Position numbers and translations under genes: made by a program. The notes below the pieces were generated by a model, which saw only the letters and a list, made by a program, of their open reading frames with translations, searched no databases and was not told where the DNA came from. This document shows, in pieces, positions 1-38,768 of a stretch of DNA of 38,768 nt. How positions within the stretch are numbered: position 1 is the stretch's first letter; each line of letters starts with the position of its first letter. This stretch comes from Nanobdellota archaeon (lineage in GTDB: Archaea > Nanobdellota > Nanobdellia > Woesearchaeales > GCA-2686295), in contig JAHJQL010000067.1 in the NCBI GenBank assembly GCA_018819065.1, positions 1 through 38,768 on the forward strand, read 5' to 3'.

Positions 1-37
1 CCGCAACTTTATTAAACTTGTTCGTTATTATATCCAT
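1..37 (-). CDS. 5' end of an unidentified gene running off the left edge (MDIITNKFNKVA...)
   Basis: ATG on minus at 37 preceded by GAGGTGA Shine-Dalgarno-like sequence and a TATA-like box near 70-80; only 12 codons visible. Confidence 0.35.
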   Translation of the reverse strand, partial: MDIITNKFNKVA

Positions 38-300
38 CGTAGCAGTCACCTCGTCGACAAAATTTGTATGTCAGTACTATTTATAGACGAGAACTGCTAC
101 TTAAATCTATCGAAAATTCTAAGAGGATTTCATATTAGCCTATTCAAAAATCTTAAATACATTTTTGATTCCAAAAATTCAATAAAAAATAGTTTGAAAT
201 AATATTTGAAGTTTTAAGTCAAGAATGAATTGGATAATTTGAATTTTTGTTATAATAATTATTCTTATTCGAATTAAATTTATAAAAAAGACTTTGTTTT

Positions 301-504
301 ATGATAATTATGGAGATATTTATTGAAAAAACAAACAAAAGAATTAAAAAAAATTTTTCAGGAATAGCTAAAGACTTACTTAAAATATTGAAGATGAATT
401 CAGAATCAGTTCTAATAGTAAGAAATGATGAGCTGATAACTGAAGAAGAGCAATTAAAGAATACAGATGATGTAAAGATTCTAAGTGTAATATCGGGTGG
501 ATGA
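301..504 (+). CDS. Ubiquitin-like sulfur carrier (MoaD/ThiS/TtuB/SAMP type) ending in -ISGG
   Basis: 67 aa, terminal Gly-Gly directly before stop; overlaps the start of a tRNA thiolase gene by 8 bp. Start may be ATG at 310. Confidence 0.75.
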   Translation: MIIMEIFIEKTNKRIKKNFSGIAKDLLKILKMNSESVLIVRNDELITEEEQLKNTDDVKILSVISGG

Positions 505-1366
505 GATGAACTGTTTGAAATGTGATGAGAACGCAGTGTTTTTAGAGCCAACACTTTGCAAAGAACACTTCATTAGTTACTTTGAAAAAAAAGTTAAGAA
601 AACAATAAAAGATTTTAAGCTGGTCAAGAAAACCGACAGAATAATTGTTGCTTGTTCAGGTGGCAAAGACTCAACAACAATTCTTTATCTGCTGAAGAAA
701 ATTCATGGAACTGTTGAGGCATTAGCAATAGATGAAGGAATAAAAGGATATAGAAACAAGACACTCGTTGACTTGAAAAGGTTTTGTGAAGAAAACAAGA
801 TAAAACTAACCATTTACTCATTCAAAGAGTCATTTGGAAAAACACTTGATTTAATGTTAAAAAAAGAAAAAAACCCCTGCACAATTTGTGGAACCTTTAG
901 ACGATACCTGCTAAACAAACACGCGAGAGGTTATGACAAGATAGCAACAGGGCACAACCTTGATGATGAATCACAAGCAATAATTATGAACCTGACAAAA
1001 GCAAACACTGAGCTACTGTTGCGAAGCGTGCCAATAACAGAAAAGAAGAAAGGATTTGTGCAAAGAATAAAACCACTATATTTCTGCTCAGAAAAAGAAG
1101 TTGCAGCATACGCACTGCTAAAAAAGTTTTCAATACATTTTACAGAGTGTCCATATGTAAAACAAGCGTATAGAAATGATGTGCGAGAAGAACTAAACAA
1201 ATACGAAGGAAAACACAAAGGAACAAAACTAAACATAGCAAAAAAGCACTTGATAATAATAAAAGATTTGAAATCGGAGAATTGGAATTTTAGACGATGT
1301 GCAAACTGTGGAGAGCCTTCAAAAGAAGAAAACTGCAAGTGCTGTCTAATACTTTCTAAACTATAA
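497..1366 (+). CDS. tRNA 2-thiolation PP-loop ATPase, TtuA/NcsA family
   Basis: PP-loop ACSGGKDST, N- and C-terminal CxxC zinc fingers (CLKC, CANCG..CKCC), CTICGTFRR and GHNLDDE motifs. Confidence 0.88.
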   Translation: MDEMNCLKCDENAVFLEPTLCKEHFISYFEKKVKKTIKDFKLVKKTDRIIVACSGGKDSTTILYLLKKIHGTVEALAIDEGIKGYRNKTLVDLKRFCEENKIKLTIYSFKESFGKTLDLMLKKEKNPCTICGTFRRYLLNKHARGYDKIATGHNLDDESQAIIMNLTKANTELLLRSVPITEKKKGFVQRIKPLYFCSEKEVAAYALLKKFSIHFTECPYVKQAYRNDVREELNKYEGKHKGTKLNIAKKHLIIIKDLKSENWNFRRCANCGEPSKEENCKCCLILSKL

Positions 1367-1406
1367 AGTAAATCGAAATATATATATATAAGTAACATCA
1401 AGTTTA

Positions 1407-1422
1407 ACTATTATAAAATAGT
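1407..1422. promoter_or_regulatory. Inverted repeat ACTATT-ATAA-AATAGT upstream of the lipoprotein gene
   Basis: 6-bp perfect arms, 4-nt spacer, followed by AGGAGGT Shine-Dalgarno before ATG 1450. Confidence 0.35.
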
Positions 1423-1449
1423 AGAATAATAAATTAGGAGGTATTTTTT

Positions 1450-2727
1450 ATGAAAAAAATATTTGTTCTCGTATTAATTTTTGCCTTTGTGCTTTCACTA
1501 ACAGCGTGTAGTCAAACGCTGGTTGGAAAAGGCGGAGAGACAGACATTACAAAACCTGGAAAAGGAAGAGATTATTATGAACCACCAATACCACCAACAA
1601 ATTCAACAACACCACCAACAGATCCACCAAACCCACCAACAAATATTTCAGGGAGTTGGAAAACAGTCGGAAACAATGTTTTCTCTTTTCCCACAGGAGT
1701 AAACGTTGGTATTGGAACTGAGAACCCAAAATGGAAGCTAGACGTAAATGGTATAGTTGGAGTTGGAGTTGCAAGCGATACAAACAACCCACAGATAATG
1801 CTTTCAGATGAAGGAAACGTTGGAAGAATACAAAGCTTCAACGGACCACTAGCAATCAACCCGCAAGGAAACAACGTTGGAATTGGAACAAATAATCCTA
1901 CTCAAGCTTTGACCGTGAAAGGTAATATATTGGCAGAAGGGACAAAAGGCGGAACGGGTTATTATTATCAATTTGTTGAGAATACACGTCAACTCACCCC
2001 TCAAGACCTTCTTGGAATGAGACCTAGAAGTTTACCTTGTGATTTAATTGGCGGAGCTGATAGCGGGAAAGATGCTAAGAAAAAACAGCCTGGCAATGTG
2101 TATGGTAATGAATGTAGTAATATTATTGAAGATGTGGCTGCTGGTGCTTCCGACGACGGATATGATATTTATTATTATGTGTCTTGTATAGATCCAACTA
2201 CCGGGAATCCCCGTGATAACTGTCCGGAAGCAGATGTTACTGTTCAATTCTATGCAAGTAAATATGTGAAAAAATCACGGGCAGGCGGAATGGCTGCAGG
2301 TATAGTCTATGCTAACAATGTGGTTGTGCAAAATCTTGACGGTAACCAAGCAGCCTTTGACGGCCAGCGCTGGATATCTCATGGTACTACAGGAAGATGT
2401 GATTCGCCAGTGCTTGGTGCATATGCTGAAGCATGGGTGAACAACGGAGTAGTTGAAGTGAGAGCGTGTAGAACTAATCAGGGTTGTTCTGATTGGACAC
2501 GATGGACGGCACAGCAAACCTTCGGAGACCAAGTAGTCAGAGCATGGTATGGCTATGGTGTTGAGACTCTGGTGACATCTCCAGGTGGTAATACCGCTCC
2601 TACCTCATCTATGAGATACGGTCAACATATTGTAGGGAACAAAGCATTATGGGTTGATAGAAAATCTACTGTTTTTAGTGCAACAGGTCAGGGTGCCCAT
2701 ACAAGAACTTCTTGCGTTCTAGGCTGA
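1450..2727 (+). CDS. Secreted lipoprotein with tail-fibre-like VGIGT..NP repeats
   Basis: Signal peptide plus lipobox (LSLTAC), Pro/Thr linker (PPIPPTNSTTPPTDPPNPP), two copies of VGIGTxNPxxxLxVxG, unknown C-terminal domain. Confidence 0.65.
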   Translation: MKKIFVLVLIFAFVLSLTACSQTLVGKGGETDITKPGKGRDYYEPPIPPTNSTTPPTDPPNPPTNISGSWKTVGNNVFSFPTGVNVGIGTENPKWKLDVNGIVGVGVASDTNNPQIMLSDEGNVGRIQSFNGPLAINPQGNNVGIGTNNPTQALTVKGNILAEGTKGGTGYYYQFVENTRQLTPQDLLGMRPRSLPCDLIGGADSGKDAKKKQPGNVYGNECSNIIEDVAAGASDDGYDIYYYVSCIDPTTGNPRDNCPEADVTVQFYASKYVKKSRAGGMAAGIVYANNVVVQNLDGNQAAFDGQRWISHGTTGRCDSPVLGAYAEAWVNNGVVEVRACRTNQGCSDWTRWTAQQTFGDQVVRAWYGYGVETLVTSPGGNTAPTSSMRYGQHIVGNKALWVDRKSTVFSATGQGAHTRTSCVLG

Positions 2728-2737
2728 AACTTCTAAT

Positions 2738-2769
2738 TTTTTTATTCTTTTTTTTTCTTTTTCTTTTCA
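2738..2769 (+). terminator. Oligo-T rich archaeal-type terminator
   Basis: Runs of T (tttttttattctttttttttctttttcttttc) immediately after the stop at 2727. Confidence 0.5.
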
Positions 2770-2807
2770 ACAAAGCATTTTAATCAACGCAAAACTTTAA
2801 ATAAAGA

Positions 2808-3371
2808 ATGGAGTTAATGAGCAGTATGTTCATAGACGTAGCAATCCCAAATAATAATGAAGAAGCATTTATATCATTTGCAAAGAAGATAGGAACTAAA
2901 GAATTAATATTCTTATACGAGAAAGAAGAGAAGAAAAACTTTGAAAAAATCAAGAAGCTAAACACGAAAGAATTCTTAGTTTTTACAGCGATAACAAGGC
3001 AGCAATCAAAAAAATATGATTACAACTTCTCAACAGGGTCAAGAAACGACTTTGAAAACAAGAGCACAGACTACGTCTACGAAATAGAAAAAGATACAAA
3101 AAAAGACAACTACCACTACCGACAATCAGGACTAAACCAAGTATTATGCGCATTAGCAAAAGAAAAAGACATAACAATCGCGTTTAGCTTCAACTTGTTG
3201 TTGACGTCAAAAAACAAAGAAACAGTTCTTGGAAAGATGATGCAAAACGCGAGGCTATGCAACAAATACAAAGTAAAAACAATAGTTGCAAGCTTTGCCA
3301 GAAAACCAAACGAGTTAAGAAACGAAAAAGACCTGTCATCATTTGGAGCAGTTCTAGGACTAAAACCTTAA
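2808..3371 (+). CDS. rnp3: RNase P protein component 3 (Rpp30/p30)
   Basis: Full-length protein resembling the archaeal p30 TIM-barrel family: SGLNQVLCALAKEKDITIAFSFN, LGKMMQNARLCNKYKVKTIVASFA. Confidence 0.8.
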   Translation: MELMSSMFIDVAIPNNNEEAFISFAKKIGTKELIFLYEKEEKKNFEKIKKLNTKEFLVFTAITRQQSKKYDYNFSTGSRNDFENKSTDYVYEIEKDTKKDNYHYRQSGLNQVLCALAKEKDITIAFSFNLLLTSKNKETVLGKMMQNARLCNKYKVKTIVASFARKPNELRNEKDLSSFGAVLGLKP

Positions 3372-3437
3372 AGACGCAAAAGATGCAACGATAAAAACAG
3401 AAAAGTATAAATAATACGAGTTCTGAATAAGAATGAT

Positions 3438-5360
3438 ATGAGTTGGAAAAGAGGTTGGGTGATAGTAGTATTCTTAATAGTAATTCTAAGTTATAATGTA
3501 AACGCTGCTCAACCAGCGGATTGCAATACTGCGGGTGGGGTTTGGTGTTCGAGTGCCTGTGTTTATGGCGGGGAACCACCAACAGGGTTTGGAACTGTTG
3601 ACTGTGTTGTGGATCAACTTCAAGGAGTTAAAACTAATCCAAACAAAAATTTTGTGTTTAAAACACTAACTATTAAACCAACTGGGACATTAAAATTTTA
3701 TACAGAAATGGCATTTGGAACAAACGCTTTTTGTGCTCAAAATGCTGGTGGAGAAAAAGGTACTGCAGGAAGTCCTCAAGAAAAAGGTAAGAAAGGTGGC
3801 GATGGTGGAAAAGGAGGAAGCACCTGCGATTATAGTATTGGAGGCGACACAGGATATCGTGAAAGTGGTTGGCAATGTGGCGGTGATGGTGCCGGCGCTC
3901 CGATAAAATTAGGTGGAGTAAATGTAAGTATATATGCACAAACCTTGGAACTTAAAGGAGTGCTTAATCTTGAAGGTTATGTTGGTAATCCTGGTGGAAA
4001 CGCGAAGTGTCATTATAATCCAATCTATTCTCTTGATGATTATGGATTTGGTGGTGGTGGAGGTAGTGGTGGTAGTGGCGCTGGTACTATTTCAATCTAT
4101 TCAGTAAATATAACAGGTAATGGTAAAATTGATTTAAGAGGTGGACGTGGAGGAAATGGAGGAAGATTTAACGATGAAAATGGTGGACAGTGTGGAGGTG
4201 CTTTTGATAAAGGAAGTGGTGGTGGAGGAGGCGGTGGAGGTGCGGGAGGATCGCTGCAAGCGTCATCAACAATTCCTACAACAATTAATATAAACTGTAC
4301 AGGTGGCCTTGGAGGAACGGGCGGATGTCATGGTATGGCAGAAAAAGGAAATGATGGTTCACAAGGAAAACCAATTGGTGGTTCGGTGTCTGCATGTATT
4401 TCAACAAATATAGATTTAAATGAATCCAATTGCAATGACGCTCTAGATAATGACTTTGATGGTTTTATCGATTTTGAAGATAGAGATTGTTATAAAACAG
4501 CCGTCTCTGATAATAATTGGAGTGCTAGCGGTCCTGTTACATTTTCAGATTTGACAACAATAAAAGGTCAAAAGAATCCAACAAGCACACTTATTTTTAA
4601 TGCATCATCAAAAACAGGTCACGACGGTGTCTGTGGGGATGATGGAATTGCTGTTTATACACCGGTATTTTCTGATTTTAATACTAATTCAATTATTGAC
4701 AACTTTGACAGTAATTCAAATGGTTGGTCTTTATCATCGGGTGCGACTATAACTTCTGGCAGTCTAAAGATTCAAAACGCCACACCAGAAAACTTTGCAT
4801 CTTTATTATTAGAAGTATCTAATATCTCAGGCAAATTTAATATTTCTTTCAAAAATATCAAGAACAAAGGTTATGCTACTGCAAGAATAACTTTTTTTGA
4901 CCAACACAAAAATAGAATTAATCCACCTGCTAATTCTTTTTCAGCTCCACACTGTATAAGGGACACAACAGGAGGAAAATTTTTGATTAGATTATCAGAT
5001 TGTCTTCTATCAGGCGCAACTTCAAATAATTGTCCTGATGGGGTAACGGCCGCTTGCGAATTTGAAATACTAGATAAGACTATTCCTATAAAATTCTTTA
5101 ATATAACACTTCTAGGAACGACTCACAGTTATGAAGTAGAATATGACTCATTCAGATTTAAGTCAAACATTGCCGAGCCAGCACAACACACATCTTCAGG
5201 GATTTTCGATGACCTTTACTTTTTTGATAAGTCATCAAAATATTTTTGCAGCAACGATTACACTGGTAGTGATTCAACGATTTCACCAAATCCGCCTGCT
5301 AATTGGAAGTGGTGGGCTGCTGCAGATTCAGCTTTTATAATACACAAGATACTAATATGA
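3438..5360 (+). CDS. Large secreted glycine-rich surface protein
   Basis: N-terminal signal peptide (GWVIVVFLIVILSYNVNAA), many GGGGSGGSG tracts, NCNDALDNDFDGFIDFEDRDC calcium-binding-like motif. Confidence 0.65.
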   Translation: MSWKRGWVIVVFLIVILSYNVNAAQPADCNTAGGVWCSSACVYGGEPPTGFGTVDCVVDQLQGVKTNPNKNFVFKTLTIKPTGTLKFYTEMAFGTNAFCAQNAGGEKGTAGSPQEKGKKGGDGGKGGSTCDYSIGGDTGYRESGWQCGGDGAGAPIKLGGVNVSIYAQTLELKGVLNLEGYVGNPGGNAKCHYNPIYSLDDYGFGGGGGSGGSGAGTISIYSVNITGNGKIDLRGGRGGNGGRFNDENGGQCGGAFDKGSGGGGGGGGAGGSLQASSTIPTTININCTGGLGGTGGCHGMAEKGNDGSQGKPIGGSVSACISTNIDLNESNCNDALDNDFDGFIDFEDRDCYKTAVSDNNWSASGPVTFSDLTTIKGQKNPTSTLIFNASSKTGHDGVCGDDGIAVYTPVFSDFNTNSIIDNFDSNSNGWSLSSGATITSGSLKIQNATPENFASLLLEVSNISGKFNISFKNIKNKGYATARITFFDQHKNRINPPANSFSAPHCIRDTTGGKFLIRLSDCLLSGATSNNCPDGVTAACEFEILDKTIPIKFFNITLLGTTHSYEVEYDSFRFKSNIAEPAQHTSSGIFDDLYFFDKSSKYFCSNDYTGSDSTISPNPPANWKWWAAADSAFIIHKILI

Positions 5361-8300
5361 AAATGGGAACTATTATTAAAATCATAAAAAAAAGATTTTT
5401 TCTAGTTTTACTTGTCTTAATTATTTATTCAACTTTAGTGTTTGCTGATCCAAAAGGTCCAGAGTATGGTTGTTGTAGTTGGTATTTCCCTGGTGGACCG
5501 GGAGGTATACCTAGTAGTGGTGGAACTTTCTCTGCACCACAAACTTCGTGTAATACTTATCCAGATAGTACTGGTTGGACCAATGGTATCGCTGGTTCAT
5601 CAACAGGGTTTGGTCCTTGTAGTGTTCCTTCTGTTTGTCCAGGTGGCGACATAAGTGCTGGAAGTAGTGACTATTGTATTTGTCCATCAAACTCAAACCC
5701 TGGTTTTGCTAACAAAGTTTACAAAGTTTCAGATGGCGGAAATTGTAGTATGCCTTGTGTCTCATCTTGCGCTTGTGCAGCCAGCACTTGTGTAGGTAGC
5801 TCTTGTTCTGATGGTTGTTCTGGAACTTGTTCAGGCACCAAAACTAATGGTAATTGTGCTGTTATTCCTCAAGAAACACCCAGTTATTCCTCAGTTTACG
5901 ACGTTATCAGCAACAGCAAACAATGGTATGTTTGCAACGCGACTGGAACTGCTCCTCAGTTTGGTGATTTGAATAAGAGTAATTACTTAGAAAACTTTCA
6001 AACGCTCTCAAACACAATACTTAAATCAGGCAATAAATGGTGTCCTGTAATTATACCAGATGACCCTGATGATTATCATTATGTTGTAGGAACTTCTTTC
6101 TTATCTGATTGTGATGATTCTGATTCTAACCAAGCAAATTTTCCTGGCGGGTGTTGTGTTATACCAAACGGAAACCCAGCTAATCTTATTAATTATAACT
6201 CACCCACGGGAACTGGAAGTGCTATTGATTTGTTTCAATATATAGGATCTGATGTTCGTGATTGTCCTGTTTGTTATGACTGGGATGGAATCTCTATAAG
6301 TGGTGGGACTATGGGTGGTGGATCATCCTATTCAGCTGGTTTGATTTTAAGAGAAGACATAACTAAAGATGGATTGTTTCACGGAAACCCTTTTAAATCA
6401 TGCATCAATAATAATGGACGTTCATGTAATGAAGGAGAGTCGTGCACCTCAAGATATAGAGAGATTGCTTCAAATCAAAGTGTTACTTGCTGCTATATTG
6501 ATAGCAAAGATTATACAGTTACACCTATTTGTGTTAATGACACAGGCAACCCTGCTTTAAACTGTGTGGATATGGGAGGAACTCTTGTTATGCCAACACA
6601 AGCGACGTTTTGTCAAGATGAAATAGAATCTAAAGATGCGATTGGTGATTATGTTTGTTGCAAAAGTCAAGTAAGATATGATTTTCCTCAATACAATAAC
6701 TTTGACAGGTTTTTGTGCTACAAAGAGAACAACAATTCTTTTTTTGGAGAATGCTGTCAAGAAGATGGCTGCAAAAACGTGCATATTCATGGAAATGAGT
6801 TTGATAAGAATAATGTTTTTAGTTACGGGTCCCCTTTGCACATAATAAGAAGCTTTGATAATGTTAATTCAGGAATTCTACAAAATTTTGTTAGAGAACA
6901 CAAGTTGGCTTCGTCGAATTCTTTTAATGAATTGATTTTTAAAAATATTAGTTTTTCAGATTTTGACACGTTGAATTTTGACATAGATTATTCTTCACAG
7001 ATTAATTATCCTCAGACCATCACTTTTAATTTTATAAGTGGAAACTGTAGTTATAATATTGGAAATAACTTAATATATAATTTTCCAAATCCATTTGTTT
7101 TCTACTTTTTAAGTGGTGTTTGGTATAGGGCATCAATCAATTATACTGATTGTACACACAAATCATCTAAATTTGAAAAATTCATCTTCAAAACAAACAA
7201 GTCAGAAAAGATAATTGTGAGGCTAGACAACCTATATCTCTCAAAAAGTTCAGATGTTGGATCTGGTGGTGGTTATGATACTTATTATTGCTCTGCAAAA
7301 GCGAACACATGGGTTGATAGTCTAAATCCACCATCAGGGTATGATCCAAAAGATTTTTCAGCATGGGGTCCATATATGCTTGCTTGCAATGACCAGTTAA
7401 GCTTTTCATGGACTGGAAGTCACTGTTGTGGAAGCAATACAAAAAAAGATAACTATGGAGAATTCTATGAAGATACACAACAAGGTTGTTTTGGAGGCTT
7501 TCCTGTTCCTAATAATAAACGCTTAAGTGATGCATTATATCCTGAACCAGATTATGACAAACTATTATTTTACAACGAAAAATTCTATGCTTGTAACACT
7601 CCAATTTTTGAAAATCTAAGCGTTAGCGAGAATGGAACACCTTCCTCAACACATTTAGTTGCACCTGAAAACAACGTTGTTCCATACACAATAAAAGGTT
7701 TATGGTATTGCAGCGGGACTGATGGTTGGTTAAACTTATCTAATGCAAAATCTATGCCAATAATCGCTGCGACTCTTAAGCAGATGGGTGAGGATGTTAG
7801 TCCTACTAATTATTCTCTTCATTGTGGAAACGCTTCTGTTCTTAACCTAATTAAAAGTCCAAGTCAGGTGGGTTTTAATCCTATTTTAAATGATGGCTTT
7901 TGTGTTTTAAGAACACAAAACTCCGTTGTTATGGGTGTGCCGGTTAATTATAGTGATGTTAATACTTTCTTAAACAATGATTTGAAACAATTCCATCCTT
8001 TCTACAAAGATACAGTTGTGAATAACTGTACAACTTTCACAAGTATTTTTAATTCAACACAGTTCTACCATCCATGTAGTGATGTTAGTGATTGGCTTAA
8101 TGCTTCATATAATAAACCCTTTGGAATATTGTTGTTTAGCTTAAAAGATGATACTCTGCCCAATAGTGCATTCTTAAGATTCTTCGTGGATTTCTGGACG
8201 TCTATTAAAGACTTTTTCAAATCACTATTTGGAGTAACACCACCAACTAGTTATATGTCTGTTCCAGGTGTTGTTGAAGACTTTTCATTCAAAGAGTTGT

Positions 8301-8572
8301 ACATAAACAAGATTGGAGATAAAGTCATAAAAGGAGTTAGGGAGAAAAACACAATAGTAGTCTCCTACATAAACTTTAGTTCAAACATGTCTTTCTTAAA
8401 AGACTTGACTGAGAAGTGGTTTGCTAGCAGCGGTGCAAATGTTGTTTTACAGGGTGAAATAGGAAATCAAACTATTGGAATAAACAACACTTCAAAGGTT
8501 AATGAGTTTAACTGGAACTACTTAACTTCAAACCTAAAAGTGCAACCTCCTCTAGGACCACCTTATACTTAA
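5357..8572 (+). CDS. Very large (about 1071 aa) secreted Cys-rich surface protein
   Basis: Likely start is ATG 5357 (in frame with the ORF-track start 5303), giving signal peptide MKMGTIIKIIKKRFFLVLLVLIIYSTLVFA; ATGA overlap with the upstream stop; many Cys pairs. Confidence 0.65.
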   Translation: MKMGTIIKIIKKRFFLVLLVLIIYSTLVFADPKGPEYGCCSWYFPGGPGGIPSSGGTFSAPQTSCNTYPDSTGWTNGIAGSSTGFGPCSVPSVCPGGDISAGSSDYCICPSNSNPGFANKVYKVSDGGNCSMPCVSSCACAASTCVGSSCSDGCSGTCSGTKTNGNCAVIPQETPSYSSVYDVISNSKQWYVCNATGTAPQFGDLNKSNYLENFQTLSNTILKSGNKWCPVIIPDDPDDYHYVVGTSFLSDCDDSDSNQANFPGGCCVIPNGNPANLINYNSPTGTGSAIDLFQYIGSDVRDCPVCYDWDGISISGGTMGGGSSYSAGLILREDITKDGLFHGNPFKSCINNNGRSCNEGESCTSRYREIASNQSVTCCYIDSKDYTVTPICVNDTGNPALNCVDMGGTLVMPTQATFCQDEIESKDAIGDYVCCKSQVRYDFPQYNNFDRFLCYKENNNSFFGECCQEDGCKNVHIHGNEFDKNNVFSYGSPLHIIRSFDNVNSGILQNFVREHKLASSNSFNELIFKNISFSDFDTLNFDIDYSSQINYPQTITFNFISGNCSYNIGNNLIYNFPNPFVFYFLSGVWYRASINYTDCTHKSSKFEKFIFKTNKSEKIIVRLDNLYLSKSSDVGSGGGYDTYYCSAKANTWVDSLNPPSGYDPKDFSAWGPYMLACNDQLSFSWTGSHCCGSNTKKDNYGEFYEDTQQGCFGGFPVPNNKRLSDALYPEPDYDKLLFYNEKFYACNTPIFENLSVSENGTPSSTHLVAPENNVVPYTIKGLWYCSGTDGWLNLSNAKSMPIIAATLKQMGEDVSPTNYSLHCGNASVLNLIKSPSQVGFNPILNDGFCVLRTQNSVVMGVPVNYSDVNTFLNNDLKQFHPFYKDTVVNNCTTFTSIFNSTQFYHPCSDVSDWLNASYNKPFGILLFSLKDDTLPNSAFLRFFVDFWTSIKDFFKSLFGVTPPTSYMSVPGVVEDFSFKELYINKIGDKVIKGVREKNTIVVSYINFSSNMSFLKDLTEKWFASSGANVVLQGEIGNQTIGINNTSKVNEFNWNYLTSNLKVQPPLGPPYT

Positions 8573-8636
8573 TTCTTTGAAATTCTTGAAATTTTAGTAA
8601 AATTTATAATGAAGTATAATCTAGTTGTTTGTTAAA

Positions 8637-9491
8637 ATGAGAAAAGCACAATTTGCAGGAACTTTTTATGAGCACTTAGAGTCTCGCCTAAAAGCACAGC
8701 TAGAATCATGCTTTCTTGGAGAGAGAGGACCTGGGTCTTTGCCAAATGTTAAAGCTGATAAGAAAGTAAAGGCAATAATTGTTCCTCACGCAGGTTATGC
8801 TTATTCAGGAGCTTGTGCTGCGTGGGCTTACAAGGCGCTTGCAGAGTCAAAGATGCCTGATTTATTCATACTAATTGGTCCAAGCCACCACTCTCACGAG
8901 TCAGGGTTTTCATTAGAAACCTTTGAAACCCCGCTAGGAATGGTTAGGGTTAAGCAGGACTTTGCAATTAAGCTTGCTGAAAAAGGGACTATTAAGCAAA
9001 ACGAAGCAATACATCAAAAAGAACACTCTCTTGAAGTGCAGCTGCCTTTTTTGCAGTTCGTATTTCAAAAGCACGCCGAGAAGATAAAGATACTCCCAAT
9101 ACTTATAAGCCAAGATGTTGATTTGGCTAAATTAGCGGTTGATTTAAAAGAGACTATAGTAGACATGGGTATAACTGTCACTTACATAATAAGCTCAGAT
9201 TTCACCCATTTTGGACCTAATTACCGCTACGTACCATTCTCATCAGATGTTAAGAACAAGATATATGATTTGGATGCAAACGCCATTGAGTTTATAAAAA
9301 AGCTTGAGTCAAACGAGTTTGTAAAATATGTTAACGAAACATTTGCAACCATCTGTGGAACGCTTCCAATAGCTTTATTATTAAAAACTTTGAAGCCTTC
9401 AAAAGTGTCTCTTGAGCAGTATTACACTTCAGGAGATGTTGTTGGCAGCTACAAGAATTCAGTCAGCTATGCAAGCATAGTGTTTACTTAA
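8637..9491 (+). CDS. MEMO1 family protein (AmmeMemoRadiSam system protein B)
   Basis: RKAQFAGTFYE, VPHAGYAYSGACAAWAYKAL, LIGPSHHSHESGFSLE, SSDFTHFGPNY; ATG at 8637 preferred over TTG 8625. Confidence 0.88.
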   Translation: MRKAQFAGTFYEHLESRLKAQLESCFLGERGPGSLPNVKADKKVKAIIVPHAGYAYSGACAAWAYKALAESKMPDLFILIGPSHHSHESGFSLETFETPLGMVRVKQDFAIKLAEKGTIKQNEAIHQKEHSLEVQLPFLQFVFQKHAEKIKILPILISQDVDLAKLAVDLKETIVDMGITVTYIISSDFTHFGPNYRYVPFSSDVKNKIYDLDANAIEFIKKLESNEFVKYVNETFATICGTLPIALLLKTLKPSKVSLEQYYTSGDVVGSYKNSVSYASIVFT

Positions 9492-11485
9492 GATTCCTTA
9501 TCTTTATTCTTCTTCTCCCTTTTATCTTTCTTCTTTTCTTCCTTCTCCAAATTTTTCTTTAAAACACCAATCATACCTTCACGGTTTTTAAATCTTAACT
9601 TCCAAGCAAGCCTCTTCTCTTTTAACATCTTGCTCACCCAATTTGCAAACTTATTATTCTCTTTTGTGTGGGATTTAAACTGTTCATCACTAATCTTTTC
9701 AAGAACCCCTAGCAACTCTTTTTTATTTCTTATAGTGTGCTCATCAATGTTTAAGAAGCAGTCGTCAGGGATATATATTTGACCTGAATATTTTATGTGT
9801 ATTCCTCTTTTAAAGAAAGTCGCTCTTGAAAGCTCATTAACTATGACAACTAAAATGATTAATGCAACGATTGCAACTCCAAGAACTAAAAACTCATTTA
9901 ATGCACCTAAGAAGTCAAGCTTGAATAAAAAAGTCTTCTTCAACAGCTCAGAAGAAACAACGTAAGGATTAAACTTAACAGCACTCTTTATCACATCAGA
10001 CATTGATTCAATTGGCAAGATCAAGTTAGATAATAATAATAAGATGCTACCAACAGATATTGAAAGCATAGTTGCTGATTCTTGAGTGCTAGAAATATAT
10101 CCTATAATCATTCCTGTGAATATAAAGATAGTCATAGTGATTAAAATTATAGCTATTGTTAGCAAGTAATTGTCAAATATACGGTTGTCTAGGAAGAAAT
10201 AAGAAAGTCCCAGGATAACAGCTATTTGAACTAGCAGCACTATAAAGCTTGTGAAGTAAGTTGTGACTATGAAGAATTCTTCCTTTGTTGGAGTTGTAAA
10301 ATTCCTAAAAAACGCCTTTGAGCTTTTCTCCATCATAATCAAAGAGCTTGACAGCATTATACCTATAAACATTATCACTAATGTTAGCAAGTAAGGGAAC
10401 ATGAAAACTAGCTGGTTAGATTCTGAGATTATAGGTCTAATCTCAGTTCTTATTGGGCTGACAATGTCTTCTGCAGTTGAAACGTCTAATTTCTCAAGAT
10501 TTGCATTTATGCTTTCAAGCTTGATTTTTAATGCGTCAGAGTCTTTTTTAAGGTTCTCAAGAGCTGTTTTTATAGAATCAAGCTTTGTTATCACTTCTTT
10601 ATTCTTTTTACTACCATCAACTAGCTTAGTTTTTAGAATAGTTATTTTTGCAGTTGCGTTATCTATTAGTTGGTTGAAATTGTCAAGGTTTTCAGGTGTG
10701 TTATTATATATTTGGTTAATGCTTGTTTGAATGCTTGTTAAGCTATTCTTAAAATCAGTTGCTGAAATGTTGCCCAGAGAGTCTGCAAATGTTTGACCCT
10801 CAACAACTGCATCTAAACCTTCAGACTTCAAATCTTTTGCATCACTAAAGATGTCTCCTCCAGCTGTTTTTATATCCTTTAAAGATATATCTTGGCTTGT
10901 GAAGTCTATATCAGAAGATGCTTTTTTTGTATCTTCAATTGACGAACTTATAGTGTTTGCGGCGGATTTCATATTTATAATTGTGAGAATGTTTTCATCT
11001 ACGTCTTGTTTTGTCTTGAGGATTTTTGTAAGCAACACCTGCGTTAAATCCTTACTTATCTCTGTTGTTCTAAACTCAAACTTTTCAGAGATGCTGCCAA
11101 TTATTTGATATACTAAGTTTGTTCTTGAGTAATCAGCGTAAAACACCACGTTGTTAGACTCATTTTTTCCAAGTTCAAAATCTTTTGGAAATATTATGCA
11201 CAGGTGGGTTGATCCTTTTTTAATTTCATCAATGCATAGTTCTTCAGAGCCATACTTTGCAACTAAGTAATTGTTAAGTTTCATCTCGTTTATGAATGAA
11301 TTCGTCAATGAATTATTCGAATCAGGTGTGTAATATCCTATTGATAAAGCGTAAGTAGATGGCTTGTTTAAAGCTAGTCCAACCAGTAGAATTATTAGCA
11401 GCGGTCCAAATATAACTATGAATGCTGAACCTTTAGCCCTTATCAGCAGTTTAAGATTTTTTTTGATTATTTTTGTAAATTTCAT
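9488..11485 (-). CDS. ABC-2 type transporter permease with C-terminal DUF5752-like domain
   Basis: N-terminal TM, large extracytoplasmic coiled region, five or so C-terminal TM helices, then PDDCFLNIDEHTIRNKKELLGVLEKISDEQFKSHTKENNKFANWVSKMLKEKRLA and a Lys/Glu tail. Start MKFTK at 11485 preferred. Confidence 0.75.
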   Translation of the reverse strand: MKFTKIIKKNLKLLIRAKGSAFIVIFGPLLIILLVGLALNKPSTYALSIGYYTPDSNNSLTNSFINEMKLNNYLVAKYGSEELCIDEIKKGSTHLCIIFPKDFELGKNESNNVVFYADYSRTNLVYQIIGSISEKFEFRTTEISKDLTQVLLTKILKTKQDVDENILTIINMKSAANTISSSIEDTKKASSDIDFTSQDISLKDIKTAGGDIFSDAKDLKSEGLDAVVEGQTFADSLGNISATDFKNSLTSIQTSINQIYNNTPENLDNFNQLIDNATAKITILKTKLVDGSKKNKEVITKLDSIKTALENLKKDSDALKIKLESINANLEKLDVSTAEDIVSPIRTEIRPIISESNQLVFMFPYLLTLVIMFIGIMLSSSLIMMEKSSKAFFRNFTTPTKEEFFIVTTYFTSFIVLLVQIAVILGLSYFFLDNRIFDNYLLTIAIILITMTIFIFTGMIIGYISSTQESATMLSISVGSILLLLSNLILPIESMSDVIKSAVKFNPYVVSSELLKKTFLFKLDFLGALNEFLVLGVAIVALIILVVIVNELSRATFFKRGIHIKYSGQIYIPDDCFLNIDEHTIRNKKELLGVLEKISDEQFKSHTKENNKFANWVSKMLKEKRLAWKLRFKNREGMIGVLKKNLEKEEKKKDKREKKNKDKES

Positions 11486-12455
11486 CTTTCTTATCTTTTG
11501 ATAGTGAAACGAATATATCATCTAAAGTAGGTCGACCAATCTTCATATCTATTACTTCTTCTTTGAGATTTTCAAGAATTTGGAATAATTCATGAAACAC
11601 TTTTTGAGGCTTGTCAGTAAACATTACAAGAACAGCGCCTTTTATCTCATGGCTCTTAATTAGTCCTTTTGAAATCTTTGAAAGAATCTTTGAGTAGTTT
11701 CCAGGATAAGTCTCAATGCTGACTTCTTGAATCTTTGAATACTTATTCTTTATAGAATCAGGACTTCCAACATCAACAATTGCTTTGTCCTTTATGATGG
11801 CAATCCTTGAACAGAGATTCTCAAGCTCAGTCAAGTGGTGGCTTGCCAGAATTATAGTCGTTCCTTTCTTGTTAATTTTTTTTATAAGAGTCCATATGTG
11901 TTCTCTGAGGATTGGATCTAAATCAGCAGTTGGCTCGTCAAGAACAAGCACTTCAGGGTCGTGTATTAGTGAGCATGCAATATCAAGTCTCCTCTCCATT
12001 CCACCAGAGAGGTTCTTTGCTAAAAGATTTTCATAATGTTTCAAATCCATTAAGTTTAACAACGTGTCAATATTTGTCTGAAGAGCATCATGAGACAAAT
12101 TGTAAAGTGAGCCGAAGTATTCAAGGTTTTCCCTTAAAGTCAAATCCTTATAAAAAGAGGGCGTCTGAGATGCAAAGCCATATATTTTTTTTACAGCTTG
12201 TTGCTTTTTAAAGACTGAGCGAAAAGTCATGGCTTTTTGAAAGTCTAACAAGTGTTCAAATCTAAAAAGGACGTCTCCATGGTCAGGTCTTAGAAAACCT
12301 ATTATTGTCTGCAAAAGAGTTGTTTTTCCAGAACCACTAGCGCCAATTATTCCAAATATCTCGCCTTTTTTAATCTCAAAACTGATGTTGTCTAAGATTA
12401 TGTGCTCACCATACCTTTTAACAACGTTTTGAATCTTAAAAATTGGCTCAGTCAT
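11451..12455 (-). CDS. ABC transporter ATP-binding protein
   Basis: Walker A GASGSGKTT, signature LSGGMERRLDIA, Walker B VLVLDEPTADLDP. Confidence 0.92.
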   Translation of the reverse strand: MTEPIFKIQNVVKRYGEHIILDNISFEIKKGEIFGIIGASGSGKTTLLQTIIGFLRPDHGDVLFRFEHLLDFQKAMTFRSVFKKQQAVKKIYGFASQTPSFYKDLTLRENLEYFGSLYNLSHDALQTNIDTLLNLMDLKHYENLLAKNLSGGMERRLDIACSLIHDPEVLVLDEPTADLDPILREHIWTLIKKINKKGTTIILASHHLTELENLCSRIAIIKDKAIVDVGSPDSIKNKYSKIQEVSIETYPGNYSKILSKISKGLIKSHEIKGAVLVMFTDKPQKVFHELFQILENLKEEVIDMKIGRPTLDDIFVSLSKDKKDEIYKNNQKKS

Positions 12456-12579
12456 AAATTAACCTCTTTTTTTCCTCTCAATACCAACTTTCATTTAAAA
12501 AATAAGAGTATTTAAATTTAGTGTTTTAAATGACGTAGAATTAATCATTAAATTTATAAATATTAAGCCTGTTCTGTGT

Positions 12580-12938
12580 GTAGTAGGACGGTGATTGACT
12601 TTCGGTTTATAACTGAGGAAAACAAAAACTCCGTGTTTTTGAGCCTCAGTTTGAATAACTGAGGAAAGTCCGCCCACTAATTATGTAGTCACTCTCGGAA
12701 GAGAGATCCTGAAAAGGATGGCAACGGCTCAGAAACGAGACCACCTATGAACAAAAGAATGATGTGGCGAATCAATAGGCGACTGTTGAAAGCTAACCTG
12801 CTGACGGTGTTTTTAGGAATGGATGAAACGGCGAGTCCTGACTTGTGCAAGCCAAAATGGCGCTAAGTAGAATGTCAAGATGGACTGTCTGAAACATTAC
12901 AGAGTCCAACAAAAGGCGGCTTACAACCGTTCTACAAA
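12580..12938 (+). ncRNA. rnpB: RNase P RNA
   Basis: P1 helix GTAGGACGGT (12583-12592) / ACCGTTCTAC (12926-12935); CR-I GAGGAAAGTCCGCCC at 12661; internal ACGGCTCAGAAACGA; P4 partner GGCGGCTTACA at 12915-12925. Confidence 0.9.
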
Positions 12939-12957
12939 TTTAATTTAATGGTGAAAA

Positions 12958-13116
12958 ATGAGTCGAAAAGATAAAATAAGCATGCCTTCTTCAGGTGCAG
13001 GGATAACTAGGTATTTTGACGATTACAAATCAAAGATAGAATTTAAACCAGAATACATTATAGTCTTAGTAATAATAGTTATAATTATAGAAATAATTCT
13101 GCACATGAGTGGTTGA
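12958..13116 (+). CDS. Preprotein translocase Sec61-beta/SecG-like subunit
   Basis: Manual translation: MSRKDKISMPSSGAGITRYFDDYKSKIEFKPEYIIVLVIIVIIIEIILHMSG*. MPSSGAG..RYFD..K..IKPEYVI is the archaeal Sec61-beta signature. Below the ORF-track length cut-off. Confidence 0.88.
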   Translation: MSRKDKISMPSSGAGITRYFDDYKSKIEFKPEYIIVLVIIVIIIEIILHMSG

Positions 13117-13125
13117 GCAAGAAAA

Positions 13126-13464
13126 ATGTTTCCAGGCATAAATCCTCGTCAGATGAAGCAAGCCATGAAAAAAATGGGCTTGCAGCAAACAGAACTTGAT
13201 GTTCTTCAAGTAATCTTTAAAATGAAAGATGTAGACTTGGTAATTGATAATCCTAGCGTTTCAAAAATAAATATGATGGGCCAAGAGACTTACCAAGTCG
13301 TTGGTGAAGTTCGAGAGCAAAAAGCAGATGCAACACCCGAGATTTCTGAAGAAGACATACAAACAGTCGTAGAGCAAGTTGGTTGTTTGGAAAAAGAAGC
13401 CAAAAAAGCGCTAGAAGAGACAAAAGGAGATCTGGCTTTGGCGATAATGAACCTTAAAAATTAA
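13126..13464 (+). CDS. nac: Nascent polypeptide-associated complex protein (alpha-NAC) with C-terminal UBA
   Basis: MFPGINPRQMKQAMKKMGLQQ start, NAC core, UBA-like VEQVGCLEKEAKKALEETKGDLALAIMNL. Confidence 0.9.
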   Translation: MFPGINPRQMKQAMKKMGLQQTELDVLQVIFKMKDVDLVIDNPSVSKINMMGQETYQVVGEVREQKADATPEISEEDIQTVVEQVGCLEKEAKKALEETKGDLALAIMNLKN

Positions 13465-13506
13465 TCACACGATAAGTTTAAATAGTTCTAATAAGTAATA
13501 ATCTTT

Positions 13507-13992
13507 ATGGAGGAGTTTCAGGTTGCAATCGAGGCTGCTAAAAAAAATATACGAATAGCAGACCACATGCTTATAATGACTTTTCCACTCGTAAAAGACC
13601 CAAAATTGTTATTAGCGGTTTTAGAGAATACTTTTTCAGCGTTATCAAACGCAATGTTTTCAATTGTTTATTATGAACGTCTTTTTAAGAGGATACCACA
13701 ACACCGCGACACTTTCGAGTCAAAGTTTAACTTGTTTCAGACTACAATCGTTCCAAGGCATTCAATAAACAAAGAGTATGTTAAGCTCATACAAGAAATA
13801 AGAGAGGTGCTCTTAGATCATAAGAAGAGTCCTGTTGAATTTTCAAGAGGGGATAGGTTTGTGATTTGTTCTGAGAATTACCATGTAAAAACGATAGGTG
13901 TTCCTGAATTAAAAAAACAAATTATGAAGACTAAATTATTTGTTTCAGATATTGAGAGGTTGGTGAGTAAAAATGCTGGAATCTTTAAGTGA
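13507..13992 (+). CDS. Conserved hypothetical helical protein, paralog 1 of tandem pair
   Basis: Intact ORF; ADHMLIMTFPLVKDPKLLLAVLENTFSALSNAMFSIV aligns by eye with the next ORF. Confidence 0.6.
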   Translation: MEEFQVAIEAAKKNIRIADHMLIMTFPLVKDPKLLLAVLENTFSALSNAMFSIVYYERLFKRIPQHRDTFESKFNLFQTTIVPRHSINKEYVKLIQEIREVLLDHKKSPVEFSRGDRFVICSENYHVKTIGVPELKKQIMKTKLFVSDIERLVSKNAGIFK

Positions 13993-14428
13993 TGCAAAGG
14001 AAGAATTAAAACGGGTTGATCACCTAATATATGTTAGTTTAAAATACACCCGGACAGTTGATGTTTTTCTAAACATAATTACTAGAATGATTGATGCATA
14101 TGACTTTTTAATAAATGCGTTGTTGAAATCCGCGTTAGAAAATAAACTAATTGAGCAAATACCAGCGTCTCCAAGAGAAAAGGGTGAGCTCGTAATGGTT
14201 GTCTTTAAAGATGAGGTTGTCAAGGAAAACATAAACCTTTATTTTCTGCTTAGAAAAATGCTTAAATCAAATCCTCAAAGAGAGCATGAATACAGAAGAA
14301 ACGTTACGATGACTACATATATAGATAACCGAAAAGAAATAATGAATATAGATATAGCGACTGATTATTATCATTTTCAGAAAGCATTCGTTGATTACGT
14401 TGAAGGTTTGATTACGAAGAAACCCTAA
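13973..14428 (+). CDS. Conserved hypothetical helical protein, paralog 2 of tandem pair
   Basis: Overlaps the previous ORF by 20 bp; VDHLIYVSLKYTRTVDVFLNIITRMIDAYDFLINALL parallels its N-terminus. Confidence 0.6.
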   Translation: MLESLSDAKEELKRVDHLIYVSLKYTRTVDVFLNIITRMIDAYDFLINALLKSALENKLIEQIPASPREKGELVMVVFKDEVVKENINLYFLLRKMLKSNPQREHEYRRNVTMTTYIDNRKEIMNIDIATDYYHFQKAFVDYVEGLITKKP

Positions 14429-14490
14429 AATACGTTTTTTTAACATCTTCTTTTTTAATTTCTAAAAGAAAAATTTAAAAACAAACACAG

Positions 14491-14506
14491 ATTAACTATA
14501 GTTAAT
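14491..14506. promoter_or_regulatory. 16-bp perfect palindrome ATTAACTATAGTTAAT abutting the start codon
   Basis: Perfect dyad immediately before ATG 14507 and about 15-20 nt after TATA-like aaatttaaaa. Confidence 0.5.
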
Positions 14507-15529
14507 ATGGTTTTGTCAAAAAAAGAACAAGAAAAAGAAGTGTTTCTAGAAGAACTCTTAAACGAGAAGAAAGAAATAGATAATTCTCTCGCTAAAACTC
14601 TGATAAGAGAAGATATTTTATCAAGAATAATAGAAAAAAACCCGCTCAAAAAAGAATTATTGATAAAAAAATACCTCAACAACAAAACAATAAAGAACAC
14701 TCTCGCAAAAATACACCAAGAAGTGATGGATGACTACAGCAAACGACAGACATTTGGACCAGGAACCTTTAGTGGTCTTCAAGGACAACTAAACTGCATA
14801 ATATTAACAAAGAGAGTAATAGAAGAAGAGCTCAAATGGAGCATCTCAGAAGTAATACAGAAAATAAACTATAAAACACTATACAAATACAAGCTAAGAT
14901 GCACAAAGACTTGCTTTACACACCTTCACGAACTAATAATCTCTAGTTATCCAGATGCAAACTTAAAACCTTACTACTTCAAGAAAGCGTCGAATGTGTG
15001 GATTGACAAAAACGGTCAAAAAAACGAGGTGCTTATAAAAGAAGCAATAAGAGAATTCATCAATGTATTAACAAATCCAAAAGGAAAATATAAGTATAAA
15101 TTCAAAGAACTACCAAAATGGGTTAACTATAAACTGTTTAGAATGCCTCTACTTCCACACAATACAAACTTAAGCTATCTCCTAAACTCCTGCTTTGGAA
15201 ACAGTCACATAAAAGCAGTGATGTATACCTATCCAGAGTTAAACTTAAAACCCTATTACTTTTCAAACGTTCCAAACAAGTACTGGTCAGGAGAAGACGG
15301 ACTAAAACATGCAAAAGAACTACTGGTTGAATTAATGGATATATTAACAAATCCAAAGGGAAAATACAAGCTGACAAAAGAAGAAGTGGTGCGAATATTC
15401 AAATTCAAAACGTACGGAAAACCAATTCTACCATACAAAAAAAACCTGAGAGGAATGCTCCAAATAATATTTAAAAATTCTCCATCAGCACCATTCAAAT
15501 TAGTGTTAGCAGAGCAAAACGATGAATGA
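14507..15529 (+). CDS. Uncharacterised repeat protein with about 92-94-aa repeats
   Basis: NLKPYYF and LTNPKGKYK each recur; 15065-15094 and 15341-15370 are near-identical 30-mers offset 276 bp (92 codons). Confidence 0.6.
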   Translation: MVLSKKEQEKEVFLEELLNEKKEIDNSLAKTLIREDILSRIIEKNPLKKELLIKKYLNNKTIKNTLAKIHQEVMDDYSKRQTFGPGTFSGLQGQLNCIILTKRVIEEELKWSISEVIQKINYKTLYKYKLRCTKTCFTHLHELIISSYPDANLKPYYFKKASNVWIDKNGQKNEVLIKEAIREFINVLTNPKGKYKYKFKELPKWVNYKLFRMPLLPHNTNLSYLLNSCFGNSHIKAVMYTYPELNLKPYYFSNVPNKYWSGEDGLKHAKELLVELMDILTNPKGKYKLTKEEVVRIFKFKTYGKPILPYKKNLRGMLQIIFKNSPSAPFKLVLAEQNDE

Positions 15530-16925
15530 AACTCACGACTTCAATTTAAGAAAGCAAGCATTAGACAATAAAAATGTGGTTCGATACAAGTTAAAACTAG
15601 CCGATGGGCTAACAGAGCAGACAATAAGAAGAATCTCATTAGAAAAACAAGAGGCAGAATGGATGTTAAACCACAGGCTTCAATGCTTTGAAATATTTAA
15701 AAAGATGAAACTGCCAAGCTGGGGCCCAAACCTTACAAAACTTGATTTGAACAAGATAACATACTACTTAAGTCCTGACGCAAAAAAAAATTCTAGATCA
15801 TGGGACGAAGTGCCTGCTGACATCAAAAAGACATTTGAAAAACTGGGAATACCAGAAGCAGAACAAAAATCATTAAGCGGAGTAGGTGCACAGTACGAAT
15901 CAGAAGTAGTCTACCACAACCTGCAAAAAGAATTAAGAGCAAAAGGAGTAGTTTTCGAAGACTGTGATGTGGGACTCAAAGAATATCCAGAAATATTCAA
16001 AGAACACTTCATGAAATGTGTACCACCAACACTACACAAATTTGCAGCGCTTCACGGAGCAGTTTGGAGCGGAGGAACATTTCTTTACGTTCCAAAAGGA
16101 GTAAAAGTTGCGCTTCCATTACAAGCATACTTTCGCATGAACGCAAAAAAAGGCGGGCAGTTTGAACACACACTAATAATAGTTGATGAAGGAGCAGAAG
16201 TCCAATACATAGAAGGGTGCAGCGCTCCACAATACACACAAAACTCACTACACGCCGGGTGTGTTGAAATATACATTAAAAAAGGTGCAAGAGCAAAATA
16301 CAGCTCAGTTGAGAACTGGAGCAAAAACACGTATAATCTAAACACAAAAAGAGCAATAGTAGAAGAAGACGGGGTAATTGAGTGGATTGGAGGAAACCTT
16401 GGAAGCGGAGTAACAATGCTATACCCAACATCAATTTTGAAGGGAAGAAACGCAAGAGCAGAACATCTAGGAATAGCATATGCAGGCAAAGGACAAAACC
16501 AAGACGTAGGCTCAAAAGTATATCACTTAGCACCAAACACCAGCTCAATTATTAAGTCAAAAAGCATAAGCAAAGATGGCGGAATGACAACTTATAGAGG
16601 AGTGTTGCAAATATCAAAAGCAGCCACAAACTCTAAATCAGCCGTTCAATGCGACGCACTCATGATGGATAATATTTCAAAATCAGACACAATACCATAC
16701 ATAGATGTGAAAAATAAAGAAGTAGACTTAGGACACGAAGCAACAGTTGGAAAAATAAGTCAAGAACAAATATTCTATCTTATGAGTAGAGGGCTTACAG
16801 AAGAACAAGCAATAAAAATGATAGTGTCAGGATTCATAGAGCCAATAGTAAAACAACTACCCCTCGAATACGCAATTGAGATGAACAGACTAATAGAATT
16901 AGAGATGGAAGGAAGCCTTGGATGA
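15522..16925 (+). CDS. sufB: Fe-S cluster assembly protein SufB
   Basis: SGVGAQYESEVVYHNL, GGTFLYVPKGVKVALPLQAYFRMN, ENWSKNTYNLNTKRA, DLGHEATVGKI. Confidence 0.96.
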   Translation: MNETHDFNLRKQALDNKNVVRYKLKLADGLTEQTIRRISLEKQEAEWMLNHRLQCFEIFKKMKLPSWGPNLTKLDLNKITYYLSPDAKKNSRSWDEVPADIKKTFEKLGIPEAEQKSLSGVGAQYESEVVYHNLQKELRAKGVVFEDCDVGLKEYPEIFKEHFMKCVPPTLHKFAALHGAVWSGGTFLYVPKGVKVALPLQAYFRMNAKKGGQFEHTLIIVDEGAEVQYIEGCSAPQYTQNSLHAGCVEIYIKKGARAKYSSVENWSKNTYNLNTKRAIVEEDGVIEWIGGNLGSGVTMLYPTSILKGRNARAEHLGIAYAGKGQNQDVGSKVYHLAPNTSSIIKSKSISKDGGMTTYRGVLQISKAATNSKSAVQCDALMMDNISKSDTIPYIDVKNKEVDLGHEATVGKISQEQIFYLMSRGLTEEQAIKMIVSGFIEPIVKQLPLEYAIEMNRLIELEMEGSLG

Positions 16926-18016
16926 AAAAGATGAGACAAAACCTACAAGCAATAGAGCACAAAGCTTTGCAAAAAGATAATAAAACAACCATTCATTACG
17001 GGCTAACAATAAATATAGACATAAATGATTTCAACATCGAAAACATTTCATTAAAAGAAAACATTGCAGAGATTAACATAAGCACTCCAAAAGAAGTCAA
17101 AATAACAGACGTCAAAAAAACAAGAGTGCAATTCAAAGAAGAATTTGAAAATTCTTTTAACAAATTTCACAAAGAAAACTCAGCTCAGATAACAAAAATA
17201 GTTGTTCCAAAAAATCACATAATCAAAGAACCAATAACTATACATACAAACACAGTTTCGAAAAATACACTTCAAGAATTCTTTTTTGAAATTGAAGAAA
17301 ATACAGAAGTGACAATAATTGATGTTTTATCCGACCAAACAAAAGAGGACGGTTACAACAGCCGATTAATCAACATACTTGCAAAAAAAGGATCAAAAGT
17401 CAATTATTTCTGCATACAAAAATTGAATGATAAAAAAGTTCATTACGAAAAAAAAGTTTTCATAGCAAGAGAATCAGCAAAGATTAATATAAAAGAATTT
17501 TCTATAGGAAGCAAAGTATCAATCTCAGAAACAAAAACAATTCTTGAAGGACAAGGAGCCAGCGCAAAAGTTCAAAACAACTTTTTTTCATCACAAAAAC
17601 AACAATTTGACATCAAAGCAGAAGCAATACACAAAGCCAAAAACACTTATTCAGAACTATTAGGAAAAGGAGTAATAAAGGATTCATCAAAATCATTATA
17701 CAGAGGAAATATTCACATACAAGAAAACGCCCACAACTCAGAAGGATTTCAAAAATCAAAACTGTTGCTAATAGATAAAGATGCACAAGCAGATGCAATA
17801 CCACAACTATTAATAGACAACAACGAAGTGAAATGCAGCCATGCAGTGGCGATTGGTCGAATAAATTCTGACAAAATATTTTACTTCATGACTAGAGGGA
17901 TAAGTGAAGAAGAAGCAAAAAGAGAAATAATAAGAGGATTTTTTGAATCAACACTCGACGGTCTTGATGAGCAATCGGCAGATATATTAAGAGAAGAAAT
18001 TAAGAGGAAAACTTGA
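16922..18016 (+). CDS. sufD: Fe-S cluster assembly SufD-like protein
   Basis: SufBD family C-terminal core (YRGNIHIQENAHNSEGFQKSKLLLID..A.A.PQLLIDNNEVKCSHAVAIGRI), ATGA overlap with sufB. Confidence 0.9.
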   Translation: MKKMRQNLQAIEHKALQKDNKTTIHYGLTINIDINDFNIENISLKENIAEINISTPKEVKITDVKKTRVQFKEEFENSFNKFHKENSAQITKIVVPKNHIIKEPITIHTNTVSKNTLQEFFFEIEENTEVTIIDVLSDQTKEDGYNSRLINILAKKGSKVNYFCIQKLNDKKVHYEKKVFIARESAKINIKEFSIGSKVSISETKTILEGQGASAKVQNNFFSSQKQQFDIKAEAIHKAKNTYSELLGKGVIKDSSKSLYRGNIHIQENAHNSEGFQKSKLLLIDKDAQADAIPQLLIDNNEVKCSHAVAIGRINSDKIFYFMTRGISEEEAKREIIRGFFESTLDGLDEQSADILREEIKRKT

Positions 18017-19227
18017 ACATGGATGTCAAAAGAATAAGAGAAGATTTTCCAATACTAAAACGAGAGATTAAAGGAAATAAACTAGTATACTTAGATAACG
18101 CTGCAACAACCCAAAAGCCATCTCAAGTCATAAACGCGATAAAAGACTACTACGAGAATTATAATTCAAACATACACAGAGGAATACATAAGATGAGCGA
18201 AGAAGCAACGATTGCATATGAAGAAGCACATAAAAAAGTTTCAAAATTCATAGGCTCAAAATTTGAAGAAACAATATTTACAAAAGGAACAACAGAGTCA
18301 TTAAATCTCTTAGCAAGTATCTTAAAAAATAAAATTAAGAGGGGGGATGAGATTGTCCTTACACAAATGGAACATCACAGCAACATAGTTCCCTGGCAAC
18401 AACTAGCAAAAGAAAAAGGCGCGAAAATAAAATATATAGAAGTTAACTCTGATGGAACGCTAAAAACAGAGCAGTTTTCACAAATTATAACAAGCAAAAC
18501 CAAGATAGTTTCAGCAGTTCACATGTCAAACGTCTTAGGAACAATAAACCAAATCAAAGAACTTGGAAAGATAGCTCATGAGAATAAGTCATTATTCATA
18601 ATAGATGCGGCGCAAAGCATTCCACACATGACTGTGGATGTCAAGAAGATTAACTGCGACTTCTTAGCGTTTTCAGCACACAAAATGCTGGGACCAACAG
18701 GCATAGGTGGATTATATGGGAAAAAAGAATTATTAGAAGAACTACCTCCTTTTCAAACAGGCGGAGACATGATAAGGCAAGTTACATTCAAAGAAGCAGT
18801 TTGGAACGACCTTCCGTGGAAGTATGAAGCAGGAACACCAAACATAGCGGGTGGAATAGGATTTGGAGCAGCCATTGATTACCTAAAAAAGATTGGTTTA
18901 GAAAACATTCAAGAACACGAAGAAAAACTCATCAGAAAAACATTCAAGACTCTTGAAAGAATTAACGGAGTAGAAATTTACGGACCAAGAATAAACAGAG
19001 GAGCAGTATTTTCTTTTAACATAAAAGGAATACACTCACACGACTTAGCATCACTTCTAGATGATTATGGAATAGCTGTAAGGGCAGGACATCACTGTGC
19101 AATGCCACTTATGCAAACTATGAACATACATTCATCAGTAAGAGCATCTTTTTACTTGTACAACACAGAAGAAGAAGTAGAAAAACTCGCAGAAGGACTC
19201 AAAAAAGCTTCAAAAATATTTGCATAA
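18013..19227 (+). CDS. sufS: Cysteine desulfurase SufS
   Basis: YLDNAATTQKP, NIHRGIHKMSEEAT, SAHKMLGPTGIGGLYGK, RAGHHCAMPLM. Confidence 0.95.
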   Translation: MNMDVKRIREDFPILKREIKGNKLVYLDNAATTQKPSQVINAIKDYYENYNSNIHRGIHKMSEEATIAYEEAHKKVSKFIGSKFEETIFTKGTTESLNLLASILKNKIKRGDEIVLTQMEHHSNIVPWQQLAKEKGAKIKYIEVNSDGTLKTEQFSQIITSKTKIVSAVHMSNVLGTINQIKELGKIAHENKSLFIIDAAQSIPHMTVDVKKINCDFLAFSAHKMLGPTGIGGLYGKKELLEELPPFQTGGDMIRQVTFKEAVWNDLPWKYEAGTPNIAGGIGFGAAIDYLKKIGLENIQEHEEKLIRKTFKTLERINGVEIYGPRINRGAVFSFNIKGIHSHDLASLLDDYGIAVRAGHHCAMPLMQTMNIHSSVRASFYLYNTEEEVEKLAEGLKKASKIFA

Positions 19228-19648
19228 AAAAATGATTATCGACGACGATTTAAACAAGGCAGAGGATATGTATAAAGAAAACATCCTAGACCACTACAAA
19301 AACCCGCGAAACTATGGTGATATGAAAACAGCAGATGTTGAGCACACAGAATTCAACGCTTTGTGCGGAGACAAAATAAGATTGATGCTAAAAATTGAGA
19401 AAGAAGTTATAAAAGATATTAAATTCACAAGCCAAGGGTGTGCGATAAGCAAGTCATCAATGTCAATGCTTTCAGAAGAAATAAAAGGAAAAACACTTTT
19501 ACAAGCAAAAAAAATAGTAAAACAAGACGTATTCAAAATGTTAAACATACCAATAAGTGCTGTTAGAACAAAATGCGCCTTACTACCATTAGACTTACTC
19601 AAAAACACCATTAAAATATATGAGAATTACAAAGAGAAAAAACAATGA
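19220..19648 (+). CDS. sufU: Fe-S scaffold/sulfur transfer protein SufU/IscU-like
   Basis: ILDHYKNPRNYG, NALCGDKIRL, SQGCAISKSSMSML, RTKCALLPL. Confidence 0.9.
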   Translation: MHKKMIIDDDLNKAEDMYKENILDHYKNPRNYGDMKTADVEHTEFNALCGDKIRLMLKIEKEVIKDIKFTSQGCAISKSSMSMLSEEIKGKTLLQAKKIVKQDVFKMLNIPISAVRTKCALLPLDLLKNTIKIYENYKEKKQ

Positions 19649-20379
19649 AGCTAGAAATAAAAGACCTGCATGTAAACGTGGAAGGAAAAGAAATCTTAAA
19701 AGGAATATCACTCACGATAAATAAAGGAGAAGTAGCAGCGATAATGGGTCCTAATGGAAGCGGAAAAAGCACGTTATCATTTGCAATAATGGGACACCCA
19801 AAATATGAGATAATGAAAGGACAAATACTTTTAGACGGAAAAGATATCACAAAACTAAAAACAGACGAGCGAGCAAGGAAAGGGCTTTTTTTATCATTCC
19901 AATACCCAGAAGAAATAGCAGGTGTTACAGTTACAAACTTCTTAAGAACAGCGATGAACTCAAAAAGAAAAGAGCCAATAAACATTTCTGAGTTCAAAAA
20001 AATCCTTGATGAAAACACAGAGAAGCTACACATAAATCCTTCAATGCTTAAAAGATACCTAAACGAAGGATTCTCAGGAGGAGAAAAAAAGAAGATGGAG
20101 ATACTGCAATTGCTAATGCTCAACCCACAATTTGCAATACTAGACGAGACAGACTCAGGACTAGACATTGATGCGATGAGAATAGTTGCAAACGGCATAA
20201 ACACGCACTCAAACAAAGAAAACAGCGTTTTACTAATAACACACTACCAAAGACTGCTAGAATATGTAAAGCCAGAAAAAATACATGTCATGCTTGATGG
20301 AAAAATAATGTTTTCAGGCGGAAAAGAACTAGCATTAGAACTAGAAAAAAAAGGCTATGACTGGCTAAAACAAAGATAA
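19645..20379 (+). CDS. sufC: Fe-S assembly ATPase SufC
   Basis: GPNGSGKSTLS, FLSFQYPEEIAGVTVTNFLR, GFSGGEKKKMEILQ, LDETDSGLDIDA. Confidence 0.95.
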   Translation: MKLEIKDLHVNVEGKEILKGISLTINKGEVAAIMGPNGSGKSTLSFAIMGHPKYEIMKGQILLDGKDITKLKTDERARKGLFLSFQYPEEIAGVTVTNFLRTAMNSKRKEPINISEFKKILDENTEKLHINPSMLKRYLNEGFSGGEKKKMEILQLLMLNPQFAILDETDSGLDIDAMRIVANGINTHSNKENSVLLITHYQRLLEYVKPEKIHVMLDGKIMFSGGKELALELEKKGYDWLKQR

Positions 20380-20419
20380 ACTAAAACTTAATATACTGAT
20401 AAGTTTTTTCAGAAAGAAA

Positions 20420-20851
20420 ATGAACAAAATATATCTCTCCATAACTGAAGCTGAAGAACTACTTCCAATAATTAGAAAGAAACTCAGGAGACTAATTGGG
20501 ATAAACAAAGCACTCTCAATACTCAACTCTTTAGACTTAGAATATGAAGATGAATATGAAACACTAATGCAAGACATAAAAATAAACAAAAAGTTTCACA
20601 AACTATCATTTGAGTTTTACAATTTAATGGAAGAACTACACGAAAACGGGTGTATTCTAAAAGATATTGAAGAAGGAACAGTAGATTTTTACTCATTCTT
20701 TGAAGGCAGAGAAATATTTTTATGCTGGAACATCAAAGAAGAAAATATAAAATATTGGCATGAACTAGAATGTGGTCGGCAATGCAAAAAACCAGTGTCA
20801 ATAATTAAAAACAACCTGGCAAGGCCTAAAAAAGAATTTTTTATAAGATGA
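20420..20851 (+). CDS. DUF2203 family protein
   Basis: YLSITEAEELLPIIRKKL ... GCILKDIEEGTVDFYSFFEGREIFLCWNIKEENIKYWHELECG matches the DUF2203 pattern. Confidence 0.8.
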   Translation: MNKIYLSITEAEELLPIIRKKLRRLIGINKALSILNSLDLEYEDEYETLMQDIKINKKFHKLSFEFYNLMEELHENGCILKDIEEGTVDFYSFFEGREIFLCWNIKEENIKYWHELECGRQCKKPVSIIKNNLARPKKEFFIR

Positions 20852-20867
20852 TGCGGGTGAAAATAAG

Positions 20868-22352
20868 ATGAAACTAAACATTATAACTGGAAGTATAGAA
20901 GAGATAAAGACTGAATTACTAATTATTGGACACTTTGAAGATGAACTTTTCAAAAACAGAGAATTAGACTTAAAACTAAAAAACATAATCACAAAAGCAC
21001 TAAAAGAAAAAAAGTTTTCAGGCGAATTCAAACAAGTGCTCATAACATCAACCTTTGGATTGATTAGACCTGAAAGAATCATGCTGCTAGGTCTTGGAAA
21101 ACAAAAAGAATTTACAATCGAAAAACTAAGACGAGTATCAGGCTTGTCTGCAAAAATGGCGAGGGAATCAAACATGAAGAGTTTTACAACCACTCTTTCA
21201 GACATAAACATCAAAGATTCAAGTCTTGAGGAGACAACACAAGCAGTAACAGAAGCAACAATCCTTAGCCTATACCAATTCACAAAGTACAAGACAGTTG
21301 ACAAAGAAAAAATAAAAACAGTCAACGAAGTAAGTTTTCTATCACAAAACCCAAAGAAAGCAAAGAAAGGGTTAGAAAAAGGAAGAATAATCGCAGACGC
21401 AACAAACTATGTCAGAACACTAGTAAACATGCCGCCAAGTGAAGTAACACCAACATACCTGGCTAATGAAGCTAAAAGAATTGCAAAAGAACAAAATATA
21501 AAAGTTACAATCTTTGGAAAAAATGAACTCAAAAAGAAAGGCATGAACGGAATACTTGCCGTTAACAAAGGAAGCTCACAAGAACCAAAACTAATAATTC
21601 TAGAAACAAACCCAAAAGCAAAGAAGAAAATTGCAATAGTTGGAAAAGGAGTAACTTTTGATAGTGGTGGACTAGATATAAAACCATGGCCCTATATGGT
21701 TGATATGAAATCAGACATGGCAGGCGCAGCAGCAGTCCTTGGAACAGTTCTAGTAGCATCCAAACTAAAGCTTCCAATCAACGTCTTAGGAGTTATGCCT
21801 GCAGTAGAAAACATGCCTGATGGCTCTGCACAAAAGGCTGGAGATATAATAACCTCTTACAACAAGAAAACAATAGAAGTGATAAACACAGATGCAGAAG
21901 GAAGAATAATCCTTGCAGATGCAATAGCTTATGCAGAAGAGCAAAAACCAGATGCAATAATAGACCTCGCAACACTAACAGGCACATGCATATACGTGTT
22001 TGGATACGCAGCAGCAGCCATGGTAAGCAATGATGAAAAACTAAAAAAAGCATTAACACAATCATCACAAAGAACATTTGAGCGAGTATGGGAGCTTCCG
22101 CTGTGGGATGATTATAGGGACGCAGTCAAAAGTGATGTAGGAGATGTTAGAAATATTCCCAAAGGAAAAGGGTATGAAGCAGGAACAATAACAGCGGCAA
22201 CATTCATAGAAGCATTTGTAAAAAACACTCCGTGGGCACACTTAGACATTGCTGGAACTGCGTGGTTTGTAGAAGAAAAAGAATATATTCCAAAAGGAGC
22301 AACAGGGTATGGTGTACGATTATTAACAGACTTGCTTGAAACTTGGAAATAA
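20868..22352 (+). CDS. pepA: Leucyl aminopeptidase (M17)
   Basis: VGKGVTFDSGGLDIKP, NTDAEGRIILADA signature, MKSDMAGAAAV. Confidence 0.96.
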   Translation: MKLNIITGSIEEIKTELLIIGHFEDELFKNRELDLKLKNIITKALKEKKFSGEFKQVLITSTFGLIRPERIMLLGLGKQKEFTIEKLRRVSGLSAKMARESNMKSFTTTLSDINIKDSSLEETTQAVTEATILSLYQFTKYKTVDKEKIKTVNEVSFLSQNPKKAKKGLEKGRIIADATNYVRTLVNMPPSEVTPTYLANEAKRIAKEQNIKVTIFGKNELKKKGMNGILAVNKGSSQEPKLIILETNPKAKKKIAIVGKGVTFDSGGLDIKPWPYMVDMKSDMAGAAAVLGTVLVASKLKLPINVLGVMPAVENMPDGSAQKAGDIITSYNKKTIEVINTDAEGRIILADAIAYAEEQKPDAIIDLATLTGTCIYVFGYAAAAMVSNDEKLKKALTQSSQRTFERVWELPLWDDYRDAVKSDVGDVRNIPKGKGYEAGTITAATFIEAFVKNTPWAHLDIAGTAWFVEEKEYIPKGATGYGVRLLTDLLETWK

Positions 22353-22368
22353 TTATCAAAATTTATAA

Positions 22369-22806
22369 ATGATTTTTTTATTCTTTAATACTATGAAATT
22401 TGAATATTTAGAAGATGTGGCAACTGCAGACATAGCTTTCAGAGCGCGAGGAAAGAACCTGAATGAGTTATTTGAGAACTGCGCTTTAGCTACAACAGAT
22501 ACAATGGTTGATACAAAAACAGTAAAACCTAAAGTTACAAAAACGATAACTTTAGAACATAATGACTTAGAACAACTTCTATTCTTGTTTTTATCAGAAA
22601 TAACATATTTTAAAGATGCAGAACTATTATTCTTCTCAAAATTTAAAGTAAACATAGACGGAAATAAATTAAAAGCGAAGATGTATGGTGAAAAGTTCAA
22701 CAACAAAGTCATTTTTAGAAATGATGTTAAAGCAATAACTATGCACATGCTAAAAGTGGAAAAGAAAAAAGAGAATTATTACGCTACAGTCGTTTTAGAT
22801 ATATGA
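22369..22806 (+). CDS. Archease (RtcB cofactor protein)
   Basis: YLEDVATADIAFRARGKNLNELFENCALA, VKAITMHML; immediately upstream of rtcB. Confidence 0.9.
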   Translation: MIFLFFNTMKFEYLEDVATADIAFRARGKNLNELFENCALATTDTMVDTKTVKPKVTKTITLEHNDLEQLLFLFLSEITYFKDAELLFFSKFKVNIDGNKLKAKMYGEKFNNKVIFRNDVKAITMHMLKVEKKKENYYATVVLDI

Positions 22807-22807
22807 G

Positions 22808-24277
22808 GTGATTAAAATAGATAATGTTCCAAAGGAAATAAAGAAAATATCAGATGTTGTCTGGGAAATACCAACAAGCTACAAGAGCGGGATGAAGGTT
22901 CCTGCAAGGATATATGCGAGTGAAAAGCTGCTTCGAGAAATGGATCCTGGAGTGTTTGATCAAGTGACGAATGTTGCTTGTCTTCCCGGAATACAAAAAC
23001 ATGCATATTGCATGCCAGATGGTCACTGGGGATATGGTTTTCCAATAGGTGGAGTTGCAGCCTTTGACCTTGAAAAAGGTGTTATAAGCCCTGGGGGGAT
23101 TGGATTTGATATCAACTGCGGCATGAGATTGATGACTACAAATCTGACTTTTAAAGATGTTGAACCAAAACTAAAACCACTCGTTAACCTACTCTTTGAA
23201 AAAGTTCCAACAGGAGTTGGTGCAAAAGGTTTTTTGAGAATGAGTGAAAACCAATTCAAAGATGTAATGGTTCATGGTGCTGATTGGTGTGTAGACAATG
23301 GTTATGGCACAAAAGAAGACATTAAGAGAATAGAAGAATATGGCTGTATAAAAGGAGCAGACCCTTCAAAAGTAAGCGAAAAGGCGATAAAACGAGGAAT
23401 AAAACAAATGGGGACGCTTGGAAGTGGGAATCACTACCTAGAAGTCCAAATGGTGACTGCAAAAAACATCTTTAGACCTGAAATAGCAAAAAGGTTTGGC
23501 ATAACAACTCCTGATCAGATTGTAGTTATGGTGCATTGTGGAAGTAGAGGTTTTGGGCATCAAATAGCAACTGACTATTTGTCAGTTTTTAACAGAGTAA
23601 TGGTTGAGATGAAACTAGGTGTAAAAGACCGAGAACTAGCATGCGCACCCTTCAAGAGTAGAGAGGGACAAGATTACTATAAAGCAATGGCTTGTGCGGC
23701 AAATGCAGCCTTTATGAACAGACAAGTTATCTTACACAGGATAAGAGAGAGTTTTTCTCAGATATTTAAAAAAGAACCTGAAGACATGGAAATGAATATG
23801 GTATATGATGTGGCCCACAACATAGCAAAAGTAGAAACACACAAAATTGACGGAGAAAAAATGGAAGTATTAGTTCACAGAAAAGGATCAACAAGATCAT
23901 TTGGTCCAGGACATCCTGAACTGACTGAACAATATAGAGATGTAGGCCAGCCAGTAATAATTGGTGGAAGCATGGAGACTGGTTCACATTTATTGGTTGG
24001 AACAGAAACTGCTATGAATGAGACTTTTGGAAGTACTGCTCATGGTTCTGGACGAACAATGTCAAGAACAAAAGCAAAAACAATGGTTAGAGGAGATGAG
24101 TTGCAGAAAAGTATGGAGAAAAAAGGAATTTACGTACGAGCCGCATCAATGCTAGGACTTGCAGAAGAAGCAGGAATTGCTTATAAAAATATATCTGAAG
24201 TTGTGCAAACACTGGAAAAAGCAGATATTTCAAGAATGGTTGTTGGCTTTAAACCAATAGGAAACATTAAAGGATGA
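22808..24277 (+). CDS. rtcB: RNA-splicing ligase RtcB (GTG start)
   Basis: CMPDGHWGYGFPIGGVAAFD, GGIGFDINCGMRL, GTLGSGNHYLEVQ, STAHGSGRTMSR. Confidence 0.97.
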   Translation: MIKIDNVPKEIKKISDVVWEIPTSYKSGMKVPARIYASEKLLREMDPGVFDQVTNVACLPGIQKHAYCMPDGHWGYGFPIGGVAAFDLEKGVISPGGIGFDINCGMRLMTTNLTFKDVEPKLKPLVNLLFEKVPTGVGAKGFLRMSENQFKDVMVHGADWCVDNGYGTKEDIKRIEEYGCIKGADPSKVSEKAIKRGIKQMGTLGSGNHYLEVQMVTAKNIFRPEIAKRFGITTPDQIVVMVHCGSRGFGHQIATDYLSVFNRVMVEMKLGVKDRELACAPFKSREGQDYYKAMACAANAAFMNRQVILHRIRESFSQIFKKEPEDMEMNMVYDVAHNIAKVETHKIDGEKMEVLVHRKGSTRSFGPGHPELTEQYRDVGQPVIIGGSMETGSHLLVGTETAMNETFGSTAHGSGRTMSRTKAKTMVRGDELQKSMEKKGIYVRAASMLGLAEEAGIAYKNISEVVQTLEKADISRMVVGFKPIGNIKG

Positions 24278-24315
24278 CGAAAGACATTTAAATATGAAGA
24301 ACCCAAAACTTAACT

Positions 24316-24714
24316 ATGGCTAATTTAAAATTCATGCAACCACAAGAAGTAGAAGTACTACTAGTCTTACCGGCCATTAGAAGAGAACTCGCTATTGAGA
24401 TGAAAAACCTTGGCTTAGAGCAAAAAAAGATAGCGGAGTTGTTATCCGTTACAGAAGCAGCTGTGAGTCAATATATGAAATCTAAACGTGCTGTAAAAAT
24501 AAAATTCAGCCAAAAGGCATTGAGTGCGATAAAAAAGTCTGCGAAGAAGATAAAGGACAAGCAGATGATGCTTTCAGAAACCCAAGCTTTGCTAAAACTA
24601 ATGAAACAACTAGGCATAACTTGTCACTCTCACAAGGAACTGGCAGATGTATCAAGAAAATGCATAACTTGTTTTTCATCTGAAGAAGAATCTTGTTGTG
24701 AGAACAAAAATTAA
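24316..24714 (+). CDS. HTH (XRE-like) transcriptional regulator with Cys-rich C-terminus
   Basis: LGLEQKKIAELLSVTEAAVSQYMKSKRA HTH; ITCHSHKELADVSRKCITCFSSEEESCC tail. Confidence 0.75.
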   Translation: MANLKFMQPQEVEVLLVLPAIRRELAIEMKNLGLEQKKIAELLSVTEAAVSQYMKSKRAVKIKFSQKALSAIKKSAKKIKDKQMMLSETQALLKLMKQLGITCHSHKELADVSRKCITCFSSEEESCCENKN

Positions 24715-24720
24715 AAACAA

Positions 24721-26151
24721 TCATTTTTTCTTAAAATAATTCTCAAAATCCCTAACACTAATCCCTGCAGCATTTACTCCTTTCTTTTTAAGAGCAAAAG
24801 CGACGTTCTCGCTAAGAACACCAAATTCACACACAAACAAATAAGAATTGTTCTTTTCAAACTCATCAAGATGATCCCAAATTTTTGAGTATGGGATGTT
24901 TAACGAAGTCTTCAGAGGAATTTTTTTTTGTATTTCAACACTTCGAATATCAACACTCACAATTTCAGAACTACACTCCAAACAAGCAGGCTTCACATTT
25001 TTTACATCAAGAATTCCTTTTGTAACAATCATATTCTTAACAGCAGAGACTATTAACTCTTGAGACAGCGTTATTTTGTTCAAATCATTTTTTTTAGGAG
25101 CAGTTGTTACAGGTCCACTACTAAGATTGCAATACTCTTTAATTTTTTCTGACATTGAAAATGTGCCAAGAAACCTTGCTTTTTTCATAATATCTATCTT
25201 GTCAAAACAAATCAAAGGCCTTAAAACATGAACAGAAGACTGTTTTTCTATGAAAAGCAGACTTTCAAGTGTTTGGCTTGATTTCTGAGCCAAGGCTTCT
25301 CCTGTAACAATTGCCAAGTGTTTTGATTCTTTAATGATTTCCTCACTTATCTTGTACAAAGCAATTTTGTAAGCAATTTGTCTCAAGCTACTTTCAACAT
25401 CTTTTTTTATTTGTTCAATAATCTTTTTACCATCAACAACGTATATTCTTGGTTCGTATCCAAAACAGTACTTTGTGATTAAAAAATTATAAATCTTTGA
25501 AATGTCATAAAGCAATTTCTCATCCATTATATTTACGAATAAAAAGTCTATCTTTGATCCTCTCTTCATCATTTCAAAAGCAGCAACTGGGCTATCTATC
25601 CCACCAGAAAACAAGCATAGAACCTTATCAGAAATACCTGTTGGAAGACCGCCAACGCCATCAATTATTTTAGTAAATAAAAAACAGTCATCCTTTCTAA
25701 TTTCCAGGTGGATGGCTACATCAGGGTTTTTGAGATTGACGCCTTTACTAAGATTGTAAATGGATGAGCCTATTTCTTTTGTTAAATCAATCGAGTTAAA
25801 ATCATGCTTTCCAACCCTTCTGATGCTTATTGAAAAAATTTTATCTGACACCAGTTTCTCAGATGCTTTTTTTACTTTTTTTATAAGATCTTCTTTTGAT
25901 GAAAATTTAAAGCTGTATGCTGGAGAGATACTTTGTATACCACTAACCCTTATTAGAACTTCTGATGCATCGTTGACTTTATTTGTGTAAATTACAAATC
26001 TACCGCCAAGATTATCTATCTTAAAATCATCAATGTAATTCCTTTTCAAAGCATCCTTTATTGCAAGTAAGTATTTCCTTTCAAAAAAAGGTCTTGTTCG
26101 GTTGCTTTTAAGGCCAACTTCTCCATACCTTAATAATATGCAGTTATCCAT
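24721..26151 (-). CDS. thiI: tRNA 4-thiouridine synthase ThiI with C-terminal rhodanese-like domain
   Basis: N-terminal YGEVGLKSNRTRPFFERKY, THUMP, PP-loop CLFSGGIDSPVAA, C-terminal Cys in YLFVCEFGVLSENVAFALKKKG. Confidence 0.92.
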   Translation of the reverse strand: MDNCILLRYGEVGLKSNRTRPFFERKYLLAIKDALKRNYIDDFKIDNLGGRFVIYTNKVNDASEVLIRVSGIQSISPAYSFKFSSKEDLIKKVKKASEKLVSDKIFSISIRRVGKHDFNSIDLTKEIGSSIYNLSKGVNLKNPDVAIHLEIRKDDCFLFTKIIDGVGGLPTGISDKVLCLFSGGIDSPVAAFEMMKRGSKIDFLFVNIMDEKLLYDISKIYNFLITKYCFGYEPRIYVVDGKKIIEQIKKDVESSLRQIAYKIALYKISEEIIKESKHLAIVTGEALAQKSSQTLESLLFIEKQSSVHVLRPLICFDKIDIMKKARFLGTFSMSEKIKEYCNLSSGPVTTAPKKNDLNKITLSQELIVSAVKNMIVTKGILDVKNVKPACLECSSEIVSVDIRSVEIQKKIPLKTSLNIPYSKIWDHLDEFEKNNSYLFVCEFGVLSENVAFALKKKGVNAAGISVRDFENYFKKK

Positions 26152-26243
26152 ATTAAAAGAGAGTATTTTTTGTTGTTTTAAAAAATTATGCTCAAAACAC
26201 CAATATCAAAACATTTAATTATGAGGTGTTAATTTAAAACAAA

Positions 26244-27998
26244 ATGGAAGAAGTTTGGAACCTAAAAGATGTTTTGAAAGGAAAAACAGTTGAAGAACTA
26301 CTTGAAGAAGCCAAGAAAAAAGTTGAAGCATTCAAATCTTTGAGAAAAAATCTAAAACCACAGATGAGTGCCGTTGATTTAAAGAGTATCTTGCACCTTA
26401 AAGAAGAACTCGGTGTTCTTTTGACAAGGATAGAATCTTATCACTACCTAAAATTCTATGAGAAAATAAATAATTCAAAAGTGTTGGCTAAACTCTCTTT
26501 TTTAAACCAGTTATTCACAGAGTACAATAACGACTTGTTATTCTTCTCATTGTGGTTTATAGACCTTGAAGAGAAACAAGCAGATAAGTTTATTCAATCT
26601 CCACAATTATCAGATTACAAATATTACTTGTCGTTCTTAAGAAGACTAAAACCTTATACGAAGTCAGAGGAGATAGAGCGAGTGATTTCTCTAAAATCCA
26701 TAACTGGAAAAGCAGCTTTTTCATCGCTTTTTGACATCATAACTGGAGAATTCAAGTTTGACTTTAACAATAAAAAAGAGTTGAGTCAGGAAGAAGTGGT
26801 TGTAAATTACGAGTCAGACAATGCATCGCTTCGAGAACTAGCATACAAAACAGTGTTGACAAAATATGATGAGAACGGAGTGGTGCTAACAGAGATATTC
26901 AAAAATGTTGTTTTGGATTGGTATAATGAAGGAATAAACATAAGAAGATATAAACATCCAATCAGCATTAGAAACTTGTCAAACGATGTAGACGACGAAG
27001 TTGTTGAAACATTACTAAGAGTCATAAAGAAGAATATTTCATTGTTTTCCGAATATTTCAAAATAAAATATGAATTGAACAAGAAAAGCGGTCAAAGATA
27101 TAAATTTTCAAGGTTTCATCTCTACGCACCATATAAATCAGGAAAAAAGAAGGTGTATAACTATGAGAAAAGTAAACAATTAGTGTTAGAGGCTTACAAG
27201 GAGTTTGATGAGCGGTTCTATAAAGCTGCAAAGGAGATATTTGACCAAAAACACGTCCACTCACACCCACAAAAGAATAAGAAAAGCGGAGCCTTCTGCT
27301 TTAGCTTAGATAATAAGTCAACACCATACATACTTCTAAACCATTCAAACAGCTTAAGAGATTTATTTACTATGATGCACGAGTTTGGTCACGGAATACA
27401 CGGAGTGTTTTCAAGAAAACAAGTAAACCTATTGTACAATGCGTCGTTACCGATGGCAGAAACTGCATCTATATTTGGCGAGATGATACTGACATCTAAG
27501 ATTTTAAAAAAGTCAAAAAATAAAGAAGAGAAGAAGTCTGTCCTGGTATATCTTATTGACAGAAACTACGCAACCATCATAAGACAAGCATATTTTGTCT
27601 ACTTTGAAAAGTTCGCTCATGAGAACATAATTAAAGGCATCACAAAAGAAGAACTTGACGAAAAATATTTTTCATTGCTAAAAGAACAGTTTGGAGAAAT
27701 GGAAGTCTCCACACTTTTCAAACATGAATGGAACTACATTCCACACATACACACCAGCCCGTTTTACTGTTATGCTTATGCCTGGGGAAACTTGATGGTG
27801 TTATCATTATATTCGATGTATCAAAAACAAGGGGCTGAGTTCATAGACAAATACGTTGACATATTATCAGCAGGAGGCGGAAAAGCACCCATAAACATTC
27901 TAAAAGAAGCAGGGATAGATCCAACATCAGAATTATTCTGGCAGGAAGGATTTGATATGATAAAAGAAGAAATAGAAGAATTAAAGAGATTAATCTAA
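26244..27998 (+). CDS. pepF: M3 family oligoendopeptidase F
   Basis: TMMHEFGHGIHG zinc motif, ASIFGEMIL, SPFYCYAYAWGNLMVLSLY. Confidence 0.93.
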   Translation: MEEVWNLKDVLKGKTVEELLEEAKKKVEAFKSLRKNLKPQMSAVDLKSILHLKEELGVLLTRIESYHYLKFYEKINNSKVLAKLSFLNQLFTEYNNDLLFFSLWFIDLEEKQADKFIQSPQLSDYKYYLSFLRRLKPYTKSEEIERVISLKSITGKAAFSSLFDIITGEFKFDFNNKKELSQEEVVVNYESDNASLRELAYKTVLTKYDENGVVLTEIFKNVVLDWYNEGINIRRYKHPISIRNLSNDVDDEVVETLLRVIKKNISLFSEYFKIKYELNKKSGQRYKFSRFHLYAPYKSGKKKVYNYEKSKQLVLEAYKEFDERFYKAAKEIFDQKHVHSHPQKNKKSGAFCFSLDNKSTPYILLNHSNSLRDLFTMMHEFGHGIHGVFSRKQVNLLYNASLPMAETASIFGEMILTSKILKKSKNKEEKKSVLVYLIDRNYATIIRQAYFVYFEKFAHENIIKGITKEELDEKYFSLLKEQFGEMEVSTLFKHEWNYIPHIHTSPFYCYAYAWGNLMVLSLYSMYQKQGAEFIDKYVDILSAGGGKAPINILKEAGIDPTSELFWQEGFDMIKEEIEELKRLI

Positions 27999-28054
27999 AT
28001 TTTTTTTTTAAAAAGGAAAAAAGTTTTATAAAGAATGCTCGCTCTCAACATTTA

Positions 28055-28681
28055 ATGGACTTTCAAGCATTAATAATTGTTATGTTTAACCTTTTCTTAA
28101 TCATAGACCCGGTGGCCTGTATACCTTTGCTTCCGGAGATGATGAAGAATAATACAAAACAAGAGCGCAAACAAATGATTCAAAGAGCAATCATTATAGC
28201 TTTTGTTGTACTAATATTTTTTACAGTTGTAGGAAGAATCTTGCTAAACTACTTCGGCGTTGGAATGGGTGCTGTTAGAATTGCAGGCGGCATATTACTT
28301 TTTGGCATAGGCTTTGAAATGTTATACGGACGATTGACAGGCACAGAGTCAAGCAAGTCAGAGCACAAAGAAGCAATAGAGAAAAAAGATGTGAGCATAA
28401 CACCACTAGCAATACCATTATTAGCAGGTCCAGGTGCAATAGCAACTGTTATGATGTTCTCAAGCATATATCAGGGATCACAAGGAATATTTATGATAAT
28501 AACTGCGCTCACAATTATTATGCTCATAAGCTTTTTAATGTTTAAGGCGGCCGAGACACTGGGAGCTAGACTTGGAGGGCTTGGAATAAAAGTCATCGCA
28601 AGAGTTATGGGCTTGCTTTTAGTATTTAGTTCTACACAAATATTTATCGAAGGATTAAAAATAGCAGGAATAATTAATTAG
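28055..28681 (+). CDS. MarC family membrane protein
   Basis: Six-TM pattern, DPVACIPLLPEM, ITPLAIPLLAGPGAIATVM. Confidence 0.9.
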   Translation: MDFQALIIVMFNLFLIIDPVACIPLLPEMMKNNTKQERKQMIQRAIIIAFVVLIFFTVVGRILLNYFGVGMGAVRIAGGILLFGIGFEMLYGRLTGTESSKSEHKEAIEKKDVSITPLAIPLLAGPGAIATVMMFSSIYQGSQGIFMIITALTIIMLISFLMFKAAETLGARLGGLGIKVIARVMGLLLVFSSTQIFIEGLKIAGIIN

Positions 28682-28706
28682 ATTTTAAAACTTATTTCAA
28701 ATTTTT

Positions 28707-28760
28707 TAATTCCGCCAAAATTAGAAAGATTTATATATCTTTATTACTTTTACGGAATTA
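28707..28760. promoter_or_regulatory. Nested dyads around a TATA box: TAATTCCG(28707)...CGGAATTA(28753) and AAAGAT-TTATAT-ATCTTT (28725-28742)
   Basis: 8-bp perfect outer IR with its right arm ending on the A of ATG 28760, flanking a 6-bp inner IR containing the TATA. Confidence 0.55.
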
Positions 28761-29623
28761 TGGAGTTTACAAGAGGAGAAATCTCAGTTTTAGAACAAAT
28801 AGCAAAGGGCAATAAGTCCTTGAAAGAAATAGCTTTAGCTTTAAAAAAAAGTGAACCTCAAGTATATGTTTATGTCAAAAATCTTGCAAATAAATCCTTA
28901 ATTGAACTAATAAATGGAAATATTGAACCGAACAGAATAGCTTACTTATCTTTGCTTCTTCAATTATTAAGCAAAATACCTAATCTCATACCTGTGTTAG
29001 AAGGTCCGGGAATACCAATATTTACTGCGATGCTAAAGCCATCGACAATAGAAGAAATATCTAGCGAAACAGGATACAGAAAAACAGCAATATACAAAAG
29101 ACTTCAAGAAGCAAGAAAAAGAAGTCTTGTTAGAAAAAAAATAACTACTTTTGAAATAAATGATAAAATGTGGGCAGGATTAAAAGAAACATTAGATGAG
29201 ATTAGAAAATCTGAATTAAAAACAGACAAAAGAATACCTGCAAGCGCAATAATTTACTACAAAAAGAACGATGAAATAGTTTTCTCAAGCAAAGAAGATC
29301 TTGATGCAGTAAAGACAGCATTCTCTGCATATCAAGATTATGGAATAGGTCTTCTTACCATAACTCACTTCTATTATTTACCTAAAAAAAATCTAACAAA
29401 AGAAAATATATTAACGCATTCACTTTACATCGTGGAAAAAGATGTGGACACAAGATACCTAATATTTATTGCACTATTCTATGCAAAATATAAAAAAGAA
29501 TTTAAAATAAATCATCCAATACTCGCAAATATCAATACTATACTTGAGGGCGGAGAAGTCAAAGGATATCCAAAATATCAGGAAATAAAAGACAGAGCAG
29601 AAGTCTATAATATAGAGGTGTAA
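28760..29623 (+). CDS. Multi-winged-helix transcriptional regulator/antitoxin-like protein
   Basis: Two HTH-like segments (GNKSLKEIALALKKSEPQVYVYVKNL; KPSTIEEISSETGYRKTAIYKRLQEARKRSLV); 2 nt upstream of an NTase gene. Confidence 0.65.
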   Translation: MEFTRGEISVLEQIAKGNKSLKEIALALKKSEPQVYVYVKNLANKSLIELINGNIEPNRIAYLSLLLQLLSKIPNLIPVLEGPGIPIFTAMLKPSTIEEISSETGYRKTAIYKRLQEARKRSLVRKKITTFEINDKMWAGLKETLDEIRKSELKTDKRIPASAIIYYKKNDEIVFSSKEDLDAVKTAFSAYQDYGIGLLTITHFYYLPKKNLTKENILTHSLYIVEKDVDTRYLIFIALFYAKYKKEFKINHPILANINTILEGGEVKGYPKYQEIKDRAEVYNIEV

Positions 29624-29625
29624 AA

Positions 29626-30285
29626 ATGATAACTGATTTTAAACAAATAGCAGATCTATTCAAAGAGATTGATAAAGTAACATATCATAAAATTAAAATC
29701 TACACTATAGGTGGGGCTGTCCTTCTTGAGCAAGGTCTAAAAATAGCAACTAAAGATATTGATGTAGTTGTAGAGACAAAAAATGAGTTCATTGACTTAC
29801 AGCATTCATTACAAAAAATAGGATTCAATCAGCAAATACCTGGAAAAGAATATTCACGAATGAATCTCAGCCAAATATTTCAAAGAGGAGAATTCAGAAT
29901 AGACTTATTTGAAAAAGAAGTCTGCGGAAGATTCTCACTATCAAAAGGAATGATAGATCGTGCAAGAAAAGTAATAAGTTTAGATCACATCGAAGTATAT
30001 CTTTGCTCAAATGAAGACATATTCTTATTCAAAACAATGACTGATAGAGAAGGAGATTTAACAGACTGCGAAAGCATAGTTGTAGCTGCAGTTGAATGGA
30101 ACATAATAATTGATGAACTTAAAAGCCAAATAAATATGAGTAAACAAGATGTATGGATAACATGGGTTGGAGAAAGACTAGACATCTTAGAAGACAGAGG
30201 AATGATAATTCCAATAATGAATGACTTAAACGTAATAAGAAATAAATTCTTTGATGAATTTGAAAAAAAGCATTCAAAAAATTAA
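29626..30285 (+). CDS. Nucleotidyltransferase-fold protein (AbiEii/DUF6036-like)
   Basis: GGAVLLEQGLKIATKDIDVVVETK with later FRIDLFEKEV; the hG[G/S]...DxD...D NTase pattern. Confidence 0.65.
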   Translation: MITDFKQIADLFKEIDKVTYHKIKIYTIGGAVLLEQGLKIATKDIDVVVETKNEFIDLQHSLQKIGFNQQIPGKEYSRMNLSQIFQRGEFRIDLFEKEVCGRFSLSKGMIDRARKVISLDHIEVYLCSNEDIFLFKTMTDREGDLTDCESIVVAAVEWNIIIDELKSQINMSKQDVWITWVGERLDILEDRGMIIPIMNDLNVIRNKFFDEFEKKHSKN

Positions 30286-30311
30286 CTTATTGATTCATAT
30301 TTTATTATCTA

Positions 30312-30349
30312 ATTGGTAAAATTATTAACTTTAGTTAATATCAACCAAT
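30312..30349. promoter_or_regulatory. Two-layer dyad: ATTGGT...ACCAAT around palindrome ATTAACT-TT-AGTTAAT (30324-30339)
   Basis: 7-bp perfect inner arms and 6-bp perfect outer arms just upstream of ATG 30359. Confidence 0.5.
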
Positions 30350-30358
30350 ATCAGGGCA

Positions 30359-33118
30359 ATGAAAATGATAACCAATGAGATAATTAAATCATTTATAATC
30401 TGTAAATATAAAGCATATAATATGCTGAATTCCGTTCAAGGAATCAAAAAAGATTATGAATTAATGCAAACTGAAATTGCAAACCAATTATTCTCTAAAT
30501 TTGCCGAAAATGTCAAAATAAGGTTCGGGGATGAAAATCAAATAGTGGATTTAAAATTAGTACATAATGAAAAAATTTCTAAAATTATATTAGAGTATCA
30601 TATTAATTTTAATAATTATGACCTTTTAGTGGATGCTATTGAAGTAAATTGTGGGAGACTTATTCCTTATTTGTTCTTGATGAAAGAAAAAATCTCTAAG
30701 TACTATAAATTACTATTAACGGTTAAATGCTTGCTCTTTACAAAAATGAATAATGTTGAAATTGATTCAGGAAGAATATACTATGGTAAAGATATGAAAA
30801 CTTTGAAATTTAAGATTCAAAAGTTAATTCCTGAATGTTTGAGAATAATCTCAGATTTGGAAAATTTGATTTCATTCAAATTAGAACCAGTGTTATGTCA
30901 AAATAACCACTGTAAAATATGTGAATATGAGGAATTATGTCATAAAAAACTTGTAGAAAGAGATGATTTGAGTTTACTTAGTTCTATTGATGAAAAAGAT
31001 TTGAAAAGATATGAGAAAAAGGGAATATTCACAATAAAGCAATTATCTTATACGTTCAAACTAAGAAAACGAAACGAAAGAGTAAATACAAGAAATCATC
31101 CGTATTATGATTCACTAAAAGCTCTTGCATTAAGAGAGAGAAAAGTTTATGTGTTTGATAAAATAGAAATCCCGAACAGTGAAACAAAAATATTTCTTGA
31201 TTGCGAAGGCGATACTGAAAACAGTTTTATATATTTGATAGGAATATTAATAGAAAAGAAAGAAAGCATTGAAAAATATTCTTTTTGGGCTAATACAAAA
31301 GAAGAAGAATCTAATATATTTGATGAATTATATAGAATAATTAATAGCCATCGCGAAGCTAAAATATTTTATTATGGAAAATATGATTGGCGTGTTCTTA
31401 AAAAAATAATTTCACAAACTAATAATGTATCTATCAAGAAAATTATATCTGAGAATTCAGTAGATATATTAGCAAAAATAAGAAGAAATATCTATTTTCC
31501 AACGTACTCAAATAGTTTGAAAGAAATTGCACGATTTATGGGTTTTTCGTGGACTGATATTCAGGCGTCCGGGTTACAAAGTGTTGTATGGAGGTATGAA
31601 TGGGAAAAATTAGGAGATATTAGTATTAAAAAGAAATTAATTACATATAATTCTGAAGATTGTGAAGCATTACAACTCTTAGTCAGATTTCTTGTAGAGG
31701 TATTTAATAATGAAATACAAAATAATGACAAAGTTGCATTTATAGAGCACATGGATCCTAAAGAGAATCAAACATTTAAGAATATGACTTATGCAACAGA
31801 AGACGTAAAAATTATAACTCAAGGAGCCTATTTTCAATATCAACGAAATAAGATTTATTGGAGAACAAATGAGAATATTAAAAAAATAAAACGGAAAAAT
31901 GAAAAAGTAAATAAGATCAAAATTAAAGTAAACAAGACTATTTTAATAAAAACAAATAAATGCTCGTTATGTAAATCAAAAAATATTTCGAAGATTGAAA
32001 ATGACATTTTTAAAATAACAGTTTTGGATCTACGAATTTCTCAATATGGAATTAAAAAATGGATAATTCAATATGATGCACACAGGTATATATGTAATAA
32101 TTGTGAGAATAGATTTTTACCAGCGGAACTTAAGAAGATTAAATATTATTCAAGAAAAGATCCTAAATTACGCGGTTATATCAAACATAAACAAGAAGGA
32201 ATAGGACACACATTGTTGGTTTGGATAATACATCAATTCTTAGTAAATTATACAACATTCAGGAGTATTGAAAAATCATTAAAATATTATTTTAAAATTC
32301 CACTAGATCATCGTCAGATTTGGGAAGTTAAGCGTACCGCTGCAACATATTATAATAAAACATTTGAAGAGATTCTTCAAAATTTAATAAAAGGAAAATA
32401 TATCCATATAGATGAAACAAAAGTAAAATTAAAAACAACAAGTGGATACATATGGGTATTTTCCAATATGGATGAAGTTATTTATTTGTATAAACCAAAC
32501 AGAGAAGCTGCTTTTCTAAAAGATCTTCTTAAAGATTTTAAGGGTGTGCTAATCTCTGATTTTTATCCAGGATATGATTCATTGGATTGTCCAAAACAAA
32601 AATGTCTTGTACATCTAATTCGTGATTTAAATGATACATTATTAAAAAATCCATTCAACGAAGAATTAAAATCAATTGTAGTAAATTTTGGTGCATTGTT
32701 AAGAAATATTATCTTTACATCAGATAAGTATGGCTTAAAGAGAAGACACTTCAATAAACATAAAAAAGATGTTTTAAATTTTTTTGAAGATTTAAAAAAT
32801 TCAAACATTGTAACGGAAGAAGCAGATAAACTTAGAAAAAAAATTATATCTTATGATAATGAATTGTTTACTTTTCTTGATTATGATAATGTGCCGTGGA
32901 ATAACAATAATGCCGAGTATGCTATAAAGCAATTTGCAGATTATAGACAGACTGTCAAGGGGTCAATAACTGAGAAAGGTTTGGTAGCTTATCTGACTCT
33001 ATTGAGTATTTACCAGACATGTAATTATAAAGGAATAAACTTCCTTAATTTTTTATTATCAAAACAAAAATATTTCAATAAGAAAGATAAAATAAAATCA
33101 ATGAATAATACTTGTTAA
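30359..33118 (+). CDS. RecB/Cas4-like nuclease - DEDDy RNase H-like exonuclease - zinc ribbon - IS66-like DDE transposase fusion
   Basis: Cys set C180-x4-C185-x2-C188-x5-C194; IFLDCEGD (D281xE283) to YNSED (Y430..D434) of DEDDy type; CSLC...CNNC zinc ribbon; IHIDETKVK, ISDFYPGYDSLDCPKQKCLVHLIRDLND, WNNNNAEYAIKQFADYRQ of IS66-like DDE. Confidence 0.85.
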   Translation: MKMITNEIIKSFIICKYKAYNMLNSVQGIKKDYELMQTEIANQLFSKFAENVKIRFGDENQIVDLKLVHNEKISKIILEYHINFNNYDLLVDAIEVNCGRLIPYLFLMKEKISKYYKLLLTVKCLLFTKMNNVEIDSGRIYYGKDMKTLKFKIQKLIPECLRIISDLENLISFKLEPVLCQNNHCKICEYEELCHKKLVERDDLSLLSSIDEKDLKRYEKKGIFTIKQLSYTFKLRKRNERVNTRNHPYYDSLKALALRERKVYVFDKIEIPNSETKIFLDCEGDTENSFIYLIGILIEKKESIEKYSFWANTKEEESNIFDELYRIINSHREAKIFYYGKYDWRVLKKIISQTNNVSIKKIISENSVDILAKIRRNIYFPTYSNSLKEIARFMGFSWTDIQASGLQSVVWRYEWEKLGDISIKKKLITYNSEDCEALQLLVRFLVEVFNNEIQNNDKVAFIEHMDPKENQTFKNMTYATEDVKIITQGAYFQYQRNKIYWRTNENIKKIKRKNEKVNKIKIKVNKTILIKTNKCSLCKSKNISKIENDIFKITVLDLRISQYGIKKWIIQYDAHRYICNNCENRFLPAELKKIKYYSRKDPKLRGYIKHKQEGIGHTLLVWIIHQFLVNYTTFRSIEKSLKYYFKIPLDHRQIWEVKRTAATYYNKTFEEILQNLIKGKYIHIDETKVKLKTTSGYIWVFSNMDEVIYLYKPNREAAFLKDLLKDFKGVLISDFYPGYDSLDCPKQKCLVHLIRDLNDTLLKNPFNEELKSIVVNFGALLRNIIFTSDKYGLKRRHFNKHKKDVLNFFEDLKNSNIVTEEADKLRKKIISYDNELFTFLDYDNVPWNNNNAEYAIKQFADYRQTVKGSITEKGLVAYLTLLSIYQTCNYKGINFLNFLLSKQKYFNKKDKIKSMNNTC

Positions 33119-33325
33119 TGTAAATACTCCTTCTCCAACACTCTTGAATACATTATGTTTGTCTCTTAAGATTACGGCCATAACTGTTCTTTCTGGAGTC
33201 TTGCCTTTGGTCTCTTTTATCTTTAAGATCTCCTTTGTTATGTCCATGTAATGCATTGGTTTCTTGTTTTCCTGGAGCACTTTTTGTGCCAGTGTATAAA
33301 ACGATTTATTCGATTTCTTAGCCAT
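33098..33325 (-). CDS. HARE-HTH-like winged helix protein
   Basis: SFYTLAQKVLQENKKPMHYMDITKEILKIKETKGKTPERTVMAVILRD...FKSVGEGVFTL; AGGAGG Shine-Dalgarno upstream. Confidence 0.75.
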   Translation of the reverse strand: MAKKSNKSFYTLAQKVLQENKKPMHYMDITKEILKIKETKGKTPERTVMAVILRDKHNVFKSVGEGVFTLTSIIH

Positions 33326-33352
33326 TATAGTTTCCTCCTAAGTTATTCATAA

Positions 33353-33413
33353 TTATGCTAACTTACCGTCGAGGATGCTCAAATACCTATTTAAACACCC
33401 TCGTAGAGCATAA
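33353..33413 (-). promoter_or_regulatory. Promoter of the HARE-HTH gene enclosed by nested inverted repeats
   Basis: TTATGCT/AGCATAA (33353, 33407), CGAGG/CCTCG (33370, 33399), ATGCTC/GAGCAT (33375, 33406), TATA-like TTTAAATA between them on minus. Confidence 0.5.
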
Positions 33414-33426
33414 TATCCTTTGTACT

Positions 33427-33446
33427 CGCTATTTTCTTGAATAGCG
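33427..33446 (-). terminator. Hairpin CGCTATT-TTCTTG-AATAGCG downstream of the 33455 gene
   Basis: 7-bp perfect stem, 6-nt loop, 9 nt after the minus-strand stop. Confidence 0.4.
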
Positions 33447-33454
33447 ACAGATGC

Positions 33455-33754
33455 TCATCTGAAGTACTTTTTCAGATAGATAATATACATTTGGCGTAGA
33501 GAATAAAGAGAAGTAACAAACTTAAGATCATCAGTAGTTTCCTTTCTAAAAATATTGATAAAAATCTTTTTACGAAAATCTTTATCTTTTGAAAAGTCTT
33601 TAACGAGATAAACACAATAATGGCCATTCTTTTTTTGACACTCGAAGATATAAGGGCAATCAACACAGCTCAAAATAGGATAATTAAAATTTGAATGCTT
33701 GCCCGTTCTTAATCTTTTGAAAGCGTTGGCCTGTGACTTTCTTAGACTTGACAC
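33455..33754 (-). CDS. Hypothetical small Cys-motif protein (GTG start)
   Basis: CVDCPYIFECQKKNGHYC (C-x2-C-x5-C-x7-C); AGGTGG Shine-Dalgarno. Confidence 0.5.
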   Translation of the reverse strand: MSSLRKSQANAFKRLRTGKHSNFNYPILSCVDCPYIFECQKKNGHYCVYLVKDFSKDKDFRKKIFINIFRKETTDDLKFVTSLYSLRQMYIIYLKKYFR

Positions 33755-33764
33755 GCTTCCACCT

Positions 33765-34025
33765 TTAATCCTGTCCTAATAGACTATCAATATACACGAA
33801 AAAATCTCCAAAATCTTCAATTATTATTACATCTTCATTTAATTTAATGAAATCTTTTACAGCTTGAAGAATTTTTTTATTCTGTTCATAATCTTCGCTC
33901 AATTGAGTAATTTTAGCAAGTATCCCCAATTTAACAGACACGCTATCCTTATCATCATCAAGTGTTTTAGGAATATAACTTTCTATCTTCTCTCTTATTC
34001 TCTCATGCAATTCCATAATGATCAT
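33765..34025 (-). CDS. Hypothetical small helical protein
   Basis: 86 aa intact ORF, 10 nt upstream of the next co-directional gene; own promoter with CACAATTA boxes. Confidence 0.5.
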   Translation of the reverse strand: MIIMELHERIREKIESYIPKTLDDDKDSVSVKLGILAKITQLSEDYEQNKKILQAVKDFIKLNEDVIIIEDFGDFFVYIDSLLGQD

Positions 34026-34030
34026 CTCTC

Positions 34031-34125
34031 TAATTGTGATAATTGTGTAAGATTACTGCGCGGACAACTCTTTTTTCTTTATGCCTTAGTTTTAAACCAC
34101 ATACCCGCATTTTTGCACAATTATC
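34031..34125 (-). promoter_or_regulatory. Promoter with three TAATTGTG/CACAATTA boxes
   Basis: TAATTGTG at 34031-34038 and 34040-34047 in tandem; 10-bp perfect inverted copy CACAATTATC at 34116-34125; TATA-like tttaaa between. Confidence 0.55.
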
Positions 34126-34130
34126 CTATT

Positions 34131-34562
34131 TTAGACACTGCACGTCTCCGTACTTTTTGTCACGAGGAGTACTTTTGTTCCATCCTGGAGAAAACCGCCT
34201 TTTACATGTAAATAGCGATTTGGAGCTTTTCTTGATACTCCTACATCTGCCATGAGCATTGCTGGAATTGGCACGTAGAAACTATGTGTTGTCTTTGAGA
34301 TGCCACCGCTTACTGTGTACTTTCTTGGCAGTTTGTAATATTTATACGGCCTATAGAAATAGTCTAGTGGTCTCTTAAAATAGAACGCTAAGCCTACTTT
34401 TCCTTTGTCATCTACATAACGCATTGGGAACACAAACTGTCCTGAAAAGAAATTTACTGCGTGAATTGTCGGAACATAAAAGGTCTCTTGATGACCTATT
34501 CTTCTGCATTTGACAATCTCTATTTCAAACTCTTTTGTAAAGTCTTTGATGAACTTCGTCAT
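34131..34562 (-). CDS. Hypothetical protein, start MTKFIKDFTKEF
   Basis: ATG at 34562 has AGGAGGC Shine-Dalgarno at 34571-34577; the ORF-track start at 34631 is probably leader. Confidence 0.5.
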   Translation of the reverse strand: MTKFIKDFTKEFEIEIVKCRRIGHQETFYVPTIHAVNFFSGQFVFPMRYVDDKGKVGLAFYFKRPLDYFYRPYKYYKLPRKYTVSGGISKTTHSFYVPIPAMLMADVGVSRKAPNRYLHVKGGFLQDGTKVLLVTKSTETCSV

Positions 34563-34570
34563 ACTAAATC

Positions 34571-34700
34571 GCCTCCTGGTCTTGGTTAATTGCACCGTAG
34601 CTTTTCGAGGCACTGTGGCCTTTTTTAGCATCGATTAACCGCCACCTCGGGCGTCTTGTGAAGATGCACTTTTGCGCTACATCGCGTCAGATGTTTCGAC
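34571..34700 (-). promoter_or_regulatory. Structured 5' leader of the 34131-34562 gene
   Basis: Helix TGC+GGTTAAT (34584-34593) / GCA+ATTAACC (34628-34640); further hairpin potential GATGtaGCGC-AAAA-GTGCaTC on minus. Confidence 0.4.
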
Positions 34701-34773
34701 TAAATCTAAACACCTTATCTACATTATACGTTTCTTTCTTAATATCATTTTCTCACTTACTTCAGAAGTTATA

Positions 34774-34795
34774 CCAGAATGAATATTCATACTGG
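34774..34795. repeat. 22-bp near-perfect palindrome CCAGAATGAATATTCATACTGG
   Basis: Self-complementary except the A/A pair flanking ATGAATATTCAT; partial direct repeat CATACTGGC near 34915. Confidence 0.5.
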
Positions 34796-34949
34796 CTTCA
34801 TAAGAATCATCGACAAGCTTTATAAACAAAATAGACATTGTTTCTATACGATGTATAAAATGGGAGAACAATTAGTGAATATCCGTAGTCGAGAAATAAA
34901 GAAAAAATGGCCAAATACATACTGGCCTTATAGTATTCAGACGTACCTA

Positions 34950-35687
34950 TTAATCGTTATCTACTCTTGGCGCTAGTATGAATGCTAGTTGCACTTTGTT
35001 TAAAACTTTATACTCTAATTTCATCGGGTAATCATCACTTAGCTGCAAGACTACCTTATCGCTTAGTTTTCCGCCTTGAATCATCTTCTTTAAGTATTCA
35101 ATTGAGAATTTTGATTTGACTTTTTTATCAACAACTATCTTTGTATCTTTATCGGCTTTTATGTTGATGTTTGCTTTGCTTAAATCACCTGCTGCTGTTA
35201 TGTTGAGTTCTTGGTTTTCTGCGATGAAAGTCACACTTTCACCGATGATATCAACATCTTCTATTGCTTCATTAATGATTGTTGAGTTAGTAGTTATTGT
35301 TGCTTTGAATTTTAAGTCAGGGATTTTCTGCTGCTTTTCCTCAATATCGATGAGTGGTAGGAAGAATGTCCTTGTGGCGTTGCTCTTAAAAGTGACTTTG
35401 AATTTGCTCTCTTCAATTTCTAATGTGACTGCATCGTTTGCCTTTGCTCTTCTTAATACTTGCTTAAAATCGTTCAGGTTTATTGATAGCGAGACGTCCT
35501 CTTTGACGTTGTACTCTTCAAATGAGCTGCTTAAAAGCTTGAATATGACCATTGCCACGTTTGCTGGGTCCATCGCTATTAGTTGTATGGCGTCAGGGGT
35601 TATTTTAAATGTTCCCTCACTTACTAGGTCTGATATTATGCTGATGCTGTCTTTTAAAAATTTAGGTTCTGATAGTGTTAATTTCAT
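34950..35687 (-). CDS. pcn: DNA polymerase sliding clamp (PCNA)
   Basis: MKLTLSEPKFLKDSISIISDLVSEGTFKITPDAIQLIAMDPANVAMVIFKL; C-terminal YPMKLEYKVLNKVQLAFILAPRVD. Confidence 0.95.
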   Translation of the reverse strand: MKLTLSEPKFLKDSISIISDLVSEGTFKITPDAIQLIAMDPANVAMVIFKLLSSSFEEYNVKEDVSLSINLNDFKQVLRRAKANDAVTLEIEESKFKVTFKSNATRTFFLPLIDIEEKQQKIPDLKFKATITTNSTIINEAIEDVDIIGESVTFIAENQELNITAAGDLSKANINIKADKDTKIVVDKKVKSKFSIEYLKKMIQGGKLSDKVVLQLSDDYPMKLEYKVLNKVQLAFILAPRVDND

Positions 35688-35750
35688 ATTTTATCCCTCT
35701 CTTGACAAATTAATGGTTATTTATAAATATTATTATTAATTTTTTTTTAT

Positions 35751-37061
35751 TTAAATTTTGAGTACGTCTCCATTTTTTAAGAAGTGAATTTTATCCTCTG
35801 AAAAACCCTCTTCTAATGCGAGTTCTTTCATTGCCTGCATGCGTGGTAAGTCTCCGTGTACTGGTATTATGTGCTCTGGTTTTATAATTGCAAAAACTTC
35901 TCTTTGGTCTTCTTTTGAAGCGTGTCCTGAGACGTGTATATCTCTAAATATCCTGACGTGTTTTTGTTTGAGTGAGTCTTCAAGTATTCTTCTGTTATTA
36001 TAATTAACCTTAACAGGTATTATCTGGCATGAGAATATGACTATGTCTCCTGATTTGAAATTGAAATAGTTTTCATTTACAATCTTTGAAAGCGTTGCTT
36101 TTGGCTCTCCTTGGTGGCCTGTGACTACGAATAGGTATTTTTCAGGGTCTTTTATTTTTGAGAGAAACTTCTTTACCTTGTTGCTGTACTTAACAATTGT
36201 CACATCAGAAAAACTTGTTACTCCGGCAGATTCTGCTGAAAAAGCGTATTTTGACAGTGACCGTCCTAGGAAAACCACTGTTCGACCCATTTTTCTTCCA
36301 ATTTCCTTTACTGCTTTGATTCTTGCAATGTGGCTTGAAAAGGTGGTTACGAATATACTGTTTTTCTTGTTGTTGCTGTTTAGAAGAATCTCTTTAAGCA
36401 TTTGTTTTGCAATGCTTTCAGATGGTGTCTTGGTTGGGTTTGTTGAATAAAGGCAGTCAACTATGAACACCTTAACTTTTAGCTCTTTTAACCTCTTTAT
36501 ATTGGTTTTATTTCCAAGCGTAGGATAATTGTCTATCTTGTAATCATTACCGTATAAAACAACACCGTACTTTGTGTGAATAGCAATCATTACTGTGTGT
36601 GGTGTTGAATGAGTGACGTTGATAAATTCAACCTCTACATTTTTAGAAACTTTAAACCTAGAGTTTTCCTTCTTTGCAACGAGTTTGTTCTTTAAATCAA
36701 TTTTTTCATCCTTAATGGTTGTTTTTAAGACTTCAATTGTGAATTGGCTGCCGTAAACTGGGCAGTTGAATTTATTTGCTAAAAAAGGTGTTGCACCGAC
36801 GTGATCTAAATGTGCGTGGCTGATGCATATAGCGACAGTCTTTGCTTTTACGTTGTCTAGTATCCTTATGTCAGGAACAGCCCCTATGTTCATCAACGTT
36901 TTAGAGGACATATCAACGATGTCATCAGAGTCGGAGTGCTCGATGTAGTGCTCCATGTGAAGACCTAAATCTAATATGACTATTTCATCATCTATCTTGA
37001 CTGCTGTGCAGTTCCTTCCAATCTCACTATATCCTCCTACAGGGATGATTTCTATGCCCAT
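35751..37061 (-). CDS. rnj: RNase J (beta-CASP metallo-beta-lactamase)
   Basis: MGIEIIPVGGYSEIGRNCTAVKI, SHAHLDHVGATPFL, VTGHQGEPKATLSKI, VSGHASKEDQREVFAIIKPEHIIPVHGD. Start MGIEI at 37061 preferred over 37118. Confidence 0.93.
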   Translation of the reverse strand: MGIEIIPVGGYSEIGRNCTAVKIDDEIVILDLGLHMEHYIEHSDSDDIVDMSSKTLMNIGAVPDIRILDNVKAKTVAICISHAHLDHVGATPFLANKFNCPVYGSQFTIEVLKTTIKDEKIDLKNKLVAKKENSRFKVSKNVEVEFINVTHSTPHTVMIAIHTKYGVVLYGNDYKIDNYPTLGNKTNIKRLKELKVKVFIVDCLYSTNPTKTPSESIAKQMLKEILLNSNNKKNSIFVTTFSSHIARIKAVKEIGRKMGRTVVFLGRSLSKYAFSAESAGVTSFSDVTIVKYSNKVKKFLSKIKDPEKYLFVVTGHQGEPKATLSKIVNENYFNFKSGDIVIFSCQIIPVKVNYNNRRILEDSLKQKHVRIFRDIHVSGHASKEDQREVFAIIKPEHIIPVHGDLPRMQAMKELALEEGFSEDKIHFLKNGDVLKI

Positions 37062-37107
37062 TAAATTGCCTGAAAGAACACTAATTATAAAAATCTTTTT
37101 AGAAATA

Positions 37108-38583
37108 TCACTTAACAAGCCTTCTTAGTTCATCAACAATCAAAATCATTGCTTTTGTATCAAGCGAACAGTATTCTTCAAGATTTGCTCTGACTTTCTC
37201 AATTTCTTCTCTTGAAGGAAGAACTCCATTTATGTCTGGATAGGTTATTCTTAAGTACTCAAGGCTTGCATCCATCCCTTGTTTTATGTCAACAGCTTCA
37301 TAACCTCTTCCAATTAGTGCTGGTAAAACTTTTTTTATCGAAGCGCTTCCGTGCTGTGAAGAATTGTAATAGTCAAAGTTTCTGAAAGGAACTAGCAAGT
37401 CAACAACTCTTTCTAGTGTTGAATCAGCCCAATTTCTATACTCTGAAAACGCGCCTCCTAATTCGTTTATGATGCCTTTTTCAAAAACTTGATTATAAAC
37501 TATTATTTTACCCTTTTTTCCCAGTGCATCTTTTAAAGATGATAAGAATGCAGGTCTTGGATCGTCTGGCTTGTCATAGAGAAACGAAAAGTGCTTTGTT
37601 GAGCTATCAATTGTGTGTAGTGAGAATTGGAATGGTATCTTCTGATAAGGTCTTGTACCATTAAAAATAGGCATTACAGGGCTGATTGTTTCAAAGTCAA
37701 GGTATTGAAGTGGTTCTTTTAAAAGTTTTAAGAACTCCTTCATTTTTTTCTTGTTCACATAAGGTTTTCCTGTGATTTCAACCTCTCTTTGTATCTCTTG
37801 TTTGTCACTTAGCTTGAAATCATCTGGAATATTGGCTATTGCAAGTATATCTTCTTCAAATAGCTGAGTGCTTTTCTTTCCACCTCTGTAAAGGTCAAAG
37901 ACGTTGTTTTGCGGCATAAAAGACCAGCAATCATCAGTTAATGGACAATTGTATGGTTTGCCGCACCTCTTTCCAATAGTTGCATATGGTTTTTTTGTTG
38001 AAGCGAGCACATTTAAGAGTTCATCAACCTTTTTCTCAATTCCTATTGACGCTTCGTTAACTCTTGAAGTGATGTTCTTAGTCGCGAAGAACTCTTCTGG
38101 TTTAATAACTCCATTTTTCACAAATTCCTTGTTAACATACATTAAGAAGTAATCCTTAATATTTAGTCCTGCTTTTTTGCAGCAATACTTTTGAAAGGCA
38201 ACATCTTCAATGTTTTCTTTCTTTACTTCGGTGGAGCTCTTGACCTCTATTAAATCCCATTCATCAATTCCGACAGGTTTTAAAATGTCGGCTCGGGTAT
38301 ATATTTCATCTGCTAATATTCCAGCTTCAAAGAGTGTTTTTCGTTCTCTGGCAAGTTTTCTTGTAATATTAACATTCTCCATGAATTCTTTTGTTGGGAT
38401 GTTGACACCCTCTGAATACATTTTCTTTGCTAATTCACCAACCAATTTTCCCTGTTCAAAACGATATTTCGTCTCTGTGCTAATACTTGTTATCTTGTTT
38501 GGTTCGTGGATTTTTGTCCAAAGATACTTATCACATTGCAACCCAACCATGTACAGGGACTTAGTCAATGTTTTTGATGTCAT
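37108..38583 (-). CDS. DUF2779 domain protein (RecB-like nuclease plus RNase H-like domain)
   Basis: LTKSLYMVGLQCDKYLW, KKAGLNIKDYFLMYVNKEFV, YNCPLTDDCW, LQYLDFETISPVMPIFNGTRPYQKIPFQFSLH. Confidence 0.85.
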   Translation of the reverse strand: MTSKTLTKSLYMVGLQCDKYLWTKIHEPNKITSISTETKYRFEQGKLVGELAKKMYSEGVNIPTKEFMENVNITRKLARERKTLFEAGILADEIYTRADILKPVGIDEWDLIEVKSSTEVKKENIEDVAFQKYCCKKAGLNIKDYFLMYVNKEFVKNGVIKPEEFFATKNITSRVNEASIGIEKKVDELLNVLASTKKPYATIGKRCGKPYNCPLTDDCWSFMPQNNVFDLYRGGKKSTQLFEEDILAIANIPDDFKLSDKQEIQREVEITGKPYVNKKKMKEFLKLLKEPLQYLDFETISPVMPIFNGTRPYQKIPFQFSLHTIDSSTKHFSFLYDKPDDPRPAFLSSLKDALGKKGKIIVYNQVFEKGIINELGGAFSEYRNWADSTLERVVDLLVPFRNFDYYNSSQHGSASIKKVLPALIGRGYEAVDIKQGMDASLEYLRITYPDINGVLPSREEIEKVRANLEEYCSLDTKAMILIVDELRRLVK

Positions 38584-38633
38584 TAAATAGTGAAGAATGT
38601 AGTTGTTTATTTAAAGCTTTTTTTAAGGAATAG

Positions 38634-38768
38634 TCAAGTACATAAGTAATGGGACAAGTTGAGTTTAAAAAGATGGTTGTCTAAAAATTGTTCTATGGCT
38701 TCTTGCATATCTTCTATTTTTTTGTAATGTGTTGAATTTGTAACGTTTGCACGAGTTATTTTCCAGCA
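38634..38768 (-). mobile_element. 3' end of a probable IS630-type transposase, truncated by the window edge
   Basis: Open minus frame to the edge: CWKITRANVTNSTHYKKIEDMQEAIEQFLDNHLFKLNLSHYLCT*, resembling the IS630 DDE C-terminus. Confidence 0.5.

Follow-up and report, generated by a model that had tools for sequence, protein, structure and literature searches.

A widespread fusion of a Cas4/TM0106-like protein with an IS66-type DDE transposase, usually carried in single copy by genomic islands and plasmids

Background

A gene in the window (the entire 38,768-nucleotide stretch of a Nanobdellota archaeon analysed here) raises the question whether a protein that joins nuclease-like domains and an IS66-type transposase in one chain still moves as a transposon or has been put to another use. 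The initial annotation considered both an autonomous one-protein transposon and a domesticated genome-editing or defence enzyme. The contig that forms the window comes from a 1.5-Mb genome; genes for PCNA and an RNase J-like protein lie on it, together with that of archaeal RNase P RNA (12583-12935, + strand). The sizes and kinship of the genome's relatives suggest a DPANN-type archaeon. No description of the family was found in the papers searched, and it is apparently undescribed.

Results and discussion

Domain composition

The translated window contains one intact, stop-free frame of 919 codons at 30359-33118 (+), with the following parts:

30359..33118, +: fusion protein, 919 aa, single intact ORF
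30359..30958, +: Cas4/TM0106-like domain, residues 1-200; Fe-S cysteines present, nuclease predicted dead
31190..31690, +: RNase_H_2 DEDDy exonuclease domain, residues 278-444 (D281, E283, D343, Y430, D434)
31961..32104, +: zinc ribbon, residues 535-582, opening the IS66-like half (C535, C538, C579, C582)
32204..32980, +: IS66-type DDE domain with helical insertion, residues 616-874 (D685, D734, E853)

Pfam matches are Cas_Cas4 at residues 53-195 (27.0 bits against a cut-off of 22.7) and, both above their curated cut-offs, RNase_H_2 at 278-444 (96.7 bits, E 2e-27) and DDE_Tnp_IS66 at 616-874 (104.5 bits, E 9e-30). With NCBIfam models the fusion scores 171.6 bits for the TM0106 family (TIGR03491, cut-off 97.45) and 163 bits for transpos_IS66, under the equivalog cut-off of 180. 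The motif CQNNHCKICEYEELCH occupies residues 180-195, followed by DCE (281-283), YNSED (430-434), the zinc ribbon C535/C538/C579/C582 and the IS66-type motifs IHIDET (682-687), SDFYPGYDS (733-741) and NNNAEYAIKQF (848-858). An AlphaFold model with the family alignment as input reaches a mean pLDDT of 86.7 (pTM 0.57), with low confidence only in linkers at about 468-519 and 600-611, read as disordered. The best Foldseek matches in the PDB are the ISCth4 transposase (E 1e-7) and Cas4 of Cas4-Cas1-Cas2 complexes (E 5e-7); a PDB sequence search returned no useful match.

Translation, Pfam, NCBIfam and AlphaFold thus bear out the four modules in one intact 919-codon frame that the initial annotation had described, and all motifs quoted there are present. 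Its proposal of a true one-polypeptide fusion held as well: dozens of full-length homologues are each encoded in one open frame, which rules out a frameshift or assembly join, and the domains are recovered.

Conservation of catalytic residues

Residue conservation was read from a 73-row alignment of fusions. In the DEDDy set, D281, E283, Y430 and D434 are essentially invariant and the position of D343 is E in most members; the set sits on an RNase H-like fold, and exonuclease activity is predicted. The DDE triad (D685, D734, E853) is essentially invariant and kept in nearly all members, as are zinc-ribbon C535, C579 and C582, with C or H at position 538. The Cas4-type Fe-S cysteines C15, C185, C188 and C194 are 89-97% conserved among fusions. 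Stand-alone TM0106 proteins carry GxPD...[D/E]xK...Q; aligned fusions have hydrophobic or other residues at that site, [D/E]xK occurs in none of them, and the window protein retains D92 with L105/L107 in place of [D/E]xK. The Cas4-like domain of the family is probably a dead nuclease and, as judged from its motifs, is predicted to bind DNA, not to cut it, since PD-(D/E)xK is lost. Among the catalytic sites that had been proposed for checking, DEDDy and DDE are therefore intact; PD-(D/E)xK is missing from the whole family, window protein included, and an active Cas4-type nuclease is not borne out.

Close fusion pairs have dN of about 0.04-0.13 against dS of 0.15-0.72, with dN/dS of about 0.15-0.3 across the whole protein. 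Every domain is constrained in these pairs, the Cas4 part being generally the fastest-evolving, which points to purifying selection in all domains.

Element ends and copy number

The flanks of 50 fusion loci contain no terminal inverted repeats beyond cross-locus controls (score 9.9 for own flanks vs 9.7 for the control). Stand-alone archaeal IS66 genes, the positive control, showed common-form repeats, some perfect over as much as 20 bp, in most loci whose flanks were long enough. Short direct repeats near the fusion gene, which bear on 8-bp target duplications, show no excess. TnpB lies beside three of four stand-alone IS66 genes fetched from plasmids; neither TnpA nor TnpB is a recurrent neighbour of the fusions. 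The fusion is present once in about four-fifths of 57 host genomes and extra copies are divergent, never identical, a count to be read with the caveat that draft assemblies could collapse identical copies. The window gene is likewise single in its genome, and a local, recent insertion sequence was rejected on its single copy and missing end repeats. The fusion does not look like an IS66 transposon.

It is decidedly unlikely that the fusion moves autonomously as an IS66-type insertion sequence whose unconventional ends lie just outside or inside the ORF. The intact DDE triad, patchy distribution and horizontal spread would fit such an element, as would close members in different contexts whose similarity stops at the ORF edges (L041/L100, L051/L052, L086/L124) and two loci with direct repeats immediately flanking the gene (L075, L081). 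However, an inverted or direct end signal, evident at stand-alone IS66 loci, is absent across fusion loci save a few, the TnpB neighbour is lacking, the copies are single and divergent, and the gene is carried within islands. This comparison does not support the autonomous one-protein transposon of the initial annotation: copies across genomes are mostly single and divergent, and they are cargo of islands or plasmids whose boundaries are set in other ways.

Taxonomic distribution and phylogeny

An alignment-based scan yielded 80 loci, nearly all covering both halves of the fusion. Bacterial hosts belong to Acidobacteria, Proteobacteria, Nitrospirae, Cyanobacteria, Verrucomicrobia, Planctomycetes, Bacteroidetes, Nitrospinae and KSB1, archaeal hosts are Methanoperedens and a Nanoarchaeote (46% identical), and full-length fusions are present on plasmids of Acaryochloris (38% identity) and Calothrix (31% identity). 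The earlier suspicion that such long proteins exist elsewhere was correct, as they occur in many phyla of bacteria and in a few archaea. Their distribution is patchy, with hits in 3 of 54 Nostoc genomes, 14 of 234 in a class of Nitrospirae and 10 of 350 in a class of Acidobacteria. Viral contigs and phages contain no full-length relative, so a viral or phage origin was rejected.

Trees of the two halves each place all fusions in a single clade, apart from stand-alone relatives of archaea and bacteria (support at least 100/99), which points to one old fusion event followed by horizontal spread. The window protein groups with the Nanoarchaeote fusion inside an otherwise mainly bacterial clade, so a transfer from bacteria is likely. 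Elsewhere in the order and phylum of the window, TM0106 and IS66 sit in distinct genes, a decayed N-terminal fusion remnant (G235) being the exception. The five genus mates of the window genome lack a TM0106-type half, and just one of them (G001) has IS66-type matches, too weak for a fusion.

Two further candidates were rejected as fusions of the same kind and are other IS66 variants. L039 (G347:C70, 76-2781, +) is an IS66 transposase with an N-terminal extension of about 400 residues, and L043 (G192:C58, 463-2892, +) combines an IS66 transposase and DruA (Druantia) in one 809-aa frame. A Bradyrhizobium plasmid (L042, 4983-5933, +) encodes a short protein that aligns only to fusion residues 4-295 and lies near a tyrosine recombinase and IS256, a probable remnant.

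Genomic context in the window

The fusion gene has a GC content of 25.8% (GC3 19.9%), the lowest GC among the window genes checked. Its surroundings are:

28760..30285, +: upstream pair of a TrmB-like HTH protein and a DUF6036 nucleotidyltransferase (Pfam)
33098..33325, -: convergent HARE-HTH gene, its 3' end overlapping the fusion 3' end by 21 bp
26152..34949, no strand assigned: ThiI-PCNA segment containing the fusion, absent or replaced in four genus mates

ThiI lies next to PCNA in three genus mates and 2.5 kb from it in one, against 8.8 kb in the window, so the segment is either inserted or a site that varies; the window itself shows no island boundary. The TrmB-like/DUF6036 genes are possible toxin-antitoxin-like neighbours, with a conjectured functional link to the fusion. 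A DUF2779 protein is encoded 4 kb from the fusion (37108-38583, -); this family is reported to pair DUF83 (Cas4-like) with an RNase H-like domain (PMC3985635).

Genomic islands and plasmids

Direct repeats of at least 18 bp flank the fusion in 17 of 73 loci, compared with 4 that have such repeats elsewhere; few of the later-fetched loci have att-type repeats. Repeats of L054, L055, L087 and L103 reflect duplicated genes or palindromes and were left out of the island count, and L083 was set aside as a clean island, its complete tRNA lying apparently on the wrong side. The convincing repeats duplicate the ends of tRNA or protein genes:

L072: tRNA-Gly, 30 bp exact repeat, enclosing only fusion, AbiEi and AbiEii
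L106 (relative L066): tRNA-Val, 38 bp repeat, with tyrosine integrase and Abi_2 inside
L076: tRNA-Asn, 38 bp repeat
L056, L090, L117: repeat of the comM 3' end, enclosing only fusion, Gp49/HigB-like and HTH (HigA-like) genes
L167: repeat of the 3' end of a class II tRNA-synthetase gene, accompanied by a Uma2 protein

The comM sites are uninterrupted in relatives. Across 97 loci, 16 have a tyrosine recombinase within some kilobases of the fusion. When the Nostoc flanks were used to look for an empty site, the parAB side proved to be conserved on other plasmids, but no joined empty site turned up. Comparable comM repeats, of at least 50 bp, bound an unrelated two-component/efflux island (L297, 4372-11961), comM being an integration site in Nitrospirae.

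The fusion often adjoins toxin-antitoxin or Abi genes and defence families are varied singletons among 130 neighbours, with no partner that stays constant, counts that have no matched control and concern genes (toxin-antitoxin) common in any island. PADLOC detected no defence system at fusion loci, only Cas4-like similarity. CRISPR-like arrays as integration records were rejected, none near members being convincing. Overall, the fusion behaves as usually single-copy cargo of islands and plasmids, not as an ordinary jumping gene.

The island structure raises the alternative that the fusion is itself the integrase of minimal elements (fusion plus toxin-antitoxin pair) at the 3' ends of tRNA or conserved genes, a DDE analogue of the casposase. 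We consider this unlikely. In its favour, the repeat-bounded units of L056, L072, L090, L117 and L167 contain no tyrosine recombinase detectable with a purpose-built HMM (tyrosine type only), and in many cases no other gene lies between the repeat and the fusion. In Nitrospirae hosts, moreover, comM is less similar (75-80% at DNA level) than the N half of the fusion (86-90%), as for independent insertions at the same site. Yet the L297 island has neither fusion nor tyrosine integrase, so the comM site takes other cargo, something else serves it, and a necessary role of the fusion there is weakened. The tRNA-Val islands carry their own tyrosine integrase, the comM copies of L090 are diverged gene ends, which is a signature of attP/attB recombination and not of DDE target duplication, and repeats of this kind are absent at most fusion loci.

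Exchange of alleles and halves

Two Nostoc genomes (L097, L182) have flanks 97-99% identical with different fusions inside, 46% and 35% identical to the Calothrix protein respectively, and each contig also contains a remnant of another fusion. Homologous islands of Acidobacteria (L066, L106) likewise carry different fusions, in opposite orientation. Within the protein, L065 and L090 are mostly 80-96% identical at residues 51-400 and 26-54% at 501-750, whereas L065 and L117 hold about 90% identity over residues 501-750. L069/L094 and L082/L092 follow the same pattern. The two half-trees conflict, in line with recombination of halves, and the exchange lies near residues 400-500.

These data also bear on the quite unlikely alternative that the fusion is a domesticated transposase which serves the host in DNA repair or recombination and plays no part against foreign DNA. 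Purifying selection in all domains agrees with a housekeeping enzyme of this sort, as does the status of stand-alone TM0106 proteins as ordinary genes in many genomes. Against it stand the very patchy occurrence within genera and classes, the location on plasmids and islands, the replacement of alleles in one slot and the decayed remnants, all of which fit an accessory role better.

Proposed function

We tentatively favour, at somewhat less than even chances, an old, domesticated fusion of TM0106-type and IS66-type proteins, devoid of transposon ends, dead at its Cas4-type site and carried by islands and plasmids, that likely acts on foreign or rival DNA. It may have arisen long ago through a single event that joined a TM0106-type (COG2251) protein to an IS66-type DDE transposase, then been domesticated, with loss of the transposon ends and the Cas4-type active site, and spread as single-gene cargo of plasmids and of islands bounded by tRNA or gene ends. 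The protein probably targets foreign or rival DNA. Recognition of an end or structure on that DNA would fall to the Fe-S Cas4-like domain and zinc ribbon, the DEDDy domain would trim 3' ends and the DDE domain would cut or join strands; incoming DNA might thereby be destroyed or disabled, or a competing element displaced. Of the domesticated genome-editing or defence enzyme proposed at the outset, domestication is probable, and editing or defence is conjecture.

It is very unlikely that the chain is a one-protein capture machine in which a dead Cas4-like end sensor, a DEDDy trimmer and DDE strand transfer would process DNA ends and join them at tRNA or gene 3' ends, mobilising minimal islands of fusion and toxin-antitoxin genes. 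Such a machine would be a DDE-based counterpart of the casposon or CRISPR adaptation module.

What the favoured, domesticated fusion represents is a large inter-domain family hidden under two generic annotations, TM0106 nuclease and IS66 transposase. It provides a case of a transposase that has kept the residues of its chemistry, lost its ends, gained exonuclease and Cas4-like parts and travels as island cargo. In the compact three-gene units, use of the DDE domain against foreign DNA or for island integration is directly testable.

Comparison with known systems

Among formal families, TM0106/COG2251 and IS66 are the closest. The N-terminal 445 residues match TM0106/COG2251 (TIGR03491; DUF83 + PF13482) and share its Cas4-type cysteines and DEDDy residues. 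In stand-alone members GxPD...[D/E]xK...Q is preserved, and they end past the RNase H domain or extend into AAA domains (PMC3985635), whereas the fusions have lost [D/E]xK and run on into the IS66 DDE domain. Architectures of DUF83, PF13482 and AAA (PMC3985635) and Cas4-helicase fusions (PMC5704561) have been described, not the IS66 fusion.

With Cas4 and Cas4-Cas1-Cas2 the protein shares the Foldseek match to Cas4 and four Fe-S cysteines, and its order of putative end-recognition, 3' trimming and strand-joining domains recalls the CRISPR adaptation module; unlike these systems it has no Cas1, no repeat array nearby and no Cas4 active site. Some fusion carriers integrate at tRNA genes as casposons do, but Cas1 and terminal inverted repeats are absent. 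The IS66-DruA protein (L043), from the same archaeal order, also adds a domain, here of the Druantia defence family, to an IS66 transposase; unlike in the fusion, its DruA domain is C-terminal and the TM0106 half is absent.

IS66 transposases (TnpC) share the DDE_Tnp_IS66 domain, zinc ribbon, D685/D734/E853 and NNNxAE motif; the fusion differs by the lack of TnpA/TnpB and terminal inverted repeats, by its own monophyletic clade and by its N-terminal nuclease-like half. As it has neither the nuclease motif of TM0106 nor the transposon ends of IS66, the fusion counts as a variant of each family and belongs fully to neither.
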